Positions 1 to 64,000 of a stretch of 64,000 bases of DNA are shown piece after piece. Position numbers and translations under genes: made by a program. The DNA lies in the NCBI RefSeq assembly GCF_014284235.1, contig NZ_JACOGD010000010.1:1-64000 (forward strand), in the 5' to 3' direction. The notes below the pieces were generated by a model. The model saw only the letters and a list, made by a program, of their open reading frames with translations. It was not told the origin of the DNA and searched no databases. The first letter of the stretch is position 1, and each line of letters begins with the position of its first letter. This DNA is from Cognatundibacterium curvum. Its GTDB lineage: Bacteria; Pseudomonadota; Gammaproteobacteria; Burkholderiales; Burkholderiaceae_D.

Positions 1-82
1 CCCATCCCGAACAGGACCGTGAAACGACTCTGCGCCAATGATAGTGCTGCAACCAGTGTGAAAGTAGGTTATCGTCAGGCTC
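1..82 (+). rRNA. rrf: 5S ribosomal RNA, 3' part
   Basis: The window opens inside a 5S rRNA. The conserved core around CCCGAACAGG and the 3' stretch ending ATCGTCAGGC at 71-80 are typical of betaproteobacterial 5S. That last decamer would pair with the missing 5' end. The 5' third of the gene lies outside the window. The exact 3' end is uncertain by a few bases. A strong terminator follows at once, so this is the end of an rRNA operon. Confidence 0.93.
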
Positions 83-88
83 CCTTTA

Positions 89-123
89 AAAACCCCTCGT
101 TACAGTAGTAACGGGGGGTTTTG
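89..123 (+). terminator. rRNA operon terminator
   Basis: A 13-bp stem runs from 91-103 to 108-120 with a 4-base loop and only one G-T pair. It is rich in G-C and ends in a short T run. It sits directly behind the 5S gene and closes the rRNA operon. Confidence 0.85.
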
Positions 124-191
124 CTTTAAGTGAAAGCCTAGGTTTTTGCAGCAAATTACGCGGTGTTAAGCGAAAAAATGCAGTAAAAGAC

Positions 192-221
192 TAGACAAGA
201 AGTGAAAATATGATGTATAAT
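192..221 (+). promoter_or_regulatory. Probable sigma-70 promoter of the tRNA unit
   Basis: TAGACA at 192-197 and a perfect TATAAT at 216-221 are separated by 18 bp. The -10 box is about 60 bp upstream of the tRNA-Val gene. A separate promoter fits with the terminator that ends the rRNA operon upstream. Confidence 0.6.
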
Positions 222-279
222 TTTGCTTCTGTTGACGTTGGTGACAAACGTTAAATAGTTTATCTGACTAAGCAAATAT

Positions 280-355
280 GGGTGCTTAGCTCAGTTGGTA
301 GAGCGGCGCCCTTACAAGGCGTAGGTCGGGAGTTCGAGCCTCTCAGCACCCACCA
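280..355 (+). tRNA. tRNA-Val (TAC)
   Basis: This is a 76-base cloverleaf with an encoded CCA end. The acceptor stem is GGGTGCT / AGCACCC, the T-loop contains GTTCGAG, and the anticodon TAC is at 313-315. It reads GTA and wobbling valine codons. It lies 38 bases before tRNA-Asp, probably on the same transcript. Confidence 0.97.
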
Positions 356-393
356 CAGATAAACGAAGAAAACAGAGCCAGTTTTAGGGTTTA

Positions 394-470
394 GGAGCGG
401 TAGTTCAGTTGGTTAGAATACCGGCCTGTCACGCCGGGGGTCGCGGGTTCGAGCCCCGTCCGCTCCGCCA
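394..470 (+). tRNA. tRNA-Asp (GTC)
   Basis: This is a 77-base tRNA with an encoded CCA end. The acceptor stem is GGAGCGG / CCGCTCC and the anticodon GTC is at 428-430. It is followed directly by a terminator, so it ends the Val-Asp tRNA unit. Confidence 0.97.
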
Positions 471-474
471 AGTT

Positions 475-505
475 AAAAAGCCAAGCGTAAAGCTTGGCTT
501 TTTGC
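475..505 (+). terminator. Terminator of the tRNA unit
   Basis: The stem GCCAAGC (480-486) / GCTTGGC (492-498) is flanked by A and T runs, so it could work in both directions. It lies just behind tRNA-Asp. Confidence 0.85.
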
Positions 506-969
506 TTTTCTGCTTCAGTATTTGCTGCGTTAAATACAGCATATCAATCTCAATCTTCGCAGTCACAATATCCGCATCAGCTATTCTTTGTGTAGCACAC
601 TGCCAGGTGTAAAGCGCTGTCCACGCTAGCCATCGTTACAGCCAGTGACAGCAAACAAAGCTATGGATGCGTATCGCATCAGCATTCAGTTGCGCCCGAC
701 GCTGCGATAGCGATCACTGCACGAACACCGCAAAGCATAGCCTAAACAGGCACAATGCACTGAAAACAGAGGGATAGACGCAGACACGAATAGCGCAGGG
801 TTCAGCTTGCTGTCAGCACGTTTAAATGAGGTGAAGAGGAGGGGATGCTGTCGTACACCAGGCGCTCATGCAGCGTGTACGGCCTGAGTTGTAAGCGATT
901 GGAGGATAGGGGGGAACTGAGTATCAATGCGGCGCAGCCAACGATGACTGCACCGCTGAGAGCCGTGTT
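506..969. other. Intergenic stretch with no gene seen
   Basis: About 460 bases lie between the tRNA terminator and the end of rdgC, which is on the opposite strand. I see no reading frame with a plausible start and protein character. Only weak short inverted repeats are present, for example around CGTACA / TGTACG near 850-880. Confidence 0.5.
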
Positions 970-1869
970 TTAACTGCTTTGTGCTTCACCATCCAGCGCA
1001 AATACCAGATCATCGATTAATGTCGCCAGTTCACCTGTCATGAGCGCGAAATCAGCATCAAATCGTTCTTCTTCATTCATGCCCTTATCCTTGTCATCAT
1101 CCAGTACATCCAATGGTTTGATGCGCTTGATGGTCAGAGTATCGGTTAGCACGAAACTGACGCGGTCATTCCAGGTCAGCGCAAGCTTGGTACAGAGTTT
1201 GCCGGCAGCGATATGCTTTTGTATATCATCCGGTTCCAGTGTGTGACGTACATAGCGCACGGTGGATTTATCTTCATTCGCACTCTTGAGTTCAGTGTCC
1301 TGATCGATGGTAAAGCCTTTAGGCGCCTCGTTACCGGCCAGCCAGCCTGTCATCGCGGCTTGTGGACTGGTTTTGACACGCAGGCTTTCCAGCGGAATCT
1401 TATCGCAGCATTTCAGCAGCAGCTTGATGACTTCATCGGCACGGGCCGGGCTCGATGCATCGATCACCAGCCAGCGGTTGACGGTATCGATCCAGACGTG
1501 GGTTAAACGCTTGACGCCGAAGGCACGCGGCAACAGCTCATCAGTCACACGCTCTTTCAAATCCTTCATGGCCTTACGGCCTGGTGCAAAGCCTTGTTGC
1601 TCTTCAAGCTCCAGCGCACGCGCCTTGGTCACCTGATTAATCACACTGGAAGGCAGCAGCTTCTTTTCTGTCGCCAGCGAGATCAGGAACTGTTGATTGA
1701 CGCTGTGTACCAGCAATTCATTATTACGTGGCGAGGCCCAGCCCTGGCTCTGCATTTCATTGGACGCACATTGCGAAAAAGAAATTCTGGCGAGTTGCGT
1801 GTTGAGCTCGTCGGCGCTGATGTTCCAGGGCGCATTCAGACGAAATACCTGTAAGTTCTTAAACCACAT
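970..1869 (-). CDS. rdgC: Recombination-associated protein RdgC
   Basis: RdgC is a nucleoid-associated DNA-binding protein. It forms a ring around double-stranded DNA and limits RecA-promoted strand exchange. The 299-residue product has the usual family length and the hallmark N-terminus [11 protein letters not shown]. The ATG at 1869 is chosen because RdgC proteins start with this motif; an in-frame TTG 15 bases upstream adds residues that do not fit the family. The whole length matches the family, including the lysine- and arginine-rich middle. It stands alone, facing the tRNA unit, with a divergent membrane-protein gene upstream. Function is assigned from family recognition, and nothing unusual is seen. 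Confidence 0.95.
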
Positions 1870-2051
1870 AGCTGATCCAAACAATGAAAAGCTGACATTC
1901 TACACGTGCGGCGGCGGCAACTGACGCCATCAGGACTGCGCTTTGCGACTCTAACCGTGACTCCGTCGCATTTTGCTCGTACTGTGCTTGCAGCGCAGCC
2001 ATACTGACTCCATCGCAATCAGTCATCACCAATACCAACAAGGAGATCATC

Positions 2052-2573
2052 ATGCTGCAGCAAATTCTGAGTCATACACCAGTCTGGGTCTGGGTCATTC
2101 TGGCAACTTTATTGTATTTTGGTACCCTGGCAAGCCGTGACCGTATGCAAAACCTGCGCAGTGTGACCATATTGCCTGTGATGATGGCTTGCTTGTCTAT
2201 CCAGGGGCAGTTGCAGCAATTCGGCTGGAACGCACTGGCTTTGCTGAGCTGGGCCGGTGCAGTCTGGCTGGGCGCCCAAATAGCCATGCGTATGGCCAAT
2301 GCACACAGCCTGCGGGTTGAGTCCGCCAGCCATATCTGGGTACGTGGCAGCTGGCTGCCGCTGACCTTGATGATGCTGATTTTTGTGGGTAAATACGTGC
2401 AGGGTATAGCCTTTGCGATGCAGCCAGCATTAGGTACGGACACTGGCGCGATTCTGGTTTGCAGTATCGCTTTCGGGCTGGTGAATGGCATTCTCTTGAG
2501 TAAATTATTACGTGTACGCCAATTACTGAAGAATGCACCATCAGCCGCTGCGCTGCAAACCGCATCCGTCTGA
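2052..2573 (+). CDS. Small integral membrane protein of unknown function
   Basis: The 173-residue protein is strongly hydrophobic, with about four membrane segments (residues 8-25, 40-50 with 58-75, 95-115 and 130-150) and a short polar tail. The sequence AAGGAG precedes the ATG at good spacing. It may belong to the DUF6622-type family seen in related betaproteobacteria, but I cannot confirm that. No catalytic motif is visible. It lies 91 bases before argS in the same direction and could share its transcript. No function is proposed. Confidence 0.8.
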   Translation: MLQQILSHTPVWVWVILATLLYFGTLASRDRMQNLRSVTILPVMMACLSIQGQLQQFGWNALALLSWAGAVWLGAQIAMRMANAHSLRVESASHIWVRGSWLPLTLMMLIFVGKYVQGIAFAMQPALGTDTGAILVCSIAFGLVNGILLSKLLRVRQLLKNAPSAAALQTASV

Positions 2574-2664
2574 ATTTCCAAACGGACATGGCGCGGGGGA
2601 GACAGTATAATGTTTGCTGTTCTCATTCCATTTCATTGCCAATAAGCAAAGAATATCCTGTGCC

Positions 2665-4377
2665 ATGTTAGCTCAACAAAAACAAGACTTACTGAATCTT
2701 TTGCAAACCGCTGTTGCTCCTGTGCTGGAAGGCAGTGATCTGCAACCTGCCATCCTGCTGGAGCGTCCACGCGATCCTTCACACGGTGATGCCGCTTGTA
2801 ATATCGCCATGCAGATCGCTAAGCCTTTGCGCAAAAATCCACGTGAGCTGGCCACCCAGATCGTTGCCAACATCGAAGCACAACAACATCCTCTGATTGC
2901 AGCAGTCGAAATCGCCGGACCTGGCTTCATCAATATTCGTCTGGCGACAGCAGCCAAGCAATCGGTAGTACGTACCGTGTTGCAGCAGTCAGCCGCATTT
3001 GGTCAAAGTACACGCGGTGCCGGTAAAAAAGTGGTGGTGGAATTTGTGTCCGCTAACCCGACCGGACCTCTGCATGTAGGCCATGGACGTCAGGGCGCAC
3101 TGGGTGATGCGCTGGCCGCATTGCTGCATGTACAGGGTTTCGACGTGACGCGCGAATTCTATTACAACGATGCCGGCGTACAGATCGGTAATCTGGCCTT
3201 GTCGGTACAGGCGCGTGCCAAAGGCTTTGCGCCTGGCGATGCGAACTGGCCAGAGTCTGCTTACAACGGTGATTACATCGCCGAAATCGCACGCGATTTC
3301 CTGGACAAGAAAACCGTCGCAGCCAGCGATGGCGTACCAGCCACCGCCAGCGGCGATGCAGATGACATCGATTCTATCCGTCAGTTTGCGGTGGCGTATT
3401 TACGCCGTGAACAGGATACGGATTTGCAGGCTTTTGGCGTGAAGTTTGATAACTATTATCTCGAATCTTCTTTGTACAGCGACGGTAAAGTTGAAGCCGC
3501 AGTGCAGGCCTTGATCGCTGCTGGCAAAACCTATGAACAGGATGGCGCGCTGTGGCTGAAAACCACGGAATACGGCGATGACAAAGACCGTGTGATGAAA
3601 AAATCGGACGGCACCTACACCTATTTTGTGCCTGACGTTGCCTATCACGTCACCAAGTGGGAACGTGGTTATCGCCAGGCCATCAATATTCAGGGCAGCG
3701 ATCACCACGGCACCATCGCACGGGTGCGCGCAGGTTTGCAGGCACTGAACGTCGGTATTCCTCAGGGCTTCCCGGATTATGTGCTGCATAAAATGGTGAC
3801 GGTCATGAAGGACGGTGCCGAAGTTAAAATTTCCAAGCGCGCGGGTTCCTACGTGACTGTACGCGATCTGATCGAATGGTCGGGTAACGGTGACGAAGTG
3901 CGTGGCCGTGATGCGGTGCGTTTCTTCCTGATCTCACGTAAGGCAGATACAGAATTTGTGTTTGACGTAGACGTGGCACTGGCTCAGTCTGACGAAAATC
4001 CGGTTTACTACGTGCAGTATGCCCATGCACGTATCTGCTCGGTACTGGCGCAATATGCGACTGATGAAGCAGCGTTCGCGCCGCTGGCACACGTCGATCT
4101 GTCGCCGCTGACTGCGCCACGCGAAGCCAGCCTGCTGGCTAAGCTGGCAGAATATCCGGAAATGCTGGAAAAAGCCTTAGACGAACTTGGCCCACATCAG
4201 GTCGCTTTCTACCTGCGTGATCTGGCCGGTGAGCTGCACAGCTATTACAACGCAGAGCGCGTGCTGGTTGACGACGAAGCGACTAAGCTGGCACGTCTGG
4301 CGCTGATGCTGGCTACCCGTCAGGTCATCCGCAATGGCCTGAGCCTGATCGGTGTATCCGCACCCAACAAGATGTAA
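2665..4377 (+). CDS. argS: Arginyl-tRNA synthetase
   Basis: This class I aminoacyl-tRNA synthetase charges tRNA-Arg with arginine in the cytoplasm. The 570-residue product has the expected order: an N-terminal tRNA-binding domain; the HIGH-type motif ([11 protein letters not shown], near residue 132); the Rossmann catalytic core; and the C-terminal DALR anticodon-binding domain. The sequence KMSK appears in the changed form KISKRAG, as is common in ArgRS. The ATG at 2665 (MLAQQKQD) is preferred over an in-frame start 51 bases upstream because family members start at this point. It is followed by a strong hairpin and then the SPOR-domain gene. Confidence 0.97.
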
Positions 4378-4389
4378 ATAATACGCAAA

Positions 4390-4430
4390 ACTGGCTGCCA
4401 GCCCAGACAGGACGCGGGCTGGCAGCCAGT
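4390..4430. repeat. Perfect 15-bp inverted repeat behind argS
   Basis: The arms at 4390-4404 and 4416-4430 are perfectly complementary and G-C rich, with an 11-base loop. There is no T run on the plus-strand 3' side. Read on the minus strand, the hairpin is followed by TTTT. It lies 12 bases behind the argS stop and 44 bases before the next start. It may be an RNA processing or stability hairpin, or a terminator for antisense transcripts. Confidence 0.6.
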
Positions 4431-4474
4431 GACAGCATATGAACATTTCTGGCAACATCAATTTCCGGAGACGC

Positions 4475-5116
4475 ATGAAAGCACATTTCACAACTTTGGC
4501 CCGTCAGCGCGGTAACACGCTCACAGGCATCATCATAGGTCTGGTGATCGGTCTGGGTATTGCCGTGGCCGTCGCGCTGCTGATTACCAAGTCATCCACC
4601 CCATTTACCAATAAGGGTGGTAAGGACAAGCCGGACCAGCCGCTGACCCAGCTACAAGATCCGAATAAGCCGCTGTATGGCAATAAGGACGCGGTCAAAG
4701 AAGCCAATAAAGATGTGCTGAAAGACGCACCGAAAGCGGCAGCGGAGCAGAATACCGTGGCTGTCAAACCGGCAGACAGCAAGATAGAAGTCAAACCGGC
4801 CGCTGAAAAACCAGCGACTGCAGACAAGCCTGCAGAGAAACCGGCCGAAGTGGTCAAGATTGATCCGGCGGTGGAGGATAAATACACTTATTACTTGCAG
4901 ACGGGTGCCTTCCGCGAAGTGAATGATGCGGAAAGCGCGCGTGCCAAGCTGGCCCTGATCGGCTTTGAAGCGAAAATCAGCGAGAAAAATTCTGATACCG
5001 GTACCATGTATCGGGTCAGGGTGGGTCCGTATCCAAATGCAGAAACAATGAACCGTAACCGCGCTAAGTTGTCAGAGAATGGCGTCGATGTCGCGATCGT
5101 AAAAACCCTCAAGTAA
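4475..5116 (+). CDS. SPOR-domain membrane protein
   Basis: SPOR domains bind denuded glycan strands of peptidoglycan and recruit proteins to the division septum (FtsN and DedD types). The 213-residue product has a short cytoplasmic N-terminus and one membrane helix (residues 16-36, GIIIGLVIGLGIAVAVALL). A long lysine-, alanine- and proline-rich periplasmic linker follows, then a C-terminal SPOR domain of about 75 residues (YYLQTGAFR to the end). The ATG at 4475 is chosen because CCGGAGA lies just upstream; another ATG at 4439 lacks this. It sits between argS and dsbA, an order I associate with Oxalobacteraceae. It is probably a cell-division protein. Confidence 0.9.
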   Translation: MKAHFTTLARQRGNTLTGIIIGLVIGLGIAVAVALLITKSSTPFTNKGGKDKPDQPLTQLQDPNKPLYGNKDAVKEANKDVLKDAPKAAAEQNTVAVKPADSKIEVKPAAEKPATADKPAEKPAEVVKIDPAVEDKYTYYLQTGAFREVNDAESARAKLALIGFEAKISEKNSDTGTMYRVRVGPYPNAETMNRNRAKLSENGVDVAIVKTLK

Positions 5117-5196
5117 GATCGTCCTGATTGCCGGGTCTGCGTCAGAAAACCTGTCATGGCGGATGATGGATTTCAATGATTAAGTAAAGGAAGCGT

Positions 5197-5946
5197 ATGC
5201 GAGTTTTGCAACAACTGTTTCGTGGTGTCGTGATTGCCAGTCTGAGCATGGCAGCGGGTCTGGCACTGGCTACTCCGGCAGCGCCCGAAGCGGGCAAGGA
5301 ATACCGGGTACTGACCAAAGCTCAGCCAGTCGAAGCAGGTAAGAAAATCGAAATCACCGAATTCTTTGGTTATTTTTGCCCACACTGTAATGCACTCGAA
5401 CCGCTGATCGCCGAATGGGTCAAAAAGCATAGTGATCAGATTGTGTTCAAACGTGTGCATGTGAATTTCCACAGCCTGGTCACGCAACAGAAATTATTCC
5501 TGACGCTGGATACCATGGGCAAGCTGGAGTCGCATCATATCAAGGCCTTTAATGCCTATCATGTGGACCGTAACCGCTTGCAGACTGATGCGGACGTCAT
5601 GAATTTTGTGGCCAAATCCGGCCTGGATAAACAAAAATTCAGTGAAATTTATAACTCTGCTTTCAGCATGCAAAGCAAGGTCGCTCGTTTGAATCAGACT
5701 CAGGAAGCATATCAGGTAGACAGCGTACCGATGATCGCCATTGACGGACGTTATGTGACTTCTCCATCGCAGGCAGTGTCCGGTGTGGGTCGTGTGACTG
5801 AAGACATGCAAAACCGCGCTGCGTTGCAAGTGTTGGATTTCCTGTTGGCGAAAGCACAGAAAGAAAAAGGTATCAGCCCGGCTGCTAGCAGCGCTCCTGC
5901 AGCAACACCGGCAGCCGCTGCACAGACACCCGCTAAGAAGAAGTAA
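5197..5946 (+). CDS. dsbA: Thiol:disulfide interchange protein DsbA
   Basis: DsbA oxidises cysteine pairs in proteins entering the periplasm and is re-oxidised by DsbB. The 249-residue precursor has a Sec signal peptide (cleavage near ALA-TP, residue 26) and a thioredoxin fold. The active site CPHC is at residues 61-64, and the cis-proline loop VPMIAI is near 172. The C-terminus is an alanine- and proline-rich tail ending in lysines, which is longer than in the E. coli enzyme. AAAGGA precedes the ATG. A terminator follows directly. Many of the exported hydrolases in this window could be its substrates, which is inference. Confidence 0.95.
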   Translation: MRVLQQLFRGVVIASLSMAAGLALATPAAPEAGKEYRVLTKAQPVEAGKKIEITEFFGYFCPHCNALEPLIAEWVKKHSDQIVFKRVHVNFHSLVTQQKLFLTLDTMGKLESHHIKAFNAYHVDRNRLQTDADVMNFVAKSGLDKQKFSEIYNSAFSMQSKVARLNQTQEAYQVDSVPMIAIDGRYVTSPSQAVSGVGRVTEDMQNRAALQVLDFLLAKAQKEKGISPAASSAPAATPAAAAQTPAKKK

Positions 5947-5990
5947 GCTAAGCGTTTTCAGAAGCCAGCCAGTCTTCGTATGCAACAAGA

Positions 5991-6024
5991 AAGCCCGCAC
6001 CAGCCTTGCTGTTGCGGGTTTTTT
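5991..6024 (+). terminator. dsbA terminator
   Basis: CCCGCA at 5994-5999 pairs with TGCGGG at 6013-6018, and a six-T run follows. It lies 47 bases behind the dsbA stop. Confidence 0.8.
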
Positions 6025-6031
6025 CTTGTGC

Positions 6032-6070
6032 CAAACGGATAGGCTTGCGATGTCGGCTGCTATCCGTTTG
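6032..6070. repeat. 11-bp inverted repeat between convergent genes
   Basis: CAAACGGATAG (6032-6042) and CTATCCGTTTG (6060-6070) form a perfect stem with a 17-base loop. It lies between the dsbA terminator and the end of the minus-strand AhpD-like gene. No T run follows on either strand. It may help to end the minus-strand transcript. Confidence 0.5.
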
Positions 6071-6081
6071 ACCTCAGCCTG

Positions 6082-6624
6082 TCAGACCGGATTCAATGCA
6101 ACCGCCGGGAAATCCAGAGGTACATCGAGTGCGATATTGACGTAGTTAGTGAAAATATTCAGCGCGACATGAGCCAGAATTTCGACGATATGTTCGTCTT
6201 CAAATCCTGCACTGCGTAACTGTACAAAATCCTGCTCATTCACCTGAGCGCGCTGTTTCACCACTTTTAAGGCAAATGTCAGTGCTGCTGCGGTTTTTGG
6301 ATCTGTTGACTGCCCAGCTTGTGCCGCTGCCATTTCAGCTTCACTGAGACCGGCATTTTTACCTAGTAGAGTATGCGCTGCCAGGCAGTATTCGCAGGCA
6401 TTACTCTGCGCGATGGCAACCGCAATTTGCTCTCCCAGCTGAGCTCCGAGCACTCCCTTACCCAATGCACCAAACGCAGCCCACATGCTGCTCAGCGCTG
6501 CCGGTGAATTAGCGACTGCACGGAACATATTGGGGGTGCTGCCAAAGGTTTGTTGTATCGGAGCCAGCAGTGCCTGACGTTGTGCAGTGGTGGTGGCGGA
6601 TTGAATCAAAGCGACGTGGGACAT
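6082..6624 (-). CDS. Carboxymuconolactone decarboxylase family protein, AhpD-like
   Basis: This 180-residue protein belongs to the AhpD-like alkylhydroperoxidase group. The redox motif is complete: C77-E-Y-C80 followed by H84, giving the CxxCxxxH pattern that serves peroxide reduction. Helical segments on both sides fit the all-alpha fold. It is cytoplasmic, with no signal peptide. AAAGGAA precedes the ATG. It is divergent from the AraC-type regulator at 6764, with 139 bases between the two starts. That regulator probably controls it, and the inducer is unknown. Confidence 0.9.
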   Translation of the reverse strand: MSHVALIQSATTTAQRQALLAPIQQTFGSTPNMFRAVANSPAALSSMWAAFGALGKGVLGAQLGEQIAVAIAQSNACEYCLAAHTLLGKNAGLSEAEMAAAQAGQSTDPKTAAALTFALKVVKQRAQVNEQDFVQLRSAGFEDEHIVEILAHVALNIFTNYVNIALDVPLDFPAVALNPV

Positions 6625-6763
6625 GATATGTTCCTTTGCAATTAAAGTTAAAGAAAATCAGTGAGTTCAATGAAGCAGTGCATTCAGCACAGTTCACAGT
6701 GTGCGCGTTTGATGTGTATGATTGGTATCTTTACGTCTCAGATAAGTATCTAATCATCCAGAT

Positions 6764-7642
6764 ATGGCGAAACAAACTTTACCGGCACTAGACCGTCTGT
6801 CGTCCTTACTGGAACATTTTCCAGTCACGGCGAACCTGTATTTTTCAGGTGCGCTATGTGGTGTGACGCAGTTTGATGCGCAAGCGGGACGCGGATTTTT
6901 TCATGTGTTGCGCAAGGGGGAAATGCGGCTCACGCATCATGCCGGCGCCGGGGTATCGCGCAGCTTAGACATCAGTGAGCCCAGCTTAATTTTCTATCCG
7001 CAGGCCCTGGCGCATCAGTTTCACAATGCACCGGTGGATGGTGCGGATTTCACCTGCGCCTCGGTGTACTTTGCAGGTGGTGCCTCGCATCCGTTGGTCA
7101 GGGCTTTGCCACCGCTGATCGTATTGCCACTGGCGGCTGTGCCTGGTCTCAAAGCCGTGCTCGATGTGTTGTTTCAGGAAGTCGATCAGGTGCGCTGCGG
7201 GCAGCGTCTGATTGCTGACCGTTTGTTTGTTGTGGTATTGCTGCAGCTATTGCGCAGCTTGCTGGATCAGGCCTCAGAACAGGGTATTTCTGCCGGATTG
7301 ATTTCCGGCCTGGCTGATCCGCAACTGTCACAGGCAATCACCGCGATGCATGACAGTCCGCAATTAGCCTGGACGCTGGAGCAGTTAGCCCATAAAGCAG
7401 CCATGTCACGCAGTGCGTTTGCGAGTCGCTTTAAAAAAGTAATGGGGGTGGCACCGGCCGCCTATCTGACTGAATGGCGTATCGCGGTTGCCAAAAAACA
7501 GTTACTACAAGGACAGGCGGTAAAAGTCATCGCACCCGCACTCGGCTACACCAACGCATCGGCACTGAGCCGGGTGTTTACGCAGCAGACAGGCTTGTCG
7601 CCACGGGCCTGGCTGGCAGCGATTACACCTGCGCAGGGATGA
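6764..7642 (+). CDS. AraC-family transcriptional regulator
   Basis: The 292-residue protein has an N-terminal cupin-type sensing domain (about residues 15-170, with short histidine stretches such as THHAG and AHQFHN). The C-terminal part (about 185-290) is an AraC/XylS DNA-binding domain with two helix-turn-helix units, including SRSAFASRFKKVMG and ALGYTNASALSRVF. It probably binds the divergent 139-base gap and controls the AhpD-like gene, as divergent AraC pairs often do. The effector is not known. It is monocistronic as far as can be seen. Confidence 0.92.
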   Translation: MAKQTLPALDRLSSLLEHFPVTANLYFSGALCGVTQFDAQAGRGFFHVLRKGEMRLTHHAGAGVSRSLDISEPSLIFYPQALAHQFHNAPVDGADFTCASVYFAGGASHPLVRALPPLIVLPLAAVPGLKAVLDVLFQEVDQVRCGQRLIADRLFVVVLLQLLRSLLDQASEQGISAGLISGLADPQLSQAITAMHDSPQLAWTLEQLAHKAAMSRSAFASRFKKVMGVAPAAYLTEWRIAVAKKQLLQGQAVKVIAPALGYTNASALSRVFTQQTGLSPRAWLAAITPAQG

Positions 7643-7749
7643 GGTGTGGTGCATTGCACCGTGTATGATTTTTCTGTGTCTGGACTGGTCAGCAAGCTAA
7701 AAGCTGACGTATATTCCAGCCTCAGCTTTGTTCGCAGATTGGAATCCAG

Positions 7750-8544
7750 ATGATGAATGTGTTTATTACCGGTGCCTCGTCCGGTCTCGGTGCGGCGATG
7801 GCGCGTCGCTATGCGCAGCAAGGCGCGCGGGTGGCGCTGGTCGCGCGCCGCCAGGCTCAGCTGGAACAGTTAAGGCAGTCGTTGCCACATCCTGAGCGTC
7901 ATTGTGTTTATGCGCTGGATGTGACCGATCATGCCGCCTTACGGCTGGCCGCACAGGACTTCATCGCGGAGGCCGGAGCGGTGCAGGTGGTGATTGCGAA
8001 TGCAGGTGTATCGATGGGCACACTGAGCGCGCATCAGGAAGACTATGCCGTGTTTGAGCGTATCGTACAGACCAACCTGATGGCGACCGTGGCGACCTTC
8101 AGTGCGTTTATTCCCCATATGCAGCGTATCGCGGGACAGCAAGCTTGTCGTCTGGTTGGCATAGGCAGTGTGGCTGGCATTCGTGGCTTACCCGGTGCCG
8201 AAGCCTACAGTGCCTCAAAGGCTGCCGTGATCAGTTATTGTGAATCGTTGCGGGTAGAGCTGGCACGTGATGGCATACGCGTGGTGACTATCGCGCCCGG
8301 CTATATCGACACACCGATGACGCAGGTGAATACTTTCCCCATGCCCTTCCTGATGCCCGCTGAACGCTTTGCCGCGCAGGCCGTCAAGACCATCGCTGCT
8401 GGCCGTTCCTATCGCGTGATTCCATGGCAGATGGGGATAGTTGCGAAGCTGCTGCGGTTGCTGCCAAATCCGCTGTATGACTTTATTTTTTCGCGCACAC
8501 CGCAAAAGCCAAGGCAGCCCGCGCCGCAGGAGCCCAGCACATGA
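7750..8544 (+). CDS. Short-chain dehydrogenase/reductase (SDR)
   Basis: This is a classical SDR of 264 residues. The NAD(P)-binding motif TGASSGLG starts at residue 7. NAG is at 84-86, and the catalytic set is S140, Y153 and K157 (YSASK). It should catalyse an NAD(P)-dependent alcohol/ketone interconversion; the substrate cannot be told. The C-terminus carries a proline-rich tail. There are two in-frame ATGs at 7750 and 7753. Its stop overlaps the start of the following BtuF-like gene (ATGA at 8541-8544), so the two are translationally coupled. Confidence 0.92.
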   Translation: MMNVFITGASSGLGAAMARRYAQQGARVALVARRQAQLEQLRQSLPHPERHCVYALDVTDHAALRLAAQDFIAEAGAVQVVIANAGVSMGTLSAHQEDYAVFERIVQTNLMATVATFSAFIPHMQRIAGQQACRLVGIGSVAGIRGLPGAEAYSASKAAVISYCESLRVELARDGIRVVTIAPGYIDTPMTQVNTFPMPFLMPAERFAAQAVKTIAAGRSYRVIPWQMGIVAKLLRLLPNPLYDFIFSRTPQKPRQPAPQEPST

Positions 8545-9338
8545 GTCAGTTCTTTACCGACGCTATCGGGCAGCAGCATCCTGTGTATCATCCGGAACAG
8601 GCACGCATCGTGAGTCTGGTTCCCTCACTGACGGAATTGCTGATAGACCTGGGTTTGCAGCAGGCACTGACAGGCCGTACCGGATTTTGTATACATCCGG
8701 CTGACCAGGTTGCCGCGATTCCTAAAGTTGGTGGTACCAAGGATGTGAATATCGCCAAAATCCGTACACTCGCGCCTACCCACCTGTTCGTCAATATCGA
8801 CGAAAACACGAAACCAGTGGTGGACGAACTCGCGACTTTCGTGCCGCATGTGGTGGTCACGCATCCGTTGACGGTGGACGATAATCCAGCTTTATTCCGG
8901 CTGGCTGGCGGCTTGTTTGGGCATAGTGCGCAAGCCGAAGCCCTGTGTGCACAGTTCGAGGCGGCGCGGCAAGCGCTGGCTGCCTGTGCATCATGCAGCA
9001 GACCACAGCGCGTGCTGTATTGCATCTGGCAAGATCCGTGGATGACGGTGTCGGCCCAGACCTATATTGCCGATATGTGTCGCCAGATCGGTTGGCAGCA
9101 AGTGGAGATTGCTGACAGCGATCAGCGCTATCCAGGTTTCAAATGGTCTTCAAACTTGTGCGCTGAAATTGATCTGATCCTGTTGTCGAGTGAGCCCTAT
9201 CGTTTTACTCAGCAGCATGCAGATGCGCTGGAACGCCAGACTGGCCTCCCGGTTGAATTGGTCGATGGCGAAATGTTTTCCTGGTACGGTAGTCGCAGTA
9301 TTTCTGGATTGAAATATTTAACATCTTTTTGTCGTTAA
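8541..9338 (+). CDS. BtuF-like cobalamin/metal-chelate binding protein without signal peptide
   Basis: The 265-residue protein has the helical-backbone metal-receptor fold of BtuF and FhuD-type binding proteins. It has RIVSLVPSLTELLIDLGL near the start, the GGTKDVNIAKI segment near residue 70, and a second lobe from about 150. Such proteins normally work in the periplasm for ABC import of vitamin B12 or ferric chelates. No signal peptide is seen here: the start is fixed by the 4-base overlap with the SDR gene, and the N-terminus is polar. No permease or ATPase gene is next to it. It may act in the cytoplasm, or be exported by a route I cannot see. A TonB-dependent receptor follows after 237 bases. 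Confidence 0.85.
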   Translation: MSQFFTDAIGQQHPVYHPEQARIVSLVPSLTELLIDLGLQQALTGRTGFCIHPADQVAAIPKVGGTKDVNIAKIRTLAPTHLFVNIDENTKPVVDELATFVPHVVVTHPLTVDDNPALFRLAGGLFGHSAQAEALCAQFEAARQALAACASCSRPQRVLYCIWQDPWMTVSAQTYIADMCRQIGWQQVEIADSDQRYPGFKWSSNLCAEIDLILLSSEPYRFTQQHADALERQTGLPVELVDGEMFSWYGSRSISGLKYLTSFCR

Positions 9339-9353
9339 AAATGAAAAAAAATA

Positions 9354-9445
9354 CGTCAAAATACGGTAAATATACGTGTTTTCCGCATAAAAGACGTAAA
9401 TTTACAACGCATTGATTGACACTGCTTGAGTTGCAACCGGATACT
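9354..9445 (+). promoter_or_regulatory. Possible promoter region of the TonB-dependent receptor
   Basis: TTGACA at 9416-9421 and GATACT at 9440-9445 are 18 bp apart and form a fair sigma-70 promoter. Just upstream (9354-9405) is an A+T-rich stretch with repeated ACGT-containing words (ACGTCAAAATACG, ATACGTG, GACGTAAA) that could bind a regulator. No clear Fur box is seen. Confidence 0.35.
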
Positions 9446-9575
9446 GAAAAATCCTGGAAACTGCCGCAAATAGAGGTCAGTGACAACGAATTCTGCGCAA
9501 AAAATGTGAAGAACAGCAGACTGCAGTTGGTGGTTTCCTGTCCCGATTCACGCTTTTTTTCAAGGAATTCCGGTT

Positions 9576-11975
9576 ATGAAACCTATGTGTAAAGCAATTC
9601 TGCTGGCGCTGTATGGTGTTGGCGGTATGGCTGCAGTAGTCCCATTCACGGCCCTGGCGCAAACTGCAACACCCGCAAAATCGGCCGAAGCGCCGATACA
9701 GACTTTAACCATAGTCGGTTCACGCAAAATCAATTCCTCCGCTACCGAGACACCGGTACCAGTTGATTTTATCTCCGTCACAAAATCTGCCGAGCAGGGT
9801 GGGCAATTCGATCTGGCCCAGACGCTGGCTAATATCTCACCTTCGTTTAACTCTACCCGTCAGACCGGTGCCGATGGTGCGGATCTGGTCGATTCTGCGG
9901 CCTTGCGTGGACTGGGTTCAGATCAGACGCTGGTGCTGGTCAATGGCAAACGTCGTCATACGGTTTCGCTGGTGAACCTGTTTGGTGCGCGTAATCGTGG
10001 TAACACCGGTACCGATTTGAATGCGATTCCGGTAATGGCGATCAGTAATATTCAGGTCTTACGCGATGGTGCTGCGGCTCAGTATGGCTCAGACGCGATT
10101 GCCGGTGTGCTCGATATCAGTTTGAAGAAAACGCTGGGCTGCGAAGCCAGTTTCGGCTACAGCCAGTATTCTGCCGGCGATGGCAAAAACTATTTGCCTT
10201 CCGCCTATTGCGGCGTACGTATAGGTGAAAAAGGCGTGTTGGGGATTACCGCTGAGTACACCGACCGTGGTCGTTCTAACCGTGCTGATCCTGGCAATCC
10301 ACGTACTATCGGCGATACGAAAATGACCGGCCCTACCGTGTATCTGAACGGTGAAGTGCCGAATGGTGGCTCTGATAAATTCTATTTCACCCTGGGTGCC
10401 CAACAACGTAAGGCATCGTCTGCCGCCTGGGCGCGTGGTGGTATCGGCAGTGATGATATTCCGTCCCGTAATTCCGCTGCCATGTACCCGAACGGCTTTG
10501 TTCCTTATATCAATGGCGATATTGACGACACTTATGGCATAGCAGGTTATCGCTGGCGCATCGGTGAATGGAGTGCCGATCTGTCGCAGACTTATGGCAA
10601 GAACCAGCTGCGCTATAACATCAGCAATACGCTCAATGCCTCGATCGCGAATAAAGATTTGCTCAATGGCGGCAAGGGTATCAGCCCGAGCCAGTTTGAT
10701 GCCGGTGGTTTTTCATTCTCCCAGGCCACGACCAATCTGGATTTCAGCCGTTTCTTTGACGGCTTTATGGAAGGTGTGAACGTCGCTTTCGGTGCCGAAT
10801 ACCGTCGTGAGAATTACAAGATTTTTGCCGGTGAAGCTGGTTCTTATAACGATGTGGACGGCGTGGGTATTGGCGGTAATGGCGGTAGTCAGGGTTTCCC
10901 CGGATTCCAGCCTGGCGATCGTACTGACCGCAACCGTAACAGCGTGGCCGCCTATGCTGATATCGAAACCGATGTCACTAACCGCTTCAAAGTGCAAACT
11001 GCATTGCGCGGTGAGCGCTACAGCGACTTCGGCTCCACCCTGACCGGCAAGCTGGCGCTGAGCTACAAGGCGATGGATGCGATGTATCTGCGCGGCTCGC
11101 TGAGCACAGGCTTCCGTGCACCGTCTTTGCAGCAAGTCTTTTTCTCTTCGACCTTTACTGACTTCATCAGCGGTGTGCCTATGGATGTGGTGCTGGCACC
11201 GAACGGTGGTCCGGTTGCCAATGCAGCGGGTATTCCTAAGCTGAAAGAAGAAAAGTCCAAGAATTACACGCTGGGCCTGACATTTAAACCTAGCCAGCAA
11301 CTGAGTATGACGGCGGATTTTTACCGTATCGATATCTCTGACCGCATCGTCTTGTCCGGACGTTTTGATGCCAATAATTACCCGGCACTGGGTGCGACCT
11401 TATCCGCACTGGGTGTGGGACAGGCTCAATTCTTTGTGAACTCCATCAATACCAGAACTCAGGGTCTGGATTTGACGGCATCCCATAAAACGGATTTGGG
11501 TGCTGGCAAACTGACGACGTATTTTGGCGCGAATTTCAGTAAAACCGAAGTGACTAAAGTGTCGGCACCGCCTTCACTCAAGGGCTTTGAAAATGTCTTG
11601 TTGTCTGAGCGTGAACGCCTGTTTATCGAGCAGGGTGGGCCACGTATGAAAGCCACACTCAGCTTCAACTATGAGCAGGGTCCATGGTCCAGTGAATTCA
11701 AAGTCATTCGTTATGGTTCGCAGACTTTGGGTACTTTCTCAGGGACAGAAAATGGCGTACCGAATGCCTATTACGAACCTAAGACCTCGGCGGATGTGGC
11801 ACTCACGTATGCATTCAATGACACCACCAAGCTGACCGTGGGTGGCACTAATATTTTCAATGTCAAACCGACCCGTCAAAATCCAAATGAAACTGATAAT
11901 GGGTTTTACTACGACAGCGTACAGTTTGGTTTAGGTGGTGCAGCTTACTTTGTCAAACTCTGGAAAAAATTCTGA
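9576..11975 (+). CDS. TonB-dependent outer-membrane receptor
   Basis: The 799-residue protein imports a large ligand across the outer membrane with energy from TonB-ExbBD. It has a signal peptide (cleavage near ALA-QT, residue 28), a TonB box-like TLTIVGSRK, and a plug domain (about 50-165, with LRGLGSDQTLVLVNGKR and RDGAAAQYGSDAIAGV). A beta-barrel follows to the terminal phenylalanine, the usual last residue of outer-membrane barrels. AAGGAA precedes the ATG. The ligand is unknown: the neighbouring BtuF-like protein suggests a metal chelate or corrinoid, while the plug resembles receptors of the broad iron-complex group. A bidirectional terminator follows. Confidence 0.93.
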   Translation: MKPMCKAILLALYGVGGMAAVVPFTALAQTATPAKSAEAPIQTLTIVGSRKINSSATETPVPVDFISVTKSAEQGGQFDLAQTLANISPSFNSTRQTGADGADLVDSAALRGLGSDQTLVLVNGKRRHTVSLVNLFGARNRGNTGTDLNAIPVMAISNIQVLRDGAAAQYGSDAIAGVLDISLKKTLGCEASFGYSQYSAGDGKNYLPSAYCGVRIGEKGVLGITAEYTDRGRSNRADPGNPRTIGDTKMTGPTVYLNGEVPNGGSDKFYFTLGAQQRKASSAAWARGGIGSDDIPSRNSAAMYPNGFVPYINGDIDDTYGIAGYRWRIGEWSADLSQTYGKNQLRYNISNTLNASIANKDLLNGGKGISPSQFDAGGFSFSQATTNLDFSRFFDGFMEGVNVAFGAEYRRENYKIFAGEAGSYNDVDGVGIGGNGGSQGFPGFQPGDRTDRNRNSVAAYADIETDVTNRFKVQTALRGERYSDFGSTLTGKLALSYKAMDAMYLRGSLSTGFRAPSLQQVFFSSTFTDFISGVPMDVVLAPNGGPVANAAGIPKLKEEKSKNYTLGLTFKPSQQLSMTADFYRIDISDRIVLSGRFDANNYPALGATLSALGVGQAQFFVNSINTRTQGLDLTASHKTDLGAGKLTTYFGANFSKTEVTKVSAPPSLKGFENVLLSERERLFIEQGGPRMKATLSFNYEQGPWSSEFKVIRYGSQTLGTFSGTENGVPNAYYEPKTSADVALTYAFNDTTKLTVGGTNIFNVKPTRQNPNETDNGFYYDSVQFGLGGAAYFVKLWKKF

Positions 11976-11994
11976 TTCACAGAATAAGCTTAAA

Positions 11995-12022
11995 GAAAAA
12001 GGGGCGTATCGCCCCTTTTTTT
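11995..12022. terminator. Terminator behind the TonB-dependent receptor
   Basis: GGGGCG (12001-12006) and CGCCCC (12010-12015) form a stem with a 3-base loop. A-rich sequence lies before it and seven Ts after it, so it may serve both the receptor gene and the minus-strand receiver gene that ends at 12069. Confidence 0.85.
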
Positions 12023-12068
12023 ATGCAGTTCCCCGCCATTGCGCGCACACGCGCAAAGTGAGAAGTGC

Positions 12069-12485
12069 TCAGGTGACCGGACTGAGCTTATCCATCGCAC
12101 CCAGTAAAGCTTCTTTCTGCAGCGGTTTTTCTATCGTTCCCAAAAACCGCAACCTTGCCAGCTGAGCTACCAGTGAAGCCGAGTACAGCACCTTGGCACC
12201 CTGGCCCGACATCAGGATGACGCCACCATGAAAATGGCGGTCACCCAGTAATTTCATCATTTCAAAGCCATCGATATCTGGCATCTGGATGTCGCATAAA
12301 ATCAGGTCTGGCAAAAAACGTCCATGTTCCAGCGTCAGTATGGCGTTTTCACCACCCAGCGCAGTCTGGACTTTGTTGATCCCTAAATCATTGAGTAAGT
12401 CAGAAATAAATTCGAGCTGAAAGTCATCGTCATCGATTACCATAACACTCAGATGTGCGTAACTTTGTTCCCCGTGTTGCGTCAT
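12069..12485 (-). CDS. Single-domain response regulator (lone receiver)
   Basis: The 138-residue protein is a receiver domain with no output domain. The acidic pair in VMVIDDDDF, the phospho-acceptor in LILCDIQMPDIDG and the conserved lysine in TIEKPLQ are present. CAGGAG before the ATG at 12485 fixes the start. It lies 68 bases behind the giant hybrid kinase gene on the same strand, probably in the same operon. Its sequence resembles the third receiver inside that kinase, both around the aspartate (ILCD) and in the long alpha-4/beta-5 part ending in a KP motif. It may be an alternative phosphoryl sink or a protein-interaction partner of the kinase. Confidence 0.92.
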   Translation of the reverse strand: MTQHGEQSYAHLSVMVIDDDDFQLEFISDLLNDLGINKVQTALGGENAILTLEHGRFLPDLILCDIQMPDIDGFEMMKLLGDRHFHGGVILMSGQGAKVLYSASLVAQLARLRFLGTIEKPLQKEALLGAMDKLSPVT

Positions 12486-12553
12486 TGTGAACTCCTGTAT
12501 TTCCAATTGATGTACTAAGGCTGAAGGGTCAGTCAGCCGCCGCTGTGACCCGC

Positions 12554-15500
12554 TTATGAGGTGGAATTGATCGATTTATTTGCCTGCAGTTTTTCATCCC
12601 AATTGATTTTCCACTCGATAAAATCTTTACTCGCCATCGGTTTCGCGATGAAATATCCTTGCACTTCATCGCAGCCAGAATTGGCGATTAAGTCCCAGTC
12701 CTGCTGTTTTTCCACGCCTTCCGCGACCAGATTCAGGCGGAATATTTTTCCTAACTGAATACTCGAACCCAGGATGGCACGTGCTCCCTCATCTTTGGTC
12801 GCCCCATTCACAAAAGCACGATCCACCTTGAGTTCAGTCACGGGTAACTGCTTGAGATTTTCCATGGTTGAGAATCCGGTACCGAAATCATCAATCGACA
12901 AACCAAATCCTTTTAAACGCAGACGTGTCAGTATCTCCAGACTCAGGGTCAGATTTTCCATCAGCCGGCTCTCAGTCAATTCCAGCGTGATGTGATCAGG
13001 AGGGACACCGGCGGCCAGCACGATACGTTCAAATTCTTCCGGCAGATCAAGCTGATCCAGGTCATCCATAGAGACATTGACCGAGACCTTGAAATCATGT
13101 CCCTGTTGCAGCCACAGCCCTAACTGATGCGCTGCTTTTTTTAAGACTTCATGGGTGAGCACATCGATCATGCCATGTGCTTCCAGTACCGGCACAAAGC
13201 TGGCCGGGCCGATGATGCCACGTTCATGATGACGCCAGCGTGCCAGACATTCCGCACCTACCACCCGCTTGTCATGTACTGATACTTTAGGTTGGAAAAA
13301 GACTTCTACGCAGTTTTCGGCAAGACCTTGTTGCAGCTCGTCCAGCGTCAATACCGCTTCTGTTTTGTAGGTCACCTGGCGTGGCAGGCTTTGTTTTTGT
13401 TGTACCAGTGCCAGCTCCAGCAAGTCTGGTAGCAAGGGTTTTTTCAACGCAGCGAGTAAGCGCAAGCCATAAGCGCGTACCAGGCTTTCTGCCGCTTTCA
13501 GTAAGTTATGATCGACACTGCTGATCAGTACGATGGACCCGGTATAGGATTGTTCCGCAACCAGTCGCAGGAAGCTGATGCCATCCATGCCATTCAGATG
13601 CAGGTCGCACAGAATAATTTCGGGTTGATACGTGCGTATCATGGTCAAAGCCTGATGCCCGTCCAGACAAGACATGATGCGGGTCACGCCCAGCTTACGG
13701 AGACAGGCGCAGGCAATATCGAGATGACTGGGGTCGTCCTCCAGAACCAGTACATGCAAATCGGAGAAATTGTTTGTGTGGTTGGGCTGCGCGCCGGTAT
13801 TTTGCTTCACTTTGCCGCCTGTTGCTTCTTCCAAATACTGATGCACTGCCTTTTCTATGTCGATAAATTCATGATGCAGCCACTGTATCAGAGTTTGTGC
13901 CTCGTCCAGATTCGGTTGGGCCCGCAGCATTTCCAGCTTGTGGCAGGCATCAGCAAACTGATGCGCACCGACAGTACGCGCACTGGATTTAAGCTTATGT
14001 CCTAGTGCCGCAATCAGCTGGATATCCTTGCTCTGGAAAGCCTGCTCCAGGTCTTGCAGACCATGATCAGCTGACTCGATAAATTTGCGCGCAAACTTAC
14101 CGATTTTCTCAGGATGATTGCCCAGCTGTTTTTCCAGTACACCCAGATCGATACGTGAAGTCTGGCTGGAATGGAAGCTGGCTGCCTGCTCTTCCAGATG
14201 GGGTAAAGGCTGGTCCAGTGGCAAATGACTGAGCCAGCGCAGGATAGTGGTGAATAAAACTTCCGGAATGAATGGCTTGGCAATGAAATCATTCATCCCG
14301 GCGCCCAGACATTGCAGGCGGTCTTCATTCATCGCATTAGCTGTCATAGCGATGACTGGCAGGGTGGCAAATTTATCCTGTGCCCGTATTTTCCGGGTCG
14401 CTTCCAGTCCATCCATAACCGGCATCTGTATGTCCATCAGTATGCAATCCACGGCCTTGCTGGCCAGGATATCCAGGGCTTGCTGGCCATCACCGGCCAG
14501 CAATACCGTCAGATCTGCACTTTCCAGTAGTTCTGATGCGATCTGCTGATTGAACTGATTATCATCGACTACCAGCACCGTGATACGTTCGCGCTCATTG
14601 ACCAGCAAACGCAGCTTGGTATTACTCATATTTTCTTCCAGCGGCTCAGGTGGTGCGACTTCCTGTTTCGCTGCAGATAAATGCACGGTACACCAGAAGG
14701 TACTGCCCTTGCCGACTTCGCTGCTGACACCGACATCACCGCCCATCAGACGGGCTAGTTGCTTGCTGATCGCGAGGCCCAGGCCGGTACCGCCATATTT
14801 GCGCGTGGTGGAGCTGTCTGCCTGTTCAAAGGAACGGAATAATTTACTTTGCTGTTCCTCACTCATACCTATGCCGGAATCCTGCACTTCGAAACGCACC
14901 AGCCAGCCATCGGCTGCATCATTCACTTTACGCGCCCTGACCACAATTTCACCGCTTTCGGTGAATTTCAATGCGTTATTGGTGTAGTTAATGAGGATCT
15001 GGCTAAGCCGTAAAGGATCACCGTGCATGTGATTGGCAAGCGCAGGATCAACATCGAAATTCAGCACGATATTGCGGCCTATCAGCTTGTTGCTCATCAT
15101 GCTGGCGAGGTTATTGAGTATCTCATCGAGCCAGAAGTCGACCGATTCCAGCGTCAGCTTACCAGCTTCAATTTTAGAAAAATCGAGGATGTCGTTGACG
15201 ATGTGCAGCAAGTGCTGACCGGACAGCTGGATTTTTTTCAGGTAGTCGCGCTGCTTAGGATCGGAGGTCGCAGCCATCGCCAGATAAGTCATGCCCAGCA
15301 CCCCATTCATCGGGGTACGGATTTCATGGCTCATATTCGCAATAAAATTGCTCTTGGCTTCATTCGCAGCCTCGGCTTGCAGCCTTGCCTGTGCCAGCTC
15401 TGCGGTACGGCTGACCACCAGCTCTTCCAGATGATGTCGGTGTTTGTCGAGTTCTTCGCCCAGCCTTTTTTTGTCGGTAATATCTTCCTGCACCGAGACA

Positions 15501-17365
15501 TAATGCGTAATGCTGCCGTCTTCCTGACGCAGCGGGGTGATGATCGCATATTGGATAATCAGGCTGCCGTCTTTACGCTGATTAACAAATTCACCTTTCC
15601 AGATTTGTCCCTGCTGTAGAGTGGCAAACAAATGTTCCCGTTGCTCCTGACGCAGATTACGGGTGCCGATCACCGCTGGTGTTTTCCCTATCAGTTCTTC
15701 CCTGCTGTAGCCGAAAGTTTTTACAAAAGCCTCATTCACATATTCAATCTGATATTGCACATTGGTGATGATGATGGTTTCCGGACTTTGCTCTACTGCC
15801 AGCGATAATTTGTGCAGCTGGGCTTCTGCCACTTTGCGTTCCGTAATGTCCTGGATCTGGAAAACGAAATGCGCGGCTTTGCCATCTTTATCCCGCACCA
15901 CACTCACATTTAACTGGGTCCAGATGTCATGCTGCTCGCGATGCAGATAACGTTTTTCCAGCTGTAAGGTGGGACGCACCCCCTTAATCACTTCCTGTAA
16001 CAGCGCGCGGTCACTCACATTGTCGGATATAGGCGCAACCAGATCAAAGCCTTCTCGCATGAAGTCTGCTTCGCTCCAGCCCAACATGTCGCAGAAGGCA
16101 TGATTCACTTTCAGAAAGCGTAAATTCAGATCAATCAGCGCCATGCCTATCGGAGACGCAACAAAGGTTTGCTCAAGTTGCGCATCACTTTCATGCTGGC
16201 TTGCCTCTGCCAGCTTACGCTCAGTGATGTCCTGTACGATGCCGGTCAGGCGTACTACCCGGCCGTTTGCATTGATTAAACGGTTACCTGGCATCGCCCA
16301 GATATAGCGCACTTCCCCATCCGGCAGAATGATGCGGTATTCAAACGGTTGTGCCAGGCTGTGCTGTTTAAAGGTATCGGTTTGTCGCGCTGAGATTTTT
16401 TCCTGATCATCCGGATGCACAGTTTCCCTGATCATGCGCTGGATATCACCTCTGTAGCTGGACAGATCGCGCCTCCAGATGCGCATCATTTCATCTGACC
16501 AGGTGACCTTATTATTGTCTGGTTCCCATACCCAGTGACCGACATGCGCCGTTTGTTCGGCTTCACGCAAATCGAGTTCACTTTGGCGCAAGGCTTCTTC
16601 TGTGCGGCGGCGTTCGGAGATATCACGGGTAACGGCCAGTACCATGGTGTCTTCATGCACATTGTCGCGGATAGGAACGGCATGGGTTTCCAGCCAGCGG
16701 TGGGTGCCACGTAAGCCGGTAATTTCAAATTGCAGAATACCATTGCCACCTGAAATCGCGGTTTGCATCAGCTGATAAAAGGCTGCCCGATATTTCGGTG
16801 CTACAAAACTGATCAGCGTGTGTTGACGGACGCTTTCCAGACTTTCTGCTTCCAGCATCGCCAGGCCGGCGGAATTCATTTCCAGCAAATCACCGTTTGC
16901 GTTGACGACTTTGACACATTCTGGTTCGGCTTCAAAAATCGCACGCAGCCTTTGCTCACTTTGCTTTAGTCTGGCTTCGGCCTGGTGTTTGTAGACGCCC
17001 AACTCCAGCGAAGTCCGTAACTCGCGATCAGTAAAGGGTTTGATGATGTAGCCGAATGCTTCAGATTGTTTGACCCTGCTCAGGGTTGCATCTTCGGTGT
17101 CACCGGATAAAAATACGACTGGAATTTGCTGCTGCGAATGGATAATCTGAGCGGCTTCAATGCCATCCATTTTCCCTGCCAGCATGATATCCATCAGCAC
17201 GATATCCGGTTGTAACAACTTGACCAGTGTGATCGCTTCTTCACCTGTGGTGGTGGCTCCCACTGCATCAAAGCCCAGTAATTCCAGTTTGAGCTGAATT
17301 TGCAATGAGACCAGTTCGTCGTCTTCGACGACCATGACCTTTGATCTTTGTTGGGGTGCAAGCAT
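12554..17365 (-). CDS. Hybrid sensor histidine kinase with four PAS, three receiver, HPt and EAL domains
   Basis: This 1603-residue cytoplasmic protein joins two-component phosphorelay to c-di-GMP turnover. Domains in order: receiver 1 (about 8-125); four PAS domains (starting near 141, 275, 398 and 525); HisKA with H in [12 protein letters not shown] near 682; HATPase (about 780-900, GTGLGLAI); receiver 2 (about 927-1045, [11 protein letters not shown]); HPt (about 1080-1180, GHKLKSSA); receiver 3 (about 1200-1320, [12 protein letters not shown]); and EAL phosphodiesterase (about 1340-1590). The EAL motifs are intact ([31 protein letters not shown]), so it should hydrolyse c-di-GMP. There is no membrane segment. 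GGAG precedes the ATG. It sits between a chemotaxis receptor and a lone receiver. Confidence 0.95.
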
Positions 17366-17434
17366 ACGTACTCCACTGCAAAAATCGTTTCAGGCACTGA
17401 GGACTGGCCTGGGCTTCAATTGGAAATCGTGCGT

Positions 17435-18577
17435 TTAAAAGAAAGTGATTTCGGTCTCATTCTCTGTACTGGCATTATCCTTGCCATGATTCCGGTATTC
17501 ATCCTGCATGGTGTAAGTCGTCTGCAACTCTTCCAGCCAAACCGAGGTCGCAGGCAATTCGCCAGGCCCGGCATGCGCCACCTGTTGCTGCATTTTCTGT
17601 ATGTCTGTGCGCACCACATCCAGCATTTGTCCTATCCTGTCCTGAAATTGCAGACTGACCAGGGATTCTTCGATATTGCCGCGTATCGCACCGCCATGTA
17701 TCAACAGCTGTTTGGCGGTATCGCCCATGCTTTCAACGTGCGACAACACATCCTTAACGACGTGTCCGGAAATTTCCAGTATCTGGCTGTCCTGGCTGGC
17801 AGTACGATCCGCGGTGTTCAGGGCAGTTTGCATCACGGCGGAAACATTTTTCACGCGCTCACCCATGCGCCGTCCCGTTTCAGCAGACAGATGGGACAGC
17901 TTCCGTACTTCACCGGCCACCACTGCAAAACCACGTCCGTGTTCACCCACCCGCGCTGCTTCAATGGCGGCATTGATCGCCAACAAATTGGTCTGGGCGG
18001 CAATCTGGCCGACTTCATGCGCCATGGTATCGAGTTCTTTGGTCGATTTCGCCAGTTCACGTATGCAATTGAGCAATTCATCTTTGCTGGCGATCATTTT
18101 TCCCAAAGAGTCAATCACAGGTGTCAGCTCTTTGCGGCAGAGCTGTAGCAAAGTGATAGTCGCATCATTATTCTTGTTCAGTGACATATTGCTGACGCCG
18201 CCGAAGCCTGCTGCATCAAGTTCGCTGACCATATGCATGAAGCTGTTAATCAGATTACCAATGGCAGATTCAGTTTGTTCACGTACTGATTGCACATGCT
18301 TTTCCCATAGTGGCAGCACATGGTGTAATAAATTGGCGAGCTCTTCATCTTCCTGAACTGACGGTGTCACACGATGTAGTGTTGCCTCATCGGCCAGGTT
18401 GGGTTGCCCGGTCTGTACCGAACGAAAAAACAGATAGCTGGCGCTCAACAAGATGCAGGCGAGTGCAATGCTGCTCATCAACGCGAAATATTGCCAAAGC
18501 AAAATCAGGCTGGACAGGATGAGCAATGCATAGGCGATGCTGACTTGACTATGCTGGCGAAGCGAAAAATTCCACAT
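17435..18577 (-). CDS. Methyl-accepting chemotaxis protein, small
   Basis: The 380-residue receptor has two membrane segments close together near the N-terminus (about 14-30 and 34-50) with almost no periplasmic loop. It therefore probably senses something in the membrane or cytoplasm. The cytoplasmic signalling domain includes the conserved hairpin NLLAINAAIEAARVGEHGRG (about residues 195-215), which contacts CheA and CheW. The C-terminus has no clear CheR/CheB pentapeptide and ends in ITFF. It is followed after 69 bases by the hybrid kinase gene on the same strand. The three minus-strand genes look like one signalling operon. Confidence 0.92.
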   Translation of the reverse strand: MWNFSLRQHSQVSIAYALLILSSLILLWQYFALMSSIALACILLSASYLFFRSVQTGQPNLADEATLHRVTPSVQEDEELANLLHHVLPLWEKHVQSVREQTESAIGNLINSFMHMVSELDAAGFGGVSNMSLNKNNDATITLLQLCRKELTPVIDSLGKMIASKDELLNCIRELAKSTKELDTMAHEVGQIAAQTNLLAINAAIEAARVGEHGRGFAVVAGEVRKLSHLSAETGRRMGERVKNVSAVMQTALNTADRTASQDSQILEISGHVVKDVLSHVESMGDTAKQLLIHGGAIRGNIEESLVSLQFQDRIGQMLDVVRTDIQKMQQQVAHAGPGELPATSVWLEELQTTYTMQDEYRNHGKDNASTENETEITFF

Positions 18578-18968
18578 ATTACATTTCCCAAATGAAATAC
18601 GACGTGAACTTCTACTTACTTAACGGAGCGATGTGAGAGTCTGAGCTTAGTCTGTGTGGGAAAGAGATTCCCAGGAAATTCCATGCATCCCAGAAACAAA
18701 TTTCTTTAAGGATTTTTTCCTATCGTTCTATTTTGGACATATTCCAACGAATTGCAATCGTTTTGTTATCAAAATTAGCAATAAATGGGGATGCACTAAA
18801 TCAACAAGTTGTAAAAAAGAGATTATGATTATACTTATTGCCACTACTTTTTAATTCAAATAGTTCCAGTATTATTCGATTATTTCGAATAATTTACTCA
18901 ATAAACTGCCTGCCAGCCTGGGATCAGGCTGTGGCATATATCGTGCGGCTCCCGAACGCAATTCCATC
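18578..18968. other. A+T-rich divergent intergenic region with a hairpin
   Basis: About 390 bases lie between the chemotaxis receptor and the plus-strand membrane-protein gene. The second half is visibly more A+T-rich than its surroundings. It holds a perfect 9-bp inverted repeat (18871-18879 / 18885-18893, TCGAATAAT type) with a 5-base loop, which may be a terminator or operator. Promoters for both flanking genes must lie here. No convincing coding frame is seen. Confidence 0.5.
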
Positions 18969-19730
18969 ATGCGTGCTTGTTTTCCGGTAGTCTTAGCACT
19001 TGGCGTGCTTACTGCTGTTTTGGACAAAAGCCGTGTGCGTCGCGTATTGTGGATAACCAGAACCTGCCAACAAGCCCTGGCCATTTATTTACTTTTTCCC
19101 TGCTTCCTTATGCTTACAGAACATTCTTCTTTCGCCCAGTCGCCTGTTGACAGTCAGGTACCAGATGCCATCAGTCCAGAAAAGCAGTTTTTTGTTGTTT
19201 CCACCAAAAAATTTGCGATTATGACTCTTGCTACCATGGGTTTATATGCGACCTATTGGTTCTACCGAAACTGGCGTGCTTACCGGGAGTCCACTGGTGA
19301 CAATATCTGGCCAGTGGCGCGCGCGATTTTCAGTATTTTCTTTACGCATGCCTTGTTGCGTGAAATAGCTGACAGCCGGCCTCAGTTGCAGCAGCTTAGA
19401 GGCTGGAATCATCGCTTTCAGGCACATATGATCGTGCTGTTGACGATTTTGATGCGTATTTTCGACCGCATGGCGGGCAAAGGAATCGGCGTGCCTGTGA
19501 CGGATTTACTGTCGCTGGCTTTGCTGATACCGTTCACCATGTTTCTGGTTCAGGTACAAAGCAACGTGAATCTTGCGATGCGTGATCCTGAAGGCCAGCG
19601 CAACGCACGTTTTGGTGTCGCCAATGTGATCTGGATTGCGCTTGGCATTTTGCTTTGGATGTCAGTGCTGCAGGATATGACTGGTGGTTTCAGTTCTGGC
19701 TCCGGCAGCACGGGTAGTGTGATTATTTAA
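18969..19730 (+). CDS. Membrane protein of unknown function
   Basis: The product is up to 253 residues. From about residue 75 it carries FFVVSTKKFAIMTLATMGLY and then YWFYRNWRAYRES. This is a pattern seen in a group of uncharacterised bacterial inner-membrane proteins. There are further membrane segments near 150-165, 175-190 and 215-235, and a glycine- and serine-rich tail. The start is uncertain: the ATG at 18969 has no good ribosome-binding site, and the ATG at 19110 (residue 48) or a later one is possible. It lies 18 bases before the acetyltransferase gene and may be cotranscribed. No function is proposed. Confidence 0.75.
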   Translation: MRACFPVVLALGVLTAVLDKSRVRRVLWITRTCQQALAIYLLFPCFLMLTEHSSFAQSPVDSQVPDAISPEKQFFVVSTKKFAIMTLATMGLYATYWFYRNWRAYRESTGDNIWPVARAIFSIFFTHALLREIADSRPQLQQLRGWNHRFQAHMIVLLTILMRIFDRMAGKGIGVPVTDLLSLALLIPFTMFLVQVQSNVNLAMRDPEGQRNARFGVANVIWIALGILLWMSVLQDMTGGFSSGSGSTGSVII

Positions 19731-19748
19731 TACAGACTGGGGCCGGTG

Positions 19749-20348
19749 ATGCAGGCAGTATCTTCGTATGATTTTTCCCAGGTACGTTTAAGCACAGCGC
19801 GGCTGGAATTGCGTCCTATGCAGATGGATGATACCGATGCCTTGTTTGCGATGTGTGCTGATGCCGAGTTTGTGCGCTACTGGAGCGAACCGGCCTGGCA
19901 GCACCGCGAGCAGGCTGAGCGTCGTATCCAGCGTGATCTGGATGCCTTACCGCGTGGCGATTATCTCTGTCTGGCTATCGTACGCAAACAGGATGGCGTC
20001 TGGCTGGGTAACTGTAGCTTGTTCAGTTTCCTGTGGGAATGCCGCCGCGCTGAGATTGGCTATGGCCTGGCGCGTCCTTACTGGGGGCAGGGTTATATGC
20101 AAGAGGCCTTGCAGGCTTTGCTGGCCTATGGCTTTGAGGATTTGCAGTTACACCGTGTCGAAGCGGATATAGATCCGGCTAACCGCGCGTCAGAACAGTC
20201 CCTGAAGCGACTCGGTTTTGTGCAGGAGGGTTTGCTGCGCGAACGCTGGATTGTAGATGGCCAGGTGTCTGATTCCGCGCTGTTTGGTTTGTTGCAGCCT
20301 GACTGGCTGGCGCTGCAAACGTCAGCAGCCCAGCATGCATCCGTCTAA
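19749..20348 (+). CDS. GNAT-family N-acetyltransferase (RimJ/RimL type)
   Basis: The 199-residue protein has the acetyl-CoA fold of the RimJ/RimL branch: LSTARLELRPMQMDD at the start, the acetyl-CoA loop region YGLARPYWGQGYMQEA (about 108-123), and the final NRASEQSLKRLGFVQEG. It would acetylate an amino group of a protein N-terminus, an amino acid or an antibiotic; the substrate cannot be told. A GTG directly before the ATG at 19749 is a less likely start. Its last 14 bases overlap the next gene. Confidence 0.9.
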   Translation: MQAVSSYDFSQVRLSTARLELRPMQMDDTDALFAMCADAEFVRYWSEPAWQHREQAERRIQRDLDALPRGDYLCLAIVRKQDGVWLGNCSLFSFLWECRRAEIGYGLARPYWGQGYMQEALQALLAYGFEDLQLHRVEADIDPANRASEQSLKRLGFVQEGLLRERWIVDGQVSDSALFGLLQPDWLALQTSAAQHASV

Positions 20349-20634
20349 GGTCAGACGTGAAGCGCTGCATGCGCTGACCGATTTACCCAATATCGCTGCC
20401 GCCGGGGCGGCCGATTTACGTCTGCTCGGCATCACGCATCCTCAACAGCTGATTGGTGCATCTGCACTGGACCTGTATCAGCGGCTATGCCTGCTGAGCG
20501 GACAACAGCAGGATCCCTGTGTGCTGGATGTGCTGTTGTCGGTCGTTGATTTCATGAATGGGGCAGAGGCGCAGTCCTGGTGGGCCTATACCAGCCAGCG
20601 CAAGCAAATGCTGGCGGCACTGAAATCTGTTTAG
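20335..20634 (+). CDS. Helix-hairpin-helix protein, Cdd1-like
   Basis: The 99-residue protein has a helix-hairpin-helix core (LTDLPNIAAAGAADLRLLGI), followed by QLIGASALDLYQRLC and a tail with QSWWAYTSQRK. This matches the small Cdd1-like 'pathogenicity locus' proteins, whose biochemical role is not established; the fold suggests DNA or protein contacts. The ATG at 20335 lies inside the end of the acetyltransferase gene, so translation is probably coupled. Its TAG stop overlaps the TAA stop of the convergent amylase gene. Confidence 0.88.
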   Translation: MHPSKVRREALHALTDLPNIAAAGAADLRLLGITHPQQLIGASALDLYQRLCLLSGQQQDPCVLDVLLSVVDFMNGAEAQSWWAYTSQRKQMLAALKSV

Positions 20635-22532
20635 GGCCGGCCTACCTCGAGCACCAGCACACCACGCGCCGGTATGTTGAGTGACTGCGATAATTCGACT
20701 TGCTGGCCGCTGAACAGCTCGCGGCCCCACGCACCGGCTGGCAGGATTTCTGCATATCTGTTGAGAGCGATCTGGCTGGCGCTGCTGTTCTTATTCATGA
20801 ACACCATCACCTGTTGCTGCCCCAGCGTACGTACATAACTGTAGATGCCGTTTTCGGGGGCGAAATGCATCAGTTTGCCGCGATGAATGACGGGCTGATG
20901 TTTGCGCCAGTTAAGCAGGGTTTTGAGCCAGCTTTGCGCATATTTTTGCGCGTCTGTCAGACCTGTGCCGGTGAAGGCATTGACGGTGTCGCCGCTCCAG
21001 CCACCGGGAAAATCACGCCGTGCTGCGCCATCATTTCTTTCTTTGGCGCTGGTCATTAAAATTTCAGTTCCGTAATACAGTTGCGGCGTGCGTGGCATAG
21101 TTGCGAGATACACCAGCGCCATGCGGGTCAGATCCCAGTCTTCATTGAGCACGGTGTACAGGCGGCTCAGGTCGTGATTGCCTTCAAACAGCACCAGTCG
21201 GGCCGGGTCAGGATAAAACTGGTCATTGACCAGAGCTTCATACAGGCTGTTGAAGCCACCATTCCAGGACTCGCTGGCGGTCAAGGCCTTGATCAACACA
21301 TCCTGCAAAGGGAAGTCCATCATACTGGGCATAGAAGAGACATAGCCATCCGGATTCACTTTGCCGCGTAACCAGCGCGCCACCACATTGGGATTGGTGC
21401 TCCATTCTTCGCCGACCATACTGAACTGCGGATATTCCTCCAAAATGCGGCGCGACCATTGCGCCAGAAAGCCAGGATCGGAATAGCTATAAGTGTCGGT
21501 GCGTATGCCGGACAGACCGGCGTACTCTATCCACCAGATACTGTTCTGGATTTGATATTGCGCCAGCACAGGATGGGCATTGTTCAGATCCGGCATATGT
21601 GCACTGAACCAGCCCTGACTAAAATTCTGTTTATCCACATTGGCGGCATAGGGGTCGCTGACTGTGGTACGCGCATGTGCGGTCGGTACGAATTTGCCCT
21701 GGTAAGTGATCCAGTCCGGTGCTGGCAGATCGCGTATCCACCAATGCTGATCACCAATGTGATTCAGCACCACATCCTGGATTACGCCTATGCCGTGGCG
21801 GCGCGCCTGTTGTACCAGTTCCCGGTACTCTGCATTGCTGCCTAGCCGCGCATCGATGCGGTAAAAATCGGTCGCCGCATAGCCATGATAGGAATACTGC
21901 GGCTGATTATTTTCCACCACCGGCGTCGGCCAGATCATGGTGTAGCCCATGTCGGCGATATAGGCCAGATGCTGTTGTATGCCAGCCAGATCACCGCCAT
22001 GGCGGCCTGCGCTGTCGTCGCTGCGATCCAGTTTGTCAGTAAAACCGGGCAGCACATCATTGGCCGGATTGCCGTTCGCGAAGCGGTCCGGCATCAGATT
22101 CAGGATCACATCCTGAGGGCCAAAACCATGGCGCCGGGCGGAGCCGGGTTCCCTGGCTTTGAATTCATAATCTGCCTCGGCCTTGATCTGCCCGTTAGCA
22201 TCAACAAAGCGAATATGCCGCTTGCCTGCCCGCATAGAGCGATTGAGTTCCAGATCGATGACCAGGTAATTCGGATTCGGCATAGCCTGTACTTTACGCA
22301 CGCGCAGACCTGTGCCGCTGATTTGCGGTCGCGTCAGTCCGATCTGGTCACCATGCACCATCAGCTGCAACTGGCGGTTTTGCATGCCGGTCCACCAGAA
22401 GGGCGGTTCTATCCGGTCTGGTGCAGCTAAACCTGTTGCCTTTACTGGCAATACACTGGATAAGGCAGTCAACAGCGCACTGCAACAAAAAATTGTAGCC
22501 AGGCGCAGGCATAGCTTGCTAAAGGTAAACAT
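20631..22532 (-). CDS. Secreted GH13 alpha-amylase (neopullulanase / cyclomaltodextrinase type)
   Basis: The 633-residue precursor has a signal peptide (about 1-32). An N-terminal beta-sandwich of cyclomaltodextrinase type follows (about 38-130, PPFWWTGMQNRQLQLMVHG), then the GH13 barrel from about 140. Catalytic residues are visible: the nucleophile Asp in GIRTDTYSYSD (near 344), the acid Glu in MVGEEW (near 372) and the stabilising Asp in EGNHDLSR (near 452). A C-terminal beta domain ends the chain. It should hydrolyse alpha-1,4 and perhaps alpha-1,6 links of starch, maltodextrin or pullulan outside the cytoplasm. AAGGAG precedes the ATG. A 7-9-7 palindrome lies 23-45 bases upstream of the start. 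Confidence 0.93.
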   Translation of the reverse strand: MFTFSKLCLRLATIFCCSALLTALSSVLPVKATGLAAPDRIEPPFWWTGMQNRQLQLMVHGDQIGLTRPQISGTGLRVRKVQAMPNPNYLVIDLELNRSMRAGKRHIRFVDANGQIKAEADYEFKAREPGSARRHGFGPQDVILNLMPDRFANGNPANDVLPGFTDKLDRSDDSAGRHGGDLAGIQQHLAYIADMGYTMIWPTPVVENNQPQYSYHGYAATDFYRIDARLGSNAEYRELVQQARRHGIGVIQDVVLNHIGDQHWWIRDLPAPDWITYQGKFVPTAHARTTVSDPYAANVDKQNFSQGWFSAHMPDLNNAHPVLAQYQIQNSIWWIEYAGLSGIRTDTYSYSDPGFLAQWSRRILEEYPQFSMVGEEWSTNPNVVARWLRGKVNPDGYVSSMPSMMDFPLQDVLIKALTASESWNGGFNSLYEALVNDQFYPDPARLVLFEGNHDLSRLYTVLNEDWDLTRMALVYLATMPRTPQLYYGTEILMTSAKERNDGAARRDFPGGWSGDTVNAFTGTGLTDAQKYAQSWLKTLLNWRKHQPVIHRGKLMHFAPENGIYSYVRTLGQQQVMVFMNKNSSASQIALNRYAEILPAGAWGRELFSGQQVELSQSLNIPARGVLVLEVGRP

Positions 22533-22554
22533 GAAGTCTCCTTAGTGTAGTTTT

Positions 22555-22577
22555 AGTACATTATTCTTGTATGTACT
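22555..22577. promoter_or_regulatory. Possible operator upstream of the amylase gene
   Basis: AGTACAT (22555-22561) and ATGTACT (22571-22577) form a perfect inverted repeat with a 9-base spacer. This is the size of a dimeric repressor or activator site. It lies 23 bases before the amylase start codon, within the likely promoter or leader. The rest of the gap to 23032 (about 450 bases) holds A+T-rich sequence with no gene seen. The regulator is unknown. Confidence 0.5.
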
Positions 22578-23032
22578 CAAAGATATAGCATTTTTTGGGT
22601 GTAAGAGTAACTGAATTCTTTGATGATACCGGCATGATTTGTATATTTGACTTTCAGTTGTCAGTGCAGGCCTGCTTGCAGGGGAGAGGCTAAATATAAG
22701 TAATAAAACTAATTTTTAACTTGCCTCAAGCTGTATGTTTCTTTGTTGCACTGGCAGTGCAACAAGTAAAACCGGATTTTGTCTATGCGGCGCATCAAAT
22801 GATGGTGCAAAAATTGCTAGTGAATTTGAAACTGTGTAGTATCTGTAGGACTTAGCGAAATTGTCTCAGCCGACAGCGCGCTGTAACAACTGCCAGGTCC
22901 TCATCACAGATCAGACATCCGCCCAGCCATCAGTCTCTTCCGTTATTTTGTTACTTCTGAATTCAGGCTGGCAGAACCCGAAATTCTATGCAGCATGCAT
23001 GTTGATATGCCCGGAAACAAGAAAGGATAGCT

Positions 23033-24124
23033 ATGGCGCCGCCACCTCTCGCAACTGAACAAATTCCACCGGATGAAGCGCATTACATCAATGATTTACG
23101 CAAACGTCTGAAGGCAAAAATTCAGCGCGAATATCCGCAAGGTGTGATGCGCAGGGATGCGCATCCTAAGATGCATGGACTGGTCAGGGCGTATTTCATT
23201 GTCGAACCAGATTTGCCTGCAGATTTACGCGTCGGCGTCTTTCAGGAGCCTCGCAGGTATAAATCCTGGATACGCTTTTCCAATCAGAATGGCACGATAC
23301 AGCCGGATATCAAGAGCGACATTCGTGGCATGGCCATCAAACTGATGGGTGTACCGGGTAAAAAATTGCTGGAAGCGGAACAGGATGCAGAAACCCATGA
23401 TTTCATCCTCATCAGCACCGATGTATTTGTGACGGCTAATGTCAAAGAATTCGCGGGTCTGATCAAGTCTATGACTAGCGGTGTGTTGTCCACCATCTGG
23501 TATTTCCTGACCCACTGGCGGGTCTCGTATAACCTGTGGCATTCCATGCTGAAGTTTGCCAATCCTCTGCATATTTCTTATTTCAGCACCACGCCTTACC
23601 TGTACGGCGACAAAGCGGTTAAGTATGCCGTCGTGCCGAGTACCAAGTCGATCGACCATTTGCCGGATCATCCCAAAGACGATTTTCTGCGCCGCGCCAT
23701 GGTCAAGCAATTGTCAAAAGAAGATGCGGTGTTTGACTTCATGATACAGATACAGACCGACGCGGAAAAAATGCCGATCGAAGATCCGGGTAAATTATGG
23801 CCGGAGACCCTGTCGCCATTTATCAAGATCGCCACCATCCGCATACCGCGTCAGAATTTTGATTCTGAGCCGCAGCGTGATTTTGGCGAAGAGCTGTCAT
23901 TCACACCCTGGCATGCCTTGCCTGAGCATCGCCCGCTGGGCGGCATCAACCGCGCGCGTAAAATCGTGTATGACGCGATTTCAGCATTCCGGCACGAGCA
24001 TAATCATACCCCGCGCAAAGAGCCGGACAGCTGGAATATTCCCGGCGTGGACCCGCTCGATCAGCAGACCCAGGCCAGTCGTTTTTTATGGGGCAATACG
24101 ACTAACTTTACGTCGGATCAATAA
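23033..24124 (+). CDS. Catalase-like haem protein
   Basis: The 363-residue protein belongs to the short catalase-related family, well below the roughly 480 residues of true monofunctional catalases. The distal histidine region is RRDAHPKMHG (H44). The segment that carries the distal Asn in catalases reads FILISTDVF here, without that Asn. Near residue 310, GINRARKIVYD supplies an RxxxY-spaced pair that could ligate haem. There is no signal peptide. AAAGGA precedes the ATG. Its 3' end overlaps the DyP gene by 17 bases on the opposite strand. Real catalase activity is doubtful; a peroxidase or fatty-acid hydroperoxide role, as in catalase-related allene oxide synthases, is possible (inference). 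Confidence 0.85.
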   Translation: MAPPPLATEQIPPDEAHYINDLRKRLKAKIQREYPQGVMRRDAHPKMHGLVRAYFIVEPDLPADLRVGVFQEPRRYKSWIRFSNQNGTIQPDIKSDIRGMAIKLMGVPGKKLLEAEQDAETHDFILISTDVFVTANVKEFAGLIKSMTSGVLSTIWYFLTHWRVSYNLWHSMLKFANPLHISYFSTTPYLYGDKAVKYAVVPSTKSIDHLPDHPKDDFLRRAMVKQLSKEDAVFDFMIQIQTDAEKMPIEDPGKLWPETLSPFIKIATIRIPRQNFDSEPQRDFGEELSFTPWHALPEHRPLGGINRARKIVYDAISAFRHEHNHTPRKEPDSWNIPGVDPLDQQTQASRFLWGNTTNFTSDQ

Positions 24125-25730
24125 CACCGCGTGCGATCATCCTCAGTGCAGTCATGCTGGGGATGAAAAAATACTCACCGCCACGGGTTTCCACGAAGCG
24201 CGGAATACGCGCCAGAATATAAGGCGCATCCTCGCTGGCCGGATCAACCTGCAGCACGGCCTTGCTCGCGAAACGCGGATCGCTGCTATGGTTGCCGAGG
24301 ATGATTTCCTTATCGTTGGCCGCCTTAAAATCATTGCCGTAATTAATCCACTGCTGCTGCACGAATTCAAACTGACGGTTAATGTCGGCATTCAGCATCA
24401 TGATGATGATGCCGTGATTGCCGTCATCGCGCTGGCGGTCGTGTACGGCACCGTAAGGCAGTCCGCGACGCAGGATACGGCGCCGGTTGACCAGCGCGCC
24501 TGGCGTATCAAACGCACCTGTCATACGTTTTAGTGAGCCGGGCGGATCGCCGGGATCACGTCCCATTTCCAGCGAGGCACGCGGATTGATACGGCGCAGA
24601 TGCGAACTGAACGGGCATTTGCCGCCGCTCATATCAGCATCATAGGTAAAGTCGCTCAACATCCTGTCCTGCTGTTCCGGTGTGGCTGTCGCAAAGCGCG
24701 CATCGAAGGCCTGTTTGGCTGCTGCATCCGGCGCTGACACCAGCGGCGCACCGTTATCGCGCCAGCGTCCGACAAATTTCGCTGCCAGCAGTTCTGGGCC
24801 GCCTGGATATTTTTTTCCTTCCTGTTGCAGATAGTGTTCGAAGCTCGCCACGTTTTCATGCAGCTTGCGATACACCATATAGGTGCCGTTGCGTACCAGC
24901 AGGATAGGCAAGGGTGCGGGCGGATATTCATGCGCTTCATCCACATGACCAAGCAGGAATTCACCGGTCGCCAGCGGTGCCCAGCTGCCGTCTGCCATTT
25001 GTTTGCCGCGGCCACGTACGCGGTCCGCATCGTAAGGCACACCTTCAAACACTGGATCACCGATGCCATCGGTATAGCCGAAATGCTCTTTGGCGGTTGG
25101 CATGCCGTTTTCCATCACCACGTTCACTTCCTGATAATCGAGCAGCTCGCCATTGTCACCGCGATTACCGCCGAGTATTACCACCCCGCCTTCACTGTGC
25201 CGCACTTCGTCCAGCAGCCACTGATAGCCTTGTTCCAGAAATTCAGTACAGCTTTGCATGGCTTGCGCCATACCTGCGACATCGGCGGTGGCTGGCGCTG
25301 GTGCGCGTGCATTCAGCAAGACCGTGATGTGTACATCCTTCTCGCGCGTGACTCGGTTGTTGCGCCAGATCGGATCCCAGCGTTCGGGTGAACTCGGCCC
25401 ATCGTCGCCGAGAATATCGCGCCTGTGCTTCATGCCCTCGATAAATTCCGGCGAAAAATCGACCAGCGAAGCGCGTGGCAATTCCAGTTCTTTCAGACCC
25501 TGATAAGTGAAGGCGATATTCACCGCACAATCCGGTGGCTGTACCGCATTTGGCCCGCTGCCCCAGTTGACGGCGGTAGTTACGCGCTGAGTGATGCGTC
25601 CTACGAATTGACGTGCGCGGGCGCTGTGGCGGATATTCAGGAACACATAGCGGCCTTTGGGATAACCAAAACGTGCGTAAGCGCGCAGGATATGGCCTTG
25701 GATATCGGATAAATCCAGTTCTTGAGTCAT
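24108..25730 (-). CDS. DyP-type haem peroxidase
   Basis: The 540-residue protein is a long DyP-type peroxidase that uses hydrogen peroxide to oxidise dyes or aromatic compounds. The signature GYTDG is at 218-222 (distal Asp221), the proximal haem histidine is H377 in KCPFSSH, and the distal arginine lies in NRRRILRRG. The N-terminus (LDLSDIQGHILRAYARF) is typical of the long class. There is no Tat or Sec signal, so it acts in the cytoplasm or inside a complex. It is the last gene of a three-gene operon, 21 bases behind the preceding gene. Its end overlaps the convergent catalase-like gene. Confidence 0.93.
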   Translation of the reverse strand: MTQELDLSDIQGHILRAYARFGYPKGRYVFLNIRHSARARQFVGRITQRVTTAVNWGSGPNAVQPPDCAVNIAFTYQGLKELELPRASLVDFSPEFIEGMKHRRDILGDDGPSSPERWDPIWRNNRVTREKDVHITVLLNARAPAPATADVAGMAQAMQSCTEFLEQGYQWLLDEVRHSEGGVVILGGNRGDNGELLDYQEVNVVMENGMPTAKEHFGYTDGIGDPVFEGVPYDADRVRGRGKQMADGSWAPLATGEFLLGHVDEAHEYPPAPLPILLVRNGTYMVYRKLHENVASFEHYLQQEGKKYPGGPELLAAKFVGRWRDNGAPLVSAPDAAAKQAFDARFATATPEQQDRMLSDFTYDADMSGGKCPFSSHLRRINPRASLEMGRDPGDPPGSLKRMTGAFDTPGALVNRRRILRRGLPYGAVHDRQRDDGNHGIIIMMLNADINRQFEFVQQQWINYGNDFKAANDKEIILGNHSSDPRFASKAVLQVDPASEDAPYILARIPRFVETRGGEYFFIPSMTALRMIARGVIDPT

Positions 25731-25751
25731 GGTCTTGTTCCCTGTATGGCG

Positions 25752-26453
25752 TTACAGACGATATTGTCCCGGAGCCCAGGTCGGGCTTTGCACATGTTCC
25801 GCCTGCACTCTGTGCATGAACTCGCGGTAGCGCGCGCGCAGCTCGGCGGCGGGTAAGCCCTGATGGGCGGTGGCAAAACGCGCGAACTCCTGTTTCAGAT
25901 ACAGCGCTTTGAGCTGTTCCGCCAGCGGTAAGTCATTCGAGCCGACAAAGAACAGCGAAGTCTTGAGCTGGCATTGCCGTATATAGTCCGTGAAACTGCG
26001 CGCATCCTGCACCCGTTCAAAGCCATAGCAGTGTTGCCAGACTTCGCGTATGCGCTGGTTGATGGCTTCCCACATGCCGCGTAAATAGGCATCCGGTTCA
26101 CCCGAAGGGCCACAATAAAAATTGGTGGTGAACACCAGATAGGCCGATTGCAGATGCTCTTCGACTGGCATCACGCTGCGGCGCAGGCCATCCGGTACCA
26201 CCGGCAGATAATCCGACCAGGTATCCGGCGCGCTGCCGCCAGGCAGGGATTCAGTGACTACATCATCCAGCACGAAAAAGCGACACAGATAGGTTTCAGG
26301 CACCAGTGCCATCGGGCTGTTGAATTCCTGATTCCAGCTTTGCAGCAGATCGCGGACCAGATCCGCATGCGAGATTTCGCGTCCCGCCACCAGACCATTG
26401 CGGATGGGGGAGAGTACGGTCAGACCGTAAGCATTACCAAATACATTAGCCAT
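25752..26453 (-). CDS. Unknown protein, second of a related pair upstream of the DyP peroxidase
   Basis: This 233-residue soluble protein of no recognised family begins MANVFGNAYGLTVLSPIRNG. The ATG at 26453 overlaps the stop of the preceding gene by 8 bases (ATGGCTAA), which fixes the start and implies coupling. It resembles the preceding protein in three places: the N-terminus, a central stretch (SAYLVFTTNFYC against YSYMLFFSNFNG), and a C-terminal helix region (QLKTSLFFVG to FMHRVQ against QLETIHYYSA to LLRGLQ). The two are probably old duplicates. Its job is most likely tied to the peroxidase 21 bases downstream. Confidence 0.85.
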   Translation of the reverse strand: MANVFGNAYGLTVLSPIRNGLVAGREISHADLVRDLLQSWNQEFNSPMALVPETYLCRFFVLDDVVTESLPGGSAPDTWSDYLPVVPDGLRRSVMPVEEHLQSAYLVFTTNFYCGPSGEPDAYLRGMWEAINQRIREVWQHCYGFERVQDARSFTDYIRQCQLKTSLFFVGSNDLPLAEQLKALYLKQEFARFATAHQGLPAAELRARYREFMHRVQAEHVQSPTWAPGQYRL

Positions 26454-27114
26454 GAGGACGCTCCTGATCGAGTTGACCCGCGTGCCAGCGCACCCGCTTC
26501 TCCACCTGCGCGGCAGACATACTGATGATGGGGGTCGGGTGCATTTCACCCAGATCATGCTGCAGCCCGCGCAGCAAGGCCTTATACCGTCTTTCAAACT
26601 CTTGGTCGCTGCCCTGATCGACAGTGCGGTTAAACGCGAGCAGGCTTTCCCTGACTGTCTGAGCCGACTTGATATCGTTGGATGCGGCCAGCGGATAGGC
26701 GCTGTAATAGTGGATGGTTTCGAGCTGGTTGTACTGGATATAGCGATGGAAAGGCGTTAAAGCGACCGACTTGGAATAGCGTATATTCCATTTCCAGAAC
26801 AGATCGAGCCCGCCCGGTATCGCGAAGGTGAACGAGTCCACATACTGATCCCAGCTGCCATTGAAATTACTGAAAAACAGCATGTAGCTGTACTTCAGTT
26901 TTTCTTTAGGCTGCTCAGGCGAAACATGCGGAAATTGTTTGCGCCCGACGATCACCCAGCGCGCATAATGGATTAAAGACAGTGTGATCAGACCCTGCAA
27001 AGTGCTGGGGCGTTTCAGTGCAACCCAGAAAAACAACTTATTCACCCATGCCGTGTACCAGCGTACTGGTGTGATGACATTCATCGCATAGGCTTTACCA
27101 GCAATGTTCGACAT
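26446..27114 (-). CDS. Unknown protein, first of a related pair upstream of the DyP peroxidase
   Basis: This 222-residue protein of no recognised family begins MSNIAGKAYAMNVITPVRWY. GGGAGAC precedes the ATG at 27114. A hydrophobic, aromatic stretch at about 20-55 (WVNKLFFWVAL, LITLSLIHYARWVIVG) may lie on a membrane. The centre has YSYMLFFSNFNGSWDQYVDSF, and later IETIHYYSAY-type aromatic residues and a charged helix follow. It is related to the next protein and coupled to it by an 8-base overlap. Possible roles are substrate binding or a scaffold for the peroxidase; the sequence does not decide. Confidence 0.85.
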   Translation of the reverse strand: MSNIAGKAYAMNVITPVRWYTAWVNKLFFWVALKRPSTLQGLITLSLIHYARWVIVGRKQFPHVSPEQPKEKLKYSYMLFFSNFNGSWDQYVDSFTFAIPGGLDLFWKWNIRYSKSVALTPFHRYIQYNQLETIHYYSAYPLAASNDIKSAQTVRESLLAFNRTVDQGSDQEFERRYKALLRGLQHDLGEMHPTPIISMSAAQVEKRVRWHAGQLDQERPHG

Positions 27115-27309
27115 GCTTGTCTCCCAATTAGGTAGTCCGGTGAAAAATCGCAGTAAGTGTAGAAATGAAACGGGAAAGGCAATACGCGGCTCAGAATAGC
27201 ATATTGTCAAAACGTAAGCTTGTCATTTTTATCTTTATGTTGCGCAAATCATGCGTTTGCGGCATAAGCGCGCGACAGGCTTTGCTGCGCGGCCAGATAG
27301 CCAGATGGC

Positions 27310-27894
27310 TTATTCCGGATACAGATCAACGACTATGCTCTTCGCTAACTGGTCGCCCATACGTTGTTTGTTCTCATTAAAGAGAAACGCGATCAGCTCA
27401 AACACCGTCATTAGCATCGCCAGATTTCGCTGGCAGGAGCGCCAGACGGTCAATGCTTCACCATGAGATGCTGTGACTGCACGCAGGCGCAAACAGCGTT
27501 TGCCTATGCCGCCGTTGGGTAAGGCATCACGTATCAGCATATAGCCCAGACACAAGGAGACAAATATGCCAGACAGTGATTTTGCCCAAGCCAGTCCGGA
27601 CTGATGCAACAAAAAATGGACCAGCATCATACTCAGATTGAGCACGATGATGTCGATCAGGAACGCACCTATACGCCGGAAACGACTGGCAGGACGATCC
27701 CCGAATGGAAAATTACTGAGTGCTGGCAGACCAGCTAACTGGCGCAGACAGTTAATGTCGTCAACAGACATGCCACGCTCTGTCAATATGACTTCTATTT
27801 GCTCGCGACGTTGTAAGGGGATGGGAGTTTGCGCAATCGCGATCAGCAGATCCGTATCAGCTCGCTGATCGTCATGAGAGGATGAATCGTTCAT
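27310..27894 (-). CDS. RDD-family membrane protein
   Basis: The 194-residue protein has a soluble N-terminal part (about 1-70) and an RDD domain from about 70. The hallmark SRFRRIGAFLIDIIVLN with the first membrane helix, a second helix near 105-120, the GGIGKRCLRLRAV turn and a third helix near 150-165 are present. RDD proteins are inner-membrane proteins of mostly unknown role; some are linked to ion exchange. It is separated from the peroxidase operon by about 195 bases. Confidence 0.85.
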   Translation of the reverse strand: MNDSSSHDDQRADTDLLIAIAQTPIPLQRREQIEVILTERGMSVDDINCLRQLAGLPALSNFPFGDRPASRFRRIGAFLIDIIVLNLSMMLVHFLLHQSGLAWAKSLSGIFVSLCLGYMLIRDALPNGGIGKRCLRLRAVTASHGEALTVWRSCQRNLAMLMTVFELIAFLFNENKQRMGDQLAKSIVVDLYPE

Positions 27895-27961
27895 AGATTG
27901 AAGAAGTGGAGACGGCGCACTGGCAAGAATCCGACAATATACCTGAAGTGTCAGCCCTCAG

Positions 27962-27996
27962 AAAAGCAGCGACCCGCCAGCTGGCGGGTCGCTGCA
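27962..27996 (-). terminator. 30-bp perfect palindrome, terminator of the CocE-type gene
   Basis: Positions 27966-27980 and 27981-27995 are exact reverse complements with no spacer, G-C rich, centred on CAGCTG. Read on the minus strand, TTTT follows. It lies 29 bases behind the stop of the minus-strand hydrolase gene and fits as its terminator. Confidence 0.75.
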
Positions 27997-28024
27997 GACT
28001 CAACATAGCGAGCGCAGGCTTGCC

Positions 28025-29959
28025 TTAAGGCCGGGCATCCGTCGCCGGTAACACTTTCACGCGCAAAGCACTGGCCTGGCCCGCAGAGCGGTAGACTCTA
28101 TGATTTGCTTTGATAAAGTCGCTGGCCTTGGCTTCGTAAATGTTCGGCACAAAGCTTTGCGGATTGCGGTCTATGAAGGGGAACCAGGACGACTGCACCT
28201 GCACCATGATTTTGTGGCCGCGTTTAAAGGTATGCAGCACATCATTGATGCTGAAGCGCACTGGCGTGATCTGTCCCGGCACCATAGCCAGCGGCTGACT
28301 GAAACTCTGGCGGTAACGCGCACGGAAAGGCTCGCCACGCACCAGAGTTTGCTGATGACCGCGTTGTATGCCTTGTTCTTTCAGATCCGGGGGCGCAACG
28401 TCAATCAGCTTAACCACGAAGTCGGCATCGCTGCCAGTGACGCTCACAAACAAATCGGCCTCCAGCGGGCCAGCCAGCGTGACATCCTGCTCCAGCACAT
28501 CCGTTTCCCAGCTCAGTACATCGGGACGGCTGCTGGCAAAGCGCTGGTCCGCTGCGACATAATTTTTACTCCAGCCATTCATGATCTCGGTGGTGTAGGG
28601 CACAGGTTTGGCCGGGTCGCTCAGGTATTCATCAAAGGCTGGCTGCTGTTCGTTTGGTGCGTTGAAACGCAGTTTGCCATCGGCATGGAAGTACAGAGCC
28701 TGATCTTTAACTTGCTGTGGTGGCCAGCTGTCAAAACCACGCCAGCGGTTGGCACCGGTTTCAAACATCCAGGCTTCCGGCAAACGCGGCTGCTCAGCGC
28801 CTTTCAGATGGTGACGGAAAAACGCCAGCTCGACGGGCTGATAATTGTTCACCGTCTTGTAGCCAAAGTGCGCATCGCCAACCTGATCGCCATTGCTGCG
28901 GGTCCAGCCACCATGTATCCAGGGCCCGATCACCAGCGTGTTCTGTATGCCGGGATTGAGTTTTTCTATCGCCTTATAGGTCTGCAAAGGGCCATATAAA
29001 TCTTCGGTGTCATACCAGCCGCCCACGGTCAGTACCGCTGCTTTAATATTTTTCAGATGCGGCAGCAGATTGCGGCTTTGCCAGAACTGATCATAATCCG
29101 GATGCGCGATGATGTCGTTCCAGAACGGGATACCGCCCTTGAAGTATTGTGCATTCACGTTCGCCAGCGGTCCCAGTTTCAGGAAAAATTCATAGGCATC
29201 GGGTGTGCCGTAATTGAATTCACGCCAGCCGCGTTTTTCAGTCGGTTCCGGACGCGGTACCCCGAAACTATGAAAGAAGGTGAATGCCATCGACAGATTC
29301 AGCGCGCCGTTTCTATGCATATCATCGCCGCGGAACCAGTCCGCTATCGGTGCCTGCGGTGAAATCGCCTTCAGCGCAGGATGGCTGTCGATCGCACCGG
29401 CCGAGGTATAAAAACCAGGATAGGAAATACCCCATTGCCCGAACTTGCCATTTTGCTGAGGCAGGTGTTTGATCAGCCAGTCTATGGTGTCGTAAGTGTC
29501 TGAGCTTTCATCGACATCATTGCTGCCACGTTTGACATCGATATGCGGCCGCATATTGATGAACTCGCCTTCCGACATATAGGTGCCACGCACGTCCTGG
29601 AATGCAAAAATATAGCCTTCTTTTTCATACTCAGCGGTCGGTCCCAGCATGCCCTTATACTGATCCGCGCCATACGGTGCAATCGAATACGGTGTACGCA
29701 CCATCAGCACCGGATAAGTCTTTTTGCGATCCGCATCATTCGGCACATACACCGCAGTAAACAAGCGTTTGCCATCGCGCATGGGGATGCGGTATTCGAA
29801 TTTGGTGTAATGCTCACGGATGTAATCTGCGCGCTGCCTGAGCGGATCGAGACGCGCATCCTGACTGGCAGCGGCCTGCGCCACAGCAGATACCGGCAGC
29901 GCAGCACCGGCGACAACAAAAGCGGCCAGCACACTGGCCAGCAATGGAGTAGATTTCAT
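28025..29959 (-). CDS. Secreted CocE/NonD-family hydrolase
   Basis: The 644-residue precursor has a signal peptide (about 1-28, ending VAQAAA). It is an alpha/beta hydrolase of the X-Pro dipeptidyl-peptidase (S15) superfamily. The nucleophile Ser lies in WGISYPGFYT (near residue 177), and the C-terminal jelly-roll domain (about 420-640, LAGPLEADLFVSVTGSDADF) is typical of CocE-type acyl hydrolases. It may cleave glutaryl or other acyl amides, or peptides; the substrate cannot be told. AGGAAC precedes the ATG at 29959; an in-frame start 48 bases upstream would spoil the signal peptide. It is monocistronic, with a palindromic terminator. Confidence 0.92.
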   Translation of the reverse strand: MKSTPLLASVLAAFVVAGAALPVSAVAQAAASQDARLDPLRQRADYIREHYTKFEYRIPMRDGKRLFTAVYVPNDADRKKTYPVLMVRTPYSIAPYGADQYKGMLGPTAEYEKEGYIFAFQDVRGTYMSEGEFINMRPHIDVKRGSNDVDESSDTYDTIDWLIKHLPQQNGKFGQWGISYPGFYTSAGAIDSHPALKAISPQAPIADWFRGDDMHRNGALNLSMAFTFFHSFGVPRPEPTEKRGWREFNYGTPDAYEFFLKLGPLANVNAQYFKGGIPFWNDIIAHPDYDQFWQSRNLLPHLKNIKAAVLTVGGWYDTEDLYGPLQTYKAIEKLNPGIQNTLVIGPWIHGGWTRSNGDQVGDAHFGYKTVNNYQPVELAFFRHHLKGAEQPRLPEAWMFETGANRWRGFDSWPPQQVKDQALYFHADGKLRFNAPNEQQPAFDEYLSDPAKPVPYTTEIMNGWSKNYVAADQRFASSRPDVLSWETDVLEQDVTLAGPLEADLFVSVTGSDADFVVKLIDVAPPDLKEQGIQRGHQQTLVRGEPFRARYRQSFSQPLAMVPGQITPVRFSINDVLHTFKRGHKIMVQVQSSWFPFIDRNPQSFVPNIYEAKASDFIKANHRVYRSAGQASALRVKVLPATDARP

Positions 29960-30254
29960 GAAGTTCCTGTCAGAGCTGAGGCATGAGAAACCGGGAACTG
30001 CCCTCACATCAGACAGGCAGCGGCTTGCAGGCTTAGTATGCCAGAGCGCCGGGAAGTTCCATGCGCGGTGTGGAAATATAAAAATACGACCAATAAAAAA
30101 TCACTGTCATTCCTGTCAGATCAAAAGTAGTCAGGCACATTGCAAAATTACGCGCCTGTCCTAAGCCTGTTCAATGACAGAAAAAGCAGATGAAAAAAAC
30201 AAATCAAGAGACACCGGCGATTTCACTGGCAATGTAAAGGCGTTGAATGGCGAA

Positions 30255-30368
30255 CTAATTAGCCTGAGAGACCCATAAATAGATTAACGCTAACCCCGCA
30301 CCCACCACGTATCCGCAAATGAAGCGTAAAACATCGGTATGACTATTTTTTGACTTGTCCATATTCAT
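30255..30368 (-). CDS. 37-residue single-span membrane peptide
   Basis: This short frame was found by reading the gap behind the GGDEF gene. It encodes 37 residues, with a polar N-terminus (MNMDKSKNSHTDV) and one hydrophobic span (LRFICGYVVGAGLALIYLWV), then a TAG stop. GAGGGATT lies right before the ATG at 30368, inside the 12-base gap behind the GGDEF gene, so the two are probably cotranscribed. No family is recognised. Small membrane peptides often regulate a neighbouring membrane or signalling protein; that role is only inferred here. Confidence 0.55.
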   Translation of the reverse strand: MNMDKSKNSHTDVLRFICGYVVGAGLALIYLWVSQAN

Positions 30369-30380
30369 AATCCCTCAACA

Positions 30381-31040
30381 TTAATCCTCTTCCGGCCGGT
30401 ATTCCGGCAGCGGGGCTTCGATGTCGGTGATGCTGTCTTTGCCTTTGGCTTTGGCTTGCTGCAGGGCCTGCGTCGCTCTTTGCAGCATGATGTCGGGCGT
30501 ATCCTTGATGGCGTTGGTGGTGAGGCCGGTACAGAAGCTGATTTGTAATCCGGCAGCGACGGCATTCCAGTCGCATTGATCGATACGTTGTTTGAGGCGG
30601 GCGATGGCTTTCAGGCTTTGGTCCAGCCAGGTGGTTGGCATGATGATGGCAAATTCATTGGCGGCGACCCGGCCGAAAGAATCCAGGGTGCGCAGCATAG
30701 TCAGTGCTTCTTTGGCCAGCATTTGCAGCACTTGTTTGGCGACAGCCTGTCCATGTTGTTCGAGTATCAGCTCCAGTCCGTCGATGCTGATCACAGCCAG
30801 TGTAAAGGTATGGCCGGTGCGGTAGGAGCGCGCCAGTTCGGAATCCAGATACGACAACAGGGTGCGCCGGTTGTAGGCACCGGTCAGGTGATCGTGTTCG
30901 GTCAGACTGTCTAACTGCTTCAGCAATTGCTCCAGATTCGGTACCAGATTGTCCTGGTTACCGTGGGTTTTAATATCCTCTATCATTTTGGTCAGCTGTG
31001 ACCGCACATGCTGCAAGGGATGTTGTGAATCGGTTGGCAT
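30381..31040 (-). CDS. Degenerate GGDEF-domain protein
   Basis: The 219-residue soluble protein has a helical N-terminal part (1-48) and a diguanylate-cyclase-type domain (about 49-205). The DHLTGAYNRR start and the metal-site Asp in ISIDG are kept. The signature itself reads AANEF at 126-130 instead of GGDEF, so the two glycines and the Asp needed for GTP binding and catalysis are gone. It is probably not an active cyclase. It could bind a nucleotide, RNA or a protein as an effector, as some degenerate GGDEF proteins do. GGAGAGG precedes the ATG. It is followed by a tiny membrane-peptide gene. Confidence 0.88.
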   Translation of the reverse strand: MPTDSQHPLQHVRSQLTKMIEDIKTHGNQDNLVPNLEQLLKQLDSLTEHDHLTGAYNRRTLLSYLDSELARSYRTGHTFTLAVISIDGLELILEQHGQAVAKQVLQMLAKEALTMLRTLDSFGRVAANEFAIIMPTTWLDQSLKAIARLKQRIDQCDWNAVAAGLQISFCTGLTTNAIKDTPDIMLQRATQALQQAKAKGKDSITDIEAPLPEYRPEED

Positions 31041-31182
31041 GTCCTCTCCGACGGGATTGCTGGTGGCCTGTCAGGCCGGGTATGGTCTGATCCTGCGTGT
31101 CCTGGATGCGCCTGCAGAGTTAGCGGATGTCACTTACAATAGCGCGGCCTTACTTTAGCATTTTGTCAGCCATAACACTATC

Positions 31183-32103
31183 GTGATTCCAGCCGTCTTT
31201 CCTTGTCAGCCTGTGCAGAGTGATCTGTTTCCCGGTATCCGCTTGTGGATGAAGCGTGATGATTTGCTGCATCCTCAGGTATCCGGGAATAAGTTCCGCA
31301 AGCTCAAATACCCTTTACTGGCCTTGTCGGGACAGCCACTGGTACTCAGCATGGGCGGCTTGTGGTCTAACCATTTACACGCACTGGCGCATGCTTTACA
31401 GCAGCGTGGCTGGTCTGGACGTTTTCTGGTGCGTGCGCATGTGGGGATGGACAGTGCGATGCTGGCCGATTGCCGCGCGCTGGGTATGCAGCTGCTGTAT
31501 GTGAACCGTGAGGATTATCGCAGCTTGCGTCAGGAGCCGGATTTCTGGCGTCAGTATGCGCAGCTTGATGGCAAACAGACTGAGGCGGTCTGGCTGCCGG
31601 AAGGCGGCAGTGCCGCCAGCGCTTTGCACGGCGTGGCCGAGCTGGTCACTGAAGTGGAGCAGGAGCTGGGCTTGGTACCAGATCAGGTCTGGCTGGCCGC
31701 CGGAACGGGCGCCACCGCCGCGGGTGTGCTGGCAGGTATGCGCGGGCGTGGCCAGGTTACGGCTGTGGCGAGTTTTCCAAATGCTGCATATTTGCAACAG
31801 GAGCTGGCGCGATTGTTGATTCAGGCTGGCTACCCGGCGTGGCAAAATTTCCGCTTGCTGACCGACTTTCATCATGGTGGCTATGCGCGTATCTCGCCGG
31901 AATTAAGCGAATTTTGCAAAAATTTTTATGCCAGTACTGGTATCCCGACGGAACCCGTCTACACTGGCAAGATGTTGTACGCCTTGCATTTGCTTTGCCT
32001 GAATGGAATATTTCGATCCGGGCAGACGGTGCTGGCGCTCCATACCGGTGGCATGCAGGGTGTGCGTGGTTTTCCGGATTGGGCTGGTCATTATTCACAG
32101 TGA
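31183..32103 (+). CDS. PLP-dependent ACC deaminase / D-cysteine desulfhydrase family protein
   Basis: The 306-residue protein is a fold-type II PLP enzyme close to ACC deaminase and D-cysteine desulfhydrase. The PLP lysine is K37 in SGNKFRKLKY. Other family pieces are GGLWSNH (near 65), PEGGS (near 140) and the phosphate loop GTGATAAGV (near 175). The start appears to be the GTG at 31183, with no strong ribosome-binding site. It may degrade D-cysteine or a related amino acid to a keto acid and ammonia; the exact substrate is unknown. A solute-binding protein gene follows after 7 bases, recalling the dcyD-fliY pair of E. coli. Confidence 0.88.
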   Translation: MIPAVFPCQPVQSDLFPGIRLWMKRDDLLHPQVSGNKFRKLKYPLLALSGQPLVLSMGGLWSNHLHALAHALQQRGWSGRFLVRAHVGMDSAMLADCRALGMQLLYVNREDYRSLRQEPDFWRQYAQLDGKQTEAVWLPEGGSAASALHGVAELVTEVEQELGLVPDQVWLAAGTGATAAGVLAGMRGRGQVTAVASFPNAAYLQQELARLLIQAGYPAWQNFRLLTDFHHGGYARISPELSEFCKNFYASTGIPTEPVYTGKMLYALHLLCLNGIFRSGQTVLALHTGGMQGVRGFPDWAGHYSQ

Positions 32104-32110
32104 GTTTGTT

Positions 32111-32884
32111 GTGTCAAAAAAAGGCTTAGTCATTTTGTCGTTGCTACTCGTTGGCCTGGCTCACAGCCGCCAGGCCTGTGCACGCGCTGAAGAAAAACTG
32201 CGTATTGCTGTTATTGAAACCCTGGATAATCCGCTCAATGTATTCGATAAGCAGCATCAGTTGACGGGTGGATTACTGAAAGACTATACCGATGCGATTG
32301 CACGTGGTTTGCCAGCTCAAGCTGTGTATCAGACTTATTCCCGGCGTCGGGTAGAGCCGGCACTGCTGCGTGGTGATGCTGATCTGGTCTGTTATTTCAG
32401 TCCGCAATGGATGGATCAGTCCTCGGATTTACAGTGGAGTCTGCCAAATTTGCCGCAGTTTGAGCGTGTGCTGGTGCGTAAGGGAAATGCCGTGCCGACC
32501 AGCTATCCGGCTCAGCTCAAAGGAAAAAAAATCGCAACCCAGCTGGCCTATCATTATCCGCAGATACAGCAGGAAGTGGCGGCCGGTAAAATCCAGCGTC
32601 TGGATCAGATCGAAGTCGCGAGTATGTTCCGGTTGGTCGCTATGGGTGCGGCCGATGCATTGATTACGTCTGACGCGGAGATAGAAGGCTATTTCAAACT
32701 GCATCCTGAGCAAAGGTCACAGTTCAGTATCGCGCCTGCGCATTTTTCCAGGGTCTATACTCAATGTGCGCTGTCGCCGAAATCAGGCTGGAAACTGGAA
32801 CAGATTAACCGCCAGATTCAACGTCTGCTTGATAGCGGCGAGCAAAGCAGGCTGCTACATCAATACGGCTTGACTGAAAAATAA
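32111..32884 (+). CDS. Periplasmic solute-binding protein, family 3 type
   Basis: The 257-residue protein has a signal peptide (SKKGLVILSLLLVGLAHS, cleavage near ACARA). A two-lobe amino-acid-binding fold follows, with EEKLRIAVIETLDNPLNVFD and later YPAQLKGKKIATQLAYHY. The GTG at 32111 is the only start that leaves a normal signal peptide. No permease or ATPase gene is next to it. It may feed another transporter, or act as a sensor-type binding protein. It is in an operon with the PLP enzyme (7-base gap), so an amino acid or thiol ligand is likely. Confidence 0.82.
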   Translation: MSKKGLVILSLLLVGLAHSRQACARAEEKLRIAVIETLDNPLNVFDKQHQLTGGLLKDYTDAIARGLPAQAVYQTYSRRRVEPALLRGDADLVCYFSPQWMDQSSDLQWSLPNLPQFERVLVRKGNAVPTSYPAQLKGKKIATQLAYHYPQIQQEVAAGKIQRLDQIEVASMFRLVAMGAADALITSDAEIEGYFKLHPEQRSQFSIAPAHFSRVYTQCALSPKSGWKLEQINRQIQRLLDSGEQSRLLHQYGLTEK

Positions 32885-33445
32885 GCTCGCAGCGCTCTGA
32901 TTCAAACAAAAATTTTTTTCATTCAAAAAGTCCGCGTGCTTCTTACGATCTGGCCGTATTTCGTCTTGCGAGCCGCATCCTTACTCAGTCTTACTTTTCA
33001 AACTGAATACAAATCTGGCTTTGCCGTGGATTTGATCTATTTCATTTACCCTCATTGTTGTAAATTGCCCACGAGAAATTAGAGTTGCTGCTCAGTTGCG
33101 GCCAAATCTGGTCTGAAATTGCACGGAAAATGTGCGTTTTTTGGTGAAACAGTGATTCCGTATCGCCCAAAATGAGTGCATTTCAGAAAATGTTGGTGCG
33201 CAGCATGGTTTTTTAACAAAATTAATCGTCAAAATGATTTATTTTGTCGTCAAAATGTAATTTATATCGGTTTTTTGACGTCATTTTGCTCGCTATTCTC
33301 GGACAACATTTCCCCCTACACTGAGTCGACGTTGTTGAAGTAACTAGCCCGGCGGGGCTGCCACATGGGCGCAGCGATGCGCAAATAATGAATGATTTCC
33401 GGCAGTGAACTGACTGGAAATCGATATAACCAGGGAGAAGTACAC
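32885..33445. promoter_or_regulatory. Long A+T-rich leader of the M36 peptidase with repeated motifs
   Basis: This 560-base gap has no gene. The word TCGTCAAAATG occurs twice, at 33226-33236 and 33247-33257, exactly 21 bp (two helix turns) apart. An inverted third copy (TCATTTTG, 33281-33288) and the palindrome TGACGTCA (33277-33284) follow. This looks like a multi-site binding region for one regulator. A ribosome-binding site AGGGAGAAG lies just before the peptidase gene. Confidence 0.5.
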
Positions 33446-35590
33446 ATGCGGTTTCAATCACGATCCATCCTCGCAACACTCATCTTGTCCGCTGTTTCCA
33501 GCGGTGCTTTTGCAGCCAGCCATACGGTCGAAAATCTGACCATATTCGCTGGTGAAAAAGCCGCTTCCGCAAAAGATGTGCTGGCTAAAAACGCGGCCAA
33601 ATATGGCTTGCCAGCCAGTCTCGATAATCTGGTGCTGACCAAGGTGCAGGATTCCCTGCTCGGTAAGCATTACTACTATCAGCAAATGCTGCGCGGCATC
33701 CCGGTGGATCGCGCTGAAATCGTTATTTCGATCAGCCACAAAGGCGACTTACTGAAAGTCTTCAATGAGACTAAGCCAGTGTCTGCACAGGCTGACGCGA
33801 ATGCCGTCAATCAGTTGTACGTGCAAAAGCAAATCACGACAGAGCAGGCTTTGGACAAAGCCTGGGCCAATATGAAAGTGCAGCACAAACTGGTGGCCGC
33901 ACCGAAGACCGATCTGGTCTGGGTTGCAGGTCCGTCCGGTTTCCAGCTCGCGCATAAAGTCAACATCTCGGCCCAGATGCCTACCGGTGGTTTCGTGCAG
34001 TACATCAGCACCGCTGATGGCAAATTACTGGATTCCTATTCGACTACACTGCCACGTATGTCCAAAGGGGGTGAACGCAGTCTGGCTGAGCGCGCCAGAC
34101 TGAATGTCTCCACACTCGACCGTCAGTCTGAAATGGCCGCATTTTCTGCCAAGCTGGGCAAAGTCGCAGCAGCACCTGCTGCCAGCAGCCTGGCCGTGGC
34201 CGCAGTGGCTTCCGGCGTCAACGGCAGCGGCCTGGTGTTTGATCCCGATCCACGTTCTGTGCTCAATACAGAAAACCTGTCTGATACCTCAGCCGCGAGC
34301 GCGTTTGATGCCGCATACTCGACCAAAACCCTGCGCGATCTGACCGTCACCAATGGTGTGTATACCTTGTCCGGTCCTTTCGTAAACATCACGGATATCG
34401 AGGCCCCAAATACCGCGCCTAGCACCACCACCAACGGAGTGTGGACAGCCAAACGTGGCAACAACGCGTTTGACGATACCAACGTTTACTTCCATCTGGA
34501 TCAGAACCAGCGCTATATCCAGTCGCTGGGCTTCACCGGTTCCAAATCCATCATCAACCGTCCGCTGAATGTAGATACCGATGGCGTGAATGGCGATGAC
34601 AATTCCCATTACCAGCCAGCTGCAGCCGGCAAGGATTATCTGGCTTTCGGCCATGGCTGTGTGAATGATACCGAAGACGTGGGCGTGATCCTGCATGAAT
34701 ATGGTCACGGTATTCAGTACAACATCAATAATAGCTGGACTGGTGGCGACACCGGCGGTATGGGCGAAGGCTTTGGTGATTACTGGGCGGCTTCCTACTC
34801 CTACAGCACCGCCAACGGCAAGACCTTCCATCCGGAATGGGCGTTTAAATGGGATGGACATAATGCATGCTGGGGTGGCCGTATGCTGAACCGCACCGAT
34901 GCCAAATACAATGCATCGAAATCCTATCCGCCACATACCTCGGTCACAGAAAATGGCGTGACTTTCCAGTCGGATGAATTATGGTCGACACCGCTGTTCC
35001 AGTCGCTGGTTGCGCTGATCGCAGCTGGCAAGCCACGTGAAAACGTCGACAAGATTATTCTGGAAGCGCATTTCGGTCTGGGTTCTAACGTCAAGATGCC
35101 AGCCATGGCGACAGCAATCGTGAATGCGGCAACTGCCTTGTTCCCGAACGATGCGACTTATGCCAATACTTTCCGTGCCAAGTTTGAAGCACAGAATATT
35201 CTGGCTGGCGCTGTTCCTCCGGGCAACGTCATCAGCGAAACAGAAAGCAATAACACCACAGCGACAGCGAACCTGATCAGCACATCGAACACGACTGTTA
35301 ATGGCACGATCAGCGCCAGTACCGATGTGGATTATTTCAAGGTGACGGTTCCGGCCGGTAAAACCCTGAAAGTGGTGATGACACCAAACTCCAGCTCTGA
35401 CTACGATCTGGAACTGTATAACAGCACGGGCACCAAGTTGACTTCCAGCACCAACGGCAAGGGTGCAGCTGATACCGTGACGTATGCCAATACCGGCACA
35501 GCGGCGGTCGTGGTGTACGCCAAAGTGCTGTATTACAGCGGTGGCACCGGTGCCACGAATGGTAAATACAGCGCGGTATTCACCTGGTAA
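33446..35590 (+). CDS. Secreted M36-type (fungalysin-like) zinc metallopeptidase with PPC domain
   Basis: The 714-residue precursor has a signal peptide (cleavage near AFA-AS, residue 23), a propeptide of FTP/PepSY type (about 25-200) and a catalytic domain (about 240-590). Zinc ligands are in HEYGH (near 417-421) and the downstream Glu in GMGEGFGDYWA (near 442). The C-terminus (about 600-714, ETESNNTTATA to the end) is a pre-peptidase C-terminal domain, usually removed during secretion. It degrades external protein. The ATG at 33446 has a strong ribosome-binding site. It is followed by its own terminator. Confidence 0.92.
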   Translation: MRFQSRSILATLILSAVSSGAFAASHTVENLTIFAGEKAASAKDVLAKNAAKYGLPASLDNLVLTKVQDSLLGKHYYYQQMLRGIPVDRAEIVISISHKGDLLKVFNETKPVSAQADANAVNQLYVQKQITTEQALDKAWANMKVQHKLVAAPKTDLVWVAGPSGFQLAHKVNISAQMPTGGFVQYISTADGKLLDSYSTTLPRMSKGGERSLAERARLNVSTLDRQSEMAAFSAKLGKVAAAPAASSLAVAAVASGVNGSGLVFDPDPRSVLNTENLSDTSAASAFDAAYSTKTLRDLTVTNGVYTLSGPFVNITDIEAPNTAPSTTTNGVWTAKRGNNAFDDTNVYFHLDQNQRYIQSLGFTGSKSIINRPLNVDTDGVNGDDNSHYQPAAAGKDYLAFGHGCVNDTEDVGVILHEYGHGIQYNINNSWTGGDTGGMGEGFGDYWAASYSYSTANGKTFHPEWAFKWDGHNACWGGRMLNRTDAKYNASKSYPPHTSVTENGVTFQSDELWSTPLFQSLVALIAAGKPRENVDKIILEAHFGLGSNVKMPAMATAIVNAATALFPNDATYANTFRAKFEAQNILAGAVPPGNVISETESNNTTATANLISTSNTTVNGTISASTDVDYFKVTVPAGKTLKVVMTPNSSSDYDLELYNSTGTKLTSSTNGKGAADTVTYANTGTAAVVVYAKVLYYSGGTGATNGKYSAVFTW

Positions 35591-35658
35591 GCGTTCAGGG
35601 CAGGACACATAATAAAAATAAATAATAAGAAAAAATAATAATAACTCTCCAACAGATT

Positions 35659-35690
35659 GAGCCCATCCCTGACCGGATGGGCTTTTTTTA
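35659..35690 (+). terminator. Terminator of the M36 peptidase gene
   Basis: GCCCATCC (35661-35668) pairs with GGATGGGC (35675-35682) and a seven-T run follows. The remainder of the gap to the helicase gene (35691-35903) shows no other gene. Confidence 0.85.
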
Positions 35691-35903
35691 TGCGGTCACG
35701 ATACGCGAGTGGTGACCAAAGGCTTGGCTGTATGCTAAGGAAGTGGCGCAATATCGGCCGCGTAGCTTGCTTTTCACCCTTAATTTGCTGAAAAAACAGG
35801 CGAACTTTCCTTATCCTGCACCTATACTGGGTACAACAGAGTAAACTAGCGTCCCAAATATCTTGTCGCATCCTGCGATACGAGCGAACGAGCGAGCATC
35901 GCC

Positions 35904-38279
35904 ATGTCAGAAAACACCACCCCTTTATCTTTTGCCGACCTAGAATTGAGTGCGCCACTGCTGCGCGCGCTGCAAGACGTCGGTTACGAAACCCCGTCGC
36001 CGATTCAGGCGGCCACGATTCCTTATTTGTTGGATAACCGCGATGTACTGGGCCAGGCCCAGACCGGTACCGGTAAAACAGCGTCTTTCGCATTGCCTAT
36101 TTTGTCGCGCATCGACATCCGTCAAACCACGCCACAGGCCTTGGTATTGGCGCCTACCCGTGAACTCGCGATTCAGGTCGCGGAAGCGTTTCAGACTTAC
36201 GCGCGTCATATTCCCGGCTTTCATGTACTGCCTATTTATGGCGGCCAGAGCTATGGTCCGCAATTATCGGCGCTGCGCCGTGGCGTGCATGTGATCGTCG
36301 GCACACCGGGCCGCGTGATCGACCATCTGGATAAAGGTTCGCTGGATTTGTCCGCGCTCAAAACCCTGGTGCTGGATGAAGCCGATGAAATGCTACGTAT
36401 GGGCTTTATCGATGATGTCGAGCGCATCCTGCAAGAAACGCCGGAAGGCCGCCAGACTGCGCTGTTCTCCGCCACCATGCCATCGGTCATCAAGCGTATC
36501 GCCCAGACTTACCTGAATAAACCAGCCGAAGTCACCATCGCCGCCAAAACCGGCACCGCCGACAATATCCGTCAGCGTTACTGGCTGGTTTCAGGCATGC
36601 ATAAACTGGATGCGCTGACCCGTATTCTGGAAGCAGAAACCTTTGACGGCATGATCATCTTTGCGCGTACCAAACTGGGTACCGAAGAGCTGGCTGCCAA
36701 ACTCGATGCGCGCGGTTTTTCCGTGGCCGCGATCAATGGCGACATTAATCAGCAGCAGCGCGAGCGCACTATCCAGCAACTGAAAGACGGCAAAATCGAT
36801 ATTCTGGTCGCGACCGATGTGGCCGCGCGTGGTCTGGACGTAGAGCGTATCAGCCACGTCATTAATTACGACGTGCCATATGATCCGGAAAGCTATACCC
36901 ATCGTATTGGCCGTACCGGTCGTGCCGGTCGCAGCGGTGAAGCGATCCTGTTCATCACACCACGCGAAAAAAATCTGCTCAAAGCGATAGAACGTGCGAC
37001 CCGTCAGCCGGTATCGCCACTGGAATTGCCGACCATACAGACCGTGAATAATGTGCGTATCGCACGTTTCAAAGATCAGATTGCCACCACGCTGGCACAA
37101 GGCGGACTGGAAGAATTCGCCGCCGTGATTGAAGACTTCGAACAGGAACACAATGTGCCTGCAATCGAAATCGCAGCGGCACTGGCGAAAATGGCGCGTG
37201 GCGATGAGCCGCTGCTGTTGGACAAAAACTATCGCGAAACTAAAGCCGATGACAGCTGGCGCGAAGAGCGTGCGGGCCGTAACGATCGCAATGACCGTAA
37301 TGACCGCAATGATCGCGCCCCACGTGAGCGTGGCGATCGTTTTGAGCGTACTGATCGCGCTGAACGTGGTCCGCGTCGCGAACATAGTCCGCGCGTTGCC
37401 GAACCTGGCATGCAGACTTACCGCATCGCAGTTGGTCATGAGCATGGCGTTAAGCCAGGCAATATCGTCGGTGCGATTGCGAATGAAGCCAATATCGAAT
37501 CGAAATTCATCGGTCGTATCGATATTTATGACGACTACACCATCCTCGATCTGCCGGATGATTTGCCGGGCGAGATGCTCGATCATTTGAAATCGGTACG
37601 CGTGGCCGGGCAGTCTTTGCGCATCAGTGCAGAGAACGGTAATGCAGCGGGCGCTGATTTCTCTGCACCACGTGCAGCACGTTCGGACCGTCATGAGCGC
37701 ACTGAACGTGCAGAGCGCACAGAGCGTGCGCCACGTATCGCTGACAGCGCACCGGGCAGCCGTCTGAATCAGGTGGTAGACCGTGCCTTCAGCACACGTG
37801 AAGAACCGGAAGAGCGCGCCGCTAAGCCGAAAAAGGACAAGACCAAGGTCGCGATCCCTATGCAAAGCTATCGCATCGAAGTCGGTAAACAGGACTCAGT
37901 CACACCGTCGAATATTGTGGGTGCGATTGCAAACGAAGCCGGACTGGAAGCCAAATACATAGGCCGCATCGAAATTTTTGACGACCACAGCACACTGGAT
38001 TTACCAGACGGTATGCCTAAGGAATTGCTGCAGCAACTGAAGGGCGTCTGGGTCGCCGGTAAGCAAATCAAGATCAGCTCAATCGGCCCGTCCAGCGGCG
38101 GTATCGCTCAGGATTTCCCGGCTGGTGCCAAACGCAGCGGCGGTGATCGTCGTGTCGCAGAAAAAGCTGGCGGCAAACCGGGTGTGAAATCCTTTGCCGG
38201 TGCACCACGCAGCGGCGAGCGTCGTCCTTCTAAGTTCGATAAAAACAGCGGTACTTCGCGTCATAAGTCGGGCAAATAA
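35904..38279 (+). CDS. deaD: DEAD-box RNA helicase, DeaD/CsdA type, with two RNA-binding domains
   Basis: This ATP-dependent RNA helicase should act in ribosome assembly and mRNA turnover, especially in the cold. The 791-residue protein has the helicase core with AQTGTGKT, PTRELA, DEAD (near 157), SAT and HRIGRTGRAGR. An arginine- and aspartate-rich linker follows, containing tandem RND repeats (about 453-465). There are then two copies of the DbpA/CsdA-type RNA-binding domain: residues about 502-576 (TYRIAVGHEHGVKPGNIVG) and about 652-724 (SYRIEVGKQDSVTPSNIVG). One such domain is usual. A basic tail ends the protein. It is followed by a terminator. Confidence 0.94.
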   Translation: MSENTTPLSFADLELSAPLLRALQDVGYETPSPIQAATIPYLLDNRDVLGQAQTGTGKTASFALPILSRIDIRQTTPQALVLAPTRELAIQVAEAFQTYARHIPGFHVLPIYGGQSYGPQLSALRRGVHVIVGTPGRVIDHLDKGSLDLSALKTLVLDEADEMLRMGFIDDVERILQETPEGRQTALFSATMPSVIKRIAQTYLNKPAEVTIAAKTGTADNIRQRYWLVSGMHKLDALTRILEAETFDGMIIFARTKLGTEELAAKLDARGFSVAAINGDINQQQRERTIQQLKDGKIDILVATDVAARGLDVERISHVINYDVPYDPESYTHRIGRTGRAGRSGEAILFITPREKNLLKAIERATRQPVSPLELPTIQTVNNVRIARFKDQIATTLAQGGLEEFAAVIEDFEQEHNVPAIEIAAALAKMARGDEPLLLDKNYRETKADDSWREERAGRNDRNDRNDRNDRAPRERGDRFERTDRAERGPRREHSPRVAEPGMQTYRIAVGHEHGVKPGNIVGAIANEANIESKFIGRIDIYDDYTILDLPDDLPGEMLDHLKSVRVAGQSLRISAENGNAAGADFSAPRAARSDRHERTERAERTERAPRIADSAPGSRLNQVVDRAFSTREEPEERAAKPKKDKTKVAIPMQSYRIEVGKQDSVTPSNIVGAIANEAGLEAKYIGRIEIFDDHSTLDLPDGMPKELLQQLKGVWVAGKQIKISSIGPSSGGIAQDFPAGAKRSGGDRRVAEKAGGKPGVKSFAGAPRSGERRPSKFDKNSGTSRHKSGK

Positions 38280-38346
38280 GCTGACAAATCAGCAGACGTA
38301 GTATCCACAACTTGAATCACTCAGTTTGTTGTTGTGATCCGGTTCA

Positions 38347-38388
38347 GAAAACCCCATGCATACTTTTTTGCATGGGGTTTTTGTTTTT
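38347..38388 (+). terminator. deaD terminator
   Basis: AAACCCCATGCA (38349-38360) pairs with TGCATGGGGTTT (38369-38380). T-rich sequence follows. The stem lies 70 bases behind the helicase stop codon. Confidence 0.85.
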
Positions 38389-38469
38389 GTACACCAACTC
38401 AGCGGGTAGAATGGATGGCAAGGCTGCGCTGATTTGCGCTGTCACCTGAATATGAAAGGACCGTCCAGC

Positions 38470-39504
38470 ATGGCCAGCTCTGTGCCTGTAATGCCGTTTT
38501 CTGTGCGTGCGCAAATGTTCACGCATCTGGCACTGATGGAAAAATCCGGTCTGTCTGCGCATCATGCGTTTTCTCTGTTGCGTTTGCCGGCGCGGCTGCA
38601 ACCCCGGGTGCAACGCGCCTTGCGTGAATTAAAGCGTGGTAAGGATATTGCAACCGCAGGCCAAATCGCTGGTTTGTTGAGCGACCTGGAAAGTCAGTTA
38701 TTGCGCGCTGCCTGTCAGGCGGGCAGCCCGGCTGTGTTGTATCAGCGTCTGGCTGATAACTATACCCAGCGCAGTGCTCAGATTGCGGCAGTCCGCAGCC
38801 GCTTGCGTTTTCCTTTACTGATTTTACTGATCGCACTGTGCGTGCGGCCCTTGCCGCAACTGGTCAGCGGCCAGATCAGCGGCACAGCTTATCTGGGTGG
38901 ATTGTTGCTGCCGTTTTTGCTGTTGGGTGTGCTGGCCTGGCTGCTTTCGCGTTTGTGGCAAACCCTGGAACGCGGCGATTCTGCAATCGCTGACAGCCTG
39001 CTGCGGGGCGTGCAGCATGTGCCTGTGCTGGGACGTTTTCAGTTACGCCACGATGCCAGAAATTTTTATGAAAGTCTGGGACTGTTGCTGGAAGCCGGGG
39101 TGCCGGTATTTGATGCAGTGCCCAAGGCCAGCCAGACTGTGCGCAATCCGGCTTTGCGCATGCGCTTTCGTGCTGCAGTGAAGGAATTACACGCGGGTCG
39201 CAGCCTGTACCAGGCGCTGATGCAAGTACCGGATGGTGGCAGTGGTGCGATCATGCCCTTGTTGAATGTGGCGGAACAAAGCGGCACTCTGAGCGAGACC
39301 TTATTGCGGTATGCGGCGCAGGAAAACGCGCAGCTGGCGGATAGCTGGCGTCAATTGGCGGATTGGTTACCGCGTCTGTGTTATGCCGTGATCGCCATCT
39401 GGATGGCGATGCAATTATTATCCGGCCCCGGCATCATGCCACGCATGCCAGCCGATGTCGGATTCGGCAATCACGGCAGGCTGCCTGCGGTTGTGAACAG
39501 CTGA
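38470..39504 (+). CDS. Orphan GspF/PilC-like inner-membrane protein
   Basis: The 344-residue protein has the two repeated T2SSF domains of the type II secretion / type IV pilus platform protein: about 15-115 (FTHLALMEKSGLSAHHAFSL) and about 200-320 (FYESLGLLLEAGVPVFDAV). Membrane helices are near 118-135, 145-165 and 315-335. Platform proteins work with an ATPase and pseudopilins, but none of these is nearby. GAAAGGA precedes the ATG at 38470; in-frame ATGs upstream (38434-38452) are less likely. The family is clear; the partner machine is unknown. Confidence 0.88.
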   Translation: MASSVPVMPFSVRAQMFTHLALMEKSGLSAHHAFSLLRLPARLQPRVQRALRELKRGKDIATAGQIAGLLSDLESQLLRAACQAGSPAVLYQRLADNYTQRSAQIAAVRSRLRFPLLILLIALCVRPLPQLVSGQISGTAYLGGLLLPFLLLGVLAWLLSRLWQTLERGDSAIADSLLRGVQHVPVLGRFQLRHDARNFYESLGLLLEAGVPVFDAVPKASQTVRNPALRMRFRAAVKELHAGRSLYQALMQVPDGGSGAIMPLLNVAEQSGTLSETLLRYAAQENAQLADSWRQLADWLPRLCYAVIAIWMAMQLLSGPGIMPRMPADVGFGNHGRLPAVVNS

Positions 39505-39602
39505 TCCACCCCTGTGACCTGCTGTGCAGCTTTGCACCAAAGTACAATTCACCTGCTGTGCTGTTTGTCTTATCGTGTAGGCATACGTCTACAGGTGAAA
39601 TC

Positions 39603-41549
39603 ATGAAACAGCCAAACTCCTCAGCCAGATTTTCTGCATTTCCTCTTTCCGCATGTGCCTGCGCTGCTGCCTTGCTGATCTTGTCCGCCTGTGGCGGCGG
39701 CAGTGGCTCTGGTAATTCCGGCAGCGATGGAAATGGCGGCGCAGCTGGCGGCAACCCGCCGGTTGTGGCCAAGACTGCACTGGTCATCAGCAAAACAGAA
39801 GTCGCCCAGACCCATCTGATACCGCCGGATGGACTGAACTGGAGTACCGCCAATAGCGCGCCTTTGACACTGGCGGCGCAGCGTGATGCGCTGGTCTTGC
39901 TGAGACTGGGCAGTGCAGATGCACAAAATCCGGTCGTGGAAGTGCTCAAGGATGGCGTGGTATTAGCCAGGCTGGCTTTGACGCCACCCGCACAATTGCC
40001 ACCGTCTGAGGGACTCGACACCCCATACGGCAATGATTTCTGGAGCCTGACTTTGCCAGCGAATCTGGTACAGCCCGGCATCAGCCTGCGCGTTTCTGCC
40101 AGCAATTACGATTACAGCAAACCTGTGGCGTTGACGGTTGGTGCCAATACCGAATTGCAGATGCAGATACTGCCTTTCGTGCTGTTTGGTGCCAATAATG
40201 CCAATACCGGTCTGAATCTGGATAGTGAACGTGTGTTGAATATGGATGCCGCTGCTCAGTTGCGGGCTGCTGCGACCTGGCCCGCCTCACAGGTCAGGAT
40301 CAGTAATCATCCACTGGGTCAGTTTGTGGCAGATGCGATCGTGATTCCACCCAAGGCTGGCGCTGCTGCGTATGTGGTCAGTTCCCATCATGAAGTCAAA
40401 GGCGGTCACCTGATCGAGACCAGCAGTGATTTGGCGTTGCTGATGCATCGTGCTAATGGCGATGGCGCGCTCAACCGTGTTACCTATGCTTCCATCATCG
40501 CGATTGATAAAACTATCAAGAATAGTAATCAGCTGGCCTGGATAGGCGGTGGCGTCAGCTGGATAGGTTCCGGCGTCGGTGCCGGTGCGAATACCTATGG
40601 TTTGTTATTGCATGAAACCGGACATGCGATGGGTTTGGGGCATTCCGCCAGCGAATACAACGATGCCAGTGGCAGCAAGTTTCCTTACATAGCCGGTTCG
40701 ATTAAGGGCTCGGCCTGGGGCTTCAATATGGTGACCCGTGAATTCCGTAATCCGCTGATGCCACCGACCGCACCGCGTTTTACCTGGTGCCGCAGCAATA
40801 ACGGCTATCAGCTTGATGAAAAAGGACGTTGCTATCGCAAAGATCCTATGGATGATGCGGATAATGGCAGCGATCCCAAGTACCCCCTGTCTATGTTTTC
40901 TGATTTTAATACGGCGCGCATACAGCGTTGGATACAGGGGCAAATCAAAGTGAACAGTGCATCGGTGACCGGCTTGTCGAGCTGGGACAGCAGCCGTGCG
41001 GTCTGGGTTGATTACACACCGAAAACCAGTTCTTACGGTGTCGATGGAATCAAACAGAATTTACCCCTGAGCCAGAATGTGCCTGTGCATACCATCGTCG
41101 CGACGTATAGCAATACCGCGACGGCCGGCGCATCGCGCTTTTATGATCCGGTCACACATCAGGGTAATCTGATCGAGACCATTGATCCTATGGACAGCAC
41201 GCAGCTCAGTAAAATTTTCCCTTACAGTCAGAACGGCAGCAGCCCTGAGTATATGTGGTACTGCCATTCTTCCGGTTGTGATTACACGCTGCGCGTCACC
41301 TTCTCCGATGGCAGTCAGATTTACCGCGTATTGAAAGAAGGCTTCAGAAAATACTCTTATCCTGAAACCTTTGATACCGGTGTCAATGACCCGCTCAATG
41401 GCAGAAGTCAGCAAAGCTGGGCCATCAATATTCCAGCTAAAAATGCTGCGCAAATCCGCAAGCTGGAATTGCTCGATACGCCACTGGTATGGCGTCTGAC
41501 ACCAGCTCAGATCAGCAGCGCGCGGGTCGTGATGAGCAGTTCTTACTGA
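39603..41549 (+). CDS. Lipoprotein metallopeptidase, M66 (StcE/TagA)-like
   Basis: The 648-residue precursor has a lipoprotein signal with lipobox LSAC (Cys near 30), followed by a glycine- and serine-rich linker. The extended zinc motif HETGHAMGLGH is near residues 336-346, the HExxHxxGxxH pattern of metzincin-like M66 peptidases such as StcE and TagA, which cut mucin-type glycoproteins. The N-terminal part (about 55-290) and the C-terminal part (about 450-648) look like beta-rich accessory domains. It is anchored in the outer membrane or exported beyond it. The gene ends 4 bases from the convergent papain-like gene. Confidence 0.88.
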   Translation: MKQPNSSARFSAFPLSACACAAALLILSACGGGSGSGNSGSDGNGGAAGGNPPVVAKTALVISKTEVAQTHLIPPDGLNWSTANSAPLTLAAQRDALVLLRLGSADAQNPVVEVLKDGVVLARLALTPPAQLPPSEGLDTPYGNDFWSLTLPANLVQPGISLRVSASNYDYSKPVALTVGANTELQMQILPFVLFGANNANTGLNLDSERVLNMDAAAQLRAAATWPASQVRISNHPLGQFVADAIVIPPKAGAAAYVVSSHHEVKGGHLIETSSDLALLMHRANGDGALNRVTYASIIAIDKTIKNSNQLAWIGGGVSWIGSGVGAGANTYGLLLHETGHAMGLGHSASEYNDASGSKFPYIAGSIKGSAWGFNMVTREFRNPLMPPTAPRFTWCRSNNGYQLDEKGRCYRKDPMDDADNGSDPKYPLSMFSDFNTARIQRWIQGQIKVNSASVTGLSSWDSSRAVWVDYTPKTSSYGVDGIKQNLPLSQNVPVHTIVATYSNTATAGASRFYDPVTHQGNLIETIDPMDSTQLSKIFPYSQNGSSPEYMWYCHSSGCDYTLRVTFSDGSQIYRVLKEGFRKYSYPETFDTGVNDPLNGRSQQSWAINIPAKNAAQIRKLELLDTPLVWRLTPAQISSARVVMSSSY

Positions 41550-41553
41550 GCTG

Positions 41554-43623
41554 TCAGCCTTCGCGTTTTGTCGCTTTGATTGTGCCGATCAGCTCTTGCA
41601 ACAAGGCGTCGCGCGCCGGATGGGATGGTCCGGCGGCGTCGCTGAGTGCCCCGGGTGCAATCAGACTCAGTTGCTTACGCTGCCTGACCGTCAGCCCGCT
41701 GCCGTGGCTGGCGAAATCCTGAGGCGGCGTTCCTTGCCAAAACAGCTGATGCCATCGTTGCAGATCTTTGTGGCAGGCCGGATGCCAGTGCGCTTGCTGC
41801 GCTGCTCCGGCATCGAGTGCGTTGCTCAGACCCAGTAACGGCGTCTGATAACGGTCTTCCAGTGCATTCGCGATCAAATGCAGCAAGCCACCCTGATACA
41901 CATCAGCAAAATAGGTCTGATGCAGTGCCGGTTCCGCGATGCTGTAAATCTTCAGCTGCTGCGGCTGCAGTGTTTGTTTGCGTAAGGCTGGGCCGAAATG
42001 GCTGAGTGCAAATTCCAGGCTGCAGGCGGGCGCAAGCAGTTGCACGCTGGCGAAATCTAAAGCGCTGCCACTCGCGATCATTTGACCCGTCAGTAAGGCA
42101 CCGGCGCGGTCGCCGACCAGATGTAATTCCAATCCCGCACCACACTCAACACACTCACGTTTCAGTGCGCGCAATACGCGCAGCAGCACATGCAGTGCAC
42201 GTGGTGGCTGATCAGCTTGTGCCGCCAGCCAGGCATTGTGTTTCATCTGTGTCCAGCGCGCTTTCCAGCCCAGCGCATCGGCCTGCGCTTCTATGCTGCG
42301 GTTCAGCGCAGCAGACCGGTTTTGCTGAGCAAATTCCGCACGCAATTGCTGCTCCAGCCCATTGAGGCCATTATTCCAGCTCATGAAGACAGGATAAATA
42401 CCTTGCGCCAGCCAGGCCGGGGCACTTACGGCATTTTCCTGTATCTGCTGCGCTTCATCGCAGAGACCGCTTTGAGCGATCACTGCCAGCCTGAGCGGGC
42501 CACGCTGCCTCGTCTGCGTATGCCAGGTCAGCGGCGCCTGCCGTGCGATATAGTCCACCGTGGCAGCCGCATTGGCAAATGGCAGCAGCCTTTGTATCAC
42601 GCGCGCGCTGCTATCCAGGATCAGGCTCATGCTGTAAGCCTGATCCAGGCTTAGCGCGGTCTTATTCTGGTGTGAGGGGCGCGGACGATAGGAATGCAGG
42701 CTATTGCGCCGGTAGGCGGCCGGTACGCTGCTGATTTGCGTACCGGCGTCATTGCGCGGCACGCCGAGCGCGAAGGTCCAGGCATCGCTGCCATGCTGCA
42801 GCCAGTCTTCGTAAGGCAGAATAGCCAGCCCCTGCCTGCCCCAGTCAGCGCCCCAGGAGTTTTGTACCACAAAGCCCAGCATGGTATAGCCGATCAGCGC
42901 AAATGCATGCATGCCCTGATTATGCGCATGGGGCTGTATTACCGGTAAATCCTGCAGGCTGAGCACGGCAGGACTGCGACCTGCGCCCGGCTTTTTCGGA
43001 TGATCCCAGCCTGCGTGTACCGCAGACGACACAAACAGTGCACCGCTTTGCGCGATGGCGGCCTGCATGGCTGTGATATCGTCTTTATCGACGCGGTAAT
43101 ACACACCCAAAGTACAGCTCAGTGCATCGATATCCCAGCCAGGCTGCGGCGCTTCAAATGCTGCCACTGTATCATCCGCTTTGACCGTGTACGGCCACAG
43201 ACTGGCTGCACACACGCCATGCTTATGCCAGCCTTTTAAAGCACCACGACAGCTGGAACCGGTGTAATCCTCACCCGGCCATTCATCATAAAACTGCGCC
43301 AGGTGATACAGCATGCGCGCACTGCGCAGCGTAACTGGCTGACCGCGCAGCCAGTTCAGATAATGAATGACTGCAGCCAGACCAAAACCGGTACAGGCAC
43401 CGTCGCTGCCCTGATTCATGACATAGTCCGCCAGATAATCCGGCCAGCGCAGACTGACGCAGGCTGCATCCGGAAATTGCTGCGGCAGATGACGCAGCTC
43501 CGGTACAAAGCTGCGGTCACGCAGATCGAGCCGGTCGGCATGCGCACCGGTTTGCAGTGCGATGCTGTAAGGGAGTTGGCTGGGTGAGTTGCCTGGCTTA
43601 GGCATGCTTGAACGGGTGCGCAT
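41554..43623 (-). CDS. Papain-like C1 peptidase fused to a degenerate alpha/beta-hydrolase domain
   Basis: The 689-residue protein has an N-terminal C1-type peptidase domain (about 15-290). The oxyanion Gln and Cys77 are in NQGSDGACTGFG, His239 in HAFALIGY and Asn255 in VVQNSWGADWG, so the catalytic set is complete. No signal peptide is seen. The C-terminal half (about 370-660) looks like an alpha/beta hydrolase: IYPVFMSWNNG, WTQMKHNAW and LHLVGDRAGALLTG. In active relatives the last motif has GHSAG; here it reads GDRAG (503-507), so the nucleophile Ser is Arg. GGAG precedes the ATG at 43623. It may be a cytoplasmic protease with a non-catalytic docking domain. Confidence 0.85.
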   Translation of the reverse strand: MRTRSSMPKPGNSPSQLPYSIALQTGAHADRLDLRDRSFVPELRHLPQQFPDAACVSLRWPDYLADYVMNQGSDGACTGFGLAAVIHYLNWLRGQPVTLRSARMLYHLAQFYDEWPGEDYTGSSCRGALKGWHKHGVCAASLWPYTVKADDTVAAFEAPQPGWDIDALSCTLGVYYRVDKDDITAMQAAIAQSGALFVSSAVHAGWDHPKKPGAGRSPAVLSLQDLPVIQPHAHNQGMHAFALIGYTMLGFVVQNSWGADWGRQGLAILPYEDWLQHGSDAWTFALGVPRNDAGTQISSVPAAYRRNSLHSYRPRPSHQNKTALSLDQAYSMSLILDSSARVIQRLLPFANAAATVDYIARQAPLTWHTQTRQRGPLRLAVIAQSGLCDEAQQIQENAVSAPAWLAQGIYPVFMSWNNGLNGLEQQLRAEFAQQNRSAALNRSIEAQADALGWKARWTQMKHNAWLAAQADQPPRALHVLLRVLRALKRECVECGAGLELHLVGDRAGALLTGQMIASGSALDFASVQLLAPACSLEFALSHFGPALRKQTLQPQQLKIYSIAEPALHQTYFADVYQGGLLHLIANALEDRYQTPLLGLSNALDAGAAQQAHWHPACHKDLQRWHQLFWQGTPPQDFASHGSGLTVRQRKQLSLIAPGALSDAAGPSHPARDALLQELIGTIKATKREG

Positions 43624-43633
43624 GGGTGAGCTC

Positions 43634-43670
43634 CAAAACAAAGCCCCGCCTTGTTTCCAAGCCGGGGCTG
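43634..43670 (-). terminator. Terminator of the PPIase lipoprotein gene
   Basis: AGCCCCG (43642-43648) and CGGGGCT (43663-43669) pair. Read on the minus strand, TTTGTTTT follows. It lies between the PPIase stop and the start of the papain-like gene on the same strand. Confidence 0.7.
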
Positions 43671-43707
43671 AGTAGTCTGCCGCTGTATTTACTACAGTAC
43701 TGGCGGA

Positions 43708-44625
43708 TTATTTTTTCGTTTCAGCAGATGCAGAGGCAGAAGCTGGTGCCGATGCCGCAGGTGCTGCGGTAGCGGAGGCGGATGCCGATGCAGACGCGCC
43801 GACTATTTCAATCTTTGCTTTCTTTTTCAGGTCTTCCAGCATCTTCTTCAGGTTTTCCTGTTGCAGCTGTTGAGTCAGGCCAGCTTTGATGTCATCCAGC
43901 GCAGGCACTGTCACCGGACGGGAATCGTCCAGGATGATCACGTGATAGCCGAACTGGGATTTGACTGGCTCTTCAGTGAATTTACCTTTTTCCAGTTTAG
44001 CGACTGCGTCACCGAATTCAGGCACCATGTTACGTGCATTGAACCAGCCCAGATCGCCGCCCTTGTCTTTAGAGCCAGGATCTTTGGAATTGGATTTTGC
44101 CAGTGCGTCGAAAGACTTAGGATCTTTCTTGATTTTCGCGATGAGTTCTTTCGCCAGTTCTTCTTTTTCAACCAGAATATGGCGTGCCTTGAATTCATTG
44201 CCGCCTGCTGCTGTTTTGAATTTTTCGTATTCTGCTTTCAGTGCTTCGTCAGTCACTGCCGCATTTTTCATATAGTCTTTGACATAGGAATTGGCCAGGA
44301 TAGACATACGTGTCATTTCCAGCTGTTCTTTGACTTCCGGTGTCTTATCGATGCCTTTGTTGACCGCTTCCTGCGCTACGATGATTTGCATCGCCAGATT
44401 GTCGATCACCATTTTGCGGGTTTCAGCATTGTCAGGCAGACCTTGTGCAGCCTGTTGCAACATGATCTGATCCAGTTGTTTTTTGCCGATAGGTGCGCCG
44501 TTGACGGTCGCAGCCACAGCATCCTTCTCTGCGGAAGCAGAGGCAGCTTTATCTTTATCATTGCAAGCGCTCAGCGCGAACAGCGCAATGGCACTACCCA
44601 AAACGACGCGGGATTTGATCGACAT
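43708..44625 (-). CDS. Lipoprotein peptidyl-prolyl isomerase, PpiC/SurA-like
   Basis: The 305-residue precursor has a lipoprotein signal (lipobox LSAC, Cys near 20). An N-terminal SurA-like helical region (about 35-140) and one parvulin domain (about 145-235, FKARHILVEKEE to FGYHVIILDDSRP) follow. The tail is alanine- and serine-rich with repeated ASASAS units. It should help exported proteins fold in the periplasm, which suits a cell that exports as many hydrolases as this one. AAGGAA precedes the ATG at 44625. Confidence 0.92.
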   Translation of the reverse strand: MSIKSRVVLGSAIALFALSACNDKDKAASASAEKDAVAATVNGAPIGKKQLDQIMLQQAAQGLPDNAETRKMVIDNLAMQIIVAQEAVNKGIDKTPEVKEQLEMTRMSILANSYVKDYMKNAAVTDEALKAEYEKFKTAAGGNEFKARHILVEKEELAKELIAKIKKDPKSFDALAKSNSKDPGSKDKGGDLGWFNARNMVPEFGDAVAKLEKGKFTEEPVKSQFGYHVIILDDSRPVTVPALDDIKAGLTQQLQQENLKKMLEDLKKKAKIEIVGASASASASATAAPAASAPASASASAETKK

Positions 44626-44941
44626 GAATATTTCCTTAAAGTTGAACTGCTTTGCAGCGGATAAGCATTTTTGCATGAGCAACAGGCCCAGGCATTCAAA
44701 TTAATTTGACGCTGAATTCTACCCGTGAATTTGCCAAGTCATCACGCTTCCTTACTATTTGTAGCGAAAAAAACAGCAAAATCTGTGTAGACCAGGGTTT
44801 TTACCGTCTTTAGATGCGAACTCAGCAAGAAAATTCCTTATCTGAGCCAAAAAAATACCTGTCCACAGCGTGTGCGATGGAACCAAGTGCAGCTTTGCGG
44901 TTCATAGTCAGGATCATAACAATTTACCTGAGGAGACCACG
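44626..44941. other. Divergent intergenic region
   Basis: About 316 bases separate the minus-strand PPIase gene from the plus-strand M28 peptidase gene. Promoters for both should lie here. I see no clear operator or small gene. CTGAGGAGA lies 8 bases before the peptidase ATG. Confidence 0.4.
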
Positions 44942-46627
44942 ATGCGCCTGCCGTCCCGCCTGCTGGGCTGTCTGTTGCTGTTGACTTTACCCTGCGGCCA
45001 CGTATTGGCTGCGGAAGAAAAGACCGATCTGGAGCTGATCAACCGCTTGCGTGATGAGGCGCTCAATCATCCCAAAGCCCATGAACACCTTGGGGTTCTG
45101 ACCGATGAGATAGGCGCACGCCTGACTGGTTCAGCCGGGCTAAAGAAGGCGGCAGACTGGAGTCAGGCGCAATTACGTACCTGGGGTTTGCAAAATGTGC
45201 ATACCGAGAGCTTTGCGCCATTCGGGCTGGGCTGGTCCTATCAACATGCCAGCCTGCGTATGCTGAGCCCTATGCCGCTCGATTTGCTGGCGATTCCTAA
45301 AGCCTGGACGCCGGGTACCCAGGGTGTGCAGCATGGTCGTGCGGTGATCGCCAGACTCAGCAGCGAAGAAGATTTGCAAAAGTGGAAGGGCAAGCTCAGT
45401 GAGGCATTGGTATTGCTGGATGAACCGGTCAGTTTCAAACCACATCTGACCGGTGATGCCAAACGCTACAGCATTCAGGAGCTGGAAGAACTGCAAAAAA
45501 TGGAGCTGGAACCAGTTGTAACCCGTCGTGCTGATCCGCAGACCGTTCAGAAGCAGCAGCAATTCCAGAAAAAACTGCAAAGCTTTCTGAGTGCAGAAAA
45601 AGTGATCGCAACCCTGCATGTATCGCGCGGCGAAGACGGTACCGTATTTGTACAGAGTGGTGGTTCGTACAAGGTGGGTGAATCGGCGCAGATTCCGGCG
45701 CTGGTGCTGGCGAGTGAAGCCTATAACCGGCTGTACCGTTTGCTGGAAAAAAAGAAGTCGGTCGAGCTGGAGGTGCAGGTCGATGCGCGTTTTGAAGATG
45801 AGGATGCGCAGGCAGCCGTGAATGTGATTGCCGACATCCCGGGCAGCGATAAAAAAGACGAAATCGTGATGCTGGGGGCGCATCTGGATTCCTGGCATGG
45901 CGCCACCGGTGCGACCGATAATGCGGCAGGTGTCGCGGTAATGATGGAAGCCGTGCGCTTGCTTAAAGAGTCAGGCTTGAAGCCACGCCGCACCATACGT
46001 CTTGCCTTGTGGGGTGGCGAGGAGCAGGGTTTGCTCGGTTCACGTGCCTATGTGCAGCAATGGGTGGCCGCGCGCCCGGAAAGCACAGATCCGGCTGAAA
46101 AAAGCCTGCCTGTATTTTTGCGTAAATCTGGCGGGCCACTGCAGGTAAAGCCGCAGCATGGAAAGATTTCCGCTTACTTCAATCTCGATAATGGGGCCGG
46201 CAAAATCCGTGGCATCTATGCCGAAAACAATGTGGCGGTGAAACCGGTATTTGATGCCTGGCTGGCGCCGTTCGCCGATCTGGGCGCGAACACCACCACC
46301 TTGCGCAAGACTGGCAGCACCGACCATGTGAGTTTCGACAGCGTGGGCGTACCGGGTTTTCAGTTTATTCAGGATCAGATGGATTACATGACTCGTACCC
46401 ATCATTCAAATATCGATGTGTACGACAAAGTACAAAAATCCGACCTGAGTCAGGCCGCGCTGATTGTGGCCAGCTTCGTAGCGCACGCTGCCAACCGCAA
46501 TGAATTGTTGCCGCGCAAACCGATGCCGAAAGATCCACCTAAAGATGCAGCTAAGGATGCAAGTAAAGAAGCAAATAAGGATGCCGCCAAAGACGCGACT
46601 GAAAACAAAGCTGAAAGCCTGAAATAA
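44942..46627 (+). CDS. Secreted M28-family aminopeptidase / carboxypeptidase Q-like
   Basis: The 561-residue precursor has a signal peptide (about 1-22, HVLA-AEE). A co-catalytic zinc peptidase domain of M28 type includes a PA-type insert (about 120-290). Metal and catalytic residues lie in GAHLDSWHGATGATDNAAG (about 311-329), WGGEEQG (near 357) and the late TDHVSFDS. It probably cuts dipeptides or short peptides in the periplasm. The C-terminus ends in a low-complexity tail with repeated KDA/KEA units. A good ribosome-binding site precedes the ATG at 44942. It runs in the same direction as the next gene, 78 bases away. Confidence 0.9.
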   Translation: MRLPSRLLGCLLLLTLPCGHVLAAEEKTDLELINRLRDEALNHPKAHEHLGVLTDEIGARLTGSAGLKKAADWSQAQLRTWGLQNVHTESFAPFGLGWSYQHASLRMLSPMPLDLLAIPKAWTPGTQGVQHGRAVIARLSSEEDLQKWKGKLSEALVLLDEPVSFKPHLTGDAKRYSIQELEELQKMELEPVVTRRADPQTVQKQQQFQKKLQSFLSAEKVIATLHVSRGEDGTVFVQSGGSYKVGESAQIPALVLASEAYNRLYRLLEKKKSVELEVQVDARFEDEDAQAAVNVIADIPGSDKKDEIVMLGAHLDSWHGATGATDNAAGVAVMMEAVRLLKESGLKPRRTIRLALWGGEEQGLLGSRAYVQQWVAARPESTDPAEKSLPVFLRKSGGPLQVKPQHGKISAYFNLDNGAGKIRGIYAENNVAVKPVFDAWLAPFADLGANTTTLRKTGSTDHVSFDSVGVPGFQFIQDQMDYMTRTHHSNIDVYDKVQKSDLSQAALIVASFVAHAANRNELLPRKPMPKDPPKDAAKDASKEANKDAAKDATENKAESLK

Positions 46628-46705
46628 AGTGGCTGGCGCTGGCATACAATGCAGGCTGGTGTTTTCCAGAATTTTTCAGCATTTTTTTCAGAATAGGACT
46701 TGGTC

Positions 46706-47227
46706 ATGACAGATACAGCAAATACGCCTGTGCCGGATACGCTGGAAGACATGCTGCCGGTCGGTATGATCAGTAGCGGCGGCAGCGTGGCAGCCGCGAT
46801 GGCCAGTGTGGCGCAGGCTAAGCGTGGCTTGCCCGGCTGGGAAGCATTTCACTATGAAAGAGTGGCGCCGCTGGAGTATGAAATCACCGGCGGTATCGCA
46901 GTCAATATCGCCGGGGTCAAAAAATTCCAGGGCGAACACGATACGGTACAGATCACGGAAACTGAGATACTGAATGCGCTGCGCGCAGCCCAGCATCCGG
47001 CGCAGGCTGATGTGATGAGCTTGCTGGAGCAGGATTTGCTGGCAGCCGATATTGGCCACAGCCGGACTGCGCAGGCTGGCCATCAGCCTAAGTTTTTGAA
47101 AGTGGTGTTTGCACTGCCTGAAGATGAAGCCGGACGCCAGCGCCTGCTGCAGGCCTTTCAATTGCAGGCCAGCTTCTTCGGCGCCAGGGTACAGGCCTGT
47201 TCCCTGCATGATCATCATCCGGTGTGA
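46706..47227 (+). CDS. Unknown cytoplasmic protein, first gene of a three-gene set
   Basis: The 173-residue protein belongs to no family I recognise. It is soluble, with no signal peptide. It has a glycine- and alanine-rich SSGGSVAAAMASVAQAK stretch (about 23-39), then GWEAFHYERVAPLEYEITGG and a charged C-terminal half ending in SLHDHHPV. AGGA precedes the ATG at 46706. Its TGA stop overlaps the ATG of the GH16 gene by one base (TGATG), which suggests coupling to that gene. The sequence alone gives no function. Confidence 0.75.
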   Translation: MTDTANTPVPDTLEDMLPVGMISSGGSVAAAMASVAQAKRGLPGWEAFHYERVAPLEYEITGGIAVNIAGVKKFQGEHDTVQITETEILNALRAAQHPAQADVMSLLEQDLLAADIGHSRTAQAGHQPKFLKVVFALPEDEAGRQRLLQAFQLQASFFGARVQACSLHDHHPV

Positions 47228-48036
47228 TGATGAAGCATTACATCTCTGCGCGAATTGCCGCACCTGTGCTGGGTGCTTTGCTGCCTGTGCTGCTCTATTG
47301 CAGCACAGCGCAGGCCGCGCCGCCAGATGGCTATCAGTTGGTCTGGCAAGATCTGTTTCAGGGGAGTCAGCTCGATCTGAGCCGCTGGACGCCAGCTACC
47401 TATCTGCGCGATGCGGCACAGCTGACGGCAGACGCAGTCAGCGTGGATGCGCAGGGCTTGCATATACGCACTTACAGCGGGCAGGGTCAGCATTACAGCG
47501 GTTTTTTGAGCACAGCCGGTAAGTATAGTTTTCGTTATGGCTATACTGAGTCGCGCATCCGTTTTCAGGATGCACCGGGCGGACATTGCGCATTCTGGCT
47601 GCAGTCACCCACGCTGGGAAAATGGACAGGCGACCCGCAACGCTCCGGGGTAGAGATAGACATCATCGAGCACAGACTGACTGATATGAAGGGCAAGGAC
47701 GTGAGCCAGCTGGCTTCGTTTAACCTGCACTGGGACGGCTACCGCGAACAGCATCAGCACATCGGTGACAAATGGCTGTCGCCTGTGTCACTCGATGGCA
47801 GCTGGCATACCTATGGCTTATTGTGGACACCGCAGGAATACGTGTTTTACGTCGATGGCACAGAACGCTGGCGTACCACACAGGCTATTTCACAGGTGGC
47901 CCAGGAAATCCGCCTGACCTGTGAACTGAAAGACCGTGGCTGGGCCGGTCCCTTGCTGCAACAAGGCTATGGCACGCGCGAACAAAGTCCGTATCGTATG
48001 GATGTGGAATGGGTCAAGGTCTGGCAGCAGCCATAA
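47227..48036 (+). CDS. Secreted GH16-family beta-glucanase-like protein
   Basis: The 269-residue precursor has a signal peptide (about 1-31, AQA-APP). The GH16 jelly-roll domain follows: LVWQDLFQGSQLDLSRW at the start, the catalytic EIDIIE (near 142-147, nucleophile and acid Glu), and SWHTYGLLWTPQEYVFYVDG. It should cut beta-1,3- or beta-1,3/1,4-glucans, agar or related galactans; the exact polymer is unclear. Its start overlaps the stop of the preceding gene. A cell-wall-type NlpC/P60-like gene follows after 37 bases, so the three may be one operon. Confidence 0.9.
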   Translation: MMKHYISARIAAPVLGALLPVLLYCSTAQAAPPDGYQLVWQDLFQGSQLDLSRWTPATYLRDAAQLTADAVSVDAQGLHIRTYSGQGQHYSGFLSTAGKYSFRYGYTESRIRFQDAPGGHCAFWLQSPTLGKWTGDPQRSGVEIDIIEHRLTDMKGKDVSQLASFNLHWDGYREQHQHIGDKWLSPVSLDGSWHTYGLLWTPQEYVFYVDGTERWRTTQAISQVAQEIRLTCELKDRGWAGPLLQQGYGTREQSPYRMDVEWVKVWQQP

Positions 48037-48073
48037 ACCTGGTGCCGCAGCGAACACAATTCGGAGAACAGCC

Positions 48074-48937
48074 ATGCAGAATACATCAATGTGCAAACCT
48101 GCTTCGTTAGCTGGAATTTTTGTGCTGCTATTTTGTTGCAGCGGCCAGGCACAGGCCGACCAGGCGGCCGACACCTATGCGTTGGCTGAGCGTATCCTGG
48201 CTCAGCTCAGCGATACCCGCTACACCCATCGCGGCCAGGCTGGCGCAGCCGCGCAGCCCGACATCGTGCAGCAGCAGGATGGCAGTTACCGGGTAGTTAC
48301 CGATTGTTCAGGCTGGGTCAGCTATGTACTCAGCCGCACCGCGCCGCAGTCTATGTCAGCAATCCGCCAGTTCGCGCAACAATTGAAGGACAGGCAGAAA
48401 TGGCCTCAGGCTTATGTGTATCAGCAGTTTTTTGCTGGTTTAGGCAGCGGCACGGCGCAGGGCTGGCAAGGTGTGCGCGATCTGCGTGAGTTGCGTGCCG
48501 GTGATGTGGTCAGCTGGTGTCTGAATCAGCATTGCATGAATGCACCGCCAGATGGCGTGCAGGCAGCGGATACCGGCCATGTGATGATCGCAGCCGGTCC
48601 GCTGCAGACCCTGGATGCAGCTGCATTGGCGCAGTTACAGGTGCTGCTGCAGCGTAAGCAATCCAGTCTGCCACCGGCCACGGCGCAAGTCTGGCAAATG
48701 CCGGTGATCGATGCATCAACGCTGCCCCATTATGCAGACAGCAGTCGCTCAACAGCGGCAGGGACGTCGGGTTTAGGACGCGGCAATATTTATGTCGCAT
48801 TGGATGAAGCCGGGCAAGCCTTGGGTGTGCAGTTTCCCGGTGGGGCATTCCGCTATACCTATCGCGGGCCGGATGGCAGACAGCACACCTTGCATGTGAA
48901 TGCGGCGCGGCCTTTTGCAAATACACCGGGGCAGTAA
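48074..48937 (+). CDS. Secreted NlpC/P60- or CHAP-like cysteine hydrolase
   Basis: The 287-residue precursor has a signal peptide (about 1-29, QAQA-DQ). The core has a cysteine in VVTDCSGWVSYVL (near 79), matching the DCSG motif of NlpC/P60 peptidases. GDVVSW and a histidine in DTGHVMIA (near 170) follow. Such enzymes cut peptide bonds in peptidoglycan or other amide bonds. A C-terminal beta-rich segment (GRGNIYVALDEAGQALGV) is not recognised. GGAGAA precedes the ATG. It is downstream of, and probably in an operon with, the GH16 gene. Confidence 0.8.
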   Translation: MQNTSMCKPASLAGIFVLLFCCSGQAQADQAADTYALAERILAQLSDTRYTHRGQAGAAAQPDIVQQQDGSYRVVTDCSGWVSYVLSRTAPQSMSAIRQFAQQLKDRQKWPQAYVYQQFFAGLGSGTAQGWQGVRDLRELRAGDVVSWCLNQHCMNAPPDGVQAADTGHVMIAAGPLQTLDAAALAQLQVLLQRKQSSLPPATAQVWQMPVIDASTLPHYADSSRSTAAGTSGLGRGNIYVALDEAGQALGVQFPGGAFRYTYRGPDGRQHTLHVNAARPFANTPGQ

Positions 48938-48979
48938 GCTGGCGTTGGCCGTGTTCAAACAGCCAGCATTACATCAGAC

Positions 48980-49456
48980 TCAGGGTAAAACCACTGAAAA
49001 ACCGCCCGCCACTTCACGGAACATGCCGGCATGCCCTTTGGCATAAGAAAAGGGGGTGACCACGATCAGATTGACGATTTTGCGCTGACTTACAAAGCCC
49101 AGAAAGCCAAAGAAATTTTTGCCGGGCAGACTGCCTTCATATACCACTTCATAGCCATTACCGCCCGCATTCGGACCTATGTGTTCCTCGACAAACTGCA
49201 GATCCGGTACTTCATTACTTTGCATCATGTCCTGAATGCCGCGTACATGCGCGAATTTGCGCGCTTCCATCAGTGACTTGGCGACACTTTCGATTATATT
49301 CTTAGGAATATCCATCGCTTCCATACTGAGCGCCAGCGAGGTGCCGGTTTCCGGGCAAAACAATTGCAGCCTGCCGTCATCGCTTTGATTTGGGATTTTT
49401 TCCCAGTGCCGGTCAGAGATAAAAGTAAATTCTTTATGCGCCCAACGATTTGCCAT
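48980..49456 (-). CDS. Unknown protein, 158 residues
   Basis: This is a soluble 158-residue protein with no signal peptide. It has the pattern KEFTFISDRHWEKIPN at the start, a middle helix (IIESVAKSLMEARKF) and a beta-rich end with VVYEGSLPGKNFFGFLG. The layout recalls DcrB-like or DUF1795-type small folds, but I cannot place it firmly. It is monocistronic and convergent with the NlpC-like gene. Function unknown. Confidence 0.75.
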   Translation of the reverse strand: MANRWAHKEFTFISDRHWEKIPNQSDDGRLQLFCPETGTSLALSMEAMDIPKNIIESVAKSLMEARKFAHVRGIQDMMQSNEVPDLQFVEEHIGPNAGGNGYEVVYEGSLPGKNFFGFLGFVSQRKIVNLIVVTPFSYAKGHAGMFREVAGGFSVVLP

Positions 49457-49811
49457 CTGTGTTTCTCCGTATCGGCATCAGTCTGTGCTGATGCGCTGCT
49501 GTTCTCAAGGTAGCCGCCACTGCATCACGTGCCTGATTGTGCCTGATTCAGGCCAGCGGATTGCAAGGCGGGACAGGCATTCTGCCGTATTTCTGCGACT
49601 TAGGGAACGGTGACGGAGCCGGTGCGGTAAAAACCTGGTCAGTGTTGGCAAAATGAAGCCACCTCCTGATTGCGTCACTGATGATTTCAGTGATTTTTTT
49701 ATTTTCAATTTAAATATCTTTTTATACGCGTGGCTGTGACCGGATGGCTAAAATACCAGGTCAACCGTAAGCCATGTCTGTCGTATCCCATGTTCCCGAA
49801 TCAGGTCATCC
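49457..49811. other. Intergenic region before the S9 peptidase
   Basis: About 355 bases lie between divergent genes. The part near 49680-49730 is A+T-rich and could hold promoters. No coding frame or strong repeat is seen. Confidence 0.4.
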
Positions 49812-51809
49812 ATGATTAAGCTGCTTTCTTTAAAACACATGATAATGTTTGTATGCCTTATCTCTGGCGGATTATGTTTTTCACCGTCTTATGCGGCGCA
49901 TGAAACCCCGCCCTCCCGTCAAGACATCTTTGAGAGCAGGTTTGCAGGCAGGCCAGCAGTGAACCAAACAGGAGACCTGGTCGCAGTAGCCGGGCTGAAA
50001 GGCGCAACGGTGATTAGTCTGTTAGATCTGGCCTCTGCCAACTATGATCAGGTGCTCGATATAGATGGAATTTCTCAACTCTATTGGTACCGCTGGTCCA
50101 ACAGGGACAGCCACGTATTAGTCATCTCTTGCAAGCGAAATCAGCGCGATGTGATGATCGAATTCGATACCTTGAATAAAAAAATCCATCCGCTTAGCGC
50201 TACGGATGAAGAGCAAACCGGCAGTTTTTCTACGTATAAAAATAATTACGCATTTACTTATGACCGCTTCTGGAATAAATCCCAAAATCTGCTCAGCGAA
50301 ATTTCCGCAGACGGTACACGCATACCCGTGCCGGACAGACGTAATTTATTTCAGGCTGACCGGCAACAAGATGGCTTTATCCATGTCGCTTTCCAGGCCG
50401 GGCAAATCGTCTGGACTTTCGGTATGGAGCAAGGCAGGCAAACTCAGCTAAAAATTAATGCAATGGATCAACGGCAGGGAAGTGGCCTGATCTCCATTGC
50501 CTCTGGCAAGAGTGCAGCCTATTTTCTTTCATCGGTGGATGCAGACACATTAGGCTTAATTGAAGTCAATCTCAAAAATGGTGGGCGGAAAATACTGGCA
50601 CAAGAAGGCGCTGATATTAAAAAAGTCATCTTACATCCCGACACCGCTGTGCCAGATATCATCGAATATGAAAACTTTGAGCCGATGGTAAAAGTACTGG
50701 ATAAAGCTGTCGCTGACGATATCGCATTTCTCTCAGCTCAGGGCTTAGGGCCGCCGGGCATCGTTGACCGGTCACCTAAGGATTTATTTTGGATAGTCAA
50801 ATATGAATTTGGAAACGGTATTCCCGTTTTCTATGTCTACGACCGGCGAAATAAAATCATAAAAAGCATCGTGACCGGTCAGGCGACTACGATCGGTACG
50901 AATGAAATTGCGCATGAAACTGCGAAGGAAACAGCGAAGCGGATGCAAGGTTTTTCCATTGCACGCGCTGGCGAACCGGCTTTGTCCGGCTATGTGGCAC
51001 TGCCGCGTGCAGGTCTTTGTCAGTCGGAAAAATGCCCTGCCGTATTGTTATTGCATGGCGGACCAGGTGAACGTGACTTCGCGGCTTACGATCGGGAGCG
51101 ATATTGGCTGACGAGTCGCGGCATGATCGTGATTAATGTCAACTATCGCGGATCGAGAGGCTTTGGGAAACAATTTGAAGCGCTGGACAAGCTACAGTGG
51201 GATAGTGGCATTCCAAAAGATGTGATGGACGCACTTCACTATGTATTGGCAAACTATCCGGTCGACCCCGGGCGCATCGCTTTGATCGGTACCAGTTTCA
51301 GCGGCTATCTGTCGTTCAATTTAATGGCCAGATCAAATCAGTTCAAATGCGCCATAGTCGATTCGGCAAGCGCAGACTTAGTACGTTTTTCGGAAGCCCG
51401 TTACGCGACCTACGGAGAACATTCCGATTTACTGAGCAGAATTGGTGACCCGCGTCTGCCTGAGGAAAGAGCACGCTTATTCAAGATGTCACCAGTTAGT
51501 AAACTGGATAAGCTGAAAGACGCGAAATTACTCCAGTTCCATGGCGGCAGCGATGCCGTAGTGGGCATGGATATCAATGCGGATTTTTCTCCGGCGCTGC
51601 TCAAAGCGAATCCCAATTACACCTTCGTCTATCTGCCTGACGCAAGTCATGGCTTACCGGAAGCACGACAAGCATATCATGCGATATCCGAGTTATTTTT
51701 AGCCGATTGCCTGAATATACGGGCTCAGAATTTAGATGTGAAAGAGAGAAATTTGTTAGACGGGCTCATGATCTATGGGCGTAAATTGTTTTTGTCCACA
51801 GCGTATTGA
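49812..51809 (+). CDS. Exported S9-family (prolyl oligopeptidase type) peptidase
   Basis: The 665-residue precursor has a signal peptide (about 1-28, SYA-AH). An N-terminal beta-propeller-like region (about 40-370) and a C-terminal alpha/beta hydrolase domain follow. The nucleophile Ser is in GTSFSGYL (near 495), the Asp in GGSDAVVG (near 580) and the His in DASHGLPEA (near 615). It should cleave short peptides in the periplasm or outside. Composition is somewhat richer in A+T than the housekeeping genes, as are the two genes that follow. Confidence 0.9.
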   Translation: MIKLLSLKHMIMFVCLISGGLCFSPSYAAHETPPSRQDIFESRFAGRPAVNQTGDLVAVAGLKGATVISLLDLASANYDQVLDIDGISQLYWYRWSNRDSHVLVISCKRNQRDVMIEFDTLNKKIHPLSATDEEQTGSFSTYKNNYAFTYDRFWNKSQNLLSEISADGTRIPVPDRRNLFQADRQQDGFIHVAFQAGQIVWTFGMEQGRQTQLKINAMDQRQGSGLISIASGKSAAYFLSSVDADTLGLIEVNLKNGGRKILAQEGADIKKVILHPDTAVPDIIEYENFEPMVKVLDKAVADDIAFLSAQGLGPPGIVDRSPKDLFWIVKYEFGNGIPVFYVYDRRNKIIKSIVTGQATTIGTNEIAHETAKETAKRMQGFSIARAGEPALSGYVALPRAGLCQSEKCPAVLLLHGGPGERDFAAYDRERYWLTSRGMIVINVNYRGSRGFGKQFEALDKLQWDSGIPKDVMDALHYVLANYPVDPGRIALIGTSFSGYLSFNLMARSNQFKCAIVDSASADLVRFSEARYATYGEHSDLLSRIGDPRLPEERARLFKMSPVSKLDKLKDAKLLQFHGGSDAVVGMDINADFSPALLKANPNYTFVYLPDASHGLPEARQAYHAISELFLADCLNIRAQNLDVKERNLLDGLMIYGRKLFLSTAY

Positions 51810-51924
51810 GGCTTTAGGGGTGAAAATTCGAGAAAATTGATACCAATCTCAGGGCGAACAATTTCGTGTATATGCCGAATTAGCCTATGATTTTTTGTAT
51901 TAAATCCTGTGTGAAAGGCATATT

Positions 51925-52380
51925 TTGACCATACGCGTTTGTCGGATCTATCTCCGTTACGATGACCCAAAAATTTCAACAGACATGGCTTTATCGTATG
52001 GCGGAATTGATACGTGGTTAGAAGGAAAAATTAAACAAATTAAAAGTCAGCTCAAGGGAACAGAGGCAAAAGGAGTTGATATTATTAATATTTTTTTATT
52101 GGAAAGTCAGCAAAATCATAGTCAGCTTGGGCAGTGGGTAAGAATCATTAATTCGTTTAACTATATGGAAATTATCGACCTTCAGTCATTTGTCGATACT
52201 GACCCATTAGTGAATGTACAGCGGTTTATATCGCTGGCATCTCAATTGATGTTAAATGCACCTTGGCCACAGGTACATGCTATCGGGAAGTTACTGGAAA
52301 AACCACTTGATAGGGCAGATCTCAATGCGCTCCAATTGTGTATGAACGCACATCAGGCGCAATGGCGTGTGACGGAGTAG
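51925..52380 (+). CDS. Unknown protein with TTG start
   Basis: The 151-residue soluble protein begins with TTG (TIRVCRIYLRYDDPKIS), with AAAGG eight bases before it. It is clearly A+T-rich compared with the genes at 40-48 kb. It has charged helices (WLEGKIKQIKSQLKG) and no known motif. It lies in the A+T-rich patch behind the S9 peptidase. The composition suggests later arrival by transfer. Function unknown. Confidence 0.65.
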   Translation: MTIRVCRIYLRYDDPKISTDMALSYGGIDTWLEGKIKQIKSQLKGTEAKGVDIINIFLLESQQNHSQLGQWVRIINSFNYMEIIDLQSFVDTDPLVNVQRFISLASQLMLNAPWPQVHAIGKLLEKPLDRADLNALQLCMNAHQAQWRVTE

Positions 52381-52543
52381 TATGCCCTGAAAGATGTAAC
52401 GCCGCCATCAAAGACTGAATTGGCATCATCAATTATCAGTTTTTATGTCTTTGCCAGCGAACCCTGAGACTTTATTAAATGATTCCCAAAAAATATAAAA
52501 TCTGTTTTCTGCTATTGAAGGAATTGGTTTCTGCTTACTTATA

Positions 52544-52993
52544 TTGTTTATTCTTTATAAGATGGTTTTTGACAGAGCACTCCCGGTTAGCGCTGAACAA
52601 AGAGGATTTCTGAAACATCAATTGGAGGAAATTATTGCGAAGTCCGTTTCTGATGGAGAGTGGAAGGGTAGGGGGCAGACAGGTCAGAACGGATTTATTC
52701 TGTTCGGAAATTATGATCTCTACAAACATATAAACCGGGATCCTGGCGTGTTGATAGAGGACATTTTGCGTGAACAAGGGTGGACTCAAATTTACTTTAG
52801 CAGTATTCAGAGAGATCCGTATGCCATATATTGCAATGGAGATTACAGCGCGACTATTACAAGATCCAGTGATGGTGATAGCTTGAATGTATCGCTTGCT
52901 TACCAAAAACGCATTTCAGACCCAGATGGATGTCAACATCACGCTGCAATCCGACGATTATTGCTAGAAAAAAATGAGCTGGGATTGCGCTAA
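52544..52993 (+). CDS. Unknown protein, probably with a frameshifted N-terminus
   Basis: The open frame can start at the TTG at 52544 (149 residues). However, in the same frame just upstream (from 52499) it already encodes SAIEGIGFCLLILFILYK, a good membrane helix, with no start codon. An ATG at 52479 (MIPKKYK) lies in another frame. One added A in the run at 52497-52500 would join the two as a normal membrane-anchored protein. The remainder is soluble with no known motif (QRGFLKHQLEEIIAK, WTQIYFSSIQRDPYAIYCNG). The gene may be broken or phase-variable, or there may be a sequencing error. It is A+T-rich. Confidence 0.6.
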   Translation: MFILYKMVFDRALPVSAEQRGFLKHQLEEIIAKSVSDGEWKGRGQTGQNGFILFGNYDLYKHINRDPGVLIEDILREQGWTQIYFSSIQRDPYAIYCNGDYSATITRSSDGDSLNVSLAYQKRISDPDGCQHHAAIRRLLLEKNELGLR

Positions 52994-53398
52994 TCAACGC
53001 GGTAATGTGTAAGTCGCATCACGATGCGCCGCATGGCGGCGTCAGTGATATGGGGGAAGCTGGAATCTCCCCGTCAGAAATACATTTAATACATTTGTTA
53101 AGCACCCAAACCACGCAAGTACCCAAGGTCCCGACATTTTTCTGTCAACCCCGGCAGTCTACGCGGCAAACATCCCCCAACGCACCGCAACATACCCTGC
53201 TGAAGCAGCAATAGCTCCCATATCCAGCGTTTTTGCTGCAGCACGGCATTGCGTCAACACAAATTCAGGGCGGAAAACGCTGTTTTTTTCATGGAAAAAA
53301 GCAAAGGTATTTGTCGCCTTTCGCAGTTTAGAGGATACTGGCGGCTGGCAATGAATTCGCAGTGATTTTCCCGTATCTTCCCACCCGAAGGAGAACGT
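52994..53398. other. Intergenic region before the glutamate dehydrogenase gene
   Basis: About 405 bases hold no convincing gene. A minus-strand open stretch runs through it but has no family character. The promoter of the dehydrogenase should lie in 53250-53390. CGAAGGAGAA lies just before its ATG. Confidence 0.4.
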
Positions 53399-56300
53399 AT
53401 GACCACCACGCACTTCGCAGAGCTGATCGCTTATGCGCAAGCCCATCCTGGCCCTGCTGCCGACCGACAAGGTCCTTTTTTGGCAGCCTATTTCGAGAAC
53501 ACCGATCCCGACGAAATTACGACCCGTGGGCCAGCCACTCTGTTTGCACAGGCAAACGCGCACTGGCGCTTGCTGGATGCGCCACGTGCCGCTGCCACGC
53601 CTGCCGTCAGGGTATTTAATCCTACGCTGGCCGAAGACGGCTTCGTGAGTGAACACACGGTCGTGCAGATCGTCAATGACAATATGCCCTTCCTGGTAGA
53701 TTCGGTCACGATGGCGATTAACCGCAGTGGCCGTACCGCGCACTGGATCGTGCATCCGCTGATGAGCGTGCAACGCAATGCGCAGGGACAGATCAGTGCC
53801 GTCAGTTCGGTCGCGGCTGCCAAGGCCGCTGGCCGCGATGATCCGGTTGAATCGCTGATCATGGTCGAATGCGACCGCATCGTGAGTGCTGCGGATCAGC
53901 AGGTACTGGCGAAAGAATTGCTGGCAGTGCTGGCCGATGTACGTGCCGCTGTGACCGACTGGTCCGCCATGCTCGACCGTGTGCAGCAAGTCAGCAGCGC
54001 TTGCGAGAAGCATGCACCGGCGCAGACCGCCAATGAAGGCGTGGCCTTCCTGCGCTGGCTGGAAGACCGTCACTTTACTTTCCTTGGTGCGCGCGATTAC
54101 GAGTTGCGCAAGGATGGCGATAAAGTCACGCTGGTGGCGATTCCTGAATCCGGTCTGGGTATTTTGCGTGGCAAAGTACAGACCAGCCTGGCCTATCTGC
54201 CACCGGAAGTGCAGGCCATCATGGAATCCGATGAGACTCTGCTGGTGACCAAGGCAATGACACGCGCCACCATACACCGTCCGGCCTGGCTCGATTATGT
54301 GGCGATTAAACGCTATGACGATCACGGCAAAGTGATCGGTGAATCACGCTTCCTCGGTCTGTACACCTCCACCGCGTATTCCGCTCCGGTCAGCGAGATC
54401 CCGCGCGTGCGTCAACGCGTGGCAGACGTGATGCAAAGTTCCGGTGTGGTACCGCAAAGCCATGCAGCCAAAGCCTTGCAAGCGATTTTGGATGATTATC
54501 CGCGCGATGAATTGTTCCAGATCGATACCGCAACCCTGGCGGAGCACGCGATAGGCATCCTGCGTCTGCAAGAGCGTCAACGCACCCGTCTGTTCTTGCG
54601 CCGCGATCCGTTTGGCCGCTTCACATCGGCCCAGGTGTTTGTGCCGCGCGACCGTTACAACACGGAATTGCGCGTCAAAGTCGGCAACGAATTGATGTAT
54701 GCACTCAATGGTCAGTCGATAGAATTCACGCCTATGCTGACCGATAGCCCGCTGGCACGTATTCATTACCAGGTCAGAGCCAAGGAACGCGCACCACAAA
54801 ATGTGAATCTGGGCGCACTCGAAGCCCGTATCGCCAAGCTCGCGCAGCGCTGGGAAGATGACTGCACCGCAGAATTGCTTCGTACCCACGGCGAAGGCGG
54901 CGGGCTGGCGCTGGCCAACCGTTTTTCCGATGCTTTCCCAACCGCGTATCGTGAAGATTTCTCGGCGCTGGTTGGTGCCGAAGATGCAGAAATGCTGGCC
55001 AGCCTGAGCCTGGCTGCACCGATGGTCGTCAAGCTGTATCGCCCGCTCGATGCTGAAGCTGGCGTACTGCGCTTTAAGATCTATAACACCAGCAAAGTTG
55101 CCTTGTCAGATTCCTTGCCGGTGCTGGAGCACATGGGCGCGCGCGTGCTGGACGAGCATCCTTACCAGATCCTGAATGGCAATGACAATCTGTGGATACA
55201 TGATCTGGGCCTGCAACTGCCTGCGACCACGGATTTATCCGCGATCAAGGGCAGGTTTGAAACCCTGTTCTCGCAAGTCTGGAAAGGCGATGTGGAGAGC
55301 GATGATCTGAACCGTCTGGTGCTCAATACCGCACTCGATGCGCGCTCTATCGCCGTGTTACGCGCTTGTGCCCGCTACTTCAAACAACTGGGCTTTGCTT
55401 ACAGCCAGACTTATATCGAAGCGGCGCTGAATAAGAATGCCGCGATCACGCAGCTGATCGCTGAATTATTCGGTGCCCGCTTTAAGCCTGATTTTGCCGG
55501 TGAGCGTGAAGCAGCGCAGCAGCAGATCAAAGAAAAGCTGGAAGCCGAGCTGGCCAATGTCGCGAGTTTGGACGAAGACCGCATCCTGCGCCAGTTCTAC
55601 GCTACCATCATGGCGACCTTGCGTACCAATTTGTGGCAGACCACGGCCGATGGGCAATTCAAGCCTTACATGAGTTTTAAACTCAATCCGCGTGAAGTGC
55701 CGGGCGTGCCTGAACCTAAGCCTTTGTTTGAAATCTGGGTCTATTCGCCACGGGTGGAAGGTGTGCATTTACGCGGCGGCAAAGTCGCGCGCGGTGGCTT
55801 GCGCTGGTCTGACCGGCGCGAGGATTTCCGTACCGAGATTCTGGGCCTGGTCAAAGCGCAGCAAGTCAAAAATACCGTGATCGTACCGGTCGGTTCCAAA
55901 GGCGGTTTTGTGCTGAAAAACGCACCGCCGGCATCCGAGCGCGAAGCCTATCAGGCCGAAGGTGTCGCTTGCTATAAGATCTTCCTGTCTGGCCTGCTGG
56001 ACATTACTGACAATATCGTCAAAGGCGCGGTGGTGCCACCTGCCAAAGTGGTGCGCCATGATCCGGATGATCCTTATCTGGTGGTGGCCGCTGATAAAGG
56101 CACGGCAACCTTCTCTGATATCGCCAATGGCGTATCAGCGGATTACGGTTTCTGGTTAGGCGATGCTTTCGCTTCCGGTGGTTCGGTTGGTTACGATCAT
56201 AAGAAAATGGGCATTACCGCACGCGGTGCCTGGGAATCGGTCAAGCGCCATTTCCGCTCCATGGGCATCAATACCCAGACGACACCATTCACAGTGGCCG

Positions 56301-58156
56301 GTATCGGCGATATGTCGGGTGACGTGTTTGGTAACGGCATGCTGTTATCGGAACAGATTAAGCTGGTCGCCGCTTTCGATCACCGCCATATTTTCATTGA
56401 TCCGGCACCGGATGTGGCAGCCTCATTTAAAGAGCGTCAGCGCCTGTTCAATTTGCCGCGCTCGAGCTGGGATGACTATGATAAGAAGCTGATTTCCGAA
56501 GGCGGCGGCGTGTATCCGCGCAGCGCCAAGGCGATACGTCTGAGTCCTCAGGCGCGCGCCGTGCTGGGTGTGGAAACTGAAGAACTGACGCCGGTAGAAT
56601 TACTGCGCGTGATTCTGCAGGCACCGGTCGACCTGCTGTATAACGGCGGTATCGGCACCTATGTCAAAGCCACGTTTGAAACCCATGCCCAGGTCGGTGA
56701 CAAGGCCGGTGATGCCTTCCGCGTCAACGGCAATGAACTGCGCTGCAAAGTGCTGGCAGAAGGCGGTAACCTCGGTTGTACCCAAAATGGCCGTATCGAA
56801 TTCGCGCAAAAAGGCGGTCGTATTTATACCGATGCGATTGATAATTCGGCTGGTGTGGATTGCTCCGACCATGAAGTGAATATCAAAATTCTGGTTGGTG
56901 CCATCGTTGAAGCCGGTGATCTCACGCTCAAACAACGTAATGATTTGCTGGCCTCGATGACCGATGAAGTCGGCCATCTGGTGCTGACCGATAACTACTA
57001 CCAAAGCCAGGCACTGGACATTGCTGCGCACCGGCCGTTGTATGTACTCGATGGTCAGCAAAGACTGATGCAGACCCTGGAAAAACAAGGCCGTCTGAAC
57101 CGCGCGATTGAATACCTGCCTAGCGATGAAGAAATCTTCCATCGCAAAGCGCGTAAGCAAGGCCTGACTGCTCCGGAAGGCGCCGTGGTGCTGGCCTATG
57201 CCAAGATGTCGGTGTTTGATGAACTGGTGGCATCCAATTTGCCGGATGATCCTTTCTTCAGCCGTGCGCTCAAGGCTTACTTCCCGCAAGTCTTGTCTGA
57301 GCGTTTTGCCGATGCGATTGCAGTGCATCCGCTCAAGCGTGAAATCATTGCGACCTATATCACCAACACCGTGGTCAACCGCGCCGGTGCGACTTTCGTC
57401 AATTTCATCGCTTCTGAAGCCGGTGCCAGCGCAGCGGATGTGATCCGTGCGTTCACACTGGCGCGTGAGATTTTTGATCTGGAAGTCTTGTGGGATCAGA
57501 TCGATGCGCTCGATTACAAAGTCGATGGCAAATTGCAGCTGGACCTGTTGTCGAAACTGATCGCGATCACCCAGCGTGCCTCGCGCTGGATGCTGCGTAT
57601 CCGTGCCCAGAGCAGCGACATGCCTACCCTGATCCAGCGCTTCCAGCCTGCCGCCCGTGAATTGCGTGGCCAGCTGGAAAACTGGCTGCCTGCCAATGCG
57701 CGTGCGGCCTGGCAGCATGAGGCCGATGCACTGACACAGGCTGGCGTGGAAGCGAAACTGGCGCAAGACCTGACCGCGCTGGAATTCATCTTCCCGGCAC
57801 TCGATCTGGTCGATCTGGCTGGCAGCACCGGCAATGACATTGAAACCACCGCACGTGCGTATTTCGGAGTGGATGATGAGCTGGGTCTGAGTGGCTGGCG
57901 CAATCAGATCAACCGTCTGCCGACGGATACGCTGTGGCAGACTCAGGCGCGTGGCAGTGCGCGTGATGATGTGTATTCGATTGCGAGTCAGATCACACGC
58001 GGCCTGTTGTCACGTCAGGAAGCACTGGCCGACTGGCGCCAGCGCCATCTGAACGCCATTGAACGTCTGAATACGCTGCTGTCCACCATCAGCGCCCAGG
58101 CCGCCGATCTGGCACCGGTCTCAGTCGCGATGCGTGAATTGCGTCATCTGGCCTAA
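53399..58156 (+). CDS. NAD-specific glutamate dehydrogenase, large type
   Basis: This enzyme converts glutamate and NAD to 2-oxoglutarate, ammonia and NADH, feeding amino-acid carbon into the TCA cycle. At 1585 residues it is a full-length member of the 180-kDa class. It has a long N-terminal region with ACT-like segments (about 1-700). The catalytic part begins near 780 (RGGKVARGGLRWSDRRED, then VPVGSKGGF with the catalytic lysine), followed by the NAD-binding region (FTVAGIGDMSGDVFGNGML, near 975). A helical C-terminal domain ends the chain. AAGGAG precedes the ATG. It is monocistronic with its own terminator. It fits a life on protein and peptides. Confidence 0.96.
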   Translation: MTTTHFAELIAYAQAHPGPAADRQGPFLAAYFENTDPDEITTRGPATLFAQANAHWRLLDAPRAAATPAVRVFNPTLAEDGFVSEHTVVQIVNDNMPFLVDSVTMAINRSGRTAHWIVHPLMSVQRNAQGQISAVSSVAAAKAAGRDDPVESLIMVECDRIVSAADQQVLAKELLAVLADVRAAVTDWSAMLDRVQQVSSACEKHAPAQTANEGVAFLRWLEDRHFTFLGARDYELRKDGDKVTLVAIPESGLGILRGKVQTSLAYLPPEVQAIMESDETLLVTKAMTRATIHRPAWLDYVAIKRYDDHGKVIGESRFLGLYTSTAYSAPVSEIPRVRQRVADVMQSSGVVPQSHAAKALQAILDDYPRDELFQIDTATLAEHAIGILRLQERQRTRLFLRRDPFGRFTSAQVFVPRDRYNTELRVKVGNELMYALNGQSIEFTPMLTDSPLARIHYQVRAKERAPQNVNLGALEARIAKLAQRWEDDCTAELLRTHGEGGGLALANRFSDAFPTAYREDFSALVGAEDAEMLASLSLAAPMVVKLYRPLDAEAGVLRFKIYNTSKVALSDSLPVLEHMGARVLDEHPYQILNGNDNLWIHDLGLQLPATTDLSAIKGRFETLFSQVWKGDVESDDLNRLVLNTALDARSIAVLRACARYFKQLGFAYSQTYIEAALNKNAAITQLIAELFGARFKPDFAGEREAAQQQIKEKLEAELANVASLDEDRILRQFYATIMATLRTNLWQTTADGQFKPYMSFKLNPREVPGVPEPKPLFEIWVYSPRVEGVHLRGGKVARGGLRWSDRREDFRTEILGLVKAQQVKNTVIVPVGSKGGFVLKNAPPASEREAYQAEGVACYKIFLSGLLDITDNIVKGAVVPPAKVVRHDPDDPYLVVAADKGTATFSDIANGVSADYGFWLGDAFASGGSVGYDHKKMGITARGAWESVKRHFRSMGINTQTTPFTVAGIGDMSGDVFGNGMLLSEQIKLVAAFDHRHIFIDPAPDVAASFKERQRLFNLPRSSWDDYDKKLISEGGGVYPRSAKAIRLSPQARAVLGVETEELTPVELLRVILQAPVDLLYNGGIGTYVKATFETHAQVGDKAGDAFRVNGNELRCKVLAEGGNLGCTQNGRIEFAQKGGRIYTDAIDNSAGVDCSDHEVNIKILVGAIVEAGDLTLKQRNDLLASMTDEVGHLVLTDNYYQSQALDIAAHRPLYVLDGQQRLMQTLEKQGRLNRAIEYLPSDEEIFHRKARKQGLTAPEGAVVLAYAKMSVFDELVASNLPDDPFFSRALKAYFPQVLSERFADAIAVHPLKREIIATYITNTVVNRAGATFVNFIASEAGASAADVIRAFTLAREIFDLEVLWDQIDALDYKVDGKLQLDLLSKLIAITQRASRWMLRIRAQSSDMPTLIQRFQPAARELRGQLENWLPANARAAWQHEADALTQAGVEAKLAQDLTALEFIFPALDLVDLAGSTGNDIETTARAYFGVDDELGLSGWRNQINRLPTDTLWQTQARGSARDDVYSIASQITRGLLSRQEALADWRQRHLNAIERLNTLLSTISAQAADLAPVSVAMRELRHLA

Positions 58157-58244
58157 GTAGTGAATGTGCATGTGTCTGGTGTGTCTGCTTTGTTTCTTGA
58201 AGCGGGCACGCCAGGTATAACAGGCACGGCAGCAACATGATGGC

Positions 58245-58288
58245 AGACAGCCCGCTCAGCTAACTCTGAGCGGGCTGTTGTTTTTTGT
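58245..58288 (+). terminator. Glutamate dehydrogenase terminator
   Basis: ACAGCCCGCTCAG (58247-58259) pairs with CTGAGCGGGCTGT (58266-58278). A T-rich run follows (TGTTTTTT). Confidence 0.85.
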
Positions 58289-58364
58289 ACCTGAGCGATG
58301 CAGCCCGGCACAGACGCTGCAACTGCATCTTTATAATAGCCTCACCATTTTCCAAGGAGCGATC

Positions 58365-58751
58365 ATGCAACGTGTGACAGGAATAGGCGGTATCTTTTTT
58401 CAGGCCAAAGACGCAGCCGCTTTGCGCGCCTGGTATCAGCGCCATCTGGGCATCGATGTGCAGCCTTGGGGCGGCGCAGCATTCAGCTGGGCGGATGAGG
58501 CCGGTCAGCCTGTGGGCGGCACCACCGTGTGGTCGATTGGTGCTGAACAAAACGCGCAATTTGCGCCGGGTCGCGCCAATTTCATGATCAATTACCGCGT
58601 CGCTAATCTGGCTGCATTGCTGGCAAGCTTGCGTGAAGAGGGCTGTCAGGTGCTGGAAAAGACCGAGTCCTCGGAGTATGGCGAATTTGGCTGGGTGATC
58701 GATCCGGAAGGCAATAAGGTGGAGCTGTGGCAGCCACCGGCGGGACAATGA
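58365..58751 (+). CDS. VOC-family (glyoxalase-like) protein
   Basis: The 128-residue protein has the vicinal-oxygen-chelate fold: an N-terminal beta-alpha module (GIGGIFFQAKDAAALRAWY) and a C-terminal module ending in FGWVIDPEGNKVELWQPP, with the metal-ligand Glu in VELW. Such proteins include glyoxalase I, dioxygenases and antibiotic-binding proteins; the substrate is unknown. AAGGAG precedes the ATG at 58365. It starts a run of three closely spaced small genes. Confidence 0.9.
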   Translation: MQRVTGIGGIFFQAKDAAALRAWYQRHLGIDVQPWGGAAFSWADEAGQPVGGTTVWSIGAEQNAQFAPGRANFMINYRVANLAALLASLREEGCQVLEKTESSEYGEFGWVIDPEGNKVELWQPPAGQ

Positions 58752-58787
58752 AGCGGCACATTCGTGCCTGTGCCGGAGGCCACGCTG

Positions 58788-59360
58788 ATGACAGCGCCGC
58801 AGTTCCTGATTGCCGATCTACAGCGCCATCAGCGGCAGCTGACGGCCTTGCATGAGGAATATCTGGGTTGGGTCTTCAGTCAGCTGGAACTGGTCAAGGA
58901 TTTGTCCATCAGTTCGCCCGCGTCATCGCAGTTGCCGTTGCATGATTACCTGCCCGCGGCGCTGGCAGCGGTCTGTAGCCAGTCGCCACCGCAAGGGATT
59001 TTCTATTTGCTGCAGGTGGATGGACAAATTGCAGGAATGGGCGGGCTGCGTGGTCTGAGCACGCAGCTGGCAGAACTCAAACGCATTTATTTGCGTCCCG
59101 CTTACCGTGGGCTGGGTCTGGCAGATGCCTTGATGGAGACCTTGCTTGCTGACGCCCGCATATTTGGCTACCCCCGTTTGTGTCTGGACAGCGCCGTATT
59201 TATGCAGCCCGCCCAGCGGCTTTATCGACGTTATGGATTTCAGTCTTGCGCGCCCTATGTGGGCACAGAAGTGCCGCAGGAATGGCAGGCGCACTGGTGT
59301 TTTATGCAGCGCTCGCTGGTGCCGGTCCCTGCCAATTTTTCATTGAAGGAGTCAAAGTGA
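58788..59360 (+). CDS. GNAT-family N-acetyltransferase
   Basis: The 190-residue protein has the acetyl-CoA-binding motif RPAYRGLGLADALMETLL (about 106-123) and a late RLYRRYGF, both typical of GNAT enzymes. GGAGG eight bases before the ATG at 58788 fixes the start; an in-frame GTG 24 bases upstream has no such site. The substrate is unknown. Its TGA stop overlaps the ATG of the next gene by one base. Confidence 0.88.
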   Translation: MTAPQFLIADLQRHQRQLTALHEEYLGWVFSQLELVKDLSISSPASSQLPLHDYLPAALAAVCSQSPPQGIFYLLQVDGQIAGMGGLRGLSTQLAELKRIYLRPAYRGLGLADALMETLLADARIFGYPRLCLDSAVFMQPAQRLYRRYGFQSCAPYVGTEVPQEWQAHWCFMQRSLVPVPANFSLKESK

Positions 59361-59773
59361 TGAGCAATATCAGCGTTAGTGTCACCATCAAAGCCACACC
59401 AGAACAAGTCTGGCAGGCTTACACCACACCGCAGGACATCATGCAATGGAATGCGGCATCAGCAGATTGGCATACCACTGCAGCGCAGGTGGATTTGCGG
59501 GTAGGTGGTACCTTTTCTTCACGCATGGAAGCGAAGGATGGCAGCCATGGTTTTGATTTCGCGGGCGTCTACACAGAGGTCGTGCCTTGCAAGCGGCTCG
59601 CCTACTGCTTCGGTGAGCGCCAGGCGCAAGTCGATTTTGTCACGCAGGCAGACAGCAGTGTGCTGGTCACTGTCACGTTTGAACCTGAGAACGTGTATCC
59701 GCGTGAACAACAACAGCAAGGCTGGCAGGCGATACTCGACAATTTTGCGCGTTATGTGGAAGCGGCAGCCTGA
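59360..59773 (+). CDS. SRPBCC (AHSA1-like) domain protein
   Basis: The 137-residue protein has the START/Bet v1-like fold of the AHSA1 group: VSVTIKATPEQVWQAYTTPQDIMQWNAAS at the start and GWQAILDNFARYVE at the end. These proteins bind hydrophobic ligands or assist other proteins. The ATG at 59360 overlaps the stop of the acetyltransferase gene, and AAGGAG is just upstream, so the genes form an operon. The ligand is unknown. Confidence 0.9.
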   Translation: MSNISVSVTIKATPEQVWQAYTTPQDIMQWNAASADWHTTAAQVDLRVGGTFSSRMEAKDGSHGFDFAGVYTEVVPCKRLAYCFGERQAQVDFVTQADSSVLVTVTFEPENVYPREQQQQGWQAILDNFARYVEAAA

Positions 59774-59903
59774 GTCAATGTGAACCGGAATTCAGGCTTG
59801 GTCTGAGTAGTGAATGTTGCAAATTATTTACATGCATGTTTGTAAAGTAAAAAATAAAGCGCTATAGTTTGCAAGTCCATCGTGTAGAAGATCAGGAATC
59901 AGC

Positions 59904-60182
59904 ATGAATACTTCAGCTATGCATCGTTTTGCCTCACCCCGCCTGCTGTTTTGTGCAGCTGCATTGATCACAATCTGTGCCTTGCTGGCTCAGATTTTGG
60001 ATTGGAATAATGGCGGCGTGCTACACCCTGGCCCTTTAATGGGCATGGCTGGTTTGTCACTCATCATGTTGTTGGGTGCAGTGCAGATGCCGCGTGCTGC
60101 AGTACGTCATATCCTCAGCGCAGCAGGACTGGCACTGATCCTGGCTGGTCTGTGGCTGGGTGCGGATTTTGTGCTGAACTGA
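59904..60182 (+). CDS. Small membrane protein of unknown function
   Basis: The 92-residue protein has three hydrophobic segments (about 14-34, 42-62 and 68-88) with short polar loops (WNNGGVLHPG). There is no known motif. A fairly A+T-rich upstream region may hold its promoter. No function is proposed. Confidence 0.7.
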   Translation: MNTSAMHRFASPRLLFCAAALITICALLAQILDWNNGGVLHPGPLMGMAGLSLIMLLGAVQMPRAAVRHILSAAGLALILAGLWLGADFVLN

Positions 60183-60261
60183 GCTGAGCCAGTGCGCACT
60201 CGGCAGCGCCAAACAGCCTGCCTGCCCGACAAGCAGCGAAGGCTGCTGTTGAGCCTATGAT

Positions 60262-60558
60262 TCAGATTCGCATATTCTCCGGACCAATGGCGCGTAATAC
60301 GCAGGTCAGACGGCCTTCGCGTTTGGATAGCTGGTTTTCCCATTGCAGCGGGCGCAGATTTTTTTCTTCATGGACGCCACCTTCGGCTAGTGGCAGGATG
60401 TAGTCGATTTCCCATCCGTAGTCTGAAAAGCGATTGCCAAATTCGGTGTATTTGATCCAGGCGCCACACTGATCGCGGCGCCACATGCTGGCATCGACAT
60501 GATCAACCGTGCTGGCTTTGTTCCAGATATGCAGCTTCATCGCTTCGTCAAACAGCAT
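60262..60558 (-). CDS. HNH-like protein with the first catalytic His replaced
   Basis: The 98-residue protein matches a common family of small HNH proteins with CGAWIKYTEFGNR, WEIDYILPLAEGG and NLRPLQWENQ. In active HNH nucleases the residue after the Asp is His (IDHI); here it is Tyr53 (IDYI). The metal-activated water step would therefore be lost or altered. The Asn and the late positions are kept. GGGAGA precedes the ATG at 60558. It could be a DNA-binding protein that no longer cuts, or a decaying gene. Confidence 0.82.
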   Translation of the reverse strand: MLFDEAMKLHIWNKASTVDHVDASMWRRDQCGAWIKYTEFGNRFSDYGWEIDYILPLAEGGVHEEKNLRPLQWENQLSKREGRLTCVLRAIGPENMRI

Positions 60559-60953
60559 AGACAGTCTCCCTGTATCCATGGTGGTATGGAGTCAGCAGTT
60601 AGTATGAGTTCAGCCTGTTGTGTGACGCTGCTGTCGCCCACAAGTTGTATAGAAATGTAGCTCTAATTTTTCCTAGATGCAATTTTTTTTGGAAACGAAG
60701 TTACTCTGGCCAGACAGTTCCACCGTTCATCAATAAGAAATTTGAAAAACGAAAAAATGAAGACTGAATACTGGCGCAGGTTTTGAGGCAAAAATGGCTT
60801 GTAGACCAATATCCATGAGGACATCGCTGATGTTACTAAGCTGGAAATCGTTTGCCCCGATACCAGGGCTCAGCTGAACTGCTTGTAAACGATATGATGT
60901 TTTTACAACACAGGCTTGGCGCAGGCTGGGTTTTCAGGCCACAGCCCAGCGCA
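60559..60953. other. Intergenic region with no gene seen
   Basis: About 395 bases hold A+T-rich stretches near 60650-60760 that may include the promoter of the minus-strand HNH-like gene. No coding frame or strong repeat is seen. Confidence 0.4.
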
Positions 60954-61586
60954 CTACAGCCATTTGCCACGCAATTCCTGCAGCGTAGTCCAGAGCATGC
61001 GGGTGCCGAACAGGCCGACCATCAGGCTGGAAAAGCGGCTCAGGCTTTGTCGCTGGCGGTCATAGCGGCTTTGTATGGCCGGATGTGAAAAAGCCAGCGC
61101 CAGAAACACATGCCAGATCACCGCATTGGCATACACCAGTAACACAGCACTGAGCGTCATGCTCCAGTCGGGTTGCGCCGGCAGCACGGTAGCGAACACG
61201 CTGCCGAAGAACAGTGCTGTTTTTGGATTCAGAATATTCGTCAGGAAACCCATACGGAATGCAGCTGTCAGGCTGATGTGTTGCAGTGCTGCGGTTTGAC
61301 TCTGGCCCTTGCTTTGCCAGAGTTTGCTGGCCAGATACAGCAGATACAGGCCGCCCGCGATTTGCACCAGCTGACGTAATGCGGGATGGGCGTGAAACAC
61401 GATGCCTATGCCCAGCACTGCGAGTGTGGCCCAGGTCAGCGTGACGCAAGTGATGCCAGCTGCGGCGGCCAGTGCCTGTGAACGCTGACCGCTGGCGGCT
61501 AACTGGCCGACCAGTAAAAAGTTAGCGCCGGGTGTGACTAAGACTATCCAGTGCAGGGTGGCGAGGGTGAGCAATATGGCTAACAT
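60954..61586 (-). CDS. LysE/RhtB-family amino-acid exporter
   Basis: The 210-residue inner-membrane protein has about six helices and the LysE-family landmarks: VTPGANFLLVGQLAASGQRS (about 16-35) and GFLTNILNPKTALFFGSVF (about 122-140). It exports an amino acid or homoserine-lactone-type compound with the proton gradient. GGAG precedes the ATG at 61586. An exporter is useful to a cell that takes up many peptides (inference). It is monocistronic. Confidence 0.93.
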   Translation of the reverse strand: MLAILLTLATLHWIVLVTPGANFLLVGQLAASGQRSQALAAAAGITCVTLTWATLAVLGIGIVFHAHPALRQLVQIAGGLYLLYLASKLWQSKGQSQTAALQHISLTAAFRMGFLTNILNPKTALFFGSVFATVLPAQPDWSMTLSAVLLVYANAVIWHVFLALAFSHPAIQSRYDRQRQSLSRFSSLMVGLFGTRMLWTTLQELRGKWL

Positions 61587-61689
61587 CAGAACTCCGGTGC
61601 AAAAATCCTGAGTATGCCAGTATTGCTCCGACAAATGCGTAACAATAGCGCGCTATCCCGGCCAATACAGCTGGCAGCAAGCGCTGTGT

Positions 61690-61893
61690 TTACGCGGTTT
61701 CTGCCAGCGGACGCTTGAACACCAGTACCGGTGATTTGGCAAAGTGATTGTGTAATCCGGCGATATGAATCAGTTCCCAGCCCTGTCGTCCATAGTCGTT
61801 CAGTTGCTGTTCGAGTGACTCGGCGAGTTCTGACAGATTACCCGTACCATTCAGATAGCAGGAAGTGACCGATTTATATTCCCACTTTCGCAT
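61690..61893 (-). CDS. DUF4177-type small protein
   Basis: The 67-residue protein begins MRKWEYKSV and ends near GWELIHIAG...LVFKRP, the pattern of DUF4177 proteins, whose role is unknown. GGGAG precedes the ATG at 61893. Its start overlaps the end of the preceding gene by 20 bases on the same strand, so translation is probably coupled. Confidence 0.82.
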   Translation of the reverse strand: MRKWEYKSVTSCYLNGTGNLSELAESLEQQLNDYGRQGWELIHIAGLHNHFAKSPVLVFKRPLAETA

Positions 61894-62353
61894 GCTGAGC
61901 TCCCGCAGAGACGGATGTTTCCGGCGCTTGGAAAGGCAGTTCCGCCTGCATCGCATCCTCCGCTTTGGAACGCAGATAGTTGTCTATTTGTTTGCTGTCC
62001 GCTGCCAGCTTCGCTTTCAATTGCCCACTATGCAGAGCGCTATCTTCGAGGTTGACTGGCGTAGTTCGCGGTGCCGCTGAATTGCCGATTTCTTCCATTA
62101 GTTCGCACTGTTTTTTGAGTAGCAATTGTGTGATTTGCGCTTCACATTGTTCTGCAGCGGGAGAGTACGCTTTGTTTTCGGTATAAAAATGCAGGATGTA
62201 TTGCATGATGCCGACCAGTTCTTCCGTTAAGTCTTTCGCCAGTAAGGACACCACAGCTGCTTTACGAATCTGATAATCCTCATCTGTATCAGAAACCTGC
62301 CGAACCGCTTGTGTGCTGGCGCTGCTGTTTGCTTGATATTCTGCCGCATGCAT
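61874..62353 (-). CDS. Unknown helical protein
   Basis: The 159-residue protein is soluble, highly helical and charged, with IRKAAVVSLLAKDLTEELVG, long glutamate-rich helices and no known motif. It overlaps the DUF4177 gene. It lies divergent from the BON-domain gene (254 bases apart), in a region of stress-type genes. Function unknown. Confidence 0.7.
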   Translation of the reverse strand: MHAAEYQANSSASTQAVRQVSDTDEDYQIRKAAVVSLLAKDLTEELVGIMQYILHFYTENKAYSPAAEQCEAQITQLLLKKQCELMEEIGNSAAPRTTPVNLEDSALHSGQLKAKLAADSKQIDNYLRSKAEDAMQAELPFQAPETSVSAGAQHAKVGI

Positions 62354-62607
62354 CGTGTTTCTCCTTTGTCCTTACCAGACCTGATGAAGTGTTGCGCCGC
62401 ATGCTGTGCGGCACCTCAATTGAGCGCAACTGTGCGCAGAGTGAATGTAGTGGAGCACGAGATACCTCACTGTGCGTCAGCCCACATTTCCCACTTTTTT
62501 ATGCGTTTTTTTAAATCTTAGTCAGCGGCGTGATGTTCGTTAGCGAACGGTATGCCTGCATCAAAAGGCGCACCATAGGCTCATCAATTCCGGCGAAGGA
62601 GAGCAAA

Positions 62608-63261
62608 ATGCGTAGCGATGTACAGATACAGTCCGATTTAATGGCGGAACTGAAATGGGAGCCATCACTGGATGAGGATGCGATACAGGTATTTGTCAAA
62701 GATGGGGTGGTAACACTGAGTGGTCAGGTGCCCAGCTATATACAAAAATGGATAGCGGAAAGAACCGCGCTCGGTGTATTTGGTGTGAAGGCTTTGACGG
62801 TGCAGCTGACGGTGAATTTACCGCAATCCAGTGTGCGTAGTGATGCCGACATCGCGCGCCTCGCACAGAGCGTGCTGTCGTGGAACAGCCTGGTGCCGGA
62901 CGAGCGCCTGAAAATCATGGTGGAAAATGGCTGGATTACCATTTCCGGTGAGGTGCAATGGGACTTTGAAAAACGTGCAGCAGTAAAGGCGCTTTCTTCT
63001 CTGTTTGGCGTAACCGGACTGACGGATCTGATTCATCTGACCCGGAAACCACGCTCGCCACTGGCTTTAAAAACAGATATCGAAGCAGCATTGCGACGTA
63101 GCGGTGGCGATATGCATCCGCATATCGATGTCATACAGGAAGGCGATTGCATCACCTTGTCCGGCACTGTGCACAATGATTTTGAACGGTCGATGGCCAA
63201 GCGGATTGCATGGCGCGCGCCGGGAGTTCAGACCGTGGTCGATCATTTACAGATTGGATAA
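62608..63261 (+). CDS. Triple BON-domain protein, OsmY-like
   Basis: The 217-residue protein consists of three BON domains in a row (about 1-70, 75-145, 150-217), each with a VTLSGxV-type strand. BON domains bind phospholipids and often serve under osmotic or envelope stress, as in OsmY. No signal peptide is seen, unlike OsmY, so it may act in the cytoplasm at the inner leaflet. GAAGGAGAG precedes the ATG at 62608. A glycine-zipper stress-type gene follows. Confidence 0.9.
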   Translation: MRSDVQIQSDLMAELKWEPSLDEDAIQVFVKDGVVTLSGQVPSYIQKWIAERTALGVFGVKALTVQLTVNLPQSSVRSDADIARLAQSVLSWNSLVPDERLKIMVENGWITISGEVQWDFEKRAAVKALSSLFGVTGLTDLIHLTRKPRSPLALKTDIEAALRRSGGDMHPHIDVIQEGDCITLSGTVHNDFERSMAKRIAWRAPGVQTVVDHLQIG

Positions 63262-63332
63262 ATACACACATAGCGGCTGACTGCAGGGTAGTGTCAGCAT
63301 AGACGCTGCCAGGCTTAACTTTTGGAGCGCAG

Positions 63333-63848
63333 ATGATGCATATACAGGAAGCGACGATTTATGTCTTTGGCACCCGTGCAGATGCCGAAGTGGCGATAGG
63401 TAAATTGAGTGTGGCAGGAATCGATGTGACCAAATTATCGTTGATCGGTAAGGGTTATCACAGCGAAGAGCATCCCATCGGTTTCTATACCATGGGGGAT
63501 AAAATCAAATCCTGGGGAGCGACAGGCGCATTCTGGGGCGGTATCTGGGGCTTGCTGATTGCACCTGCGGTATTTATGTTTCCGGGTATTGGTCTGGTGG
63601 CAATGGCAGGACCGATAGTGGCGATGATCGCATCAGTACTGGAAGGTGCAGTGATCGTCGGTGGCTTGTCAGCCCTGAGTGCCGCCATGACGGTGATCGG
63701 TGTGCCTAAAGAAAAGCAGATCATGTATGAAACTGCTTTGAAAGCGGATCAGTACATTTTGATCGCGCACGGCACTGAGCAGGATGTGGCCAGGGTGAAG
63801 GCAGAACTGGCGAACATCAGGATGGTATCCGATTATCTGCAAATCTGA
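63333..63848 (+). CDS. Stress-type membrane protein with glycine-rich helices
   Basis: The 171-residue protein begins with a small alpha/beta part (EATIYVFGTRADAEVAIGKL). Two glycine- and alanine-rich membrane segments follow (about 65-95 and 98-125, with GAFWGGIWGLL and GLSALSAAM), then a soluble end. The layout is like general stress proteins of the 17M or DUF1269 kind. There are two in-frame ATGs at 63333 and 63336. It is 71 bases behind the BON gene, likely coexpressed with it. Confidence 0.8.
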   Translation: MMHIQEATIYVFGTRADAEVAIGKLSVAGIDVTKLSLIGKGYHSEEHPIGFYTMGDKIKSWGATGAFWGGIWGLLIAPAVFMFPGIGLVAMAGPIVAMIASVLEGAVIVGGLSALSAAMTVIGVPKEKQIMYETALKADQYILIAHGTEQDVARVKAELANIRMVSDYLQI

Positions 63849-63970
63849 AGCTGATCTGCATGATCTTGCATCCGCTAAATTACATCTTGCTACAAATTTC
63901 CGGCCTGCTGTAATCATACGATGAGCGCGCAAATGGCATGATGCGGTTTCTAACGATACCGGAGCCGGAC

Positions 63971-64000
63971 ATGAAGCCTAGCTTAATGCCATTAACTGTA
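63971..64000 (+). CDS. Start of a gene cut by the window end (partial)
   Basis: An ATG at 63971 with GGAG six bases upstream opens a frame (MKPSLMPLTV) that runs off the window. Only ten residues are seen, too few to name it. Confidence 0.35.
   Translation, partial: MKPSLMPLTV

Follow-up and report, generated by a model that had tools for sequence, protein, structure and literature searches.

In the 64,000-nucleotide stretch of Cognatundibacterium curvum DNA that was analysed (hereafter the window), a DyP-type peroxidase is encoded together with two paralogous proteins, A and B, and this A-B-DyP set forms a fixed unit whose order is conserved across genomes. The neighbouring catalase-like gene (Cat) is one of two alternative partners of the unit, the other being a cytochrome P450, a relationship newly described here. 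We propose, with a probability of just under one half, that A, B and DyP together make up a three-part haem oxidase working with one or other of these haem partners, in which a hydroperoxide would be formed or passed on by the unit and converted by the partner.

The four genes were located from the open reading frames (Table 1), which confirmed the positions, overlaps and gap given in an earlier note on this DNA. Each of the four, at the start given, begins with ATG and ends with TAA, and purine stretches resembling ribosome sites lie upstream of all of them. A and B overlap by 8 bases (26446-26453), B and DyP are separated by 21 bases (25731-25751), and DyP and Cat overlap tail-to-tail by 17 bases (24108-24124). 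Longer frames from TTG starts exist for A and B; the ATG start of A is preferred because Met1 and Asn3 are invariant in all 68 rows of the family alignment.

Table 1. Genes of the A-B-DyP-Cat locus, in window positions
Product	Position	Strand	Length	Features
Protein A	26446-27114	-	222 aa	First operon gene; motifs IHYARW, FFSNFNGSW
Protein B	25752-26453	-	233 aa	Paralogue of A
DyP-type peroxidase	24108-25730	-	540 aa	Catalytic motifs kept: GYTDG with D221, H377, Arg-rich NRRRILRRG
Catalase-like protein (Cat)	23033-24124	+	363 aa	Convergent with DyP

Proteins A and B, described earlier as two small unknown proteins, are paralogues. Searches of Pfam, NCBIfam, PHROGs and PADLOC gave no noteworthy family match for either, so that as far as these four libraries reach their description as proteins of no named family stands. 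In the A alignment (68 rows), H49, Y50, A51, W53, N83, N85, W88 and D93 are invariant. The structure model of A was unusable (pLDDT 64.7), and that of B suggests a ferredoxin-like core of the alpha+beta barrel type; a Foldseek search with the B model gave no match below E 1e-3, with many tubulins near the top. Hydrophobic stretches were present in 12/12 large A-like proteins examined and in 0/6 short ones, and the window A and B contain no long stretch of this kind. Profile comparison gave no sign that either A or B is homologous to DyP (probability 0.1 for A and 0.5 for B), and this idea was rejected. An anti-phage defence role was also rejected, PADLOC having returned no match of note. No A match was seen in phages.

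Conservation of the locus was followed in the best 80 of 298 relatives, so that the counts apply to the nearest ones; three near-identical pairs (L021/L022, L039/L040 and L018/L019) were counted separately. The order A-B-DyP was found in 76 of these 80 scan loci, and in the remaining four the contig breaks off no more than 503 bases from A. Retention of the order in every one of the 76 loci on long enough contigs, which come from Proteobacteria and Acidobacteriota, excludes chance. A homologues also lay beside DyP, or fused to it, at all eight loci of the first genome search and all 16 loci of a more remote set. Neither of the two conditions that the earlier note set against its own reading, homologues mostly away from DyP or catalase-like genes and a named family with an unrelated role, overturned the module. 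The remote set came from 22 of 24 matched genomes (all but G414 and G439), of which 16 were new, five were already included and one was that of the window itself.

Cat proved far less constant, and its place as a fixed member of a four-gene module, which the earlier note had assumed, did not hold up. The 80 scan loci comprised 29 with Cat, 20 with P450 instead, none with both and 31 with neither, several of the last being cut by contig ends. The first genome search gave one locus with Cat, six with P450 and one with neither; the corresponding figures for the 16 remote loci were six, seven and three, again with none carrying both. Whole genomes were then considered (49, drawn from 50 of the 80 scan loci, with L030 left out), a strong match being defined as at least 300 bits for Cat and at least 250 bits for P450, plus the fragment cases G649 and G660. 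Strong matches were to Cat only in 20 genomes, P450 only in 14, both in one and neither in 14 (one-sided Fisher p 0.00056); adding weak rows gave 21, 16, two and 10, respectively (p 0.00012). Both partners are strong in genome G657, where they lie on different contigs, and G664 combines Cat with a weak P450. A quick DyP tree required at least eight switches from one partner to the other. After correction for relatedness, the exclusivity was not significant (median p 0.625 on seven pairs), and it may therefore partly reflect shared ancestry. The 14 genomes lacking a strong match to either indicate that a partner is not obligatory, or that a third kind exists.

Fusions tie the same components together. 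P450, A-like and DyP parts occur in single frames of 1417-1544 aa at 4/16 remote loci, DyP is fused to Cat at one (L137), and an A-like-DyP fusion was present in all three Rhizobiaceae plasmids viewed of six matched. A pathway on an organic peroxide common to DyP and Cat, as the earlier note had imagined, fits the DyP-Cat fusion and the known catalase-related hydroperoxide enzymes. No description of an A-B-DyP module or of a P450-DyP fusion was found in the open-access literature searched by title and start of abstract, a search outside which most subscription papers lie.

As judged from its domains and its distal Asp, proximal His and distal Arg, the window DyP can be placed in the DyP-type peroxidase superfamily. 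It scored 34.2 bits against Pfam DyP_N (cut-off 27.5), 18.5 against Dyp_perox_C (just below the cut-off of 20) and 81.5 against NCBIfam TIGR01413 (below the cut-off of 100.5). The complete DyP motifs that had been reported are indeed present: GYTDG was found, and D221, H377 and the arginines at 416-418, 421 and 422 are invariant in 41/41 aligned rows. The solved DyPs 8re3 (E 1.5e-68, the best match), 7anv (ancestral D-type) and 6fsk headed the PDB profile search and have these catalytic residues in common with the window protein, which differs from them in its constant neighbours A and B, its fusions and its score below the NCBIfam DyP cut-off.

The shortened catalase fold without the usual distal Asn, also remarked on earlier, was borne out for Cat. 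Comparison with E. coli KatE showed the distal His kept and Ile at the N201 column with no Asn nearby, and Asn is missing from this column in 34/34 Cat rows (five have Asn one residue later). By eye, Arg309 and Tyr313 match the proximal R-x-x-x-Y motif, and both are invariant in 25/25 rows, although the proximal Tyr was out of register in the KatE alignment. With a Pfam Catalase (PF00199) score of 23.0 bits, below the cut-off of 25, and with the distal Asn absent, Cat falls outside the monofunctional haem catalases despite its distal His. The same Asn is part of the cAOS/HPL-type set (distal His, Thr and Asn plus proximal Tyr), and because it is absent and the proximal Tyr was not lined up with KatE, Cat is not filed as a cAOS, which leaves the proposal that it works like one unaffected. 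In the PDB profile search 3e4w came first (E 3.5e-10); the ordinary catalase 6pt7 (1.7e-4) and the allene oxide synthase of coral, 1u5u (2.5e-4), followed with scores close to each other. Cat shares 40.8% identity with a catalase gene on pNGR234a, which we take to be y4iL; this identity is the basis of its putative likeness to the y4iL-like family (cd08152). In the portion of PMC4417212 that describes them, y4iL-like proteins (CDD cd08152) have the catalase fold and bind haem without necessarily having catalase activity, and, unlike for Cat, neither a link to A-B-DyP nor a P450 substitute is mentioned.

For the P450 partner, the 31 aligned rows (only frames longer than 380 aa were used, which omits L055 and L081) all have the haem Cys, and the I-helix stretch is without an acidic residue in 30. 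In the sections consulted of PMC11719350, PMC13049297 and PMC5617202, catalase-fold and P450 enzymes both convert fatty-acid hydroperoxides, each partnering an oxygen-inserting enzyme, and the two, though unrelated, both produce allene oxides (PMC5617202). Fungal fusions described there (linoleate diol, epoxy alcohol and allene oxide synthases) join an oxygen-inserting haem enzyme to a P450 that acts on the hydroperoxide with no need of electron donors (PMC13049297), a one-chain arrangement like that of P450-A-like-DyP, whereas their first enzyme is of the cyclooxygenase family and here it is a DyP, with a predicted activity. The cyanobacterial 10S-dioxygenase, according to the same sections, has a catalase-related hydroperoxide lyase as partner, as a separate gene or fused (PMC13049297, PMC11719350); the likeness lies in the catalase-related partner of a haem enzyme, and the module differs in having a DyP for the cyclooxygenase-like enzyme, plus A and B. 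The coral catalase-related allene oxide synthase or hydroperoxide lyase resembles Cat in its fold, distal His and, as read by eye in Cat, proximal Tyr, and 1u5u is among the Cat profile matches, but its partner is a fused lipoxygenase and it keeps the distal Asn137 that the window Cat has lost (PMC5617202, in the part consulted). What module loci share with these systems is an oxidising enzyme that has a P450 or a catalase-fold protein as linked or fused partner; being a DyP, the oxidising enzyme of the module is outside the cyclooxygenase-type (animal haem peroxidase) dioxygenases.

In the working that we propose, A and B, probably of ferredoxin-like fold, would form a paired scaffold that offers DyP a hydrophobic substrate, such as an unsaturated acyl chain, which may come from the membrane. 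We know of no counterpart of A or B in the fungal dioxygenase-P450 fusions. Primed by peroxide, DyP would oxidise the substrate, so that an organic, perhaps lipid, hydroperoxide is made, bound or handed on, and Cat or P450 would then rearrange or cleave it without an electron donor. The fungal and cyanobacterial systems would be its analogues, with DyP replacing the dioxygenase. Gene order, fusions, the kinship of A and B, Cat or P450 as partner and the near-constant lack of acidic I-helix residues in the P450s are observations, whereas the class of substrate, the direction of the reaction, what A and B do and independence of electron donors are inferred. Some neighbours hint at lipids: a patatin-like protein follows P450 in all four Undibacterium genomes that have P450 and the module on different contigs. 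None was found in the module loci searched, and the search of the window's own genome, run without a positive control, came back empty. Among ten plasmid contexts viewed for Cat relatives, three adjoin animal-haem-peroxidase, RoxA-like or patatin-like genes, four show no oxygenase-like neighbour, one has hypothetical genes and an annotated arginyl-tRNA synthetase, and two carry no annotation.

Peroxide defence, in which DyP and Cat (or P450) remove H2O2 or damaged lipid hydroperoxides and A/B are assembly or membrane-targeting partners, is in our judgement unlikely. Both haem enzymes use peroxides, no Pfam catalase above the cut-off was found in the window's genome, so that Cat might serve as one, and on a Granulicella plasmid a Fur-family regulator and katG follow A-B-DyP by ~4 kb. 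Against this, Cat is without the distal Asn that true catalases have, its score falls short of the family cut-off, P450 would be an odd substitute for a catalase, and P450, A-like and DyP parts in one chain suggest channelling over scavenging.

We regard as distinctly improbable a role in natural-product tailoring, in which the module, with either partner, would oxidise a small molecule other than a lipid (a polyketide, an aromatic or an isoprenoid), A/B perhaps being ABM-like cofactor-free oxygenases or cyclases. The folds nearest to the B model, which include TcmF2 cyclase, ABM monooxygenases and methylmuconolactone isomerase, speak for it, as do the nearest NCBIfam P450 models, mostly biosynthetic and all scoring far below their cut-offs, and a GMC oxidoreductase with a c-type cytochrome at one remote locus and a tyrosinase at another. 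Other neighbours, surveyed from raw frames after many antisense shadow frames of the module were set aside, included no constant fifth gene among those listed; the recurrent ones looked lineage-specific, such as the GST and C92 amidase after P450 in Nitrosomonas-type loci.

That A-B-DyP alone is the functional unit and Cat a frequent neighbour with no shared reaction is very improbable: Cat is convergent with DyP in 25/29 scan loci, lies 2.7-5.7 kb away in three (L023, L066 and L072) and is missing from many, but it is co-directional in 4/29, stands on one strand with A-like and DyP genes in remote loci L138, L140, L142, L144 and L146, is fused to DyP in L137 and has its place taken by P450 elsewhere.

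The hydroperoxide reading suggests an undescribed bacterial route that makes and processes organic, perhaps lipid, peroxides. Interest in bacterial DyPs has centred on dyes and lignin; what most of them do in nature is, as far as we know, open, and to our knowledge DyPs have not been established as fatty-acid dioxygenases. Here a DyP is tied to two unnamed paralogues, with the same choice between a catalase-fold enzyme and a P450 as in known oxylipin pathways, which makes it a concrete, testable proposal that a hydroperoxide pathway begins with DyP in some cases. Two unannotated protein families are also brought out, and the natural P450-A-like-DyP chains could interest those seeking peroxide-driven biocatalysts. 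A bolder version, which we hold to be somewhat unlikely, is that the module is an independent further invention of the two-step oxylipin machine, with DyP and the A/B scaffold replacing the cyclooxygenase-type dioxygenase or lipoxygenase and a catalase-fold enzyme or P450 taking the hydroperoxide. If this were true, DyPs would include true lipid oxygenases, and the proteins that combine P450, an A-like pair and DyP in one chain would carry two haems.

A, B and DyP form a fixed unit. The four window genes, encoding two small paralogous proteins (A and B), a DyP-type peroxidase (DyP) and a catalase-like protein (Cat), lie with the positions, overlaps and gap described in the earlier note, and neither A nor B, there called unknown, matched any family of note in Pfam, NCBIfam, PHROGs or PADLOC. 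Window A shares 100% identity with its counterpart in Undibacterium crateris and 98% with the one in U. rugosum; the flanking genes have no evident link to the four. Of 250 genomes searched in the order, 2 (the window's own among them) have B; of 398 searched in the phylum, 9 have A, again counting the window's own. In all eight others with A, the genes A, B and DyP stand in a row. Named genomes were then scanned with an A alignment; 298 relatives came up and the best 80, with Proteobacteria and Acidobacteriota among others, were retained. The earlier note had left as a check whether A homologues adjoin DyP genes: the one-strand order A-B-DyP was found in 76 of these best 80 of 298, and in the other four (loci L031, L038, L056 and L067) the contig ended 423, 166, 503 and 86 bases past the best A frame. 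A is split over two frames in L056, by decay or assembly faults. A Granulicella plasmid also carries A-B-DyP.

Coordinates of the features discussed (L, individual loci; G, individual genomes, G000 being the window's own; others, window positions)
Feature	Location	Strand	Remark
A, 222 aa	26446-27114	-	first of minus-strand run A, B, DyP
B, 233 aa	25752-26453	-	8-base overlap with A
DyP, 540 aa	24108-25730	-	21-base gap after B
Cat, 363 aa	23033-24124	+	17-base overlap with end of DyP
Cyclomaltodextrinase-type alpha-amylase	20631-22532		flanking gene
RDD membrane protein	27310-27894		flanking gene
CocE/NonD-type hydrolase	28025-30007		flanking gene
Further DyP	G000:C54:113547-113996		away from module
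P450 frame, 140 aa	L055:13235-13654		Glaciimonas immobilis
P450 in three matches	G660:C164:3324-4359		genome of L086
Protein of ~280-290 aa	L070:9083-9916		adjoins A-B-DyP
Protein of ~280-290 aa	L087:13139-14005		adjoins A-B-DyP
Protein of ~280-290 aa	L088:8877-9818		adjoins A-B-DyP
Module-family P450 and patatin-like protein	L150:4266-7910		contig other than that of A-B-DyP
Module-family P450 and patatin-like protein	L151:1441-5231		contig other than that of A-B-DyP
Module-family P450 and patatin-like protein	L155:4038-7727		contig other than that of A-B-DyP
Module-family P450 and patatin-like protein	L156:4072-7673		contig other than that of A-B-DyP
Cat relative, Asn for distal His	L137:6155-8887		DyP-Cat fusion
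Cat relative, Asn for distal His	L138:7833-9026		
Cat relative, Asn for distal His	L140:2850-4391		
Larger version of module	L138:274-9026		one strand, one run
Tyrosinase gene	L136:3058-3870		upstream of large A-like protein and DyP

The fourth place is in many loci filled by either Cat or a cytochrome P450, which substitute for one another. Cat, proposed earlier as a module member, had a homologue in 29 of the best 80 of 298 loci (25 convergent, 4 co-directional) but was absent from the rest, of which 20 carried a P450 (16 on the same strand, 4 on the opposite one). No locus of the 80 had both and 31 had neither, several of these being shortened by contig ends. The eight loci from the phylum search with A comprised six with P450, one with Cat and one with neither. 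Nitrosomonas-type loci have the order A-B-DyP-P450-GST, and the P450 lies immediately upstream of A in L015, L067, L098 and L100. The P450s of L055 and of the genome of L086 are short or broken (see table), and Cat is split into two frames in L045 and L072, by decay or assembly faults. The neighbour of ~280-290 aa at L070, L087 and L088, all without Cat and P450, had no Pfam match (nor, for the L070 copy, an NCBIfam match) and was absent from the other module loci searched; it is possibly a third partner.

For 49 of the scan genomes, Cat and P450 were searched for genome-wide. Strong matches (Cat at least 300 bits, P450 at least 250 bits, plus two fragment cases) gave 20 genomes with Cat alone, 14 with P450 alone, 14 with neither and a single one (G657) with both, on separate contigs (one-sided Fisher p 0.00056). 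The partner varies within the genus Undibacterium: U. crateris, U. jejuense and U. squillarum have Cat and lack P450 genome-wide, and U. amnicola, U. macrobrachii, U. seohonense and U. flavidum lack Cat and have a P450 on contigs other than that of the module. At least 8 Cat/P450 changes are required by a quick tree of the DyPs, in which support was weak for 12 of the 46 inner branches. On its well-supported branches only 7 independent pairs were available (3 differing the other way, 1 the same way, 3 showing no difference; median p 0.625), and the exclusion was not confirmed by this test because it is too weak.

More remote relatives were reached through plasmids, where A matched seven records, six of them Rhizobiaceae. 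In all three of these six that were viewed (L102, L130 and L131), an A-like domain and DyP share a single frame, with no Cat or P450 in the viewed stretch. All three fusions have a DNA/RNA non-specific endonuclease gene nearby; those of L102 and L130 also adjoin an endonuclease/exonuclease/phosphatase gene. Searched against 398 genomes of the phylum, the A-like part of one fusion matched 24, from which 16 new loci were read. In 16 of 16, DyP was fused to the A-like part or within ~1 kb of it; the partners were P450 in 7 (counting that of L143, although weak and divergent), Cat in 6, neither in 3 and both in none. P450, A-like domain and DyP share a single open frame (1417 to 1544 aa) in L132, L133, L134 and L147, and DyP and Cat share one of 911 aa in L137. 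Proteins of L137, L138, L139 and L140 hold two A- or B-like copies, the first weakly detected (domain E 0.0008 to 0.06), and the A/B pair therefore seems to exist as a tandem within one protein. Hydrophobic stretches (19 residues, mean Kyte-Doolittle >1.6) occurred in 12 of 12 large A-like proteins examined; of 6 short ones, among them window A and B, none had any. Some of the stretches could be helices that are buried, and two of the large chains have one of their stretches in the P450 part. The run at L138 comprises a c-type cytochrome protein, a GMC oxidoreductase, a small protein, a two-copy A-like protein, DyP and Cat. The tyrosinase locus L136 is without Cat and P450.

For the active sites, D221, several Arg and the catalytic H377 named in the earlier note were invariant in 41 of 41 aligned DyP rows. 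The missing distal Asn of Cat also held: none of 34 relatives has Asn at the position aligned with KatE N201, and five of the 34 have one a residue later. The proximal Tyr did not line up in this KatE alignment; Cat Arg309 and Tyr313 were invariant in 25 of 25 rows. The distal His was retained in 31 of 34 Cat relatives and is Asn in L137, L138 and L140, whose partner may therefore have changed chemistry. The best solved-structure profile match of Cat was 3e4w (E 3.5e-10), a mycobacterial catalase-related peroxidase recorded as an uncharacterized protein, with weaker matches to an ordinary catalase (E 1.7e-4) and to coral allene oxide synthase (E 2.5e-4). The haem Cys was retained in 31 of 31 aligned P450s. 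A six-residue I-helix stretch (mostly GAIPTT) lacked an acidic residue in 30 of 31, the exception being L091 with Asp; the place of the acid is Pro in 29 of 31 as read from L091, and one residue earlier, on Ile, by PDB alignment, so that its exact position is uncertain. L135, L139 and L143 carry other changes in the motif. The missing acid would fit P450s that work without electron-driven O2 activation.

Hints of lipid chemistry came from neighbouring genes. In all four Undibacterium genomes whose P450 sits apart from the module, it is followed by a protein with a patatin match (two by Pfam scan, two by similarity). Patatin was not found in the module loci searched, nor in the window's genome by a search without positive control. 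Cat matched 127 plasmid records, of which 10 contexts were viewed: animal-haem-peroxidase genes adjoin Cat relatives in Methylobacterium and Paracoccus. In Paracoccus and pNGR234a RoxA-like cytochromes do so, and pNGR234a has in addition a nearby patatin-like gene scoring just under the Pfam cut-off. No such neighbour was found in 4 of the 10; in one context the only genes were hypothetical ones and one annotated as arginyl-tRNA synthetase, and two were without annotation.

The main rival reading is that the module serves as a defence against peroxides. The window's genome has no Pfam catalase above cut-off anywhere and one further DyP, above the Pfam cut-off, away from the module. Coral catalase-related enzymes have the distal residues H67, T66 and N137 and no scavenging activity on H2O2, and allene oxides are also made by structurally unrelated P450s (PMC5617202). 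Catalase-fold proteins and P450s are haem enzymes without relation to each other; fatty-acid hydroperoxides are converted by both, and each is found as the partner of an oxygen-inserting enzyme (PMC13049297, PMC11719350, PMC5617202). A P450, the alternative in the module, is the partner in fungal dioxygenase-P450 fusions, and a catalase-fold partner, as in the Cat loci, is found with a cyanobacterial dioxygenase and in coral catalase-lipoxygenase fusions; unlike all three, the module would use DyP with A/B as its oxygenase. A fungal DyP is reported to cleave an aryl alkene (PMC7181223), which shows DyPs to be capable of alkene chemistry.

Judged by these likenesses, the module is best explained as a hydroperoxide pathway of two steps with a hydrophobic substrate. 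DyP and A/B would act as the oxygenase, with Cat or P450 as alternative hydroperoxide-converting partners. What the sequences show is the conservation and order of the genes, the paralogy of A and B, the substitution of partners, the fusions and the active-site residues; the substrate, the reaction, the direction of the chemistry and complex formation are inferred. None of the open-access literature searched described the A-B-DyP module or P450-DyP fusions in a title or in the opening of an abstract. The enzyme classes themselves are known; the way they are combined, the A/B families and the fusions appear to be undescribed. The module is a candidate case of a known arrangement, an oxygenase working with a hydroperoxide-converting partner.
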